DNA of 64,000 bases from Malus domestica (Eukaryota > Streptophyta > Magnoliopsida > Rosales > Rosaceae), in the NCBI RefSeq assembly GCF_042453785.1, contig NC_091665.1, forward strand, positions 31,707,001 through 31,771,000, in the 5' to 3' direction. Of this stretch, positions 1-64,000 are shown piece after piece. The position numbers were made by a program, and so were the translations under genes. The notes beneath the pieces were generated by a model. That model made no database searches. It was given only the letters and a program-made list of their open reading frames with translations, and was not told the DNA's origin. Numbering within the stretch: position 1 is the stretch's first letter; each line of letters begins with the position of its first letter.

Positions 1-710
1 GCTGAGCATGATGGTTTTAAAAGCCATGGCATCTTTTTCGATCACAAGGTAGAAAGCGTGCCTCTTCCTAAGATGAGTGTTTCCATGCTAATTACCGTTG
101 CATTCTATACTGATTTTGTCTACTATTATTGATCATACAATATTGATCTCATACTCAATGATGGTGCATTCTAATTTATGATTTTTTTGGTGGTGTGCAG
201 ATTCTACATATTTCTGAGGCGGAAATAAAAGAGACCAAAATGATGGGACATTCTCCCATTATTATTGTAATGGTAGGCATTTTCGATTTTGATTTTCCAA
301 GTTCCATTTGTTTAGCAGAATTTGACAGTGACAGCCATTTTCGATGAATTAACAGTTCCGAACGCAGCAAGTGTATTGTGTACGAGATAGAAATGGTGAT
401 GTAACTGATGGTGGCAAGGTAAATAACACACCCCCTACACACATTATATCAAATGTATTATATTCCCCTTTCAAACCGCAGTTCTCTACGGAAATATGTT
501 CTATCGTGTCATTATATTGCTTATTTGAGGTTTTATACATACAAACTCATGTTTTGTGAAATCGTATTGTTTCATCAGGACACTATCCACACGGTGTATT
601 ATGCCTGGGCAATGCAACAGGTAGATCCAGAAGAACTCGGTGAAGGTGCTATTTATCCAATTTGGAAAGTAAGAGAGATGCAGCAATTCGGAGTTCAAGC
701 CCTCATTTAG
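1..710 (+). CDS. TIM44: TIM44 mitochondrial import subunit, 3' end (partial)
   Basis: These are the last four exons of a gene that starts left of the window: 1-48, 201-272, 356-418 and 579-710, joined at GT-AG introns. They encode the final 104 residues, including [18 protein letters not shown] and [11 protein letters not shown], and end at TAG. These motifs belong to the membrane-associated C-terminal domain of Tim44, which has an NTF2-like fold. In the known family this protein anchors mitochondrial Hsp70 to the TIM23 channel on the matrix side of the inner membrane and so drives preprotein import. Plants usually carry two TIM44 paralogues, and I cannot tell which one this is. Residue spacing across all three junctions agrees with the family, so the exon model is secure; only the N-terminal part is missing. 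Confidence 0.92.
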
Positions 711-1803
711 TTCTTCGTATAAGTTGCGACCGTCTTGATGGATGTTGTAGCGTTTTTATTGTTCGGAATATCTTCGTTTTTTCGTTTTTCCAGCGTCAGA
801 ATTTCCCTGGGTTTTGTTATTCACTTCTGGGGAGTTTTGTCCATTCTTTATGAAGGAAGTGGAATAATATCCGTTTGTTGGTGCCATCCCTTTATTCCAC
901 GCGACCTTGGAATATTTTCGAAAGTTGCAGAAAAAAAGAAGAAAAGTAGATGCATTTTGTACTACTGCAGTACTGCACTTGCTTCATGTGATTGCAATTA
1001 CAAGTTGAGAGAAGAGACAACAAAAAGGGGGACATGAAGGCATCCATATCAATCATATTTCTTATGAGGACATTTAGAAAACTAAGATGGGGCCTAGGCT
1101 GGTTATTAGCTTTGATCTTTATGCTAATAGCAAAAGATGGAACAGAAGTTCTTCAAAGTTCACAACTCACTAGCACCAGAGTATTAGGGTAACGAGTTTG
1201 ATACTTAATTCTTATGGTTAACTTGCGGCTTAGCTCAAAATTACCCTTTTACTTGGTTGGAATAATCAATTGGATCATTGGTTTACGATTTTTTTTTTTA
1301 TTCCGTGCGTACTAGTGCATGCTGTGAATGTAGGCCTTACATATATTTTTTAGAAAATATAGAATGAATGGGAAAAATTACAATCCAAAATGTTAGTAAA
1401 CGCATTTAACGTGGTGTAATTGTAATTCTCATTCTAGATAAGTAAACATGTCATAATTTAAAATTGATTGATAATTTTATTCGATTCTAACTCATAAAGT
1501 TCACTTATAAGTTTAGGTTAAGCTCATTCCAATCCTGGTAGACTGATCTTGGGATATAGGTAAGCTTTTCAATACGTCCAAAATTCATGGATAAGTTGAA
1601 GCCTGGATCAAAACTGCTTTTTGCCTGCCCCCAAAGACGCCTACTTCTTTGGATTTTTCTTTCATGTCAAACGCGTAGAGTAAGAAGTAAGCTACCTTTA
1701 ATTAGTCCAAAAGCGAATCCACAATCCAAAAGCTGAAAGAATCTCTCTAGCAGCTTATAAAAAAAGCCATTCTCCACAAACTCTTCGCAAACCCTAGTTA
1801 TCC
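711..1803. other. TIM44 3' UTR and intergenic spacer
   Basis: The first few hundred bases after the TIM44 stop are probably 3' UTR, although no clear polyadenylation signal stands out. The rest is AT-rich spacer leading to the promoter of the next gene. Open frames of 60-100 codons here show no family resemblance. Confidence 0.5.
1755..1763 (+). promoter_or_regulatory. TATA box of the DUF761 gene
   Basis: TTATAAAAAA lies about 40-50 bases before the ATG at 1804. This would be a TATA box with a very short leader. The call rests on position and sequence only. Confidence 0.45.
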
Positions 1804-2373
1804 ATGTCTTGCTTGAGATTGAGGCTTCCACCAGCCAGAAGGGCCTGGAAGAGCTTCACCTCCAAACTACAGAGGAAACTCCACAAGCCTAAAGGCATCG
1901 CAAAACCCCGAAAAAACTGTGTGAAAGCCATTACTGCTGCTTCTTCATCTTCTGCTTCTCCTGCTTTTTTTGTTTCTTCTGTTGGACTGAAACCCTACAA
2001 GTTTCTCCAGCTGCGTTTTAAACGCAAAGGGCGTCTCGCCCTACGTTTTCGATACAACCGGCGTCAGCTTCCTCAGAACCGTGGTAGCGCTGCGCATGTC
2101 TACGTTGACAAGCTTTTTAAAGAGCCTGCTGTGACTGAGTTGGTGGGGAGTTCTGAGCCTCCGGTAGCGAAGTGCAAGCAAGCTACCGCTGCTGCTGCCG
2201 GTGCTGAAAGTGGGGCTGAGAGAGGATCTCCTGCGACGGCGGATGATATGTGGGAGTCATTGGGATTTGCTTCCCCAATGATGCACGGGATTGACGAAAG
2301 AGCTGAGGAGTTCATAGCCAAATTTAGAAAGGAAATGGAGGTTCAGGAGAAGTTGGCACGTGATCATTTGTAG
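1804..2373 (+). CDS. DUF761-domain protein, intronless
   Basis: A single open frame of 189 codons. The N-terminal half is very basic (many Arg and Lys up to about residue 85), followed by an Ala/Ser-rich linker. The C-terminus, about residues 150-185, contains DDMWESLGF, then IDERAEEFIAKFRKEM. The last stretch is the diagnostic DUF761 (cotton-fibre-expressed) motif of plant proteins. No biochemical role is firmly known for the family; members are small, often stress- or development-responsive, and the motif sits at the extreme C-terminus as here. The ATG at 1804 is the first in frame and follows a TATA-like box by about 45 bases. No intron is needed. The gene is probably real and functional, but no precise function can be assigned. 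Confidence 0.8.
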   Translation: MSCLRLRLPPARRAWKSFTSKLQRKLHKPKGIAKPRKNCVKAITAASSSSASPAFFVSSVGLKPYKFLQLRFKRKGRLALRFRYNRRQLPQNRGSAAHVYVDKLFKEPAVTELVGSSEPPVAKCKQATAAAAGAESGAERGSPATADDMWESLGFASPMMHGIDERAEEFIAKFRKEMEVQEKLARDHL

Positions 2374-3633
2374 CATAAGTCTTGCTTCTTTAATTAGATT
2401 AAGAAATCTGTACATGATGTAAATTAAGTGTGATTATTCTGAAAAATAATTTGTTTCGCATGAATTTCTGTTATATTTATTTATTGGCTTCAATGAGGGG
2501 ATAAAAAAATAAAATAAAATAAAACGCCGGTGGGTAGAAGAGGAAGAATAAGATGAAGCTTTTACAGCTTTTACATAATCATGACTTGGAAGGGGAAGAT
2601 TATTGGCTGTCCCAGGTGATATATTCCGTTTTTCCAATACTCTTATCACCTGATCACGAGATGAGACACAGAGAGATATATTCCATTCTTTGTTAAGAAA
2701 GACTAGAGTTCAGAGTTTACATCTGATTATATGCAAGAATTTAACCGCATAATGAGAAATACAGAAAGACTATATTTGTATGCAAGAATTTTAACATTTT
2801 TTTATTTTAACATATATAATATTCTAATGGAAGATATAGGATGGTTACCAAAAATTTTGATGCAGCCGATAGTCTATTCTAAATAAATCTATTGAATGAG
2901 AGAAAATTCGAACTTTTAAGTGCAAATAGAGGAACTTAATAATCTAAACAATTTGACTTAACTTTCATCTTTTTCAATAGGAAACATGTAATTTTCCGAT
3001 TTTATACATAAATGTGGAAGTAACATAATAAGAGCTATTTTAGAAGTGATTTCAAAATAACTGAAAATGTTTTCGGTAAAAATATTTTTAAAACCAATCC
3101 TTGATAAAAATCCAAGTGGATACTTAAAGTGCACTTTTAAGTAAGAAACACATATTTAGTGTTTCTTTCAAAAAGTACTTAAAATTCTTTTACAACCTAA
3201 CATCAATTTCACCAATAAAACTTTTAATTATTTTAAAAACACTTCAAACAAGTGCAGTTTTGGTTTCAACAATTTATTAAATGATGAGCATCAGAACAAG
3301 AACATGATAGGTAAATTCAACGTAATGCCATACACAACTCATTAACATGACACTCGAGCACAAGGTAAACAGCAATTTAAATGAGTAGCCGCTTATCGGC
3401 ATTCCCCCTTCAATCTCATGTCTCAACCACAGGGTAGCTCATGTAATAGCTCTACAGTAATCACACTCGAGAGGGCACAAATTAAAAGACGGAGTCAGCC
3501 GAGTTATACCACAACCGGAGAAATTCAAGAAATCGGCTTGCAGAACTGCAGAAGCCATGCCAGTACATCGAGTTGACAGCCTCGAAGGTGTTTTGAGAAT
3601 AGAGCTCCCATCAGAATTATGCCACATCTCAAC
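2374..3633. other. AT-rich spacer between convergent genes
   Basis: This holds the 3' UTRs of the DUF761 gene and of SLU7, which converge here, and AT-rich sequence with no coding signal. The stretch 2700-3350 looks like ordinary unique intergenic DNA. Confidence 0.5.
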
Positions 3634-6600
3634 TTAGTTCAGAAAGTCCTTCATTGGATCATCATGGTGGACCTTCTTCATCCTATAGGCTTCCATATCC
3701 TCAGCAGTAACATCATCGTTCCATTTAACATTGTATTTGCGCTTTCTCTCGTCTCTCTCTTCTCTCTTTCTCTGATCCTCCTGTATCAAAATTGTATAAT
3801 ATTTAGAAACTAGTTCAACAATAAATACATACACAGGTCATCTTTTCAGCTCAATAATTCAACTTGAATTAAGTTCAGAAACCCTCACCTTCTTAAGAGC
3901 TTCAGCAAGTAATTTCTCATCTAAAACCAAATCATCTGGGATATCAGTTCCCCAAGTAGCAGGTCTTTTCTCCTCCACTGGTGCAGGCACATCTGTTTTG
4001 AGGTTGGGAACACAAATTGTTAATAAAACAACCAAATCAAAGGCAGTACTGGAGAATGGTTTACACATGACATATCAACATAAAAGATATTATCTATTTG
4101 AAAATAAAATTGCACGAGGAAAGGGGAAAGCCGATGGACTAACCTCCATTGGCCTCTTTACGCGCAATGTTAGCCTTCATAAGATCAGTTGCAGCCTCAG
4201 CAGCCTCAATTCCAGCAGCGCCCGTGCAATAGCTATTGCGAGTAACCTGCTTACAACACCTGTAGCCCCATTGATGATCCTTCCACCATGAACCCCATAC
4301 AGTGGTGTGGTTATTGACATAGACATCTTCTTCATACTTGCTTCTGGGAAGTGCTATATCCTGTATTATTGCATAGTATATTCATCAGCTGTCTACATAA
4401 TTGAGTCTTTGACACACTGATTAAGGCCTTATGTTCCATAATGAGGCAGATACAAAGTTTTTAGTTCTGAAATAAAAAGGATGAAGAGAAATGGTAGATG
4501 CAAATAGTTTACCTGGCCCTTGATGATTCTCCCAGCACGATCATATTCAACTTCCCTTTCACTTTGTCCCAGTAGAAGCTCCCTAGGAAATTCTTCTTCA
4601 TTAGCTGCATTGCCGTACTTCTCCAGAACAGTGTCTTTTGTTTTTGACTTCAAATTCTCCTTGATCACCTGATAATTCTTATAAAGCAACTCCGCCTGGG
4701 AAGGCGCTGCTTGCATGTGGATATCTTGTCCCTTCTCAAATGCTTCCCAAGCATGGATGTTGAGCTCCTTGAACTCCATGGCTTGACCACTATTTCTATA
4801 TCGATTATCACCCCCATAAAACTTCTCATTCGGATCAGCATCTGGAAGAGGGTCTTCCCGCATAGATCGGGTTTTGGGGTCATAATGTGCAGAGTTGACA
4901 TCGAGGTTCAAAAGATATTTCGCTGTATCCTCACGAATACGCAAATTCCTGCAAATAAAAATATCTCAGTAAGGAGTCATATATAGAGACCAACACACAA
5001 GTGAAAAAGCAATTAAAAATAATAATAAAGCATTATGACGATAATAATGCCCCCTCAACACAAGATAGAAATTAAAAAAACCGGTTTTAAACTCTTACCT
5101 GACAGTTCCTGTGCTTCCACCACCAGTTGTACGTACACGCTTCTCAACCTTTGCAAAGTCCATTTGTTTACTCTCATCAACCTTGGCTTCATCTACCCTC
5201 AAATCATCCTCATCCTCGTCTTCATCTTCATCCACATCACTAACCTTGTCCTCGCCATTTGGATTATTATTTTTCTCCTCTAATTTCTTGAGTTGCTGTT
5301 CCTTTAAGAATTTCTTTCGAGCTTCATCTCTTGATTCATATCTCTCTACTACAAGAGCATAGCTCGTTGCATCATATCCATTCCAGCGGTCCCGCTTTCC
5401 ATCATAGTCAAGCTCAAAAGTCTCTATCTTCTCATCAGGAGCAATGTGTGTGTTTGTCCACTTTGCTCCCACTTTCCTGGGCCTATCCATGCATGACTTG
5501 GAGTCGTGTGTACTGGCACCACAGCTGTAAGAATGGACATTCAAACATTAATCTCTAGTCTTTGATATATACTGAAGGGGAAAGAAAAGCCTTACATTTG
5601 ACAGGTAAGTGAAGAACCCAATGCCACTTACCACAAAGTGCAATTAATCAAGTACAGATATTGAAATTTAAAATCAAAAGATGTTTATGAACTTCGGTTA
5701 GGGTCTTAATTCAATGAAATTGTTTACAATTTGGTTTGCAAGAAACACACGGCAAGAGAGGAGAGAGAGGAGAGAGAGGCTTACTTCTCACATGCACCCT
5801 TTCTATATTTATCAGCCTGGAATATCTTTGCACCTCTGTCATACCATGATGTTGTATAATTTGGATCTGATTTCCATTTCCTTTGATGTTTCAAGCTCTG
5901 ATTTAGTAAAATAAAAAGTATCAATATTCAGACGTATACGACAAGGGTGCGATTATCAAAACTAAAAACTTATTAGAAAGAAAACAAACAACTTACAGGC
6001 CTCTCGTGTTTGAGATACCAAGGAGCAGATGACATATATTGGGGAATATGAGGATTAATCTCTTTTCCATCCTCGTCCAGTTCAGCTGGTGCAAGCCCAG
6101 CTTTACGCGCTTCTTCCAATTCTATTTGCTTACGATGGTCTTCCCTAGATTTGAATGACCCTACAAGACCAACCACACGAGATGCATCAATATACGAGTA
6201 GCAGAGGAGAAACCGAAAAACACCAAAATCTACCAGTTTTGCCAACGGACTGCATCATCACAGTAAGGAAAAATCAACTTTTCACAACAAAGTACAAAAC
6301 TTAATCGCATAGCATTTATCTACGCTGTAATCCCTACTTTCGAATACATATATTTGTTTCACCAATTCATATATTCAACAGAATCGAATGTGATGAGTGG
6401 TAAAACCCATTAAATTTCAAATTTTTACCACGTAATTCCAACCCAGGTCCAGAAGAAACCCTGAGTCTCCACATACGAATCAAAATTTGGTTTTGGACCA
6501 ATCGAACTCAAAACCCCAAATCGCCGATCGAAATTAGGTAATGATACGATTCGTAAATCTTACACCGATCAATTTCAACAAAAATAGCACTAAAGAATGT

Positions 6601-6704
6601 TACTTTCAAACGATTGATCAAATTTGAAGTAAAAAAAGTGTAAAATTCATGATAGATTGGGGATAAACGAAGGAGAAGAAGAACGAACCTGAAGCGGTCG
6701 CCAT
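3634..6704 (-). CDS. SLU7: Pre-mRNA splicing factor SLU7
   Basis: Eight exons on the minus strand: 6704-6689, 6160-5997, 5897-5785, 5524-5099, 4948-4513, 4360-4144, 3992-3889 and 3780-3634. All junctions are GT-AG and the total gives 540 residues, close to the plant family length. The protein begins [17 protein letters not shown]. Near residue 95 it carries a CCHC zinc knuckle, [14 protein letters not shown], with C-x2-C-x4-H-x4-C spacing. An acidic Asp/Glu tract, lysine-rich helices and the conserved MRKDP-type and WGSWW motifs follow. SLU7 acts in the second catalytic step of splicing, helping to select the 3' splice site inside the spliceosome in the nucleus. The first exon is only 16 bases, and the ATG at 6704 fits the family N-terminus. 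No damage is visible. Confidence 0.95.
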
Positions 6705-7291
6705 GTTCGCTGCCCTCCAAGCTCAAACTTCAAAAAATCTGGTTCGAATTTGTGCAGTCGAAGATGAAGAATCAAAACCCTAGCCCCAACCGAAAAAATT
6801 GAACTGAGAGATCAGATTTTGGAGGAGGTGTTTGCGGTTTGTTAATTAATTTATATACAAACTTCTTTTTCTTCCGCTGCAGATGGGAGTACCGATGCGG
6901 TTAAGGAAGTTTTAACGAAAAAACTACGGTATTATTTATTTTAACAAAAAATTATATTTTTATATTAAAAAATTAAACCTCTTATTATTTATTTTATTTT
7001 TTATTTCATTCTAATCGTTAAAATTTAAAATTTTCAAACATTTTTCATTAATTTTCTTTTACGTTAATTCCCGCCTAAACGACAACGTTTCACCTTCTCC
7101 GCAAACTATAAGGCAACAGGGCTTTGGTTTTCTTGCTGATCTCGGCCCAAATAAATCCAAATAAGGTTTACGGATTGGGCCTTTCTTTTGGGCCCAAAGT
7201 TTGGTACTAGGTTTCCATCTACTCTCGTTTTTGTTACATGTGACGGCAGAACATGATGAATGGAAGATACGAAGTCGATTTTGTAATAGAA
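6705..7291. other. SLU7 promoter and 5' leader region
   Basis: This stretch lies upstream of the minus-strand SLU7 start. It is AT-rich with homopolymer runs. A GC-richer part near 6860-6900 may hold the core promoter, but no clear TATA box was found. Confidence 0.4.
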
Positions 7292-7412
7292 TTTTTTTGA
7301 CAAACGATAGGATAATTCACATCAAACTTATCTAATTATGGGGAGAGGGATTTGAACATGGGATCTTCGATGCAAAGACGAATGCTCTAACCAACTGAGC
7401 TACAAGCCATTT
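7292..7412 (-). mobile_element. tRNA-derived SINE (or tRNA-like repeat)
   Basis: On the minus strand, TAGCTCAGTTGGTTAGAGC (around 7402-7384) is a near-perfect pol III A box, and ATGTTCAAATCC (around 7354-7343) is a B box. A short tail ends in TTTGTCAAAAAAA at 7298-7292. An A box, a B box and an A-rich 3' end over about 120 bases fit a plant SINE. A tRNA gene is less likely, because the acceptor stem halves do not pair and the 3' part is unrelated to a tRNA. Confidence 0.6.
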
Positions 7413-8113
7413 GCAAAAGACATTCAAATGATCTCATGGGGATATGTAGGGGAGTTGGTCATAATGGCGTGCAAATGTCCTTACACCCATGTTTATGCTA
7501 TATAAACCACTAAACTTCATGTTAGTTATGTGATCATCTGGATAACTTTGAATATAAACTTTTTTTTTGGGGGGGTGGTTGGAACTCTGAGCGGAAAAAA
7601 AAAAAAAATTATGCCAATGGAGCCTTGTTTGAAGACTGTGTGTTGGGGGTGTGGTATTGAGGAAAACGGCAGATATGAATCAAGCTTTGTCGGCTAAAAT
7701 TGGATGAATAATTCAAGCTAAGGATAGATGCCTTTGGGCAAAAATCTATGAGCTGAAATACTTGCAAGGGAGCTCTATTTTGGATACTAAATTACATGAG
7801 AGATCTAACTGCTCCTATACTTGAAAAGGAATTCTGTATGGAATTGAGTTGTTGTGCAAATGTATGAAATGGAGAATTTGGATAGGTGTTGGTGTCAAGT
7901 TTGGAAAGACTCTAGTGTGTTGAATGCTCATTTGATTAATTATATTGATGCAATGACTTTGATGATGAGGATTTCTCAAATCTAATTACTTTCGTGATGG
8001 TTGGTGGGATGTGAGTTCTTCTAAAAAATTGAGGCATGAGATTGTGGTTCAACCCGTAATTGAGATAGTTTTGTGTAGTTTATCCAATTTAAATTGATTT
8101 GTTCGATCAAAAC

Positions 8114-8392
8114 TGTAACATCCCACATTGACCAACGAAGATGAGGTGATGTGCCTTATATGTACATGCCCACCTCCATATAACACGAGGCCTTTTAGGA
8201 ACTCACTGGCTTCGGATTCCATCGGAACTCCGAAGTTAAGCAGGTCGGGTGAGAGCAATCCTAGGATGGGTGACCCACTGGGAAGTTCTCGTCTGAGTTC
8301 CCAAAAACAAAACTGTGAGGACCGTGAGGATGTGGTCGGGGCCCAAAGCGGACAATATTGTGTTACGGCGGAATCGAAACCGGGATGTGACA
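8114..8392 (+). mobile_element. Cassandra TRIM solo LTR with 5S rRNA-like core
   Basis: A 279-bp unit starting TGTAACATCCC and ending GGGATGTGACA, flanked on both sides by the 5-bp target duplication aaaac (8109-8113 and 8393-8397). It contains a 105-bp stretch closely matching plant 5S rRNA. That combination identifies Cassandra, the terminal-repeat retrotransposon in miniature whose LTRs carry 5S sequence. There is one LTR with matching flanks and no internal region, so this is a solo LTR left by recombination between two LTRs. It is a fossil with no coding capacity. The perfect target duplication suggests a fairly recent insertion. Confidence 0.9.
8198..8302 (+). promoter_or_regulatory. 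5S rRNA-like pol III internal promoter inside the Cassandra LTR
   Basis: CCGAAGTTAAGC holds the A box at about 8233-8241, and GGATGGGTGACC with CTGGGAAGTTCTCG corresponds to the intermediate element and C box at about 8263-8292. The ends diverge from a true 5S gene and the unit sits between LTR termini. It is therefore read as retroelement sequence and not as an rRNA gene. Confidence 0.8.
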
Positions 8393-8666
8393 AAAACCTC
8401 CTACAAACTGGGCACTAGAGATGCATGTTGGTAGCTATTGTGTGTTCTCCTTTAATACGGTCCCCTCAACCAAGCTTGAGCATTTCAAAGGCAATTTTGT
8501 TAGACTGCTAGTACTAGTGTTAGTAGTAGTTCATGAGGGTGGCAAAGTTGATTAATTAGCTTTAGATTTGCGTTGCTAAATGTATAGTTTAGTTGAGTGG
8601 ATGTTAGCACAGAGACATGCAAATCATTTGGGGATTATTTAGGATTAATATCCTGTCAAAAAAAAA

Positions 8667-10079
8667 GGGGGAGATAAAAAGACTGGATTAAATATTGCTT
8701 TAAGCTCGTGCTAGACTTAGCTATTACATGCACAAATCTAAGCGCAGGTGTTCGCCACATATTTGTTTTTTGTTCTTAGTTCATGCACGCCTGCAAAGGA
8801 AGGATTATAAAATAGGTTAGATTGCTGATAACTCCAAATTTCATGTGAAAATCTATCGTTTGGTAATCCATGCTCTTAAGTGGAGTCCATGGTGAGAGAA
8901 GAGAGAGGCATATGATTATTATAACAAGAAAAAGATAATTTGGCCTAATTAATTGGTGGGGAATACTTTTGTTCACCCACTAAGTCTAGAATGATAGGTT
9001 TTTTTAAGTAAAGAGTATTCAAACGGTATTTTACATGTCATAATATAAGTAAAAGTGGACTGATTGTCTTTAAAATTCGTGTTCTAGATCAATAAAGCAA
9101 ACTGATCTAACGTTAACTAATGAAAATGAACAAAGATGCAATAGATGGATGGAATAATTTGGTATGGGTTGGAGGTTTGGTCCATTTTTTGTGTTTTTGG
9201 TATGAGTTGGAAATATAACATCATTTTTCGAAAAAGTACATATCGCTTGATAAGGGAACGTTACTGCATATATCGACATAGTATTTTATTTGATGTTTAA
9301 AATATCAGGAAAATCATTTTCACAGTTTGTTCAGTTAACAGGTTAGATGTTTGATAAGAAAATATTATTATTATTCTGAAAACCGAAATTATTTCATTAC
9401 CAGGCCGGAATCCACAAGAAAACCAGGAAAGCCAGTCATTGCAATCAACATCTTCAACATAAAAGAGGAAATAAGGGAGATAGGTAAGGACGTGGGAGAA
9501 CACCAAGATAGTCCCTTACAACCTCCAGAGAAAAAAAAATAAAAAAAGGCTAATTAGAGGGCATGGAAGCCCGTCCTTGTTCAGTAGTCACACATTTCTG
9601 TGCCAAAATGAGACACTACGTAATCTGCTGCTTCATATGCCGATCTTGAAACCCAATACCAATCGCACGCGTGAAAGGAGTTTCCCAGCCGCCTAACTAA
9701 CCATGCATGTACGACATTAGCTTGGCAAATTTCCACCAAAATTTCCTTATTTCATAATTTTAAATGCCATATTCTATGATCTATTTTTTGCCGAAAACTA
9801 GATACATCTGGTTAAGTAGTTTCTTTTTCTAGTTCTTAGCAATAACTGTCGACTCATGCGTTTGAGATATAGCATATCTCATATATCAGAATCCAAATGA
9901 TACTACAGAGTAATTCAACTTCTTGTAAGAATATATTAGGTCTCTTAGTTATTCGATATGAGTTTCATACTATCGAGAGACGTCTTTTTACGTATGGGGT
10001 CATTTAAGTTTAACACGTGAACAACACATATTAAAATGTAGGAGCATGTGTGTTGTTGGGATTAACATATGAATGAAGG
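8667..10079. other. Intergenic DNA without recognised genes
   Basis: AT-rich sequence on both strands. Frames of 60-70 codons near 8776-9540 have no family resemblance or intron structure. No repeat ends were identified. Confidence 0.4.
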
Positions 10080-10274
10080 ACGGATTACGAAGCTTCCTTA
10101 AAATTAAAAGCTGAAGGTCTCGGGTTCAAAACCCGTTGCTAGTGTGGAAGCTAGACTTGTGGCCAGAGGAGGTTGAAATGCATCTGTGACTCTTCTTGGC
10201 TCCTGAAGAAGTGGATAACCGTGGCTTGTCACTAGTTGTCACCCTTTAAAAAAATAAAATAAAATAAAAAAAAC
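10080..10274 (+). mobile_element. SINE-like element with A-rich tail
   Basis: GGTCTCGGGTTCAAAACCCG at about 10117-10136 contains a B-box-like T arm. About 110 bases of body follow, then a tail of A-runs broken by T at about 10247-10274. This is the layout of a tRNA-derived SINE. The A box is poorly preserved and target duplications were not found, so the left end is approximate. Confidence 0.5.
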
Positions 10275-10686
10275 CCCACAAATATTAGGCGACGAGTGAA
10301 CTACTTTAATATAAGAAGGAATCGGAGTTTCATTGTAGAGTATAAAACGGATTACAAAATGAAGAATAACACAATTTCGTGTACTAAGCCTTTTAATTAT
10401 CCGATGTGAGATTAGATGGTTGGCCATAAATCCTCAGCCTATCTGAAACTCATTTGAGCTGTAATTAATAAATGATTGCGTTACCAATCGAATACTGATA
10501 TGAATACAATTTTGTCCACAAGTAAATTCACTCGGGCAAGTTTGACAAATCATTCGGAAAAATTGAACAAGAATTATATTAATTTTTGCCGCGTTGAATA
10601 CGATGGATTCCCATCTCAAAAGGTCAAAGAAATTGACAGCAACAAAAGAAAATTCTTTTTGCCAACTCACAACTTCATGAACAAAA

Positions 10687-12222
10687 TCATAAAACAGCCT
10701 TCCTTATTGACATATCAAATTCTAACAATTCTGGAATTTCCCCAGCTCCCAGGAAATTATTAAACCAAAAATCCATGTTGTTGTCATTGTACATATCTAA
10801 ACTAAAACCACCATCAGTAGGTCCAACATTCACTCGTGGATCACCACCAAATGCCTGAAACTCATTCACAATCTCATCAGAATTCCCGGCTGATAAGACT
10901 TCCGACCAAAAACTATCATCCGCTACCGGTAAATTTGTTTGGTAATCATCAAATTTCATGCATGCATCGTTGTTGTTGTTGTCGTCGTCGCCGGTCGTAA
11001 CAGATGACGTGCCACTGGAAGTACATTGAGACGGCGAAACGGGCCCACAATCCAAGCTCTCAGATTTTGCATAACATGAAGAATTATCAACGGGGTCTAG
11101 CTCTTGCTCCATTTTGATAGAGTAGAAATGTGGCTTAGACTCTGGTTCGGTGTGGTTCGATTTCAGTTTTTTTTTCAAATGGGTGTGCCATACATTTTTT
11201 ATTTCATTGTCTGTGCGACCAGGCAATCTCGCCGCGATTTGTGACCATCTGAAGAAAAAACAACAGATAAGTCAGATTAAGGGATATCAAATCTGTCCTG
11301 TTGTGTCACATGAATCATTGTGCGCACCATACAAAAGTGCAAAAAACCGTTGCTTAGTATTTTAAATGCTTGAAAAACGTGTTTATCATTTTTATTTTAT
11401 GGTTTTTAGGTAGTGCAAGTGAAAGTTATGTAAGGAATCTTTTTTTCAGTCCCACATGTTTCACTAGTCGACTAGATTGTCACCTAGCCCCCACATGCAT
11501 CAATGTTCTTAATTGGTATGATATGATTCCCTTTAGAATTTAAGGATAAAAAAAAGTTTGTAAAGAGTATGAATTCCTATTCAATACAAACACGTTTCAA
11601 TGATTTATATTTTGATGAAAAAAATGAAGTCATCGATCTAATAGTTATATTTGCGTAAACATGCCGTTATTGAAAATGAATACGTCCAATAACTTAATGT
11701 GATCTATATACTATGGCAGAGAACGGTGAAATTATCGATTTAACTGTTTGCGTTAACATGCAATGCAAATTCGCAGAAAAATGGAACTACCACATACCTA
11801 TTCCCCAATATTTGATGTAAGTTGATGATGGTGTCTTCTTCTTCCTTGCTAAAATTTCCTCTTTTGATATCTGGCCTCAAGTAGTTTGTCCATCTGAGTC
11901 TACAACTTTTTCCACACCTTAACAAACCTAGAAAAAAGAAACACCAAGGTCAATCAAAAGCTCAAAACTTTCTAGTATATACAATTCTTCTCCCAAATGT
12001 TCGATGCACTTTGGAAGAACCCAAGAAACAATTTCTTGTTTAAATTAGTGGATTAGCAGTTAATTAAGCAAAGTCTAATCAGTAATTACCAGCTAGTTTT
12101 GGGAGAGCTCTCCAGTTTCCATGGCCATGCTGCTGAATGTAAGTGACAAGTATGTGATCTTCTTCTGGAGTCCAAATCCCTTTCTTCAACCCCATCTTCG
12201 CACAGCAAGGAGCTCTAACCAT
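10687..12222 (-). CDS. R2R3-MYB transcription factor, subgroup 2 (MYB13/14/15 type)
   Basis: Three exons, 12222-12090 (133 bp), 11927-11798 (130 bp) and 11248-10687, giving 274 residues. The 133/130 exon sizes are the classic R2R3-MYB pattern. The protein starts [16 protein letters not shown]2 spans about residues 14-61 and R3 about 67-112, with the regularly spaced tryptophans. It then has [19 protein letters not shown] and, near residue 200, [13 protein letters not shown], which resembles the subgroup-2 motif. The C-terminal [18 protein letters not shown] is also typical. Members act in the nucleus on AC-rich promoter elements and in other plants regulate stilbene/lignin-type phenolics and cold or defence responses. 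The exact orthologue (14 or 15) cannot be fixed by eye. No damage is seen. Confidence 0.92.
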
Positions 12223-12819
12223 TTTTCTCTTTCGAAGTTGATCAGGAAATGATTAAAACTCTCTGTTCGGGCCTAAATTAGTGGCACGCTCACGCAGTCA
12301 ATCACTTGGCCTATTTCCGAGGCTGAGGCGATATCGTAGGAGTAAACACTTTTAGCTGCTGCTGCTGCTTCTTCTTCTGCTGCTATAAGCTTAAAAACAA
12401 TGGCACGGCCTAAGATTGTGAAGACTCCCAAGTCCTTTTATATACATGTATCTGTGCATGCTGGCTGTCTTTGACTTTGTACGAAATAGTCAAAAGAACA
12501 AACACAAATGATTTCAAATATTGTAAAGGACAAATTTCGCCTCCACTGTATATTTCTACGAAATCTCCTTTTCTCCATTTATTTGTGGGGTGCAGTGTAT
12601 ATATGACTATATTTGCTTTTATCAGTCAAACTAAAACGTGGGGATTTATATTTTCCCGAAATGGCTGTGTGAACTTTTCTTTTTCAAACTTTATTTTTAT
12701 GCAATATGAGCTTCAACTAGTCAAGATATATAGTGGAGCATGCTCCTCTCACATTTGCTCTTGAATATTCAACACCATTTACCCTTTTTTTTCTTTTTCT
12801 TTTTCTTTTTAAGAAAAAT
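12223..12819. other. Upstream region of the MYB gene
   Basis: This contains the 5' leader and promoter of the minus-strand MYB gene. A CTG/CTT triplet-rich stretch lies at about 12355-12385. TTTTATATACATG near 12436-12448 reads as TATATAAAA on the gene strand and is a plausible TATA box, about 215 bases before the ATG. Confidence 0.45.
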
Positions 12820-13640
12820 TAGTATTCGGTCCCTAGTTTCTAATGTTCATTGACTGAGACCTTATCAGTTTTTAAAATTTGATCAAAGTCCCAAGTATTA
12901 ATGTATTAATAAATTACATGTGAGTTACATAATTTTTTAAAATAAAAATTAATAATTGATTTAGGGTTTTAATACTCACACCCTTATTAAACTCCTAATT
13001 AATTTTCAAAATATAAAAAATAAAATTAGAATAAGCTTGTACCATTAATTTTTATATAAAAAATTTCAATTTTTTAATCTTATATGTACCCATTCATATA
13101 ATTCTTCAATTTTTTTCTAATCTTAAATGTACCCATTCTTAAATATACCAATTTGTTATATGTAAAATGTACCACTTTTTTAAATATAAAATGTACCATT
13201 TTTTATATAAAATTCATTCAATCTTTTCTCTAATCCATTTTTTTAAACTTATATGGGTACATTCTATTTCGTTGATTTAATAGAAGAAATTTAATAATGT
13301 TATTAAGCGTAATATCTTTTTCTTTTGTGTTTTTGAAAAATGTACCCATGTTTTGGTACAATAATTTTTTGGTTAGTTTTGATGAACGTACCCATGTACA
13401 CACACACACACACACACACAAACTATATATATTGGAGAGTATAATTTATCTTTAATATTTTTGACCCCATAAATTATGGTTTTATTTAAAATCTCATTAA
13501 TATAAATAAATACAAATTTTATTTTTAATTTAAAAATACAATAACCTACATAGTAATACACTATTACATTAATGTCAGGGACTTCGATCAAAACTGAAAA
13601 TCACAAGGATTTCACTCAAAGAATATTGGTAGTTAGAAAT
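12820..13640. mobile_element. Non-autonomous DNA transposon with long imperfect inverted ends
   Basis: The left end (12845-12910: GATCAAAGTCCC, then TATTAATG) is repeated in reverse at the right end (13560-13620: CATTAATG, then GGGACTTCGATC), giving inverted ends of roughly 60-70 bases. The interior is very AT-rich and repeats the motif ATGTACCCAT in several degenerate copies on both strands. No transposase is present. Exact borders and target duplications could not be fixed. Confidence 0.5.
13398..13420. repeat. (CA)n microsatellite
   Basis: About eleven CA units inside the AT-rich element. This is a likely length-polymorphic marker. Confidence 0.9.
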
Positions 13641-13860
13641 CGCATCCAAAGTCTTCGTTCTTTTTAACATTTGCATTGTAATTAATCATATAAAGCATCT
13701 CACTATTGAAGATTCTAAGATATTTATTCAAATTCTGCAATAAAAACACAAGTAGTCTGGCGAATCTAATCCATGATCCAAGATATTTATCGAGACAAAT
13801 TCCTATTCTCAAATTTCAACATATTTTTATGGAAATACACATGTCAACAGATGCTTTTAC

Positions 13861-14031
13861 AAGCATAAGTAAAATCACTCTTTGAATTTGTAATTTATCT
13901 TAAGGAAGTCATAGTTAAGATCAGCTTTGATATATACGATCTAAAGATCCGTCGTGAATCTTTTTACAAAAATTTGTGTGTTTTAGAAAAATCGTAGTAA
14001 ACATGTAAAATACCATTTTGAAGGGAAAAAA
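13861..14031. repeat. Left copy of ~170-bp direct repeat flanking a LINE
   Basis: Starts AAGCATAAGTAAAATCACTC and ends TACCATTTTGAAGGGAAAAA. The same sequence, with scattered differences, recurs at 16530-16698 directly after the LINE. Confidence 0.85.
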
Positions 14032-16529
14032 TTTGTGGAGTGGAAGTTTCTTGAGGCTGTGATGCACCGGCTGAGGTTTTCTGTTCGGTGGATTAGTATG
14101 GTCATGTTGTGTGTTACAACAGTATCTTACTCCTTTAAGTTGAATGGTGATCATGTGGGTTATGTGCATCCGGAAAGAGGAATACGGTAAGGTGATCCTA
14201 TGTCCCCCTATTTGTTTGTTATGTGTGCAGAGGGACTTTTGGCACTATTGACGAGGGTTGAGCTCGATGGAGATTTGAAGGGGATCAAGGTATGTCGTGT
14301 TGCACCTAGTATTCACCATTTGTTTTTCGCTGATGATAGCTTTCTATTCCCTCGAGGCACAATTAGTGAGTGCCAGAATATCAAGCAGGTGTTGAGTATG
14401 CATGAATTTGCGTTTGGACAGGCAGTAAATTTTGAGAAGAGTTGTGTTTCGTTCAGTTCCAATCTCACTGATTGGGATAAGCAGTTATTAGCAAATTTTC
14501 TTGGTATGTGAAGAGTGGATTTTCATGATAAATATTTGAGGCTCCTGGTGTTAATCCGAAAGTCGAAGAAAGAAACGTTTGCATATGTGAAGGATAGGGT
14601 GTGTAAAAAGCTGTAGAGTTGGCGATGGGGCTTTTGAGTAATGCGGGTTGTGAGCTACTGGTGAAGACAATAGCTTAGGCACTACCGATGTATTCCATGC
14701 AATGCTTTATGCTCCCTAAAACGTTTTGTGATGAATTGAATATGATGATAGCTAAGTTTTGGTGGAGTGGAGATCCGAGCAAGAGGAAAATACACTGGCT
14801 CAACTAGAGGACTTTGTGTAAACCTAAACATGAGGGGGGGCCTTGGTTTCGAGATCTTTATGCGTTTAACCAGGCTTTGCTGGCTAAACAAGCTTGGTGT
14901 TTCCTTCAAGATCCTGAGACTCTTGTGTATCGGGTTTCCCTACGACAGATTTTCTGGATGCTCGGATGACTTCTAATAGTTCATATGTTTGGAGAAGTAT
15001 TGAAGCTTCACTCCCGGTACTACAAAAAGGCATTCGCTGGCGTATGGGTAACAAGAGGAAGGTCAAAATATGGAAGGACAATTGGGTGCCGATGGACTTC
15101 TGTCTCCAGATTTTGACTCCAACACCGGTCTATTAGGATGAGGAGGCCACGGTAGAGAACTTATTTTGGCTGGAATCGAAGCAGTGGAACATTCAGTAGA
15201 TGAATAAGTTATTTTCCCAGGAGAAGGTGGATCTAATTTGTGGCATTCCTCTAAGTCGATAATGAGGATTGTAGGGTTTGCCATTATAAACGGAATGCGA
15301 AATTCACTTTCCGAAGTGCATATCATGTTGCATGGGGGATGAATGTAGCAAATGGCGAAGGGGCAATTGACTCATCATCTTCTTCTAGTATTGTTGGCAA
15401 GAAGTTTTGGAAGAAGCTGTGGAGTGCTTGTGTTTCGAGGAAGGTCAAGATTTGTGTGTGGCGTGCATGTGTTGACGCTCTGCCGACAAAATTGAATCAT
15501 TGTAAACGAAGAGTGATGATCGAGGAGGTGTGTGTAGTTTGCAGAGGTCCGGTGGAATCAATGGAACATGTTTTCAGGGATTGTCATATGGCTAATATGG
15601 TGTGGTTTCGAGGCCTAGGCATACAGGTGGATGGTGTGCAGGGCAAGTGTTTTATGAAGTGGTTAGTTAATTTACAGCTTAATGGGCCCGCTTCGGGGTT
15701 TGATTTAGGCTTAATGTTGAATTGGGCTATGTGGAAGCATAGAAATGAGATTCTTTGGACTGGCAAGGCACTACAGTCGCTTGAAATTGTGCTTCGGATA
15801 GAGGGTTGGATGCAAGAATTCTATAAGTGGCATAAGCCATCGGCAAAGAAGAAAAGCTGAGAGACTTAGAGATGGGGAAGACTTGCGGAAGGGTAGATTA
15901 AGTGCAACTTTGATGGAGCTTGGAATAAGAGAAGTAACCGGGGAGGCTTTGGGGTGGTGATTCGAAATCATTTGGGGGAGTGTCTTGCTGCTGGTCCCTT
16001 TGAGAGAGTTTCTTTTGTGGTGCATGGTGAGTTCTTTGCAGCTCGGAGAGCTGCAATATTGGTCCGCTTTATTGGTATGGTGGAGATGAAGGTTCAGTTT
16101 GAAGATGACTTGGCGTTGGTGTTTGCTGCCATGAGGGGGAGTGGGGACGACCACTTTACCCTTGGTCTTATAATTAATGATCTCCGGTGTCTTCACATGG
16201 AGTGGGTGGAGTCAGTGGTTAGTCATATTCAATGGGAAGGGAACTCGGCAGCCCATCAACTTGCTCGGATGAGACTTAATAGTGCTCAGGAGGTAGTGTG
16301 GTTTGAGGAAACCCCAAATTTGATCCAAGATATACTTCTACAAGAGAGTGTGTAATTCTTTTCAACTGTTCATTTGAGGATGGCTCTCTTTTGTGCAGGA
16401 CGCTCTTTTCCTTCGACTGGGTTGAAATCCCCGGCAAGATTTTTATCGAGGTTCATTATGCACACTATCCTCAGTTTGTACGATTTCGGTCTTAATTAAT
16501 GAATATCGTACCTTTGATCAAACTGCAGT
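14032..16529 (+). mobile_element. 5'-truncated L1-type LINE
   Basis: The first bases already read as reverse transcriptase (WKFLEAVMHRL), so the endonuclease and N-terminal RT are missing. At 14200-14511 the frame carries SPYLFVMCAEGL and FFADDSFLF, the catalytic FADD form of the RT box. At 15339-15860 a zf-RVT domain has the Cys/His pattern CVVCRG then MEHVFRDC. At about 15895-16355 an RNase H domain of the RVT_3 type follows, with VIRNHLGECLAAGP and HIQWEGNSAAHQLA. A TAG at the GIR/GDP site near 14190 and further stops and frame changes show it is dead. No poly(A) tail lies at its own 3' end; the A-run comes after the right flanking repeat. Confidence 0.88.
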
Positions 16530-16698
16530 AAGCATAAGTAAAATCACTCTTTGATTTTGTATTTTTCTTAAGGAAGTCATAGTTAAGATCAGTTTTGATT
16601 TATATGATCTAAAGATCCGTCGAGAATCTTTCTTCAATTTTTTTGTGTTTTAGAAAAATCGTACTAAACATGTAAAATACCATTTTGAAGGGAAAAAA
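16530..16698. repeat. Right copy of ~170-bp direct repeat flanking a LINE
   Basis: Matches 13861-14031 with roughly one difference in ten bases. It ends in a 16-base A-run at 16693-16708, where the left copy has only six A. A further short piece, GTTAAGATCAGTTTTGATT, recurs at 16739-16757. Confidence 0.85.
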
Positions 16699-16708
16699 AA
16701 AAAAAAAA

Positions 16709-17924
16709 CCTTGAACTCAGTTTTTTCAATTTTTTCGTGTTAAGATCAGTTTTGATTTTGTATTGCACCTTAGTTGTCTTTCCCGACATCGACGGTTAAT
16801 AGGTGATGAGTATCTTTCTATAATTTAATTCCGAAGTGATTTTCGTTAACATTAGCATGCAGCCCGGGAGATAACACTACTAATGCATTCACTTCCTAAG
16901 TAGGACAGAATATTTAAAGACCTTGGTGTAGTTTACTTTTGCTTCTGCCTCTTTTGTATAACAGTATAAGACAAAGGCACATTTATGAATAGGGAGAAAA
17001 ACAGGCAAGGCCAACCTTCTTCTGGCATTGTTTCAAGTTCAACACCAATGCTTTGGGGGTCAAGAAAGAGGGCTAGTTTTCTTGAACTTGTACAGGTAAA
17101 AATAAACACTATTCTTTTAAAGTTGCGTAATTTGAACGGGGTCCATTTTTAAACCCCTTAGATAAAAGTTCTTTGAGAAAATAAATTGTTATGTTTAGAG
17201 CATGATAATATTTTTTAATTAATTCTTTAACGTGAAGCTTATTGTGCATATTATATCATTACATGAATTAGTAACACAACATATATATCACAAACAAAAA
17301 ATGATAGGCATCCATCATGACGATATAAATGTAACCTCTTAAAATATGTACGAGTCTTGACTGTAAAACAGGCTCAATACGTATACGGTATACACATTAG
17401 ATTATTAGAAGCATGCACCCAATTCAACCTAGACAAAAGCCACATACGTGTGGTTTTAGACTGAGTAAAAACCAAATTTTGTTCAGATTCAAGTTCTCAG
17501 TTTATGAGAATATTAAGAAAATCACATCATATCCAATTAAACATACAAAACTCTCAAACCAATTACAAGGGAAACTATAAATTAACTAGTAGGTCATGGA
17601 AATGGCACGGAGTTCACCACTTGCTTCATCAATTATATATCACCCTATTTTTCTATGTTGATCATTATCTGTGTGTAAAGTGTTCAAACACATGGCATTA
17701 AAATATTTTTGCTGACTTTGAACAGGGGACCTGGACATAATTACCTTATTTAAAAAAAAAAGGAAATACCCGAAATTTCAATGATGATATCACTAAATTG
17801 AACTGAAGATAAGTAGGAGAATTAGTGGCAAATCCAGTCATCATGTGGATTAATTAAGAAGTGATGACTAAGTCTAATGAAACACAATTAAAAAAAATAA
17901 TACTAGAGAGATTAAATTTTTTAA
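16709..17924. other. Intergenic DNA, one exon-like frame
   Basis: Mostly AT-rich unique sequence. An open frame of 37 codons at 16985-17095 ends exactly at a CAG|GTAAAA donor-like site. No matching downstream exon or known family was recognised, so no gene is called. Confidence 0.35.
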
Positions 17925-18072
17925 GGATAATGCTAGGGAGACTAAATTTATAAAGAAAGTTTTGGAAACTAAAAGACATGGAAGTTGATGATTGATTTAT
18001 TATTTAAACGTTAGTGACACATTATTTAGTTTGCAAATTTAATCTCCAAATTTAATCTCTCTAGCATTACCC
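17925..18072. mobile_element. Short MITE, TIR GGATAATGCTAGGGAGACTA
   Basis: The left end GGATAATGCTAGGGAGAC mirrors the right end TCTCTAGCATTACCC over about 25 bases, in a unit of 148 bp. The interior carries TGACACATTATTTAG. A second, more degraded copy or half-copy follows at about 18085-18215 with related sequence (ATGTGTCACC, CATTATTTAGTTT). No transposase is present. The superfamily is unassigned. Confidence 0.65.
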
Positions 18073-19422
18073 ATTTTTTAAATCAAATGATGTGTCACCA
18101 ATTAGAAACAAGCACATTAACCGACACTTAATTAATAATCTAATCATCTACAACCACATTATTTAGTTTATAAATTTAATTTAAAAAAAAATAATTTCTG
18201 TAACATTACTCTTAAAAAAAATTGTGCCATAGAACAAACTGCACGCCTATCACTTTCTCGATTACACACTAATGATGTCACTAGTGCAGTAAAGTTACAC
18301 TAACGATTTCTTTTTTTTCCTACACGAGACTGACTAAAACTTTAAAAATCTGTTAATGCATATTTAATTCGAAATATGAAGAAATTAGTTGCCAGATTTG
18401 TTTCTCCGTATCGTATTACTGACCATAGAGTGTGTAGGACTATTCCTCTTAAGTTTTGAGGGTGAACATTTTGCGTTCTAACATTAGCTAATCTTCCATT
18501 TTATTCTTAAAAAAAAATCTTCACAATTGACACCTTTTAGGTCCCACATGGTTCACTGCTCAAATTTAATCACGTATTGTTAAGTGTGGAATTTAATCAC
18601 CAAAGATCTTGATAATATCAAAAGTAAATCTCCCATATATATAAGCTATATATTTTTTTTGTTATGTTTTTTCAATGTAAAACTCTATTTTCCATTGCCA
18701 ACGTAAGTACTGGACACTGAAATTAAACTTCTATATCTGAAAGTCATGCCAATATTAGCTACCATCCATATATGCCCAGAAGCAAATCAAAGTCCATGCT
18801 TTGATATGCTTATAATTTCCTTTTCTAGCAAACAATATTATCTACACTAAGAGGGAGGGGGTGAATTTAACCTCATAATGGATTAGCAATAATGATGTTC
18901 AAATTCGTCTTTGATAAAACTTGAACCTAAAATCTCACTTACAAGTAAAGAGGAATACCACATCATAGTACTAAGTGGCATAAAATTTGGATTAGCAAAA
19001 GATAATTAAATATTTAATAATTGTTTTTTGATCGCTGAATATTTAATAATTTTATTTAGTTATTTTTTTATGATAAGGTAGGTCGCTCGGAAAATGATTG
19101 AATTACAATAAACTATGCACACGTATATGATCGGTCCTACACTACACAAAACTTAACTTCAACTTGACTTCCCAAGGAAAATAAATAGCAAGGCAGCCAT
19201 TTCAATTTCAATCTTTCATCTTCGTCACATTATTATATATGTGTTGAACTTTGGCCGCTGCTTCATGGTTAATTGTATTGAGACATAAGATTATGTATGA
19301 GTTACGGAAGACTGAAGATAACATATTATAAAAGAAGTAAAATCTTCAATCTTGACTCTAATGTTCTTCATACATATAATACATATCTAGCTTTTGAATT
19401 AGGGAGGATGCCCTACAATAAT
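18073..19422. other. Intergenic DNA with degraded repeats
   Basis: AT-rich. It contains the degraded MITE relative noted above and, near 18890-18990, a short repeat-like segment. No gene signal was found. Confidence 0.35.
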
Positions 19423-19636
19423 GGAAAATGATTCTCTCTGGATTCTCTTTATGGTGATTCGGGAGATCAATCAATCATGTCTGTTCATCATATATCTTGC
19501 GGTAAAAAATCATTTAAAATTTAAAATTAAATATAAATAGTACCTAACGAAAACTAACCGTACGATGTATAATAAACAGATATAATTGATTGATCTGCGG
19601 ATCCCCACAAGAAGGATCCGGAGAGAATCATTTTCC
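19423..19636. mobile_element. Mutator-like MITE with 9-bp target duplication
   Basis: A 214-bp unit beginning GGAAAATGATTCTCTC and ending GAGAGAATCATTTTCC, with inverted ends extending for roughly 70 bases at lower identity. The same nine bases, tacaataat, lie on both sides (19414-19422 and 19637-19645). Nine-base duplications are the hallmark of the Mutator superfamily. It has no coding capacity and relies on a transposase elsewhere. Confidence 0.8.
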
Positions 19637-20639
19637 TACAATAATATCCTAAAGTAGTTCAACGTACTGGCTCGAAAAACTAAAGTTAGTCAATCACTTC
19701 ACCGATCCACAATTGGATATGGTAATTCTATATAACTCAACAAGTAGCTGATCATACTTCAATATATATATATATATATATATATTTATTTATTTATTTA
19801 TTTATTTTATTTGAAATCCCAAATGCTAATCAATTAGTAATTAATTTATTACCACAAGCTTACTACACGTTTGAGGTCACAATATTTTTCTCGGAACATT
19901 TCATTTACGAGTAGAAGAGCAATTTTCATTTTCAAAATAGTGTTTGACTGGTAAGACCGTTAGTTCAAATTCAATTCAATGAGATCTTTTAAGACTTTTA
20001 TTCACATTTTTTCCATCAAGAACGTTTTATAAAATTCTTGGACTTCCAAATTTGGAGTATCCAAAAGATTTAAACCATTTATTTTTGAAAATCTCGTTCA
20101 AATATCATCCTTTACAACTATTCATCCAAATCAGAGAAATTTTCAATATCTAATTGTGAAAGAAAAAATTGACAAATACAGTGTTGCTGAAACATAATAA
20201 AATGTGAAGAGATTTTTAATTTATAACAATTTATAAATGTTCATGTATTCATAGTCCAACCATGCAAGGAAGATGGAGCTAGATATGCTCGATCCTTGAT
20301 TAAAATATATAGAAAACAAATTCTACCCGTCAAACATTTAGACAGGATCTACTAGTGTGGATATATTGCAATATATTCCTTTGTGGTGGATCCATATAGG
20401 GACCCGGGACCCTCCGGAAGCCCCTAGAAACACTTGTGATCGACCTTTGGGCCCTCCAACAATTTGGGCAGGTGCATTGGAGATGCTTGTTGCCTCCATG
20501 GATGTGCATGCAACCGTGCTTATAACAAAGAAGAAGAGGTTTCTAATTTTTGTTTTAAAATACCATTTGCCGTTCCACCACCTCTAGCTACCTAATTTTA
20601 TTTCTTCTCTTGACCCTAGTCAAGCAGACTCACCAGCTT
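19637..20639. other. Intergenic DNA
   Basis: Holds the microsatellite at 19761-19808 and otherwise AT-rich sequence. GTGGTGGATCCA at about 20384 and TGGATCCACCACT at about 20841 are mirror images and may mark the ends of a degraded hAT-like repeat that contains the SINE-like unit at 20640-20720. Confidence 0.35.
19761..19808. repeat. (AT)n-(TTTA)n compound microsatellite
   Basis: An AT run of about 12 units runs directly into six or so TTTA units. Confidence 0.9.
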
Positions 20640-20720
20640 GGAGCCTCGAACCCGGGACCTCCCTGTTTTTTGTATTTTGAGAGCCGAAATCTGTGCCCTT
20701 ACTACTGGGCCACTTGATGT
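20640..20720 (-). mobile_element. tRNA-like SINE head
   Basis: On the minus strand, AGTGGCCCAGTAGTAAGGGC (about 20712-20693) resembles an A box, and GGTCCCGGGTTCGAGGC (20659-20643) is a strong B box. Spacing is about 35 bases. No acceptor-stem pairing is evident, so a SINE or tRNA pseudogene is more likely than a tRNA gene. Confidence 0.5.
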
Positions 20721-21965
20721 GGTTGATTAATTTTGATTATTCAATGAACGAAATTCAATAAAAAATAGCGATATGGACCCACACTAGTCTAATATTTTTT
20801 TTTAAAAACTTTTATCTTGGGACCCCTGATCTTGAAATCCTGGATCCACCACTCTGTGAGAGATTCCCAGAATTTCAAACCTACTCTCTTTGACAGAAAC
20901 TTGGATTGGATGTGAAATTCAAATTTATATTTATTTAATATAATTCAAGGAACTTGTATATGTGATATGACGATGACTGCAACTTCAAACAAGTACAGAG
21001 ATGACAAATCGTGGCACATGCACGTGTAATTAACATTAGGGTTAAATTTCTAATGCTCTGTTTAACTTGGACATTAGGACATTCAAATCACTTACGCCTG
21101 CATTTGAAACAATCAATGTTGGTGTTGCCAAATAAAGTAGTAGACAAATGTACACCAAATACGATATCGATCGATAAAAAAAGTAAGAAACTTAGATTGA
21201 GATGATAAATGATGCATTATTTTGACAAAGTTGCACTCCAACTTTTCTTATGATAAAGTGAATATTGAACCTCAACTTTTGACCCGTGTCAAGTAGCTAG
21301 CTTAATTATATATCTCCAAGTTACAAAAATATAAGAGAAGAGTGTGTGATCACACTTCTTTAGAATGTCAATAAACAGTGTTCATCATTTATCATATCAG
21401 ATCACTACTGTTAACTTAAAAACTAATTAAGAATATAAAAGTATGCATGGGACCTGCAGATGCAAGGAAGGAGTGCATGTATTATATCAGCCGGCATGCA
21501 TGATTGTATTTGTATCCACTGTCCACCGACTGAAGAATTTGAAGATGTTCAACTTCCTTGTAGGCTGGCTGGCCCTCACATATATCCAATGGAGTTACAG
21601 ATGCCGTGTGTATGTGTGTCCGACCAGAAATCGGCAGCCATTACAAAACTGGAAAGTCTGCCCGAATTCAATTAATATATATATACGTCGGCGTTGTCTA
21701 GCTGTGAGAGATGTCTGTAAAAGCCAAAAACGCCAAAGAAAAAGGAAGATATGCTTTTTAATTTAATTTTTGAATAAAGTGAGAAGAAAATTTCAATGGC
21801 GTGTTATCCTCGTCACCGCCTTTTCTTTTCTACTCTTGGACTGAATAAATCGGCTACAATATTATATAGAATTTGTCAATTTGAGCACCAAAAATCACCA
21901 TTACAAAAAGTGCAAATTAACCAAACCTTCAAGGCATCGAGGAGTGTATTGAGATAATAAGAGTG

Positions 21966-22014
<49 letters not shown>

Positions 22015-22288
22015 GGGAGAAGGCAAAAATGATGAAACATTCATAATCCTAAAATTACTCTCATTAAATTTTCAAATAAAATAAGAAATTCACAACAAAA
22101 AAAACCCACTTCTGTAAATAACTTTATTTTTAATTTTTAAATGTATTATTATTTGTTTTTCTGTTTTGTATTATTTTTTAAATGTATGTTGGATAACTAT
22201 TTTGTTTTTTTTTCCTTTCACTTTTTGTATTTGAGATATGAGAAAAATGTATAGGAGATGATGGATGTTGAAGGGCAATGAGAGGAGA
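20721..22288. other. Intergenic DNA without recognised genes
   Basis: A frame of 107 codons at 21443-21766 has no family resemblance and overlaps another frame of similar quality. A long AT microsatellite lies at 21967-22011. Confidence 0.35.
21967..22011. repeat. (AT)n microsatellite
   Basis: About 22 uninterrupted AT units. Confidence 0.95.
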
Positions 22289-22520
22289 GAATGAAGAGAG
22301 GGGATCCTCGTTGGATTCATTCTCTTTCTGAGAATCCTGGAGATCATCCAATCACATCCGTTCATCGTACATCGTGCGACCAGTTTTTGTTAGGTACTGT
22401 TTATATTCAATTTCAAATACAAAAATTTACAATGATTTCTGATTGAACAATATACGATAAACAAATGTGATTGAAAGATTCCCAAATTCTCACAAAGAGG
22501 AGAATGAAAACAAAATCTTA
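22289..22520. mobile_element. Second, degraded MITE of the 19,423 family
   Basis: The left part (TTCATTCTCTTTCTGAGAAT, then CAATCACATCCGTTCATCGT) is mirrored on the right (ATACGATAAACAAATGTGATTG, broken by substitutions). The shared GATCAATCAAT/CATCCAATCAC core and CGTTCATC motif tie it to the Mutator-like MITE at 19,423. The ends have decayed, so borders are approximate. Confidence 0.55.
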
Positions 22521-22955
22521 AAAGTGAAAACAACTTGAAATAAATTTTGGTTTTTTAATTTTAGTTTTCATTATGTATTCCATTTTTTTTTTGTACATTT
22601 TTACATCTATCATTCATACCATCATTCTTCCGCTCCACTCTTTTTCATCCATCTTTCCCTTATATAATTTTCTTCACATCTCAAGCACATAAGATAAAAA
22701 CTAAAATCAAAATGATTATCAATCGAGACATAAAATATGTAGTGACCATTAAACTGTTTTTTCTGAGGAATGTGTTTAAACATAAGAAAAGTGGCCTGAA
22801 TAAAAGTTTAGGGAGCAAATTGACTGTAAGGTACAGAGGTAAATAGGCAAAAACCTAATACGATGATCCTCAATACAACTGAAGTTCGCTACTTCTATAA
22901 ACATTTCGTGTCACAAAGTACCTGCTTTTTCCGATCCTATCCGTACCAAAGAATT
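22521..22955. other. 3' flank of the RUS gene
   Basis: AT-rich, probably partly 3' UTR of the minus-strand gene that ends at 22956. No other feature was seen. Confidence 0.4.
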
Positions 22956-25537
22956 TCAATATCTTGAAGAATTATTATCTGTAGCTACATTCGACCCCCA
23001 CGAAAAACGGCTTCCTGTTCCATCGAGAAATCGATCGGTATGCCACCCCTTGGCCTGCAGTTCCGATACAAATGGACCAAATACGTCATTCATCTTCTCG
23101 TAAGCCTCTTCCAGTGCGCTTGAGCTCGGCACATGAAAAGACTTCTCTATATCTGCAGCGTATCCAGCAACAAGCCACCCTCTCAATGCGTCTTCACCGG
23201 TAGCATTTTGCTCCAATATCATGTCAACCCCTTTGTTTCCACGATTTAAAAGAAACTTTTCTTCGGGGAATATTTCTTTCAATTCACCAAGTTTTGAAGG
23301 CTTAATGACCTCGTGGAAAGACCTTCCCACTCTTACATTTCCGGCATCCTTTATGAGTCGCCCCGGGAATAGGAGGTCTTCCCGATACCTCAGGTCAGCC
23401 GGGCTTGATACTTTTCCTGTCTTAAGAAAATCAGCCACAATCATTGCAGTCCTCTGTGGATTCAATGTGTTGATAGGAGTTGCCCGCATTTCTTCAATAA
23501 CACAGTATACATGCACCATTGAAAGAAGAGGCCCAACAACCATCTGCAACAAGTTAAAGATCATTAGAATCTATTTCCTTCAAAAGGAAATTAGAAATTC
23601 ACAACTACCGTACGAAACAAATTCAGAATAACACACATAACGCAATATTCACTGCTGTCATAACACACGAGGTGATGCAAACCTGTTTTTAACTCTTAGT
23701 TTGAAAATGGGTTTTTGGCGCAATTACGAACACAATAGAATTAAATGATGAGGCTGAGTGGTAAAAATTGAGAGTTACACAGTGAATTATATCCACTACC
23801 TTTCCTTGCATAGACAAGCAGACAGTAGATGCTAATTGGATCCCTGCTCCTATTCCAATGACATTGAACACAGTTGAGATTGCCTCCCCTTTGGCAAACA
23901 GATCACTAAGATTGCCCTCTTTTGCAAAGGCCGAATAAATTGGTAATCTTGTTGCTCTCGCTGCAACAACTGCCATCCCCTGTTAACTTCAAAGGTGAAA
24001 ATCCTAAAGAACAATCTATAAAATTATATTTTAGGATTGGAGAAGGGACTCAAACGTTACACAGACATGGTACTAAATACAAAGACAGTAAAATAAATTT
24101 CAACGACAAGTTTACCTATTACTTCAAATAAAACATGAAATCAGAAAAAGGAAAAAAAAAAAACCTAATGTTTACCAGCAGTAAACAAATTATAATAAAA
24201 AATGAAAAAGAGAGGAGGATTTGAAAAAAGAAATTAATATACACATGTATGCATCTCTATGAAAACTATACCTTTGCAAAATTGCCTAAACCTGCGACTT
24301 GAAGAAAAAGCTGCGGACACAAAGGAGAAAGAACTTCCATGCCAGTGCCAAAGTCATAGAGCACGTCAGCTGCAAGGCGGAAAGCTTAATCTAATTAAAA
24401 ATCTTCTAAAAGCATTAAAATCACTTCCCACCAAAAACATATAGTTAGATAAGAATTAAAGCTCCCAAACAGACCCAAAATTCTCCAACGTTTAGGCTCA
24501 GAATCCATTCTTGCGCCCAGATTGCTACATATAATCTTTCCCATGTGCTGCATCCCATCCTTTAGAACCTGCATGTCAAATATAAGGAATTTGATGATAT
24601 CTGAAAATGGAAGTGATCCGAGTCATGATTTAGTTGCAAGTGATCTTATACTCTTAAAAAATTGAGAACTTACCCAGCTTACAACAGTTGCCTGTGCAGG
24701 GGTTGGTCGCAAGCCTGCAGCAAATAGGAGTGACTGTAAAGGAAGTAAGAGTGCAGCCCATGGCCCAAATTTCAGTTGTCATTAAGATTTCTTATTTTAG
24801 GGTGGGGTGTTGGGAAGACAGAGAATATGAACATCTGTAGCTTATATGAGGAATCGTTGCTCAAGAATTGTAGCAAATAAATACATAGTATATACTATAT
24901 AAGCATACGGAGAAATGTAAGCACAAAAAGCAACATATAAAAGGTCCAAGGTGCAATATTGACCAGAAATCATTGGGTATTTCCATGCAAGAAATATAAA
25001 TATTGATTTTAAATACATTGAAGGTATCAGAAAAAAGGACCTGAGTTGAAAGCACTGAAAGGGCTGCACTGGTTAAGTGCTGCAGTGCCCGGAATTGTGT
25101 GTATCTGAGATATCCTTCATTTACACTTCACAAGTAAAAGGTACATGAGTAATTGAACGAATTTATGGGCTCTCAAAAGGAATAAACCAATACTTACCTA
25201 TATGGATATCCCGAGGGAAAAAATTTATTGACAAACGAGTCACCGACCTTACGGAATACTGGCCTCGAATCATCAAGAATCTTCACCTGCAGAAAACTCA
25301 ATGCAGTTAAAGTAGTTCAACTAAAGCAAGAACAAAATCAACCCACCACGCAAAAAACACACAGGACCACAGCTACTTCAACTAATCCTCTTTCCATTTC
25401 CCAAAACCCGAATTCCCACCTGGTTCCCAATTCCCATTTTTACAATGGCTATGCACGTATTTTGGCCAAAATTCTAAGACATTGTTGAAAAGAAAAACTA
25501 CACCTTCTTTGATTTCCACACTATGTTTATTTCAAAA

Positions 25538-25575
<38 letters not shown>

Positions 25576-26135
25576 CATTTACACTAAAATCAAACCCAGC
25601 AACCCAACACTCAGTGACCGACTTGCATTGCCATTTGACCACAAAGTCCCCAACTTTTCACCAAATTAACAAGAACCCCTAGCTCAATCAACCCAAATTG
25701 GAATTTCAGTCAAGGGTGCATCGGCAGCTAAAACTACCGCGTACCCAGCAGCACCCAGAAGTGAATACGCAATTTAAACATGGGGAATAAGATGAACAAC
25801 TTACAGAAAGTTGACCCGTGGGGTCAAACTCGCAACGGTAGGAGACCGACTCGGAAGTTTCAATCCAGTACGCCGGCACCTCAGGAGGGGCTGGAGCTTT
25901 ATCTGGCTCCTTCTTCTGCATCTTTATCTTCTCCTATTGAATCACGAATGAAAAAAATGTATGATAAAAATATATACGTACATGTGTATGTATAGGTGTA
26001 TGTATAGGTGTAGGGACATACCAGCAAGTTCATGGGAGGGGGAAGAGGAGGAGTGAAATGGGTAACGGTGCACAAGGGGGATAAGATTTCGGCGGCAGAA
26101 TCGGGAGGGCCAAATATCTTGGAAATAGTATTCAA
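22956..26135 (-). CDS. RUS4: Root UVB sensitive family protein (DUF647), RUS4-like
   Basis: Nine exons on the minus strand: 26135-26022, 25933-25805, 25286-25198, 25125-25041, 24733-24674, 24568-24475, 24369-24272, 23979-23800 and 23543-22956. They sum to 478 residues in frame. Key family blocks are FPSGYPYSVNEGYLRYTQFR, AAGLRPTPAQATVVSWVLKD and GLGNFAKGMAVVAARATRL, then INTLNPQRTAMIVADF and a C-terminal GWHTDRFLDGTGSRFSWG. DUF647 proteins (RUS1-6) are membrane-associated plant proteins; RUS1/RUS2 act in UV-B sensing and early seedling growth, and RUS4 has been linked to anther development. Assignment to RUS4 rests on remembered similarity across the core and C-terminus and is less certain than the family. 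The start at 26135 is the first in-frame Met; a Met at residue 35 is an alternative. Confidence 0.88.
25542..25572. repeat. (CT)n microsatellite in the second RUS intron
   Basis: About 15 CT units between the second and third RUS exons. Confidence 0.95.
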
Positions 26136-26948
26136 GGATCATGAGGCGCTAGCTAAACGGTGTCGTATTTGTTGGAAGAAAGTCCAGGTGGACACATTCC
26201 AATACTCTTTTAAGTTTATCTTGTGTCATCGCGTGTTTTAACTTGATACTACCGTTATTATTGTGTAATTGAGTTGAGTTACCGATGCCACCTTGATGTC
26301 CAGTTGAATGTACGTTTGTTTGCTCATCTTCATGTAGTTATTTTATCAAATTATTACATTCGGTTGTTAGTTTGTGATTTGCAAGTAACGAGAAAACACA
26401 TTAATGGTAAGAAGCCCAAACATATTCCACGATTGATTTTATTTGGAAACGAGCATTTACAAATGCACTTAGCCGAATCTTTGCTTAATGAATCACAATC
26501 CTCTCGTATCTTAACCATTTGAGTTGCAAGCCAATTGTTATCGCTTTCTCGTGTCCAATATTTTTTACAATAAATTTGACAGCAACCCAATTTCTCAAGT
26601 AAAAACTTGATGGCACGATGCAACCTTGTAAGATGGAAAACAAATCAAAACAATGTTGCAAGATTGAAAACAATATTTCTCATGAAATTTGCTTCCTATT
26701 TGAAGTTTCACATTTGTTCAAGTAACAAGATCTCTGCAGAAATAACCAAAATCTTAAATACTATCAGGACTCGGGTGTAATACTTACGGCCTGAGATAAG
26801 ATTAATTACACAAGTGAAAAGGGGGGTTTTGCTTGCCTGAGAGGCATGGCTTTCGACAATCACAAGATTTCTCAAACGAAAGCGCTTGGACCCAGCTCTT
26901 GCTCGCGTAGAGCTCATATGGAAAGGTAAACCATAAGTTCCCCATTCA
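26136..26948. other. Spacer between RUS and EAF6
   Basis: Upstream region of the RUS gene and 3' flank of EAF6, both on the minus strand. No coding signal was seen; overlapping short frames are unconvincing. Confidence 0.45.
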
Positions 26949-29567
26949 CTATGACATCTCAGCATCATCTTCATAGTCGTAATCTTGTTCGCTTGAAGGT
27001 CTGATTCTCTTCGCGTCCCTCGGTGCAGGTCTTCCCTTCTTTGGCTTTCCTCTGTGACATAAGTTATATATTTCAGACAGTGATGCAGGAGATAGAGCCT
27101 CAAAGATAAATGGTGACAATTGATAAAATCTGTTTTCCAGCTTTGGTAAAGCTTGAGTAGAACTTTTAACATGCCACTTAACACGTAGAGAAATAGTGTA
27201 CTTACTGCCCATTCCCATATATACCGCCTTTGGACCGACCTGGACCAAAGTCTGATCTCCCATCTGCAATAAACACAAAGGGGCAAAACAATGAATAAAA
27301 ATTGCGGAGACTGTTGTTGCGTATTTGCCAATATAAGCTTTACCATCCCGTGCAGCCGCAAGTTCCTCAGCCTGAGAAGATAGAAGAGAAACTATGAACA
27401 TCGGTTTACATGTTTCAAACAATTATTTATCAACGTCAATCCATACACACAGTCAATTGTGGTTTGAAATTTTAGGTCCACATTCACTTGCATGAATGTA
27501 CTGATAATGCGCAGATGACATTAAATTACAACAACAAAAGATGAAGAGGAATTTAAATGTTTAGAATACTTACTGCTGGTGATGTGACAGAAGATAATGA
27601 AAACATCCTATCTTCAGGCTGAAATTTCCTAGACCGCTTCAAGCTGCAGTCAAAAGGTTTGAAGAATTCCATTCCATTAATACGTATCCGAAATCCAAAC
27701 ATGAAAACTTTGTGCACATAACGCAGAAAACATCAGTGCTGCATGCTTGATTTAATATAACTTGCATGTGCCATGTGGAATCTTATGTAATGAAAAATCT
27801 AACTGGATATATAGATTATTTAGGGGAAATGTGCTGTATGAACATTCAATTCAGATGCCATCAGAGCAATGAGTAACGGCCAAACATCTCCCAGCTAAAT
27901 CATGTCTCTGACATAAAGTAGGCTTGCCCGAGTTATAATTCAAGAATATAATCTATCCAAAAGCGCCTAATATCATATGCAGAGATAATCATTCCATGGA
28001 TATAAACTCAATATGCGAAACCAAACGTCATTTTGTGAGTTTTTGTCTATAGATAATGGGGATCACTAGATGAGCTAATACTAACGGTTTTAGTTGCCAA
28101 AAGTGGTCAGTGAAAGAACCCTGCTAGCAAGAAAAAGATTGCTTGGAGGAATAACTCAACAGGTTACATCAGAAAGGAAGAGAACCAGAGAGAAATTGAG
28201 TAATCGGAGTATTCAATCATGAATAAGTAGCCACAGTACAAAAGAACCAGTTCTTCATGGGAAATAAAGTAGATTGTTTTAGACTATCACGCAAACACAG
28301 AAGCTCCATAGGCAAGAGTTAACTAAGAACGATAACCCTACATAAGAGTAAAAAGAAAAAAAGTGAAGCCAAAGGAAATGATATATTAGCTAGTTCTTAC
28401 AGGTTAGTGTTCTTGGATGATGATAGAAACCCTTCAAAACCTTTTAATACATTTCCACATTGAGTTGGATCCTGCAGATAACTAGTCTCCAAATCATAGA
28501 CCTGCATTGTAAGAAAACATTAGTTCCAGTAAAGAGACGCATCAAATACGCAGCTCAGCTGCAACTACAACAAGACATAAAAGAACTTTTCCATCCGTAG
28601 CTTGTGCTGCATTTCGATTCTAAACTGTGGACCAAACCAAAAGGAGAAAGAAAACAATTACAATCAAAACTCCCGTGGCAACATAACCAAGAAAAACTTA
28701 CCTATCACGGGCGTATACACTCTCTCTCTATCTCTCTCATCACATGCTTATACACTCATTTCATGTAAGTTTTTCTCCATTAAGACACGAGACAGAAAAG
28801 GGCTTTATTCTTTAAACATACCATACAAACCAATTAATTTTTACTACACTAATTTGCATACATTTGCATCCATAGCTTCTGCTGCATTTTGGTTCTAAAC
28901 TGTGGACCGAACCAAAAAGAGAAAGAACGAAACTACAGACAAATTTCCATAGAAGGATCATTAAGACGAGAAACGCTTACCTGCCACAGGCTAACCTACA
29001 GTTACATGTCACATGACAAGGAAGATAAATACAAAAAGGGGTTACACACCCGTTTTATGTAAGTTTTTCTTCATAACGATTTATAACACAATAAAGAAAA
29101 AGCTTAGTTCTTAAACCATAATGACACACATTTCTGATTTTCTATACAAGACCAATTAAAATCATTTGTGTACCCCCCCACCCAAAAAAAAAAAAAAAAA
29201 AAAAGAGAGAGAAAGCTATATCCCCAAAAATGACCTCTAACTAATTAACCCAAAAGCCAAAAAACTCATTAACCAACCCTGAATAAAAGAATAATAAAAA
29301 TTAAATTAAATTATTTAAGAAATAAATAAATAAATAAAAATTTGAACCTGTTTTTCAATCCCTCGGAGTTCATCTTGAAGCTTGGCTCTCCTGCTCAGAA
29401 GAGAAGCGAGCATTACCGACGGATTATTGCTCGGCGCTTTTTGCGCAGCTAAAAAATTAACACAAAATAAAAAGAAATCAAATTTTCATTGATAATAAAT
29501 TAAAGATCAAATTTTTTCAATTATTTTTTGGAAGAAGAAAATCCCGACGCGTACCTTCTGAATCCAT
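26949..29567 (-). CDS. EAF6: EAF6 chromatin-modification subunit (NuA4/MEAF6 family)
   Basis: Seven exons, 29567-29555 (13 bp), 29448-29348, 28501-28401, 27643-27574, 27371-27344 (28 bp), 27263-27206 and 27051-26949, encode 157 residues. The N-terminal half is helical and probably coiled coil (VMLASLLSRRAKLQDELRG, then VYDLETSYLQD), with the family motif CGNVLKGFEGFLSSSK. KRSRKFQPEDRMFSLSSVTS follows, then a Gly/Lys/Arg-rich tail ending in an acidic DYDYEDDAEMS. Eaf6 proteins are small shared subunits of NuA4- and MYST-type histone acetyltransferase complexes and act in the nucleus, where they help complex assembly. Two micro-exons make this gene easy to miss for automatic prediction. All phases fit. 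Confidence 0.92.
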
Positions 29568-31144
29568 TTTCATCAGGGAATCGTTTCGCAGCTGCCCAGG
29601 AACCAAATTTCGCAAAACCCAAAAAACCCCAAATTTTTAGGGCACAAAATTTTCGATCCAGGAAAGGAGTCGATGTTTCGGGTTTGGGTTGCGGATGCTC
29701 CGGCTCTTTGTTGGTGGAGAGCTCGTGACATTTTCACACTTAAGTAAAAATACTATTTGGGATTGGGAACCACACATGTACACAAATTTTATGCGTTTTT
29801 CCTTTTTTGAAAGGTGCTATTGCATATAAAAGGACAATTATTATACTTCAAACATTTAATTATATATTTTTTATAAAAATATTTTTTTTCTTAAATAAAA
29901 AATTTAGAGCATCAATAACAACTTTAATATAGAAATACAGTGCAATAAGAACATAGTCAAAATAGAGTTAATTTTTTTTTTCTTTAACCATTTTTTAGCA
30001 TCAAAGAGATGGATCCTATGTGGACATGAATAGAAATACTAGCCGGCTAAAAACATAAAAATAAAAAATAAAAATAAAAATAACAAAGTTATGTCAGTCA
30101 TGACATCTCTTGATGATCCCCCATGAATTATAAGAAGCTTATGGTATGGTGGTACGGCAAGAATGCCATAAAAATAGGTTTTATAATCATTATTGTAGAA
30201 CTTCACGAAACGAAATCGTAAGTAAGAACTCATAAGTTTTCCTAGAAAATGCAATCCGAAGTTTATTTCTGTGCCAAAAAATCACGCCCTTCAAGCAACA
30301 TAGATTTTCATACATACTGTCTGTTGCAGTCTATTTTTTTGGATCAAATGATTATTTAAATTACTCTAATTTATGTTTTTTGGATAAGGTAGTTATCTAA
30401 ATTACTCTAATATGTAGTTATGAGAAAGGAGAGATCAAAATTCGAATATGAGGAGAAGAATGCAACGTAAACGCCACAATAGTGCTAGTTGAAGCTGATT
30501 GCAAACAGTCAATGTGAAATTAATTTCCAGTGTAAATGTAAGTTTTTGTTTCTCATCAATAAAAAAAAACATACTATAACCAACTGAACTAACTTACATT
30601 TTTCATAATTCAAACGAAAATATGGACCGTAAGTTGCATAATAATAGATTTGTCTTGGCAGTAACAAAAGGTAGAGTCTGTCTCCTGTACGTGGCGAGTG
30701 GATAACGATGTGTATGCAGCGTGGACGGTGGTGGAGGGCAGTCCCTCCCTGAATCCCTGGTCCCCAAATTCAACGTCGGCAATTTGCTTGCAAGCAAAGC
30801 GTTAGTCTCACGCAGCACCATCGCCATGTGTGCGTATCTTTCAGCACCAGAGAACCTCACAGCAAAAGGGTACGTATCTTTCTACCTTTCTATTTTTCTT
30901 CCCATTTCCTTATTCTTTTTCTAGACCGCAGAAAAAAGGAAGAGAATATTATGTAGTTTATTAAGTTGATTTTCTTTTTCGATGTTTTGACTGGTACAGT
31001 TCGGTTCGTTTCAGATTTCCTATTTGCTTATCTTTTCTTCTGCATGCCTCATTGGTTCAAATATCTCTTTAGCTGCTAGCCTTCTCTGAATAATCTGTTC
31101 GTTCTTGTTCTTGATCAAACTTTCTCTTTGGACTTGAGATTTTC
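29568..31144. other. Divergent intergenic region between EAF6 and ADF6
   Basis: The two genes point away from each other, so both promoters lie here. A GTACGT donor-like site at about 30869 after CAGCAAAAGG may mark the end of an ADF leader exon, giving a 5' UTR intron as is common in plant ADF genes. This is inferred and not proven. Confidence 0.4.
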
Positions 31145-32519
31145 ATGGCTGCAATGTCTTTCAAAGGGCTCGGTCGGGTACTCTCTCTCTCTCTCTCTCT
31201 ATGTTGGTTTTTGAAGCTTGGTTGGTTTGGTTTAATTGTCGGTTTTTGTTTAGTGTCTTAATTTTATTCAAGAGCTCAAGATTTTGTGTCAAATCCCATG
31301 TTTCTGTAAAGATAATTCAGTTTGATGTTGCTTCGGATGAACCCGATTCATTGTATATAATATCTATCTAGTTGGTTCTCAAGGAACTTTCTGCAGACAT
31401 GAGTTAAGCTAGTTAATCAGCGCAGTATTCCTGCACCATATTCGGTATCCCTCCTTATAAATCAGAGTAGTTTGGAATATCGCTGTGTGATCCTTCATAG
31501 TCCTCAACTTCTCAGCGACCAAACAGAGGATAGATGTCTAGGCAAAATAGTTACTAAGCTTTCCTTAGTATTGGGTTAAATTATATAACAGAATTGGTTT
31601 TTTTTTTTTTTTTTTTTTTTTGTGTTTTCCAGCCAAATGCTTCATGTGCCATGGGGGTTTCCGATGAGAGCAAGAACACTTTCATGGAGCTCCAGAGGAA
31701 GAAAGTTCACCGCTATGTGATATTCAAGGTTGATGAGAAGAAGAGGGAGGTTGTAGTTGAAAAAATTGGCGGTCCGGCGGAGAGCTATGATGATTTTGTG
31801 GCAGCTTTGCCGGATAATGATTGTCGATATGCCGTATATGACTTTGATTTCGTAACTTCTGAGAACTGTCAAAAGAGCAAGATCTTCTTCATCGCATGGT
31901 TAGTTTTTGCCCTTAATCTCTTCACCATATGATTTATGTATAGACTATCGAGTCACTATTAGTCCCGTTAAACGATCATTCTCAAATCCAGACGCAGATT
32001 ATGTTAGTTGGCCAGATCATTGTGTTTCTTCCTGGCACCCAAGTTCGAAATCCCGCTCCCCATAGATTAGACTAGTCTAGTACAATGGAGGAACAATATC
32101 ACAAATTCTGATCCAATTCCAAAGCTGCAATTTTCAAATACCTGCAGTTATTTGCAAATCCATGATTTTTTTATATAAATCATACATAAATTTGCATTTG
32201 CACCCTTGATTTTGTATCCAGTGATGATCCTTTCATACAAAATCAGTGGTGCAGAATACTATTGGTTCAAATTTTAGGCCTAAAAAACCAAAACTTGCGT
32301 GAGCTTGGAAATCCAAATACTTGTTCTATCTTGTGCTAATTCATGATTATTTATATACTAATGCTCAGGTCCCCTTCAACCTCTCGAATCCGTGCGAAGA
32401 TGCTCTATGCCACATCTAAAAACAGGTTTAGGAGGGAGCTGGACGGTATCCACTACGAGATTCAGGCTACTGACCCAACAGAGATGGATCTTGAGGTGCT
32501 CAAAGACCGCGCCCATTGA
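31145..32519 (+). CDS. ADF6: Actin-depolymerizing factor, ADF6 type
   Basis: Exons 31145-31177, 31633-31898 and 32369-32519 give 149 residues. The N-terminal [12 protein letters not shown] extension, then [18 protein letters not shown], matches the ADF6 subclass better than the ADF1-4 or ADF5 groups. The ADF-homology domain runs from about residue 20 to the end, with [20 protein letters not shown] and [19 protein letters not shown], the last forming the long actin-binding helix. ADFs bind G- and F-actin and sever and depolymerise filaments in the cytoplasm and nucleus; a serine near the start of the domain is the usual regulatory phosphorylation site. Either the ATG at 31145 or the in-frame ATG at 31154 could be used; the latter gives the family-standard MSF start. 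Confidence 0.93.
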
Positions 32520-33099
32520 ACCGTCTCTGCAGTACTAAAACACATGTTCCTCAGTCAATCAAAGTCTCTAGGGTTCTGCAAGTTTGTTCTGCTGGCTTCA
32601 CCATGTATAGAACCCGTTACCAGCACAAAACTGCATTACTGTTCCTCGAATAAACTGGCAGGTGAGTTAGCTGGTACGAAAAGTATGGTTTGATGTTATC
32701 TTCTTGCTTCAAACTTTAATTACCTTTAGGTGATGTAAACCCCGAGAATTGTTGCTCTATACATTTGGTTTCGTATGGATTTATGTTTGCGGAGCAAGAA
32801 ATGCACAACCAGTCATTGATTTATTGGTCTTGAACAAATTCATAACCCGAAATATATGCTTAATAGTCAATGTAGTCGGAAAGATAAGCGAAGATCAACC
32901 ATGAACTTTAATACAAAAACAACTACAAAAATACAGAAAAGAGTATGCGGTTTCTACTTTAATGTAATACATAATGATATAGAGACCGAAACAGAGAAAA
33001 ATGAAAACTTATCCTAAAAAATTGCTCCATTTGTAGATGAACAATAGAAACTCCCTTCTAGTCTATGTGATCTAGGGCTGCTTTCGATCTCTTACTTCC
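32520..33099. other. 3' flanks of convergent ADF6 and PHT1
   Basis: Probable 3' UTRs of both genes. No other feature was seen. Confidence 0.5.
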
Positions 33100-34653
33100 T
33101 TAGTTGTGTTCGTTGCTTTCGCCAGACAGTTCCTCCAAAGATTTTCCTTTCGATTCAGGTACAAAGAACGTAAATAATAAACCCAAAAAGTTGATCACAC
33201 CCAACATAATAAGTGAGTTCTTGACCCCTATACCAGCAGGAAACCCTGCTTCTGCCTTAGCCTTGTCCTGCGGTTGCGCCAAGAACAAGAATCCGAATGC
33301 ACCCACCATTGCCCCTAACTTTCCGGCTGCTGCAGATATGCCATGGCAAGTTGACCGCAGTCTAGCCGGGAAAATTTCAGCTGGCACCACAAATGTAGTA
33401 GCATTAGGTCCGAAATTTGCAAAGAAGAAAGTCAGTGAGTAGAATACCACAAACCCTATCAAGTGATGTGTCCAATAATCGTAGAGAAATGCCAATACAA
33501 ACATGAACACTGTCATGAAGAAGAATCCCATCATTTGGATTGTGAATCTTCCGATTTTATCAATGAAGGCTACAGTGAACCAGTATCCGGGTACAGTACT
33601 GCATAGGGCGATAAGCGTTTGTGCCCTTGCAATTCTATAAACCTCTGAAACGGCATTCAAAGTTTTAGCATTAGGAATCCATCCAATGGCGCTGAAAATG
33701 TCTTTCTGAAACAGATTTTGGCTATAAAATGCAATGTCAAGCAAGAACCATGTGCTTGTGGTTCCAAGCAAGTGGAGTCCATGGCGGTGCATAAACTCCT
33801 TAGAGAATAAACCGAAAGATTTCACAGTTTCCTTAGGCAACCTGACGGGTTCAGGTTCTATGTCAACCTGCAATACTTTTCCCATATCAGCATTAGCCTG
33901 GTTGACATCTTTCGCAACAAGCGCTGTGTAACGGGCAGTTTCTGGCATCTTTGAGCGCGAGTAGTAGGTTAGAGCTGCCGGAAGTGCTCCAACCATTAGA
34001 ATGATTCTCCAAAGGTAGTCTGCTTGTGGGACAGTTGAACCAACTGGATCAACTTCATAAGATGGAGCCTTGAATTTGGCCTCAAAAATCGCAGAGATGA
34101 GCATTGCAAACAACCCTCCTGCTAGAATTCCAAACCCCTGCATGGCAAACACCGCGGCAACAAAGGCACCACGAGTCTTTTTATTTGCGTATTCAGACAT
34201 TATGGTGGCGGAAAGAGGGTAGTCACCACCAATGCCGAACCCTAGCCAGAACCGAAAGAAACAAAGCGTGGTCATTACAGACTTCGCGGTGTGCCCAAAG
34301 GAGAGCGCGGAACCAATGGAGCATATGATCATGAGCATAAGTGTCATGCCATACACTTTTTTTCTCCCCATTTTGTCACCAAGCCAGCCGAAGACCACTT
34401 GCCCTGCCAATGTGCCAACAAGCGCCACGCCATTGACAGCTGCTGACACATTTGGAGGCAATGTGCCTGGTTTTGGTGATCCTTCAACGTGGTAATATAT
34501 GCGGCCAAGCAATTTGGTGACGAGGGATATGCAGAAGAGATCGTATGCGTCGGTGAAGAATCCCATTCCGGCGATTACGATTGTGGTGAAATGGTACCAT
34601 TGTGTTTTTGCAGTGTCAAGTGCACTGAGCACATGCAGTTGTTCCTTGGCCAT
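33100..34653 (-). CDS. PHT1 high-affinity inorganic phosphate transporter (first copy, intact)
   Basis: A single uninterrupted frame of 517 residues starting [20 protein letters not shown]. The frame stays open 25 codons further upstream, but the family start is the Met at 34653. It is a 12-segment major-facilitator protein with [13 protein letters not shown] in helix 1, [14 protein letters not shown] between helices 2 and 3, and the PHT1 signature [13 protein letters not shown] in helix 4. A long central hydrophilic loop follows, then [20 protein letters not shown] in the second half. PHT1 proteins are plasma-membrane H+/phosphate symporters for root uptake and internal redistribution. The length is normal and no damage is seen. 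It is the only complete PHT1 in the window and heads a duplicated cluster. Confidence 0.95.
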
Positions 34654-35263
34654 GGATTTAGCCTTGCTTGGTTTGATCTCTCTCTTGCAAACTCTATTTC
34701 TCTGGTTCATCAATATGCAAGAACACAAACGGTAAGATTACATTTCCATAACACTGTATGAATAAAGAATGATTTAAATGTGAATTTGATTGATATAAAC
34801 ACAGAAGATTAAAACACAAGAGTTTCACATTTCTTGAAGAAACTTAAAATAAGTCGGAAAAATTCACATAAAGAGGATATAACTAATTGTTCCCGGAAAC
34901 TATACGTGCAAGACGTTCATTCTTTAGTAAACAACGGATGTGCATTGATACTGCTGAAAATCCGTCAACATGTTTGTACGTTTTGTTACAGACAATGATA
35001 TTGACATATTATCAATGACATATCAACACTCTGTTGATTAATAAAGAACATGCATCAGTTCCATAGCCAGACAAATAATTCTTCATATATAATTGAAAGA
35101 TTGCATTGTAAAACATAGGATGAGACCAAAATAATTCCTAGAATTAATTTATAAAAATTCAACAATGGTAAATAAAATATGAAAAACATGCAGCTTCATC
35201 AAGAAGAAACAAGAACATGCATGCATAGAGTTTTTTTCCTAACCTGGATCTTCTCTCTCAACC

Positions 35264-35291
35264 TAGAGAGAGAGAGAGAGAGAGAGAGAGA
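35264..35291. repeat. (GA)n microsatellite in the PHT1 leader
   Basis: About 14 GA units followed by repeated ACTCCGACTCC. The copy at about 62,035 is shorter and interrupted by CACACACAC. Confidence 0.9.
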
Positions 35292-35376
35292 AACTCCGAC
35301 TCCAACTCCGACTCCGAGAGATCTAGAGAGAGGGGTAGGTAATAGGTTATGCTCTAGGGGAAGCAGGGAATGAGAA

Positions 35377-35384
35377 TTTATAAG
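35377..35384 (-). promoter_or_regulatory. TATA box of the first PHT1
   Basis: CTTATAAA on the gene strand, just before the GA-rich leader and about 40 bases downstream of a P1BS site. Confidence 0.55.
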
Positions 35385-35422
35385 GGAAGGGCGCGTCGCC
35401 GAGCAACCGGAATATTACAATG

Positions 35423-35430
35423 GCATATTC
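35423..35430 (-). promoter_or_regulatory. P1BS (PHR1-binding) element
   Basis: GCATATTC fits the palindromic consensus GNATATNC bound by PHR1-type MYB-coiled-coil factors under phosphate starvation. It lies about 40 bases upstream of the TATA box. In the duplicated promoter at about 62,187 this site reads GGTATGCTC and is lost. Confidence 0.65.
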
Positions 35431-35504
35431 TTCCCCTCCATTTTAGCTAGCTGTTGTTTCTCTGCAGACCCTTCTGTTCAACAAACTCAAGACATCTTTC
35501 AGCG

Positions 35505-35512
35505 GTATATTC
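35505..35512 (-). promoter_or_regulatory. Second P1BS element
   Basis: GTATATTC also fits GNATATNC, about 120 bases upstream of the TATA box. It is kept in the duplicate at 62269-62276. Two P1BS sites close to the TATA box suggest induction by low phosphate, as is known for many PHT1 genes. Confidence 0.6.
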
Positions 35513-36663
35513 CGAATGTCCGAGAATTTCTAGTAGAAACCAGTAGTAGCCAAAACCGAAAACAGTTCCATATACGTTACCAGAACGCGTATTTCCACAG
35601 TTGTCCAATTTCTATATTTAGTTTTCAAATTTGAGGTTGAAATTTTTGACATAAATGGTACGTAATATATACTTTGGTGAAGGAATTAAATTCCATATAA
35701 TCTGAGGGGATGGAATATATGTCCTAACTGCTATGCTAGCTAGCTGGAGGATCGTAAAAGATTTCATTACAAGATTCATTTCTGATTTGGGGGGAGATTT
35801 TCAGGTAAAAGTAATCAATAATTTCTCAATGATTTGGAGACCAAAAGCAAAGAAATTATAGAATGATGGTAGAAATAAATGGATTAATGGAACAGTGTGC
35901 CGAGTGTACGAATGTACGAACACCCTCTATATTAATTTGGAAAGTAAAAAAGTTCCAAGTTTTTGAATCCTCAATCACGTTGAGAAGAAAAAATGTACAT
36001 GACACATGTTCTATTTGACTCCTTTTAAGTGTTACAAATATAAGATTTCTATTAAATATAAGGAATATAATATTAAATTTTCTCCTCGTAATCGTATTGT
36101 CGAGATTTCCTTAGAAAAAATAAAGAAAAATAATATCAATGAAACCTGAGTGGCAGGAGTTCTTGAGTGTGAATGATTGTGCATATTATACGTTTATCTC
36201 TATTATTACGTGACTACGACTACGATCTGATACGGGACATACTCTGAACAGTGAGTGGACTAGCCACTCTGCCTTAAGAGAAAATACGCAAATCTACCTA
36301 ACCCCCCAAAACAAATTCGACTTTCACATTGAGAAACAGAAAACAGTTGATGATTCACTTCTACTTTATATACTCAATACCATTTAGTCACAGCTGCGGA
36401 GAGAAACATGGGTACCCTAGTTTTGATCATACACGCGACACCGTAGATGACAGTTTGAAACACAAGACCTCAGGTTCAAAGATAAACGCTGACGCTTTAC
36501 GTACACACATGTTATACATGGAAAATGCACACTTTATCTGGCATCCTTTGTAAAAGCCAGGACATAGACTCATGGAATACCACAAAGGATGAAATACCCC
36601 TCCCCAAAATGAACTACAGGCTTACATTACAACATTATTTTCTGCACTGCTTATAGATCCAAC

Positions 36664-38995
36664 CTACACAACTGGAACTGTCCTGTTGTTATAGTTTGAT
36701 TGCTCCAACTCCACTGTCCCGGTTTCGCTTTCTTCTTCGTTCTCACCCGACATCTCCTCCAACGACCTCCCATTCGATTCAGGCACCAAGAAAGTGAACA
36801 ATATCCCCAAGAAGTTGACCACACCCAACACAAGGAGCGAGTTTTTAACCCCGATGCCTGGAGGGTACCCTGCATCTGTCTTGTTCTTATCTTTGTTCTG
36901 AGCCAAGTACAAGAACCCGAATACACCAACTATGGCGCCAAGCTTCCCGGACGCAGCTGAGATTCCATGACACGTAGACCGGAACCTAGCTGGGAAAATC
37001 TCAGCCGGCACAACAAATGTGGTTGCATTAGGACCGAAGTTCGCAAAAAAGAAGGTCAATGCGTAGATCACTACGAACCCAATTCGGTTGTCCTTGTGAG
37101 TCCAGTGATCGTAGGGAATAGCCAGTGCAAACATGAACACTGTCATGAAGAAGAATCCCATCAATTGAATTGCAAATCTTCCAATCCTGTCAATGAAAGC
37201 TACCGTAAACCAGTAGCCAGGGACAGTACTGCACAATGCAATAAGAGTTTGGGCCCTTGCGATTCTGTAGACTTCTTCAATAGCATTCATCGTCTCTGCA
37301 GGAGGAATCCATCCGATCGCACTGAAAATATCCTTTTGGAACAGATTTTGGCTGTAGAATGCAATGTCAAGTAAGAACCAAGTGCTTGTTGTTCCAAGCA
37401 AGTGAAGTCCATGACGGTGCATAAACTCCTTGGAGAACATAGCAAATGCATTAGCAGTCGGCTCAGCCCTCTGGGGTTCTGCTTCAATTTCTACCTGCAG
37501 AACCTTTGACATGTCGGATGCAGCCTGTCTCGCATTCTTTGCAACGAGGGCGGTGTAACGGGCAGTTTCAGGCATCTTCATGCGCCAGTAGTAAGTCATT
37601 GCAGCTGGGATTGCTCCTACTATCACAATAATCCTCCACAGATAGTCCGCTTGTGGAACGGTTGAGGCAAGTGCATTGACCTTATATGTTGGAGCATCAA
37701 AATTGGCATTAAACGCGGCCGAACAGATAATAGCAAATATCCCACCAGCTAAAATTCCAAACCCCTGCATGGCAAAGACCGCGGCAATGAAAGCTCCCCG
37801 AGTCTTCTTGTTAGCATACTCAGACATGATTGTGGCAGAAAGAGGGTAGTCACCGCCAGTGGCGGATCCACAGTGGGGTCGTCGGGGTCGCACGACCCCT
37901 TGGAAACCATGGAAACAACCTTGAAGCTCCCATATGCGACCTCTTGGAGCTGGGGTCGTCGGAGTCGGAGGCACGCCAACTGTTCGACAAAAGCCCTGAA
38001 CGAAAACTGGGCAGGAAGAGGAAGAAGAAGCAGCCCAGTCAAATGAGCTTGGTTGTGTGCTTGGTTGCATGCCTGTTTTTGTCAAGTGAATGATATTTAT
38101 ACATGCTACTTTTTATAACTCTATCCAGTTTAATTGGTCTTTCTGATAAAGAAATGATAGGGGTTGGAGGAGTGCTATATGAGAACGAGAACATTAAGAA
38201 GATACGGAAATTAATTTGAAACATCAAGCTGTCAGGGAAAGCAAAAATTTGGATACGCCAGTAACAAGACAATAAAAGAGGAAGTTTAAGTGAAACTTAC
38301 TTGCATGAATCCACATAAACGAATTATGATGTGATTTATGCCAGAATCTTGGGTCAGTCCCTATACTTTATTATTGTTCCATGCACAGATTAATTCGACA
38401 CTGCACCAAACGCCCGACTAATGGAGTTAGTACTATCCGACGACTATTTATTTTATCCGACTGAAATAGTCAATACAGTCCGAAGTACCAAACGAGGCTA
38501 AAAAAAAATTTCGCGCTGCGCGCGCTATGACCCCATAAACATTTTTTCCTGGATCCGCCACTGGTCACCGCCAATACCAAACCCTAGCCAGAACCGGAAG
38601 AAACAAAGCGTTGACATAACGGTTTTTGGGTTATGCTCATATGAGAGACCTGAAGCAATAGAACATATGACCATAAGCATAAGAGTCATTCCATAAACTC
38701 TCTTCCTTCCCATCTTGTCACCAAGCCAGCCAAAGAAGCGCTGGCCTGCTAAGGTTCCACAAAGCGCCACACCATTTACGGCGGCTGACACATTCGGAGG
38801 CAATGTCCCGGGCTTCTCTGCGCCTTCAACGTGGTAGTATATGCGGCCGAGCAACTTGGTCACCATAGAAATGCAGAAGAGATCATATGCATCTGTGAAG
38901 AATCCCATTCCAGCAATGATAATTGCAGTGAAATGGTACCATTGTGTTTTTGCTACATCAAGTGCATTGAGAACCTGTAATTGCTCATTAGCCAT
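36664..38995 (-). pseudogene. PHT1 phosphate transporter, second copy, split by a hAT-type insertion
   Basis: The N-terminal part (38995-38564) starts [20 protein letters not shown] and runs to GFGIGGD. The C-terminal part (37848-36664) continues from [15 protein letters not shown] to the stop. Together the two host parts correspond to 538 residues, normal for PHT1, with the frame kept on both sides. Between them lie 707 bp of transposon plus an 8-bp duplication of GTCACCGC. The break falls inside the signature [13 protein letters not shown]. Translation from the start runs into the insert and ends after a dozen foreign residues, so no full transporter is made from this allele. No other stop or frame change was noticed, which suggests a recent insertion. 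One substitution, GQRFFGW for the usual GQVFFGW or GQLFFGW, is worth noting. Confidence 0.9.
37857..38563. mobile_element. Non-autonomous hAT-type element inside PHT1
   Basis: The terminal inverted repeats CAGTGGCGGATCCA and TGGATCCGCCACTG are exact. The 8-bp direct repeat GTCACCGC flanks it (37849-37856 and 38564-38571). Eight-base duplications with CA...TG ends are typical of the hAT superfamily. The 707-bp interior has no transposase frame. Related ends (GTGGTGGATCCA) occur near 20,384 and 20,841, suggesting a family in this genome. Confidence 0.88.
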
Positions 38996-40400
38996 GGCTA
39001 AGCTAGCTTTTACAAATTCTCTCTCTCTTCTCTTTCTTTCTCACCAGCTTTTTTTTTTATCTGCACAATTTGAAGAGTGAGAAAATGAAAAAAATATTTA
39101 TCGTGCGGAAGCGGCAAGTACAACGTAAAATATTCGAACAATAATATAGCAACACAACATTAACAGTTGGTCATACGTTGAAAATTAAATTTTGCCTCAC
39201 CTAGAATTCCAGGTTCAACCAATTCACTTTATAATTTCTGACTTTTCAAAATTTTTTGTCACTAATTTATCACATCACAACATTAACTAGAGAAAAAGAA
39301 TTCTTATAAAGGATACTATAATGAAATGCTATGGAGACTTTTTCAAAAATAGGATTCTTCATGTACTATCTTTCCTTTTATGTTTTTGGCATAAAACTTT
39401 ATATGTTGTTACAAAAATTGATGTTAAATTGAAAAGTGACAAAAAATTCATGAAGAGTTAACACTTTAAGAGAGTTTTTTTAAGTATTTCTCTAACTAAT
39501 TACACAGTCCAAAGAAATTTTATTTGCCACCCCCCAAAAAAAGGGACCATTTTATTTGAGCATGAAAAAGTGAAATGATCTTCTGAAACTAGCAAAACTT
39601 CCATGACTACTGGAAAAGTGGAGGAAAAGACAAATAATGAACTCTGCCTCATTCTACCACTGAAGAGGTTTTTGTTTTTTTGGCCAGATTTCTAAGTGAG
39701 AAAAGCTCTGGTGGGCATTTGGACAACGTCGCCTGTCGTACTTTGCTTTCAATTTCATATTAATTTCACTCGGCGCGAGAGTTGTCGTACACAAATTTTT
39801 GAAGCTTGAACTAGGAAAATCACGTTCAAACTGCCCCACACAAGGGACAAGGATTGTCTACTCTCCATTTTCGGTGTCCTTTCTGTGCCCTCTTGTTTGT
39901 GTGGTCACGGTTAAGCTACATCAACATTTTATATTACTATTCATTTTTGTCTTATTATAACTATAAAAAAATAATATAAAATGTTAACGTGACTTAACCG
40001 TGACCATACAAAACAGGAGGGCACGAAAAGAGCAACGGAAGTGGAGAGCAGACAATCCTTGTCCCTACGCAAGTAGACAAACACATAACCTACTGAGGAT
40101 TTAATAGAAGTCTCAAAGTATCTACCAAACCATTTAAAACCCCACTCACTTCACACTTTACACTTTACACTATGCACTTTGAGCTTGCAACTTGCATGCA
40201 TGGAGAGATCAGCGGACTTAATTACAAGATCAACAACAATGGAAGCAAAAATTAAGCATAAACAAAGATGTTTAATATCTAATTAGATAAATTAATTGAT
40301 TTAATTTGCAGACTAACCTGTTGGGAGCGAGCGAGAGGGAGATGAAGAAATTTGACGGTGAGACAAGGAAAATGAAGGGATGCGAATATTTATAGGCAAC
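38996..40400 (-). promoter_or_regulatory. Promoter and leader region of the second PHT1
   Basis: A TATA box (CTATAAATA on the gene strand) lies at 40387-40395 and a donor-like CAACAG|GTTAGTC at about 40323-40311, placing a short leader exon near 40,318-40,360 and a 5' UTR intron of about 1.3 kb before the ATG. The donor resembles that of the first PHT1. No exact P1BS was found. A fold-back MITE sits inside the supposed intron. Confidence 0.45.
39843..40066. mobile_element. Fold-back MITE upstream of the second PHT1
   Basis: The left arm AGGGACAAGGATTGTCTACT is mirrored by the right arm, which ends in CAGACAATCCTTGTCCCT. Pairing continues with mismatches for about 95 bases (GGTCACGGTTAAG against CTTAACCGTGACC), so almost the whole 224 bp can form a hairpin. 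No transposase is present. A target duplication was not clear. Confidence 0.75.
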
Positions 40401-41741
40401 GGCAGCAGCCTCACACGAAGGAATTTCCACCGGCATTTTCCATTTTCTCCCCCGCGTCCGTTTTTATTTTTTCAGTCAACCGTCGCACCATGTTTCAAGT
40501 CTCACCTTGCCCACCTTCCCCGTCTTGCTCGACGATTTCGACACGTGGTCCCACTCTCTTTATTTATTTACTTCCTTTATTCTTTCATGAGCTGAACACA
40601 TTGAGATATTGGCTACCAGTGCAAGTTGTTTTTAAATCGATTTACAGTCTTAGTTGCATGCAAATTGCCCCTCCTAAAATTGTTATCCAACAAGAAGTCA
40701 CACTCTGTGACTAAAATAGAATAGTCTACGACTCAAAGCGTATGGAATGAATCGGTTGTTAAGACTTTTGAACGTTCCATTGTCATTTTCATGAGCCCCC
40801 CTAAGAAGGAATAAATTGGAAGACTCTTTTTAATACTATTTTTCACTCTTAATATTTTTTATCGTATCCATTTTATTTGTGTTCATTTAATCTAGCAGAG
40901 TGTTTTTGTTATTGAAATAACATAAATAAATATTATGAAAATAGTAAGGTCCGAGAAATTTTACTACTGGTAGATTGTCATGATGGTTAAATACATTATT
41001 TTTAAATGTGTCAAAGTTAATATCTTTTGCCTTTTTCAATTTACTTTTTAGTAGTATTCATTTTTACTTGTAAGTGAGATGCCTTTGATTCGAATATCGT
41101 AAATAACAAGTTTAATACCAATTTATTTTCTTGCTACTTAATGAAAATATATCATTCTGTAAGATAATAAAGTAGGAAAATTATTTGTAATACATGAATA
41201 TAAAAATAAAAGGGTCAAAAAAAAAAATTTAGTAAGTGATACGGTTGTGGGGAAGTTTCTGATCACATACTAGGAATCAAATATTGGTCCCAATTAGTGC
41301 GAAATCTTTGAATTCTTTTACTAATACAGTCCAAATTTCAACATCTCCCTTGTTTGAGAGAAAACGGCAAACCTTTACCTTGAAGGCTTGAACGTTTTGA
41401 AAGGTTCTACTTTTTGGGGTGTGCCAGTTATCAATCATAGTCCTCATCCTAGATGTCAAGATTTTGAACCAAAAAAAAAAAAAAAAAAAAAGGGAAAGAA
41501 TCCTAGATGTTAAGATTAAGATGTTTGTGGTCATGGACACTATTGTTTTTTTTTTTTCTTTTTTGGTAGCAAAAATATGATGAAGTGATTTTTTTTTTCA
41601 AAAAGTAATCCGCGTATATTTTTGCTCCTGTATAATTTTCATTTTCAATCTTGGTGAATTTGTATCTATAAAACAATTAAACACATTTAATCAAAGATCA
41701 AAATCATGCACCAATGGAGTGGAGGGGAGGGGTTTGGCTAA
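40401..41741. other. Intergenic DNA left of the Harbinger element
   Basis: AT-rich with A- and T-runs (for example 41468-41490). No gene or element ends were recognised. Confidence 0.4.
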
Positions 41742-44167
41742 GGTTATTTCCAACTGAAGGGTCCAGAGGACCAGATGGTCGAAAATAGCCTGAAATCGTC
41801 TCCAACCGAGGGCTAGGTCAGAGGGCTCGTGGAATCTGAGAGGGCCCCATAGAATCTGAAAGGGCCAAAGGGTTGGAGGGCTGGCTGCATGCCTGAGGCT
41901 AGCCAGAAAAAACATTAATTCTGTCGGTTATAACCAATAGGAATGCTTAAGTTAAAATTCAAATGCAACGGCTATTTGACGTCAGCTAGTCGTTGCCGTT
42001 GCCTTTGATTTTTTATTTTTTATTTTTATAGTTTTATTATTTTTTTTATTTAGAAAATTTTTCCTATAACTTCTATTTTTCATTTTTTTAATTTTATTTT
42101 TTTCCTATAACTTTTATTTTATGAAAAATTTCAGTTTTTCCTATAACTTCTATTTCACAAAATTTGTTTCATTTTATTTTAAATTCTATTTTTTTTTTCT
42201 ATAACTTCTATTTCACAAAATTTGTTTCATATATTTTTTTAAATTATATTTTCTTTTCCTATAACTTCTATTTCACAAAATTTGTTTCATATTTTTTTTT
42301 AAATTATATATTTTTTCCTTTAACTTCCTAAGCCATTATAAAACATTAAATTAAATTAAGTAACATGAACCAACATTAAACAATATAAAACAACATTAAA
42401 TAACATTAACCAACATACAAATTATACAACATAAAAAAAACATTTAACAACATGAAACTTAAACAACATTTTTAAAAACATTTAACAACATAAAACTTAA
42501 ACGCCTACTCCATGCTTCTTTTGGCCTAAAGATGTGCAATAAGATCTTGTTGTAGGTACTTGTTTGTGGCATGAGAACGTATCATTCTATAGCTCCTGAT
42601 GTACTCATTTATAGAGATACTACCAGCTCTTGGATTGAAAGGCAAATTAAGCCCATCATATATTTTTGCACAAGCCCTTCTTGACCTATTTGGATATTCT
42701 TGGTCGTTATCAGACTCTCCGTCAATATACCCATCTCGCTTATCCTTCACTATCATATTGTGTAATATGATGCAAGACATCATGATGGAGTCCAAATTTT
42801 CTCGACTCCATCCTCTTGTCGATTTGTTGATGATCTTCCACCGTGCTTGTAGAATACCGAAAGCTCTCTCAACATCTTTCCGGTATGCCTCTTGGTGACT
42901 TTTCTATGTCATTCCTAGGGTTTGGAATTGCTTGGACAAGTGTTGCCCACTTTGGGTAGATGTCATCTGCCAAGTAATACCCCATATTGTATTGACGGCT
43001 GTTGATATAGTAGTCAAATTGAGGTGCTTTACCTTCCGTCAAGTTATTGAAGATGGGGTGAACTCCCAAGAATTGTAATGTCATTTTGGGATCCAAGGAC
43101 TTCAAAGAAAACATGCTAGATCCATGTGTCATATGAGGCAACCGCCTCTAACACAAAAGTTGGCTTTCTCGACCTTCCGCTAAAACCTCATTGCCATTTG
43201 GTGGGACAGTTCTTCCAATCCCAATGCATGCAGTTTAATGACCTATCATGCCCTGAAACCTACGGTCTTCAACTTTGTGAATGAGCCGATTTAGATCTTC
43301 TAGATTTGGCTCGCGGAGTTACTCGTCTTTGTAAACTTGAACAATTGTGTCACAAAATCATTCAAAAGTATCACGGCATGTAGACTTAGACATACCATGG
43401 GTTTCATCCATTGAATCAACTGGGGAGCCATAGGCCATCATTCAGAGTGCAACAATAAACGCTCGAAGACATGATGCCTCATCCGGAAGCGATGTCTGAA
43501 ATCCTCTTCTGTGTACACCGAGTTGGGGTTGAAGTAGTTGTTCATCAGATTAGCATCCGCTTTTTGTGGTTTGTAAGAGCGACCAGCAACAAAGCCACCC
43601 TATTAAGGTTGTTCCTCATTTGGTTGACACACCATGGCTGCTGCTCTGTTTTGTTTGTTGTGCCTTACTTGTACTTCTTCATCAGACTCCTCATGTTCTC
43701 GTCTCATTTGCGCCCATTTTGCTTCCAATTTGGAATTGAATGAGGAACCTCAATTGGAATCCGAAGAGGATCCAAAGTTGGAATTCATTGCAAACTTGAA
43801 TTGAAAAAGATTGAATTCAAAGTTGTGTGAATTATAGCTCAATATCCACCCTATTTATAGCAAAAAAAATTCAAATCCAATGGCTAGCTGACGTCAGCAT
43901 GATGTCAGTTACCAACGGCTAGCTGGCCGTTGGATTTGAATTTAAGTTGTAGTTTTTAAATAATAAATTATGTTTGGCCCTATGGCCTTTTGGCCCTCGG
44001 TTGGAGACAATTTTTTGTGACAGGGCTAAAACGAGCCTTATGGCCCTTTGGCTCTCAGTTGGAGACGGAGGCAAATATGGCCCTGTACTGTTCATTAAAA
44101 TATTAATATCTTGGAAGGCCAGATGGCTAAAACGAGCCATTTGGCTAGCCCTCGGTTAGAGATGCCC
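41742..44167 (-). mobile_element. PIF/Harbinger DNA transposon, full-length but inactive
   Basis: The left end GGTTATTTCCAACTGAAGGG matches the inverse of the right end (GGGCATCTCTAACCGAGGG) with a few changes. TAA is duplicated on both sides (41739-41741 and 44168-44170). A 3-bp TWA target, these ends and the enclosed transposase define PIF/Harbinger. Length is 2,426 bp. A series of short, similar T-rich blocks ending in CACAAAATTTGTTTCAT is repeated at about 42,100-42,300. Confidence 0.85.
42526..43788 (-). pseudogene. PIF/Harbinger transposase (DDE type), decayed
   Basis: Reads from MNSNFGSS at 43788 to DLIAHL and a stop at 42526, about 420 codons. Family landmarks include TEEDFRHRFRM, YYLADDIYPKWATLV and the C-terminal DSIMMSCIILHNMIV. 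The frame is broken by several in-frame stops and at least one frame change, for example around 42,800-42,900 and 43,150-43,450. It cannot make an active enzyme. The second Harbinger gene, a MYB-like DNA-binding protein, was not found. Confidence 0.85.
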
Positions 44168-44170
44168 TAA

Positions 44171-46149
44171 TTTACAATGCCTAAGTGAATTTCTTTGAAA
44201 AAAAAATGTTTAAGGCTTAGTTGCATAGCAAAATCTTACCATAAATTGGTTTAGGACGGGGTACTTATAGGAGCTAGAGTCGGTCCCATGTGTAGGGTTT
44301 TTCATGCCATGTGTCAATATTTAGTTGGCCAAGTTGTGTCATTCGTAGGACGGAGAAGAAAATTATCCTAAAGATATTATTTAATTAATAATATTATCTC
44401 GTAAAATCCTTGATTAGATTCGGTTGTGATTCCTTACTTGATTAAGTTGGTCTTCAATAAGGAAAGTTTAAAGGTATGAATTAGTTATTAATCTTATCTT
44501 TAATTCCTTTAACTTTTCTCCTTGCCATGAGCATGAGAGCTTGAAGAAGTTGCGGTCAGCAACTTAAGTCTTCTTAATGGTTGAACTACGCATGGAACAA
44601 ATGTGAGCCTCGCTAATTTAATGAGGGTTTCGTTGTCACTTGTGGGTAAAAGTTCAAGTGTCAGATCCAAGATTTTCTAAATTATTTTTGGCTCCACAAA
44701 TGCCTCACACATGTTGTGCTGCGTGTAAGAGGTGCATGAGGTGTAGAAATCCAAGTCGATAGGCTTGCTCGATAGGCTTGCCAGAAACGAGTCCTTGACT
44801 ACATAGGATTGTGAGATCTAACTTGTAATGAACGTTTTATGGGATATGGGGTCTAACTACCTATAAAATCTATTTAACTCTACTTAAGTGGATGATTAAA
44901 TAAACCTAGAGAACAATTATTTTCCAAACAAGAAAGAAAAAAAACTGGAGGAAATTATGCCTCATCCCCTAGTTTTCTTCTTTACTTGCCCCGCAAAGGG
45001 TTGATTGTCTTCGTCGTTGTTGTTGCGCCTCAAGGTAAAGAAAATAAAATATTTCTTCTTCTTACTACTGCCACAGGACAGCTTGGGACGAGTGGAATGA
45101 GGCCCATGTGCGTGACATGGTAAAAATGGCTGCTTAAAGATATGTGTAGCTCGACTGAAGCCAAGGAATGGGGTCGCAAGGGTAGCTGGAGCCACTAGCC
45201 AACGGCTAGTGTAGGCCAAATTGCAAGGGGAAAAAGAAGCGGGTCGTTGGGCCCGTGATGCTTAACCTAGTGTGGCGTGGAAGGTTGGACCCCGATGGGT
45301 TGCGCAAGCATGGTTGTTGGACTTAACAGGAATTAGTGGATATGGTATGGTGCTAAGGCGTTAGGCTCATGTGGCTCGAGAGATAGAATGGAGGCGCTAG
45401 GCTAGGCGTGGTGCATTAGGCTTGGCCTGGTACCATGTGAGGATGGACCACAAAGTTTATTTGGAGAAGAGGCTGGCGCAAGTGCAGGATAGGCCTACCA
45501 TTTAAGCTTTACAGCAACTATTAAGGCTTGAGTGCCAATAGGTTGCATGTGGTAGAGATAACATCGTAGTTGGAGCCATTAGAAGGCGTCGATGTAACTA
45601 AGAGCTGTGGTGCGAGAGTCATTGAGGCTAGAAGCCACATAGCTGAATTGGTATGGCTGGGAGAAATAAAGCAATAGTAGACGTTATGGTGAGTCGCATA
45701 GTAGAAGTAAATGTAATTGGGGCAGCAAGCGAGGCGCATGACTTTATTGGTAGGTTAGCCTACTTGCTTGATCTTTAATTGAGAAGAAACCAAAGACTTC
45801 TTTTGTTGCTCGTGAAAGTTCTGCTGCTTGGGGAAAACTTGTTATCAAGCAGTCTCATTCAATGGATGAAAGAAAACTGATGAGCCTGTGAAATATGTCA
45901 CTTCGAAAGAGGTTAAATTCTTGTCCTAGAAGATCGCTCAACGTAAGAGTTCTTTGCTGCTACTAAAGTCAAGGTCCAAAGATAGAGTGAAGCGTCCATC
46001 TGTGGCTAAGTCTGGATCGGCTTTTAAAAGGGTCACCACTATTCGAAGTGAGGAGGAAAGTTTGTCACTTGAGAAAATGGATCAATCGCTAAATAGGCAT
46101 CAAAGCCTGCTCCTTCTATTGTTCCGCGTCTGTGATGCCTGCTAGGAAA
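44171..46149. other. Unassigned, retroelement-like stretch
   Basis: From about 45,780 to 46,145 a frame includes RSKDRVKRPSVAKS and AFKRVTTIRSEEE, resembling the basic linker seen in some plant LTR polyproteins. The rest is low-similarity sequence without clear ends. It may be the relic of an old retroelement. I cannot define its borders or family. Confidence 0.3.
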
Positions 46150-46545
46150 GGGGAATGATTATGCATACTATATGTTTATCTTTATTATTACATGACTACA
46201 ACTACGATCTGATATAAGACATACTATGAACAGTGAAAATTAACTAGCCACTATGCCTTAAGAGAAAATGTGCAAAACTACCTAAACCCTCAAAACAAAT
46301 TCAACTTTTACATTGAGAAACAAAAAACGGTTGATGATTCTCTTATACCTTATATACTCAATACCCTTTAGTCACAGCTGCGGAGAGAAACATGAGTACC
46401 CTAATTTTGATAATACACGCGACACCGCATATGACAGTTTCAAACACAAGACCTCAGGTTCAAAGATAAACCCTGACGCTTTACGTACACACATGTTATG
46501 CATGGAAAATGCACACTTTATCTGGCATCATTTGTAAAAGCCAGG
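46150..46545. repeat. Duplicate of the PHT1 3'-flank segment
   Basis: Matches 36,180-36,556 with about one change in ten bases (for example ACGATCTGATA, GTCACAGCTGCGGAGAGAAA). A third copy lies at about 62,925-63,260. It stops abruptly at GTAAAAGCCAGGAC, where PHT1 coding sequence begins. Confidence 0.85.
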
Positions 46546-46804
46546 ACCATTTGCCCTGCTAATCTGCCAACAAGCGTCATGCCATTGACAGCTACTGACA
46601 CATTTGGAGGCAATGTGCCTGATTTTGGTGATCATTCAACTGGTAATATATGCGGCCAAGCAATTTGGTGACAAGGGAAATGCAGAAGAGATAGTACGCA
46701 TCGGTGAAGAATCCCATTCTGGCGATTACAATTGCGGTGAAATGGTACCATTGTGTTTTTGCAGTGTCAAGTGCACTGAGCACGTGCAGTTGTTCCTTGG
46801 CCAT
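46546..46804 (-). pseudogene. PHT1 5' stub (duplicate of the first PHT1)
   Basis: Starts [20 protein letters not shown] at 46804 and matches the first PHT1 for about 85 codons, then joins unrelated 3'-flank sequence at about 46,546. About 430 codons are missing. It carries a one-base deletion near 46,640 (ACTGG against ACGTGG) and the replacements G-to-R in IARMGFF and D-to-Y in AYYLF, so it was already decaying. Its leader and promoter continue rightwards to 47,154, where the Copia element interrupts. Confidence 0.9.
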
Positions 46805-47154
46805 GGATTTAGCTTTGCTTGGTTTGATCTCTCTCTTGCAAACTCTATTTCTCTGGTTCATCAATATGCAAGAACACAACGGTAAGATTACATTTACATA
46901 ACAATGTATGAATAAAGAATGATTTAAATGTGAATTTGATTGATATAAACACAGAATATTAAAACACAAGAGTTTCACATTTCTTGAAGAAACTTAAAAT
47001 AAGTTGGAAAAATTCACATAGAGATGATATAACTAATTGTTCCCAGAAACCATACGTGCAAGACGTTCATTCTTTAGTAAACAATGGATATGCATCGATA
47101 CTGCTGAAAATCTGTCAACAACATGTATGTACATTTGGTTACAGACAATGATAT
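46805..47154. repeat. Duplicate of the PHT1 leader region, left part
   Basis: Matches 34,654-35,001 closely and ends at the target duplication gatat (47150-47154) of the Copia insertion. Confidence 0.85.
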
Positions 47155-47493
47155 TATTGAACTTTTTAGTTTCAACTATTTGTATAATTCATCATAAGAA
47201 ACTAAGTACAAGGGAGAAGCTCTTATAGAGAGCTTGAGAGTGACTTAAAGGCTAAAAAGACAAAGCCTAATAATAGGCCATATAAAGAACCAAAAGGAAT
47301 AAGCTAGCTAACGTGCAACAAATGTATAATTACAAGTTTCAAGGGAGACATAAGACCATGAATTAAGGATTCAAATTAAGGAACAAAGGAAAAGTGGTGG
47401 TACATCACTTCCATCACGTCAAGTACATCACTCACTTCCATCACATCAAGTACACCACTCACTTCCATCACGTCAAGTACATCACTTCCAATA
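47155..47493 (-). repeat. Left LTR of the Copia element
   Basis: 339 bp with termini TATTG...CAATA, not the usual TG...CA. It contains three tandem copies of a ~30-base unit with CACTTCCATCACGTCAAGTA at about 47,403-47,490, an expansion that the other LTR seems to lack. Confidence 0.85.
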
Positions 47494-48714
47494 CTCCCCC
47501 TCAAGCTGGATCAAGAGGGTTAATTGATCCAAGCTTGCACAACAACCGTTGAAATTGGGTAGAGTCTAGAGTTTTTGTGAAGAGATCAGCAAGTTGATCA
47601 TGGCTTCTAGTGTATACAGTGTTGATGACATTGGATTGAACTTGTGTACGAATGTAATGACAATCAACTTCAATGTGCTTTATCATTTCATGAAATACGA
47701 GATTAAAAGCAATATGCATTGCGGCCCGGTTGTCACAAAACAACGACATTGGTTCTTTGCTGGTGAAGCCAAGATCAAATAGAAGACTCTTCAACCATAT
47801 AAGTTCACAAGCTGCTGCTGCTATAGCCCTATATTTAGTTTCAGCACTGGATCTTGCAACCACAGTTTGTTTCTTACTTTTCTAGGTGACCAGATTACCT
47901 TCAACAAAAGTACAAAAACCTATGGTGGACTTTCGATCAAGGGCATTACCAACTCAATCAGCATCAATGTAGGCCATGATGTGAGTGGACCCATTTTTCT
48001 TCATGAGTATGCCTCTACTGACCGAACCTTTGAGATATCTAAGTATTCTCTTGACAATTTCCCAATGAACCGATGTAGAAGAGTGCATAAACTGGCTGAC
48101 AAGGCTCACTGAGTAAGCAATGTCAAGTCGAGTAATCGTGAGGTGTAAATAAGTTTTCCAACCATACGCTGATAAAAACTAGGATTAGAGAGGCTCACCT
48201 TTGGCATCCAACTGAAGTTTGCTAACAAGGGGAGTGCGAGCAAGTTTACACTCAAGCATGTGTGCTTCATCAAGAAAATCAACTACATACTTTCTTTGAT
48301 TTAAGAATAACCCTTTGGAAGAAATGGCCACCTCAATGCCAAGAAAGTATTTCAAGACTTCTAAGTCTTTAATGGCAAAATGTTAGTGTAGGGAGCACTT
48401 AAGAGCATTGATTTCCTTCACACTGTCCCCTGTAATTATAAGATCATCAATATATATAAGCACAACGAGCTTGCCTAGGACACCAATGCGAACAAATAAG
48501 GAGGAGTCAGCATGACTTCTTTTGAACCCTGTAACTTCAAGAACTGAGCTCAGTTTGGAATACCAAGCTCGAGGGGATTGTTTGAGTCCATATATAGCCT
48601 TATGGAGCTTGCAAACCTTGTTAAGTTTACCTGCTTGTAAGTGTCCAAGAGGTAGCTTCATGCATACATCTTCTTCAAGATCACCATGGAGGAAAACATT
48701 TTTTACATCCATTT

Positions 48715-49062
48715 TGTTGATGCACAAAATTGGAGGTCTTGGAACAACGTAAATCCGACCATGAATCTACAAGAAAGTAAATAACATAAGATGTATCGTG
48801 GTTCACCCCCAATATTTGGGCTACGTCCACACTAATATTGTATTTCTCTATTTGTGAGAGGATTATGAGGGAGAGAGAGCTTGAGAGCTTTGCTCTGAAT
48901 ATGAGAGGCTTCAGGATTGTGAGGGTGAGGATGTCATTTTATAGAATAAGGGCTTATCCCCCTTTTACATATTTGCCGATCCATTTATTACATAATTACA
49001 TTTGAGTCCCTCGAGTATTTATACGAGGTCTAAATACGGAAGCCCTAAGTATGGTACAAACA
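48715..49062 (-). repeat. Left LTR of the nested element
   Basis: 348 bp, preceded by the cattt target duplication. Confidence 0.88.
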
Positions 49063-49367
49063 GTAGTCCTCCAAGTCTTCAGTTAAGAGAGTCTTTTGGC
49101 TAGAAACTTGAAATTCAGTCCATGTGTGAGCCGAAGTAACTAGATGTCGTTTAGGACTGATACTCGATATGAGGCGGTGCTCAATTTGAAATGATTCTCA
49201 ACTAGAAGTAGCACATGTTGCGAGACTGCTCGGTTTGTGGCTTATGTTGCCTTGGTTGGCTTGGCTTGTGGCATTGAAGGTGAGAGAGTTTCCTTTTATA
49301 GAATAAGGGCTCCTCACTTCAATACATAAGTGATGGGTTAGGAGTGATGCTCGTGGCGAAGCGGTTG

Positions 49368-51723
49368 TGACACGCCCCGACCCTGATATTTCCCGAATAC
49401 CAGGACCGACACGTGCTAGCCGACACCCGGGGGTGACGAAAGCCATTAATTGATACAAAAGCTAAGAATAAGAAATAAATAAAGGTTAGAAATTTGAAAT
49501 ACAATGAACTAACAATTTAGGAACGTGTTCAGAGCATACAACTAAACCTAGTCACTAACAAGAATTAAGATAAGATTGAATGAACAAAGGAGTGGGTCCT
49601 ACCCCGAGAGGACTCGAAGATGCTGCTGCGGAAGTGCCTTGACGCTGGGATTAGGTGCCTTGATTCTAAGTCCTGAATGGGGGCGCAAAACAAAGGTCAG
49701 TGGACCAAGTTTATATATAATATAATAATAAAACAGTTGTCAAGATACTAACCCCCACAGTTATATAATGAAAACTACTAGCATAATAAATGATGGATTT
49801 AATAAAAATCCTAGCATGCCAAAAATATCTCAAAAGCCATTTCTCGCGGAAAAACATCGCGGAAATCAAAATATCAAACGTCTCATAAATCGTCTCGTAA
49901 ACGCGGTGTGCTGCTAGTAAGATCACCGAATAAATATAACTCCCGGCCCAATGCCTGCACCTAAGTCTCTGCGCCCGTAGCCAGAGATAATTACCACCCG
50001 GCCCAATGCCTCTTCATGTCCCTCAGCCCGTAGCTAGGGATTATTTCTCCCGGCCTAAATGCCAACACCAGATCCTCGCCCCAGGCGGCATAGTGTCCAC
50101 TAGGTACGCACAAAATGTTACGCCTCTCGTAAATACCACTTCATAGCGTAGGTTACCGATCATCGTCTACACCATAAAGAGGGGTTCAAAATCATGTTCT
50201 AGCATCCTATCGTCATTTATCAGATAGTCTACCAGTTCATGGTTTTAATAGAAAATACGATATATTAAAATATAGCTCAATATAGGCTAATAAATAATTC
50301 CTCACCAAAAACGAGACGATAATCAATATATTAAATCATCAGGCTTCACATAAATCAAATCATAAATTCGTAGGCATGCTAATCATTTATGCAATTAAAT
50401 TATCAAATCATGTAATTTTAGAAGGGGTCAACTCACAGTACTTAGTTGCCAAAAGCTGCGCCACCAGTGAAGACGGAAACATCACAATAATTGTCCCTAA
50501 GCACATTAAAGAGTCCAATAAATAAAACTATATAATAGAAATTGAATTTGGGAAAACGGACATTGGAAATGGATTCAGAGCGTTGAATTACCCTAAGAAG
50601 GGTCCCGGACGAAAACCCGAAAAGTCAACCTTAAAGTCAACGTTGACTGGAGGTCAACGGTCAAACTAGGTCAAACGAGTTTTAGGCTTGAATCCGGATT
50701 TAGGGTTTAGGTTAAATAAAATAGGGGATTTGGGATTGGATGGGTTTAGGGTTTTAAAGGATTTTAGGAACCTAGGGTTTTTGGGTTAAAAGGGTATTAG
50801 GGTGAGAATGGGTGGTTTGGGCTCAAGCCCAAACCCATACAACTAACACACACACACCTAATACACACACACACAAAGCCCGGCCCTAAGGCCTCACAAA
50901 AGAAAACAGGGCTTTAAGCCCCTTCATTTAAATCCGGCCCAAGGCCCTTAGGTTTTAAAAACACATAACTAAAAATAAAAAGGATGTGGGCTGGGGTACT
51001 GGGTTGGTCCAAAACGGGCTAAGGCCCGTTGGGTTTTCTAAAGGGCCTGAGAGGCCTGGTTTTGCCGAAGAAGAAGGCCGGAGATTCGGTCGGAAAACCA
51101 CCCAACTTTAAACGGCCATAACTTTATCACTACTCAATGAAATCAAGCGAGACAAAAATAAAAGTTGTAGCCCTGGAAGAGACGAAGAGAATGATACCTC
51201 ACACGACATCAAACTCGCCGTGGTGTAGCCGGAAAATGCCTCGAAATCCGTCGGACTCGCCGGAAACTGGGTAAGATTCAAATGAGTATAACTTCTTTAA
51301 TACTCAACGAAATTGAGTGAAACAAAAAGGAAAGTTGTAGTACTCAGGGAGACGAAGAGATTGATACCTTGCACGCCGGCCAACTCGCCGTGGTTTGGCC
51401 GGAAATGGCCTCGAAAGGGGTTGTTCTCGCCGGAGCTCGTGTACGGGGCTTCATGGTTTGACTTTCAAGATGCCAATACTATGGTTGAGTTCGTAGCGAC
51501 GAGATAAAGACGATGGTGATGTTTGTTGGTAAGAAAACCCTCGGATGGGTTGAGATAGAGAGGGCCGAGAGAGTGAGGGAGAGTTGCGGGAGAGGTGATG
51601 AAAAAGAGAGAACTGAGAGAAGAGAGACCGGAAAACAAAAAAATAAAACAAGGTGGGCCCCACGGGCTCACCAATTAAGGTTTTAAAACAATTTTAAAAT
51701 ATAAAAGAGGTTGGGGTGTTTCA
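49368..51723. mobile_element. Large solo LTR (2.36 kb) inside the nested LTR element
   Basis: Begins TGACACGCCCCGACCC and ends GGTTGGGGTGTTTCA. The 5-bp duplication ggttg lies on both sides (49363-49367 and 51724-51728). No coding domain, primer site or second LTR is seen inside, so it is best read as a solo LTR of a large plant LTR family, perhaps Ty3/Gypsy. The family assignment is inferred from length and terminal sequence only. It includes about three short tandem blocks with CCCGGCCCAATGCC at about 49,940-50,090 and two diverged ~170-bp blocks at about 51,075-51,245 and 51,262-51,435. Confidence 0.8.
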
Positions 51724-51728
51724 GGTTG

Positions 51729-52520
51729 CTTAGCTGGCGGCGATACTCTCTAATGAAAGTGAAGGAATCCCTTTTATAAAATAAAGGCTTGTTCCTCAGT
51801 ACATGAATAATGGGTTAGAGTTGATGCTCTCTAATGATGGTAATGGAGTGATGCTCAAGGCGAAGCGGTTACTCAGCAGGCGGCGATGCTCTCTAATGAT
51901 GGTGAGGGAGTCCCTTTTATAGAATAAGGGCTCGTTCCTCAATACATAGGTAATGGGTGCTTTCTAATGAAAGTGAGGAAGTCCCTTTTATATAATAAGG
52001 GCTCGCTCCTCAATACATAAATAATGAGCTAAGTCCCTCAAGTATTTTTCATGAGGCCCAGTTGAGGCCCAATATATGGTACATAATGTAGTCCCCCAAG
52101 TCTTCAGTCAATAGAGTCTGTTGGCTGGAGACTTCAAATTGAATCCATGTATGGGCCGAAATGGTGGTTGTTCGGAGGCGGTATTTGTATACCTTGTACT
52201 GAAGCTTTGCAAGTGAAGGTTTGAAGCTAGAGATTTTGTAAAATAAGCTTTTGAAGTTGGAACTCTCAAAGCTGGAACTCTGTAAATGAAGCTTTTGAAG
52301 CTGATTGACATGAGTGATGCTCATGAATGTTTATGTTGATTGACATAAGTGATGCTCATGGATGTTGGCATGAGTGATGCTTATGAATGTTGACATGAGT
52401 GATGCTCATGAATGTTGACATGAATGATGCTCATGAATGTTTATGTATGATTGACATGAGTAATGCTCATAAAGGTTTATGTATGATTGACATGAGTGAT
52501 GCTCATGTATAATTTTGAAG
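51729..52520. repeat. Tandem repeat blocks in the nested element
   Basis: Units of roughly 80-95 bases with CCCTTTTATAGAATAAGGGC recur at about 51,765, 51,912 and 51,984, with a further relative at 49,290-49,365 beyond the solo LTR. From about 52,310 to 52,510 a 25-35-base unit with GACATGAGTGATGCTCATGA is repeated six or more times. Confidence 0.8.
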
Positions 52521-52790
52521 TACTGGACGTACTTTTGATCACCTAGTGGGTGATAATAGTGGCAGGCTGCCGAAGAATTTTTGGAGTACTGGACGTACTT
52601 TTAATCACCTGGTTGGTGATAATAGCGGTAGTGTGCCGAATAATTTTGGAGTACTGGGTGTACTTTTGATCACATGGTTGGTGATAATAGCGGCATGGTG
52701 CCGAATAATTTTGGAGAACTTGGCGTACTTTTGATCACCTGGTTGATGATAAAGCGGCAGGCTGCCGAATAAATTTGAAGCCGTAGGGCC
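52510..52790. repeat. Tandem ~65-bp repeats
   Basis: Four imperfect copies with GTACTTTTGATCACCTGGTT, then GTGATAATAGCGGCA, then GCCGAATAATTTTGGAG. Non-coding in all frames. Confidence 0.85.
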
Positions 52791-53532
52791 TGGCTCTTTT
52801 GGGCATAGGGGCCTTTGCCCTCCACATAACATTCCAACCCATTATTTTGGGCTTGCCTTTTTTTTTTTAACTCTCTGATGGGGTTTATACAGATGTCTCC
52901 GAAAGATAAGAAAAATAAATCACATCATTCAAAAATAAATCCGACCCTCAGTTCAATGGGTCATGCCCATAATTCCCTTTTCTGCATGTCATCACCACTA
53001 CACTTATGTCTTTTTTTTTTAATCTTCTTTTGCTTTCTGCTTTTACTTTCTGCTTTTCTTTCTGCTTTTCTTGATCTCTCCGCTCCTTCTCTGTCCACCC
53101 ATGTTGCTTTGTAAGGTATCTTTTGCTTGCAAACCACTTGCTTTTCTTGGACAGCCTGGTCGTGCCCATCCATTCTCACTCATTCTTTTTCTTTTTCTTT
53201 TGCTTTTTTCCTTTTGCTTTCGTTTTTATTTACCACTCCATTTCCAGGCATAATGGGTCCATTTTTCAAAGCATGCTCCTTTGCAGATTTGCATGCTTGC
53301 TTTATAGCAAACACACCCATAGCTAACTTTTCCATATGGGTGGTCGATAAAAGCCATCCATGTGGGTGGTTGATTAAACTCTTCAGACTCACCAGATTAA
53401 ATTAATGACAGCTGATAACATTACAACAAACACAGCTGGCAGTATACAACATATTATGAAAGGAAATGAGATCACATTCATGCCAGAAGGATGTTGATGA
53501 GGTCACCCGCCATGTAAGATCGAGCATATTCC

Positions 53533-54106
53533 TCAACATGTCAATATCAAGGGATTTCTATCTTTATGCACATGATATCGTCTGTATAATTTCTCCAAAG
53601 TTGCAACAGAATGCTGCATTGCATTTAGTTTCGTATCCATGAACATTCTCTGATAGTCATCGCCATACTCCTCAATGAGTCGACCAAGATGAAGACGCTG
53701 CATGGCCGTTTATGGTTGTAGTGGTGCAGATTTTTTGTTTCTTCCCTAGACTAGTTTTCAAATCGTCCTTTTTGAGATCGCTGTCGTCGGCGAAATCGAG
53801 CTTTGCATCAGGGTCATCGGAGGGCGGAGGGGGGACCTGGAGGGAATCGCTCTCGACCATTTGAGAATTGCGAGACCGGAGGCTGAGCAAGTTAGGGTTG
53901 GAAACGAAGCCGAAGGACTTGTAGTTTTAGATGGCGGAGCCTTCGGTGTCCCATTAAGGGGCTAAGGCCAGCCCTTGCTGCTCCAGCAAGGCGCGGAGCT
54001 TCGGAAGGAGGCAGAAGGCGGGCTTGAATACGTTGAGCTTCCTCTTCGGCAGCCCCACGAGCACCTTCGTCCGCGACTGCTTGTACTTTTTTCTTGACCT
54101 TCCCAT
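53533..54106 (-). pseudogene. NOP16: NOP16 (ribosome biogenesis) copy captured by an LTR element
   Basis: Minus-strand sequence starting MGRSRKKYKQSRTKVLVGLP at 54106 and ending near 53533 follows plant NOP16 from its first Met to its C-terminus, with VFKPAF near residue 28, SDSLQVPPPP in the middle and MQHSVATLEKLYRRYH near the end. It is colinear over about 575 bp with no intron, so it looks like a cDNA copy, and homologous-looking 3' UTR may extend to about 53,400. NOP16 is a nucleolar protein needed for 60S subunit assembly. This copy lies between the LTRs of a retroelement, in the same direction as the element. It is broken by a few interruptions and is not expected to make the full protein. 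Confidence 0.88.
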
Positions 54107-54465
54107 CTCTCTCTCTCTCTAGAGTAAAGAGAAAGTGGCGAATGTCTGTGAGAAGAAACAAGAGTCATAGATGGTGTCGAATTTGGAGCCATTATTGTTG
54201 TCTCTCTCTTCTCATCTTCTTTCTTCTTTCTTGCTGTCTGAAGAGAAAACTGGAATTTCTAGAAAGAGAAAGATAGAAATAGGAGAGCGAAAGAAAGTGT
54301 TTGGTGAGGAGGCTGTCTGCAGAGAGAGAGAAAGAAAGAGAATGAACCATTGGGTTTTCTCGGAAAGCTTTGGGTTTTTGGGTTTTTGCAGATTCACGGC
54401 GGAGGTGAAAAAAGGAAAGAGAACCGACACAACTTTTCATATCGATTCCCACAGACGGCGCCAAA

Positions 54466-54811
54466 TGTTAATGCACAAAACCGGAGGTCTTAGAACAACG
54501 TAAATCCGACCATGAATCTACAAGAAAGTAAACAACACAAGATGTATCGTGGTTCACCCCAATGTTTGGGCTACATCCACATTGATATTGTATTTCTCTA
54601 TTTGTGAGAGGATTATGAGGGAGAGAGAGCTTGAGAGCTTTGCTCTAAATATGAGAGGCTTCAAGGTTGTGAGGGTGAAGAGGTCATTTTATAGAATAAG
54701 GGCTCCTCCCCTTTTACATATATGCCCCTTCATTTATTACATAATTACATTTGAGTCCTCCGAGTATTTATACAAGGTCTAAATACGGAGGCCTTAAGTA
54801 TGGTACAAACA
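54466..54811 (-). repeat. Right LTR of the nested element
   Basis: 346 bp, followed by the cattt target duplication; the primer site lies on its inner side. Confidence 0.88.
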
Positions 54812-57800
54812 CATTTGAAACAAGGGCTACTCGTGATTGATTTCCATTGATAACAACACCCTCACTGTGTTCATTTTGGCAACCGGGGTAAAAGTCTCCT
54901 TGTAATCAATACCGTAGGTTTATGTGAAATCACGGGCTACCAATCGAGCCCTGTGTCTCTCAATGGTACCGTTGGAATTGAATTTTATCTTGTATATCCA
55001 TCTACTCCCGACAACCTTCTTGCCTTTGGGAAGATCAACCATATTCCAAGTTTGATTTTCATCCAATGCTTTGAGCTCTTCATGCATGGCTTTTTGCCAC
55101 ACAGGTGTACACACGGCTTCTTGAAAACTTCTTGGCTCAAGATTGTTTGACAATTGGTTTAGAAATAATGCACGGGAGGTTGACAATTTTTGGTAAGTAA
55201 TAGCTTCAGAGATAGGGTACCTTGCAGAGTACGTAACGTACTCTTGTAACCTTAACGGGGGATGTCGATCTCTAGCAGGGTTTCTTCTTGGTGCTACTAC
55301 TGATTATGGAGTTGCAGCTTGTGGTTGTGGTGCTAGAGCACTGGGTACTTCCTCATTGACCACTTCATCAATGTTGGAATTAATGATCGGGATTGGGAGG
55401 TTTGCATGAATTTCTCTAGGTAGGCAGTGGAAAGGTGTCTATTAGACTCTCCCCCTGAGGATTATTCTCAGAATCCTTGTGAAAGAAAGAAGTGACTTCA
55501 TCAAACCGAATATCTCTAGAGACAACAAGCTTCCCAGTATGTGAGTTATAACATTTGTATCCCTTTTGAGAACTAGAGTACCTCATAAATGCACATTTCA
55601 CAGCTCTAGGTTCTAGTTTATTACGATGAGTAGCTTGGATGTGGACATAACAAGTACATCCAAAGATCCTGAGATGAGTCAAATCGATAGTTCTTCCTTT
55701 CATGACTTCAAAAGGTGACTTAGCATTCAACACACGAGTTGGAAATCTGTTAATGATGTAGGTTGCAGTGAGAAGTGCTTGGGACCAGAATCTTTTAGGA
55801 ACTTGCATCTGAAACATAAGGGACCTTGTTTTCTCTAACAAATCCCTATTCTTTTGCTCGGCTACACCGTTTTGTTGTGGTGTACCAATACAACTAGTTT
55901 GATGCAAGATGCCATGATTGCTTAAGTAATTGGACATGTTATTGGATGTATACTCGGTGCCATTATCTGACCTTAAAGTATATAATTTAGAGGCAAATTG
56001 ATTGGTTATTAGTTTGTGAAAGTCTTTGAAAGCTTCAAAAAATCACCTTTAAACTTTAAAAGATACAACCAGGTAACCCTAGAATAATCATCAATAAAAG
56101 TGACATAATACTTGTATCCATCGAATCACTCAACACGAGAAGGTCCCCAAATATCTTAGTGGACAACTTCAAAAAGCTTACTGGTTTTAGACTGAGAGGA
56201 TACAAAATACAGCCTAGTGTATTTTGACATTTGACAGATCTCGCACTCATGTGTGCTTTTACAAAAATTTGGAAATAACTTAGACATCACTTGTTCTGAG
56301 GGATGAGTGAGACGTTGGTGCCAAAGTTGGTACTCCTGGGCATGACTTAGGTTGGCAATGAGATCCTTAACAAGATTGAACTTCTTTAAGAGGTAGTATA
56401 GACTACTTAAGAAGAACCCTTCACCAATCTTCTTCTGAGTGACTCGATCCTGAAACACAACGTTATGAGGACAAAATATGGCAAGGCAGTCCAAAGTGTG
56501 TGTGATTTTTCCTACGGAAAAAAGCTGGAATGGAAATGAAGATACGTAAAGTGCAGTGGACTCTACATCATTACCCATCAACCTAATTTTTCCTTTTCCT
56601 AGAACAGGTTCCCTTTTACCATTTGCTACAGATACATGAGTACGATTAGATAATTTTTGAAACTCATGTAGACAAGATGTTTTATTAGTTCTATGATCAG
56701 TGACACCTGAGTCTACAATCCAAAAATCATATGTGAGATATGCATTGAGAGTAATGGAGAGTGCACTGATAATACCTGGGATATTGTCGTGTGTTGTGGT
56801 ATCTGAACCTTCCAAGAAGTTATCGAATTTTCCAAGCATGGCAGTGGAGTTTTCAGTGATCATCTTTTCATTCTCAGTGGTCCTGTTCTTTCTTTGGAGA
56901 AAGGTAGCAAATTCATTAATCAAGGAAATCAGATTTGAAGTGAAGTTTGCCATCTCATCAGCTGAACATTTAGTTGCACGGAGGGCCTTTGAAGCAAACC
57001 CTTTCCCATCTTTGATCATTTTCCCTTCCTTGTCATACTTAGGTTTTAACTCAGGACGTAAGATCCAACATTTTTCCCATAGATGCCCCTTAGTGTTGCA
57101 ATATATGCACTTCCAGTCAGCCTTCTTCCCATTAAAAACTCTTTCACCAGAGATTTTGTGGTTGCTAGTGAAAACCCTAGCCTTAGAGCTAGACTTGGGC
57201 TCAATATGCATTACCTTTCTTCGAGTTTCTTCCCTTTGAACTGCATGACACACGCTGATGAATAATGGTAATTCTGGAGTCATCAGCAAATGACTACGAA
57301 GATCTTCATACTTAGCTCCCAAGCTTGCCAACGGTTGAAACACTTTATCTTCATCAGCCCTCTTCAAGAGCACAACGGATTCGATTTTGTGTGGACGTTA
57401 TAAATCAAGCTTATTCCATATAAATTTCATGTTTCCAATGTGCTGAATGAAGGATTGGTCACCTTGCTTTAGGCCAGCAAGACTCTTCTTCAGTTCAAAT
57501 ACACAGGTATCATTATTTTGGCTGCCATACATTTCCTTGACAACTTCCCAGAGTAGGTGTGAAAATCCTGAATAGCTGAATAGCTCTGACAACTTGGGCT
57601 CTATCGAGTTGAGAATCCAAGACATTATGAGCTGATCATTTGAATGCCATGCATAAAAAGAGAGTGAGGTGGATTCTGGAGGCTTGATGGTTCCATTTAC
57701 GTACTCTAGCTTCGATCTTCCTCCTAGGGCAAGAAAGACGGCTCATGACCAAGGCAAATAGTTGAACTTGTTCAACAATACTGAGCACAGTCGTTGGTTT

Positions 57801-57969
57801 GGATTGATATCACCGTGTATCATGTTGGTTGGTGTTGAGGTTGAGGAACTTGTATCCTTAGAACTGAATGGATTGTCTTCTGCCATCTCAACAAATGATG
57901 AACAGAAGGAAAAATGAAACAAAAGAAAAACAACAGAGACATGACCCTATGGTTCTTGCTCTGATACCA

Positions 57970-58192
57970 TATTGAACTTTTTAGTTTCAACTATTTGTAT
58001 AATTCATCATAAGAAACCAAATACAAGGGAGAAGCTCTTACAGAGAGCTTGAGAGTGACTTAAAGGCTAAAAAGGCAAAGCCTAATAATAGGCCATATAA
58101 AGAACAAAAAAGAATAAGCTAGCTAACGTGCAGCAAATGTATAATTACAAGTTTCAAGGGATACATAAGACCATAAATTAAGGAGCAAATTA
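57970..58192 (-). repeat. Right LTR of the Copia element, inner part
   Basis: Aligns with the first ~223 bases of the left LTR. It is interrupted at TTA (58190-58192) by the Harbinger-like element; its remainder is the inverted piece 59783-59846. Confidence 0.85.
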
Positions 58193-58465
58193 GAGCAACT
58201 CCAGCGTAGGAGCCCTCCCCCCAGGCAATTCACTATTCAATCCACCCAGTGAACAGTAACTACCCTTAATGAACAGTAACTGCCTTTTGCATTTCTAGCG
58301 TGGGAGCCCTCTCCTTGGCAATAGGTAATAAAATATTTGTATTTTATTTATTTATAAAATAATACAAAATAATTTTATTTGTAATTTCGGATAGGATTTT
58401 TAATCGATCTTGTTGTACCATTTTCTATTAAAAAATTATTTTTATTTTTTATTTTCACATGTAGC

Positions 58466-59711
58466 TAGGGGTGGGTTCAAATAACCGAAAACCGAAAAAA
58501 ACCGAAAACCAAACCGAACCGAGGCCGAAAAAAACCGAACCGAAACTGCCAAACCGAACCGAACCGAATCTGGCTGGTTCGGTTTCGGTTTTTAAGGTTC
58601 GGAAACCGAACCAAAACGAACCGAACCGAACAGATATATATATTTAATTTTGTTTTCAATATTATAAATAATTTAGTGATACAATCATAACAAGACATAA
58701 CCTGTTACCAAGTTGGTTTGCTTGAAACTTTTCAAGCCCCTGTGCATGGGTTCGAATCCTCATGCTTCCAGGGTTTCAGAAAAGTTTTTTAGTTTTTTTG
58801 AGCAATCAACAACCTTTTAACTTAAAATTAAATATAAATACTTAAAACCTGCTGCTGTGAGGAATCGAACCCCTTCCGTCCAGGGGGGATAATTCCTTCA
58901 AGCCAACTTGACTGTAGGCTTTGTGTTGTTATAATTGTACCAGTAATATATTTATAGGTTTCTAATATTTAATGCTTTATAAAATTTCTTAAGATTAAAA
59001 ACCCTAGCCGTCACTCTCCCAATCCCATTTCGGTTTTCCCTTTTCTCAAGCACTCTCTCCCCTCCGCTATTTCCTCTCTGCCTCTCTCTCTCTCTCTTTC
59101 TCTCCCCTTCCTCTCTTCCTCCAAATCACTATCTCTCTTTGTGGATTTCGACGGTAGCAAAGAGGAGAGCCAAACCACAGTGGCAGTGGAGCAGTCCAGT
59201 GGCACAACATGGGACTGATGGGCAGTTGACGGCGGACGAGGGCAGTCATTAATCGTTGCAGATCCATGATCCATGGTTCTTTGTTTTTGTGTTGTGTTGT
59301 TGGTTAATTTTCGTTTGCAGATTTTTTTTTTCAATTTCGTTGGTTCTGAACTTCTGATGAATTTGATCTGTAGCTTCTAAATTTCATGGTTTTGCAATTT
59401 GTTTTGGGTATGCTGGATTTGGTTAGGTAACTTCATTTATGAACACTATTAGACTATTAGTTGAGGTTTGATTAATTTGTGAGAGTACATACGGTTTGAT
59501 TAATTTGTTTTGGGTATGCTGCTGCTGAAGCCTGGATTTGTTGTGGCTGTTTTGCATTTTTTGGAGGAAAAAAAAAAATAACCGAAAAAAAAACCGAAAC
59601 CGAACCGAAAAAAACCGAAAAAAATTTGGGCCGAACCGAACCGAACCGAAATTTCGGTTTGGTTTCGGTTTTGGCAAAAAACCGAACCGATAAGAACCGA
59701 ACCCAGCCCTA
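58466..59711. mobile_element. hAT-type non-autonomous element, copy A
   Basis: 1,246 bp. The ends TAGGGGTGGGTTC and (inverted) TAGGGCTGGGTTC match with one change. Both subterminal zones are dense in ACCGAACCGA-type repeats. Left flank is catgtagc (58458-58465) and right flank atggaact (59712-59719); these do not match each other but match copy B crosswise. The interior holds two tRNA-like modules in opposite orientation and an open frame of 107 codons (59011-59334) of low complexity. Confidence 0.8.
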
Positions 59712-59782
59712 ATGGAACTGATGCCCGTTCTTTATTAATCAACAGAGTGTTGTTGATATGTCATCGATAATGTGTTAATATC
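59712..59782. repeat. Inverted piece of the duplicated PHT1 promoter
   Basis: Reverse complement of sequence like 34,997-35,063, including AACACTCTGTTGATTAATAA. It lies between hAT copy A and the inverted outer end of the Copia LTR. Confidence 0.85.
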
Positions 59783-60568
59783 TATTGGAAATGATGTACT
59801 TAACGTGATGGAAGTGATGTACCGACACTTTTCCTTTGTTCCTTAAGAGCAACTCCAGCGTGGGCTGGTGCTCGAGGGGAAGGCCCGTGAACAGTGCCAC
59901 AGAGCTCGGGGAGAGTGCTCCAGCGTGTGGAAGCCCGATGGACAGGCCAAACCCGAGCAACAGGCCTGGCACGAATTGCCAGCCCGAGAGCCCAAAGGCA
60001 ACGTGACGTGGGTTGACGTCAGCCATAATATAAAATTAATAAAAATATAAAATATTAATAAAATTAAAAAGTAAAATTAAAAAAAAATTAAAAAAATTGT
60101 AAAACCCAGGCTTCGAACTCAACGGCTCTCGCCGGAGTTCATCGCCGAGGTTGATGAACACCCACAGACAAATGGCAGAGATCCAGTCCATCCTCCGCTG
60201 CAACTGGCGTGCCCAAATTGGACGATTTGGGATTTGTTTTTGGGGGAAAGAGGAGAGAGAGAGAGTTTGGTTAGGGAGCGGGAAAGATCGGGACCGTTGA
60301 TGGAGGCTGAGGTGGGTGTGATGGTGACGATGGAGGAAGAGAGGCAGCGGTGGGGTGGTGAAGATAGAGGAAGAGAGGCGAGGAGGGTTTGGGTGCGTTG
60401 TGGGGGGGGGGGGGGGAGCGGGCGACACAGGTTGAAAATTTGGGTGTGGGTTGAAAATGGTGTGAAAAGAAGAAAAAAAATGTTGATGAGTGACGATGCG
60501 TTGGCACCATCATGTGAAAAGAAGAAAAATAATAATAAAAAAAAAAAGTTTTGGACTAGTGCTACATG

Positions 60569-61820
60569 TAGGGCTGGGTTCGGTTCTTATCGGTTCGGTT
60601 TTTTGCCAAAACCGAAACCAAACCGAAATTTCGGTTCGGCCCAAATTTTTTTCGGTTTTTTTCGGTTCGGTTTCGGTTTTTTTTTCGGTTATTTTTTTTT
60701 TTCCTCCAAAAAATGCAAAACAGCCACAACAAATCCAGGCTTCAGCAGCAGCATACCCAAAACAAATTAATCAAACCGTATGTACTCTCACAAATTAATC
60801 AAACCTCAACTAATAGTCTAATAGTGTTCATAAATGAAGTTACCTAACCAAATCCAGCATACCCAAAACAAATTGCAAAACCATGAAATTTAGAAGCTAC
60901 AGATCAAATTCATCAGAAGTTCAGAACCAACGAAATTGAAAAAAAAAATCTGCAAACGAAAATTAACCAACAACACAACACAAAAACAAAGAACCATGGA
61001 TCATGGATCTGCAACGATTAATGACTGCCCTCGTCCGCCGTCAACTGCCCATCAGTCCCATGTTGTGCCACTGGACTGCTCCACTGCCACTGTGGTTTGG
61101 CTCTCCTCTTTGCTACCGTCGAAATCCACAAAGAGAGATAGTGATTTGGAGGAAGAGAGGAAGGGGAGAGAAAGAGAGAGAGAGAGAGGCAGAGAGGAAA
61201 TAGCGGAGGGGAGAGAGTGCTTGAGAAAAGGGAAAACCGAAATGGGATTGGGAGAGTGACGGCTAGGGTTTTTAATCTTAAGAAATTTTATAAAGCATTA
61301 AATATTAGAAACCTATAAATATATTACTGGTACAATTATAACAACACAAAGCCTACAGTCAAGTTGGCTTGAAGGAATTATCCCCCCTGGACGGAAGGGG
61401 TTCGATTCCTCACAGCAGCAGGTTTTAAGTATTTATATTTAATTTTAAGTTAAAAGGTTGTTGATTGCTCAAAAAAACTAAAAAACTTTTCTGAAACCCT
61501 GGAAGCATGAGGATTCGAACCCATGCACAGGGGCTTGAAAAGTTTCAAGCAAACCAACTTGGTAACAGGTTATGTCTTGTTATGATTGTATCACTAAATT
61601 ATTTATAATATTGAAAACAAAATTAAATATATATATCTGTTCGGTTCGGTTCGGTTTGGTTCGGTTTCCGAACCTTAAAAACCGAAACCGAACCAGCCAG
61701 ATTCGGTTCGGTTCGGTTTGGCAGTTTCGGTTCGGTTTTTTTTCGGTTCGGTTTTTTTCGGCCTCGGTTCGGTTTGGTTTTCGGTTTTTTTCGGTTTTCG
61801 GTTATTTGAACCCACCCCTA
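60569..61820. mobile_element. hAT-type non-autonomous element, copy B (inverted relative to A)
   Basis: 1,252 bp, reverse complement of copy A with few differences; the 107-codon frame at 60936-61259 translates identically to that in copy A. Left flank gctacatg (60561-60568) is the reverse complement of the left flank of A; right flank agttccat (61821-61828) is the reverse complement of the right flank of A. Confidence 0.8.
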
Positions 61821-63265
61821 AGTTCCATAGCCAGACAAATAATTCTTCATATATAATTGATAGATTGCATTGTAATACATAGGATGGGACCAAAATAATT
61901 CCTAGAATTAATTTATAAAAATTCAACAATGGTAAATAAAATATGAAAAACATGCAGCTTCATCAAGAAGAAACAAGAACATGCATGCATAGAACTGCAG
62001 TTTTTTTCCTAACCTGGATCTTCTCTCTCAACCTAGAGAGAGAGACACACACAGAAACTCCGACTCCAACTCCGACTCCGAGAGATCTAGACAGAGGGTT
62101 AGGTAATAGGTTATGCTCTAGGGGAAGCAGGGAATGAGAATTTATAAGGGAAGGGCGCGTCGCCGAGCAATCGGAATATTACAGTGGTATGCTCTTCCCC
62201 TCCATTTTAGCTAGCTGTTGTTTCTCTGCAGACCCTTCTGTTCAACAAACTCAAGACATCTTTCAGCGGTATATTCCGAATGTCTGAGAATTTCTAGTAG
62301 AAACCAGTAGTAGCCAAAACCGAAAACAGTTCCATATACATTACCAGAACGCGTATTTCCACAGTTGTCCAATTTCTATATTTAGTTTTCAAATTTGAGG
62401 TTCAAATTTTACGTAATATATACTTTGGTGAAGGAATTAAATTCCATATAATCTGAGGGGATGGAATATATGTCCTAATTGCTATGCTAGCTAGCTGGAG
62501 GATCGTAAAAGATTTCATTACAAGATTCATTTCTGATTTGGGGGGAGATTTTCAGGTAAAAGTAATCAATAATTTCTCAATGATTTGGAGACCAAAAGCA
62601 AAGAAATTATAGAATGATGGTAGAAATAAATGGATTAATGGAATAGTGTGCCGAGTGTAAGAATGTACGAACACCCTCTGTATTAAATTGGAAAGTAAAA
62701 AAGTTCTATAAGTTCGAATCCTCAATCACATTGAGAAGAAAAAAATACATGAAACACGTTTTGTTTGACTTCTTTTGAGCATTACAAATATAAGATTTCT
62801 ATTAAAAACAAGGAATATAATATTAAATTTTCTCTTCGTATTGTCAAGATTTCCTTAGAAAAAATAAAGAAAAATAATATCAACGAAATCTGAGTGGTTG
62901 GAGTTCTTGAGTGTGAATGATTGTGCTTTATCTCTATTATTACGTGACTACAACTACGATCTGATATAAGACATACTCTGAACAGTGAGTATGGACTAGC
63001 CACGCTGCCTTAAGAGAAAATGTGCAAAACAACCTAAACCCCCAAAATAAATTCAACTTTCACATTGAGAAACAGAAAACGGTTGATGATTCTCTTCTAC
63101 TTTATATACTCAATACCATTTAGTCACAGCTGCGGAGAGAAACATGGGTACCCTAGTTTTGATCATACACGCGACACCGCAGATGACAATTTCAAACACA
63201 AAACATTAGGTTCAAAGATAAACGCTGACGCTTTACGTACACACATGTTATACCACAAAGGATGA
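61821..63265 (-). repeat. Duplicate of the PHT1 promoter and 3'-flank region, right part
   Basis: Matches 35,056 to about 36,520 along its length, including leader, TATA (TTTATAAG at 62141-62148), the (GA)n zone (shortened) and the segment leading into the next PHT1. Its own coding sequence is the stub at 46,546-46,804, about 15 kb away. It is therefore an orphan promoter. Confidence 0.85.
62269..62276 (-). promoter_or_regulatory. P1BS element kept in the orphan promoter
   Basis: GTATATTC, equivalent to 35505-35512. The TATA-proximal P1BS of the parent has changed to GGTATGCTC here. Confidence 0.5.
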
Positions 63266-63336
63266 AATACCCCTCCCCAAAATGAACTACAGGCTTACAT
63301 TACAACATTATTTTCTGCACTGCTTATAGATCCAAC

Positions 63337-64000
63337 CTACACAACTGGAACTGTCCTGTTGTTATAGCTTGATTGCTCCAACTCCACTGTCCCGGTTTCG
63401 CTTTCTTCTTCGTTCTCACCCGACATCTCCTCCAACGACCTCCCATTCGATTCAGGCACCAAGAAGGTGAACAATATCCCCAAGAAGTTGACCACACCCA
63501 ACACAAGGAGCGAGTTTTTAACCCCGATGCCTGGAGGGTACCCTGCATCTGTCTTGTTCTTATCTTTGTTCTGAGCCAAGTACAAGAACCCGAATGCACC
63601 AACTATGGCGCCAAGCTTCCCGGACGCAGCTGAGATTCCATGACACGTAGACCGGAACCTAGCTGGGAAAATCTCAGCCGGCACAACAAATGTGGTTGCA
63701 TTAGGACCGAAGTTTGCGAAAAAGAAGGTCAATGAGTAGATCACTACGAACCCAATTCGGTTGTCCTTGTGAGTCCAATGTTCGTAGGGAATAGCCAGTG
63801 CAAACATGAACACTGTCATGAAGAAGAATCCCATCAACTGAATTGCAAATCTTCCAATCCTGTCAATGAAAGCTACCGTAAACCAGTAGCCAGGGACAGT
63901 ACTGCACAATGCAATAAGAGTTTGGGCCCTTGCGATTCTGTAAACTTCTTCAATAGCATTCATTGTCTCTGCAGGAGGAATCCATCCGATCGCACTGAAA
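63337..64000 (-). CDS. PHT1 phosphate transporter, third copy, 3' part (partial)
   Basis: The stop is at 63337-63339 and the frame is open to the right edge, giving about 220 C-terminal residues. They include helices of the second MFS half ([40 protein letters not shown]) and end with an Asn/Arg-rich tail, NNRTVPVV. It differs from the C-terminus of the second PHT1 at only about four of 208 residues (for example DHW/EHW, YAL/YSL, GVF/GAF, QSN/QSS), so the two are recent duplicates. Whether its N-terminal half also carries the hAT insertion cannot be seen, because that part lies beyond the window. Confidence 0.92.

Follow-up and report, generated by a model that had tools for sequence, protein, structure and literature searches.

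An 857-bp inversion in apple bounded by two sister copies of a hAT-like element: a possible product of a single aberrant transposition

Introduction

How did a short stretch of apple DNA come to lie inverted between two near-identical copies of one transposable element? The copies, A and B, face in opposite directions in a window of 64,000 nucleotides of the Malus domestica genome (NC_091665.1, positions 31,707,001 to 31,771,000; coordinates below are those of the window), and their 8-bp flanks are swapped. In the sections of PMC2775673 and PMC8225341 considered here, an exchange of target duplications is taken to mark recombination between two transposons. Likewise, the original prediction for this locus was that two independent insertions in opposite orientation had recombined and inverted the DNA between them. 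At this locus, the exchanged duplications accompany near-identical sister copies found nowhere else, and a single transposition fits equally well or better.

Swapped target duplications and an inverted segment

Copy A is preceded by CATGTAGC and followed by ATGGAACT, and copy B by GCTACATG and AGTTCCAT, as read directly off the sequence (Table 1). These are exactly the flanks first reported. Flipping the segment between the copies places CATGTAGC on both sides of one hAT copy and AGTTCCAT on both sides of the other, which bears out the claim that the flip gives each a perfect 8-bp duplication. Given the local base composition, both 8-bp reverse-complement matches would arise by chance with a probability of about 5e-10. 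Exchanged target duplications flanking copies in opposite orientation, one of the features expected of ectopic recombination between transposons, are thus present at A and B.

The same flip repairs four layers together: both hAT duplications, the TTA of a Harbinger-like element, the Copia 5' LTR with its GATAT, and the PHT1 spacer. Each restored join was compared with relatives: for PHT1, a paralogue spacer that runs uninterrupted elsewhere in the window; for the Harbinger-like element, related loci; and for Copia, the other LTR. The evidence for an 857-bp inversion between the two hAT copies is strong. It might be argued that the plant carries both copies with matched duplications and that the segment was turned round within the inverted repeat during assembly, as 1.25 kb of near-identical inverted repeat is a classic site for such an error. 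However, the structure spans 3.4 kb in all, below the usual length of long reads, from which the assembly was presumably built, and A and B are distinguishable at three places. We regard an artefact as very improbable.

Table 1. Features of the inverted locus and of the sequences used to reconstruct it
Feature	Position	Strand	Remarks
Copia 3' LTR, reference LTR	47155–47493	-	Ends TATTG...CAATA; target duplication GATAT
Copia 5' LTR, inner part	57970–58192	-	Outer end in inverted segment, 59783–59846
Harbinger-like element, left part (from 58193) with TTA duplication (58190–58192)	58190–58465	+	Rest in inverted segment; other TTA (as TAA) at 59844–59846
Target duplication 1, outer copy, CATGTAGC	58458–58465	+	
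hAT-like non-autonomous element, copy A, TAGGGGTGGGTTC...GAACCCAGCCCTA	58466–59711	+	1246 bp
Inverted segment	59712–60568	-	857 bp; PHT1 spacer 59712–59782, Copia LTR end 59783–59846, Harbinger-like part 59847–60568
Target duplication 2, copy moved to A by the inversion, ATGGAACT	59712–59719	-	
Target duplication 1, copy moved to B by the inversion, GCTACATG	60561–60568	-	
hAT-like non-autonomous element, copy B	60569–61820	-	1252 bp; orientation opposite to A
Target duplication 2, outer copy, AGTTCCAT	61821–61828	+	Single copy at the paralogous empty site, about 35057–35064
PHT1 intergenic spacer right of B	61829–63253	.	61821–63253 92.5% like 35057–36517
PHT1 paralogue spacer	34930–35190	.	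Empty site for copy B and the Copia element

Nested insertions restored by the flip

The Copia LTR runs on from 58192 into the flipped 59846–59783 just as the LTR at 47155–47493 does, save that a tandem repeat differs in length by 54 bp, confirming that the flip restores this LTR. The element has paired LTRs, a 5-bp duplication (GATAT) and an integrase core, matched on a 135-residue piece with an E value of 3.8e-7 and 30.7 bits, just below the Pfam cut-off of 32.6. Following the original prediction, we take it to be Ty1/Copia rather than another LTR order.

Members of the PIF/Harbinger family have 3-bp target duplications of the TWA type and matching terminal inverted repeats. Only once the segment is flipped does the element here have TTA on both sides and GAGCAACTCCAGCGT ends that face each other. 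In the flipped form it aligns in one piece across the A site in 10 of 12 distinct relatives, in agreement with the claim that its continuity is restored, and end to end (1 or 2 to 986) in six of the 12; unflipped, it splits into two main parts on opposite strands in all 12. These relatives correspond to 13 locus identifiers, two of which (L034 and L042) denote the same place.

Together with its right flank, the flipped segment matches the PHT1 paralogue spacer across a single AGTTCCAT, where the spacer has no insert, whereas in the unflipped order only scattered matches are found left of the site. Continuity at this join therefore stands as predicted, but not the label of 'PHT1 promoter', as this is a spacer that leads here to a truncated PHT1 remnant. 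In the paralogous unit the spacer lies about 0.4 kb upstream of the PHT1 start codon, while the remnant (46545–47155) lies beyond some 11 kb of Copia. At the homoeologous C10 locus (L051), the match is confined to the right of the B site.

The nesting gives the order of events: Copia inserted into the PHT1 spacer, the Harbinger-like element into the Copia 5' LTR and a hAT copy into the Harbinger-like element, followed by the inversion between the hAT copies. ARAGORN found no tRNA gene in 58000–62500.

The hAT-like element and its family

Short terminal inverted repeats of the TAGGG-TG kind are typical of hAT elements, the superfamily to which Ac belongs. TAGGGGTGGGTTC and GAACCCAGCCCTA form such a repeat, imperfect, which was found in 17 of 20 other loci used as a family control (the best search matches, with the best-matching end pair kept per locus); all 17 have 8/8 duplications. 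Among seven longer or complex family loci the duplication is 8/8 in six and 7/8 in one. Over all 27 other family loci, three are without recognised ends, and the 8-bp target site duplication expected of a hAT is perfect in 23 of the 24 with both ends and 7/8 in the remaining one. No frame of transposase size was found in the six longer relatives of 2.1–3.1 kb (L072–L077), whose longest stop-to-stop frame has 201 codons. Another locus, L078, was considered as a second close pair and rejected, since a single element there carries an additional 3' end internally.

The closest pair among 12 close copies

Between A and B there are one substitution and two repeat indels, of 16 bp and 10 bp, and 1235 of 1262 alignment columns are equal. 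The differences fall near the ends, at element positions 62, 151 and 1166–1175, with 1014 identical bases between, and two of the three are repeat-number sites that vary among other copies too; the 16-bp unit missing in A is also absent from L010, L012 and L015. For distance counts we masked the repeat block at element positions 1112–1132, because it inflated distances (A to L009, 8 instead of 4). On the masked counts, no other of the 66 pairs among 12 close copies diverges as little as A and B, with one substitution against four for the next pair. Private substitutions number 3–12 in each of the ten other copies, one in A and none in B. Support for the clade of A and B is only 72 with the masked block left out. 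L025 and L027 entered the first alignment and were left out of the second as more divergent; both alignments exclude L020, L021, L023, L026 and L028, which differ in length, and L019, L022 and L024, which have no recognised ends.

At element position 301, A and B have a T, whereas the base is C in all 26 other scoreable loci (of 31). The 26-base word with this T occurs only in A and B across the 651-Mb genome, in an exact search that would miss a copy combining the T with another change in the word. They also have in common a T in an A-tract, absent from the ten other copies. If insertion were random, 9e-5 opposite-oriented pairs within 858 bp would be expected among the 12 close copies, and 0.0055 among 92 3' ends. 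In the list of these 92 ends, read by eye, no pair other than A and B lies in opposite orientation within 10 kb. For the broad family of 383 5' ends (at most one mismatch), about 0.1 opposite-oriented pairs within 858 bp are expected by chance (arithmetic by hand). Probably, B was copied locally from A, or the reverse.

These data bear on the model of two independent opposite insertions followed by homologous recombination, with gene conversion having made the copies alike. Its junction order fits, and conversion of two older insertions could look like what is seen, since a long tract would leave differences only at the ends. The absence of the 16-bp unit from three other copies as well, and the not very rare chance of a close pair in the broad family, also speak for it. 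On the other hand, A and B are the closest of all pairs and have a base in a context unique to them, chance closeness within the close subfamily is minute, and two insertions, a crossover and near-complete conversion are all needed. By reasoning, a crossover swaps differences between copies and never removes them; therefore, the two parents would have been equally alike. Of the original prediction we thus retain the inversion; independent insertions joined by recombination are poorly supported and, in our judgement, unlikely, also because one step gives the same order.

A single transposition or two steps

Hybrid element insertion and sister chromatid transposition are processes reportedly treated by Gray in 1996. 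Applied to this locus, such a process would start from a single element occupying either of the two sites. Once the DNA had replicated, transposase would join the 5' end of one chromatid's copy with the 3' end of the sister's copy, and the hybrid end pair would insert about 0.86 kb away. The same step would create the second copy in opposite orientation, invert the DNA between, produce a new 8-bp duplication at the target and split the old one between the two breakpoints. As the model is symmetric, whether A or B marks the original site cannot be told.

A symbolic model of this transposition gives exactly the observed junction order, so that swapped duplications by themselves are not enough to identify homologous recombination. 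In the discussion excerpted from PMC2775673, a hybrid element from a single site has an outcome 'strikingly similar' to that of ectopic recombination, with copies that are identical, not chimeric. The model expects identical flanking copies; A and B are near-identical, so later change must be assumed.

Alternatively, an ordinary local transposition of A into B, or the reverse, might have placed a copy on the sister chromatid about 0.86 kb away in opposite orientation, and homologous recombination between the 1.25-kb inverted repeats later flipped the segment. This too accounts for the sister relationship of A and B, their closeness and the swapped duplications, and close inverted repeats of this length are generally good substrates for recombination. 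It requires two events where one suffices, however, and the three differences between A and B are too few for a crossover to be mapped or a chimera detected. We hold these two steps to be possible, at rather less than an even chance, and favour the single step. A single aberrant transposition is the most likely source of the inversion and its bounding sister copies, with about an even chance of being the right one. Our reading of the swapped duplications, usually taken for homologous recombination, is as evenly balanced: here they may instead mark a one-step sister-chromatid transposition by one non-autonomous hAT, whose outcome has been preserved base for base.

Comparison with known systems

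The Galileo-bounded inversion 2z3 of Drosophila buzzatii, as presented in excerpts of PMC2775673, resembles the apple locus in its opposite copies at the breakpoints, its exchanged target duplications and the single target copies at uninverted sites. There the authors infer ectopic recombination from the chimeric nature of the copies, whereas the near-identity of A and B points the other way. Galileo belongs to the P superfamily, while the apple element is hAT-like and its inversion only 857 bp.

In hybrid element insertion by Drosophila P and sister chromatid transposition by maize Ac/Ds, the relevant sections of PMC3744419 describe element ends on sister chromatids that transpose together and rearrange flanking DNA, as proposed here. 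Ac transposition leaves an 8-bp duplication, as does the apple element. Those events were caught experimentally, whereas the apple event is reconstructed from structure alone; for Ac/Ds, these sections report inverted duplications and deletions, in contrast to a balanced micro-inversion in apple.

The reversed-ends inversions at maize p1/p2, in the part of PMC8225341 used here, likewise have elements at both breakpoints and an 8-bp duplication, and are driven by Ac termini. They start from two directly oriented elements and make one new duplication, while in apple both duplications are reciprocally exchanged. For the apple locus, we rejected reversed-ends transposition between two pre-existing copies by reasoning, because the ends facing inward are alike in kind when the copies are in opposite orientation. 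The same part of PMC8225341 lists unlike flanking duplications as a mark of recombination (NAHR), a reading that the apple case puts in question. As for inversion 2Rj of Anopheles gambiae, the authors, in the portion of PMC1952172 at hand, assign the same final outcome to homologous recombination and to alternative transposition of a single copy, as argued here. Unlike the apple inversion, 2Rj is flanked by 14.6-kb segmental duplications with, in that portion, one putative 8-bp duplication and no reciprocal set.

If confirmed, the apple locus would provide a clean example, from nature and not from experimental stocks, of a plant hAT undergoing alternative transposition. The inversion probably has little functional effect, because the spacer in any case leads to nothing more than a truncated PHT1 remnant and it is the 3' end of the neighbouring PHT1 gene that faces the cluster.

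Target-site duplications exchanged between two hAT-like copies

Copies A and B are one 1.25-kb hAT-like element present twice in the window (G000:C5:31707001-31771000; genome of 651 Mb in 19 contigs). They agree in 1235 of 1262 aligned columns and differ by a single substitution and two indels, of 16 bp and 10 bp, all three close to the element ends. Two of these differences are repeat-number sites that vary within the family too. The 16-bp unit absent in A is likewise absent in three relatives elsewhere in the genome (L010, L012 and L015), and none of the ten other close copies shares B's short CCGAA count.

Positions of the two hAT-like copies in the window
Feature	Coordinates	Orientation
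hAT-like copy A	58466-59711	opposite orientation to B
hAT-like copy B	60569-61820	opposite strand to A

Copy A is flanked by CATGTAGC on the left and ATGGAACT on the right, copy B by GCTACATG and AGTTCCAT. A single flip of 59712-60568 gives a perfect 8-bp duplication at A and at B, and the probability of both matches by chance is ~5e-10; the swapped duplications of the original prediction are thus genuine. Among control loci chosen as the better search matches and not by random sampling, 17 of 20 other family loci had recognisable ends, all 17 with 8/8 duplications, and the seven longer or complex loci showed 8/8 in six cases and 7/8 in one.

The family member at L078 (541-2298) has a second internal 3' end, its outer ends showing 8/8 duplications, and is perhaps nested or internally duplicated. 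Those at L072-L076 (2.3-3.1 kb) share the family's ends around a longer interior with other frames, one of which is rich in KKREEEAEKLAEAATRKSEARRLADLEEKD in L073 and L076; they possibly carry a different interior between common ends. By eye, the element stretch 58700-59280 resembles captured host DNA, with a tRNA T-arm-like GGTTCGAATCC, AAACCCTAG and a CT-rich leader; ARAGORN found no tRNA gene in this region.

Older insertions restored by the flip

The flip also restores continuity in a Copia LTR, a Harbinger-like element and the PHT1 spacer, as had been proposed (the spacer there being called the PHT1 promoter), and each join was confirmed against uninterrupted relatives. At the B site, the flipped segment and right flank match the PHT1 paralogue spacer (34930-35190) unbroken across one AGTTCCAT, whereas in the unflipped order the matches to its left are scattered. 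The Copia LTR part at 57970-58192 is 95% like 47155-47378, and the remainder lies, reverse-complemented, at 59783-59846 and corresponds to 47376-47493 except for a 54-bp tandem-repeat length difference. The inner LTR parts diverge by ~4.5% (10/222 bases) and the outer parts by this repeat length. GATAT stands on both outer sides of the Copia element and once in the paralogue. The LTR ends (47155-47493; 57970-58192 plus 59783-59846) read TATTG...CAATA rather than TG...CA, with a 5-bp GATAT duplication.

The TTA and matching ends of the Harbinger-like element face one another only after the flip. Against 12 distinct relatives (L034 and L042, being the same place, counted once), alignment of the flipped join crosses the A site unbroken in 10, six of which (L030, L031, L033, L036, L038 and L039) are aligned end to end; in L032 and L037 both sides align but a gap separates them there, order and strand unchanged. 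Without the flip, the two main parts match opposite strands in all 12. From this nesting, the sequence gives the order Copia, Harbinger-like element, copy A, inversion; the insertion of B is not placed by it.

Relationship of the two copies

The original prediction also held that A and B were independent insertions, which is now disfavoured. Outside one repeat block they differ by one substitution, the lowest distance among the 66 pairs of 12 close copies (next lowest, 4), and private substitutions number 1 in A, 0 in B and 3-12 in each of the ten others. Both have T at element position 301, where all 26 scoreable loci of 31 fetched have C, and the exact 26-base word containing it occurs genome-wide in A and B only. 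A second common base, a T in an A-tract, is absent in all ten other close copies, and a tree without the block containing it groups A and B with support 72. Under random insertion, the expectation for an opposite-oriented pair within 858 bp is 9e-5 for the 12 close copies and 0.0055 for 92 3' ends; for the broad family (383 5' ends), the same calculation done by hand gives ~0.1 such pairs. Because closest distance, shared bases and low chance proximity combine, it is much more likely that one of the two copies derives locally from the other, in either direction, than that they are unrelated insertions. Independent insertions followed by recombination and conversion would account for differences confined near the ends, as a conversion tract leaves them, but in view of the closeness of the pair, its unique word and the low chance proximity we consider this history improbable.

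Two routes to the same order

An inversion between the copies stands; recombination as its route, also part of the original prediction, does not stand alone, as transposition predicts the same order. In a symbolic model, recombination of two inverted copies and one sister-chromatid transposition both yield the order observed at the locus, L t1 E t2' S' t1' E' t2 R. A paper on Anopheles 2Rj (PMC1952172) likewise describes an equal final outcome for both routes. Delprat et al. (PMC2775673) give as sole discriminator identical copies (hybrid element) versus chimeric ones (recombination). By this criterion the near-identity of A and B favours the one-step route, in which a lone hAT-like element would, in a single sister-chromatid transposition, produce the second copy and the inversion at once. 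At this locus the criterion has little force, because gene conversion can homogenise copies too and because all three differences have the positions expected beside a conversion tract. We regard one-step transposition as having an even chance of being correct. Local transposition followed by recombination, which reproduces the observed order equally in the model, is a less likely alternative, and an error of assembly is very improbable; the weights of all four explanations are judgements, none computed.

Related cases are described in Drosophila, Anopheles, maize and rice. Among the literature matches listed, up to 20 papers per search and mostly open-access, none was a natural inversion between plant hAT copies whose duplications had been exchanged. 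The kind is already known and this locus is a clean new example.

PHT1 surroundings

In the paralogous unit, the counterpart of the flipped spacer is followed ~0.4 kb downstream by a PHT1 start. At the locus, ~11 kb of Copia separates the spacer from the PHT1 piece to which it leads, which is truncated (46545-47155), and the next PHT1 gene, with its stop codon at 63337, turns its 3' side towards the cluster. Judged from the sequence, a regulatory effect of the inversion seems unlikely. In the C10 homoeolog (L051, 2576-3076), the PHT1 spacer is matched right of the B target site only; a paralogue spacer match left of it was sought and not found. The stretch 46153-47155 comprises a truncated PHT1 5' end and leader, 93.8% like 34393-35002, and an adjoining piece like 36171-36563, by which likeness it is identified as a broken tandem PHT1 duplicate.
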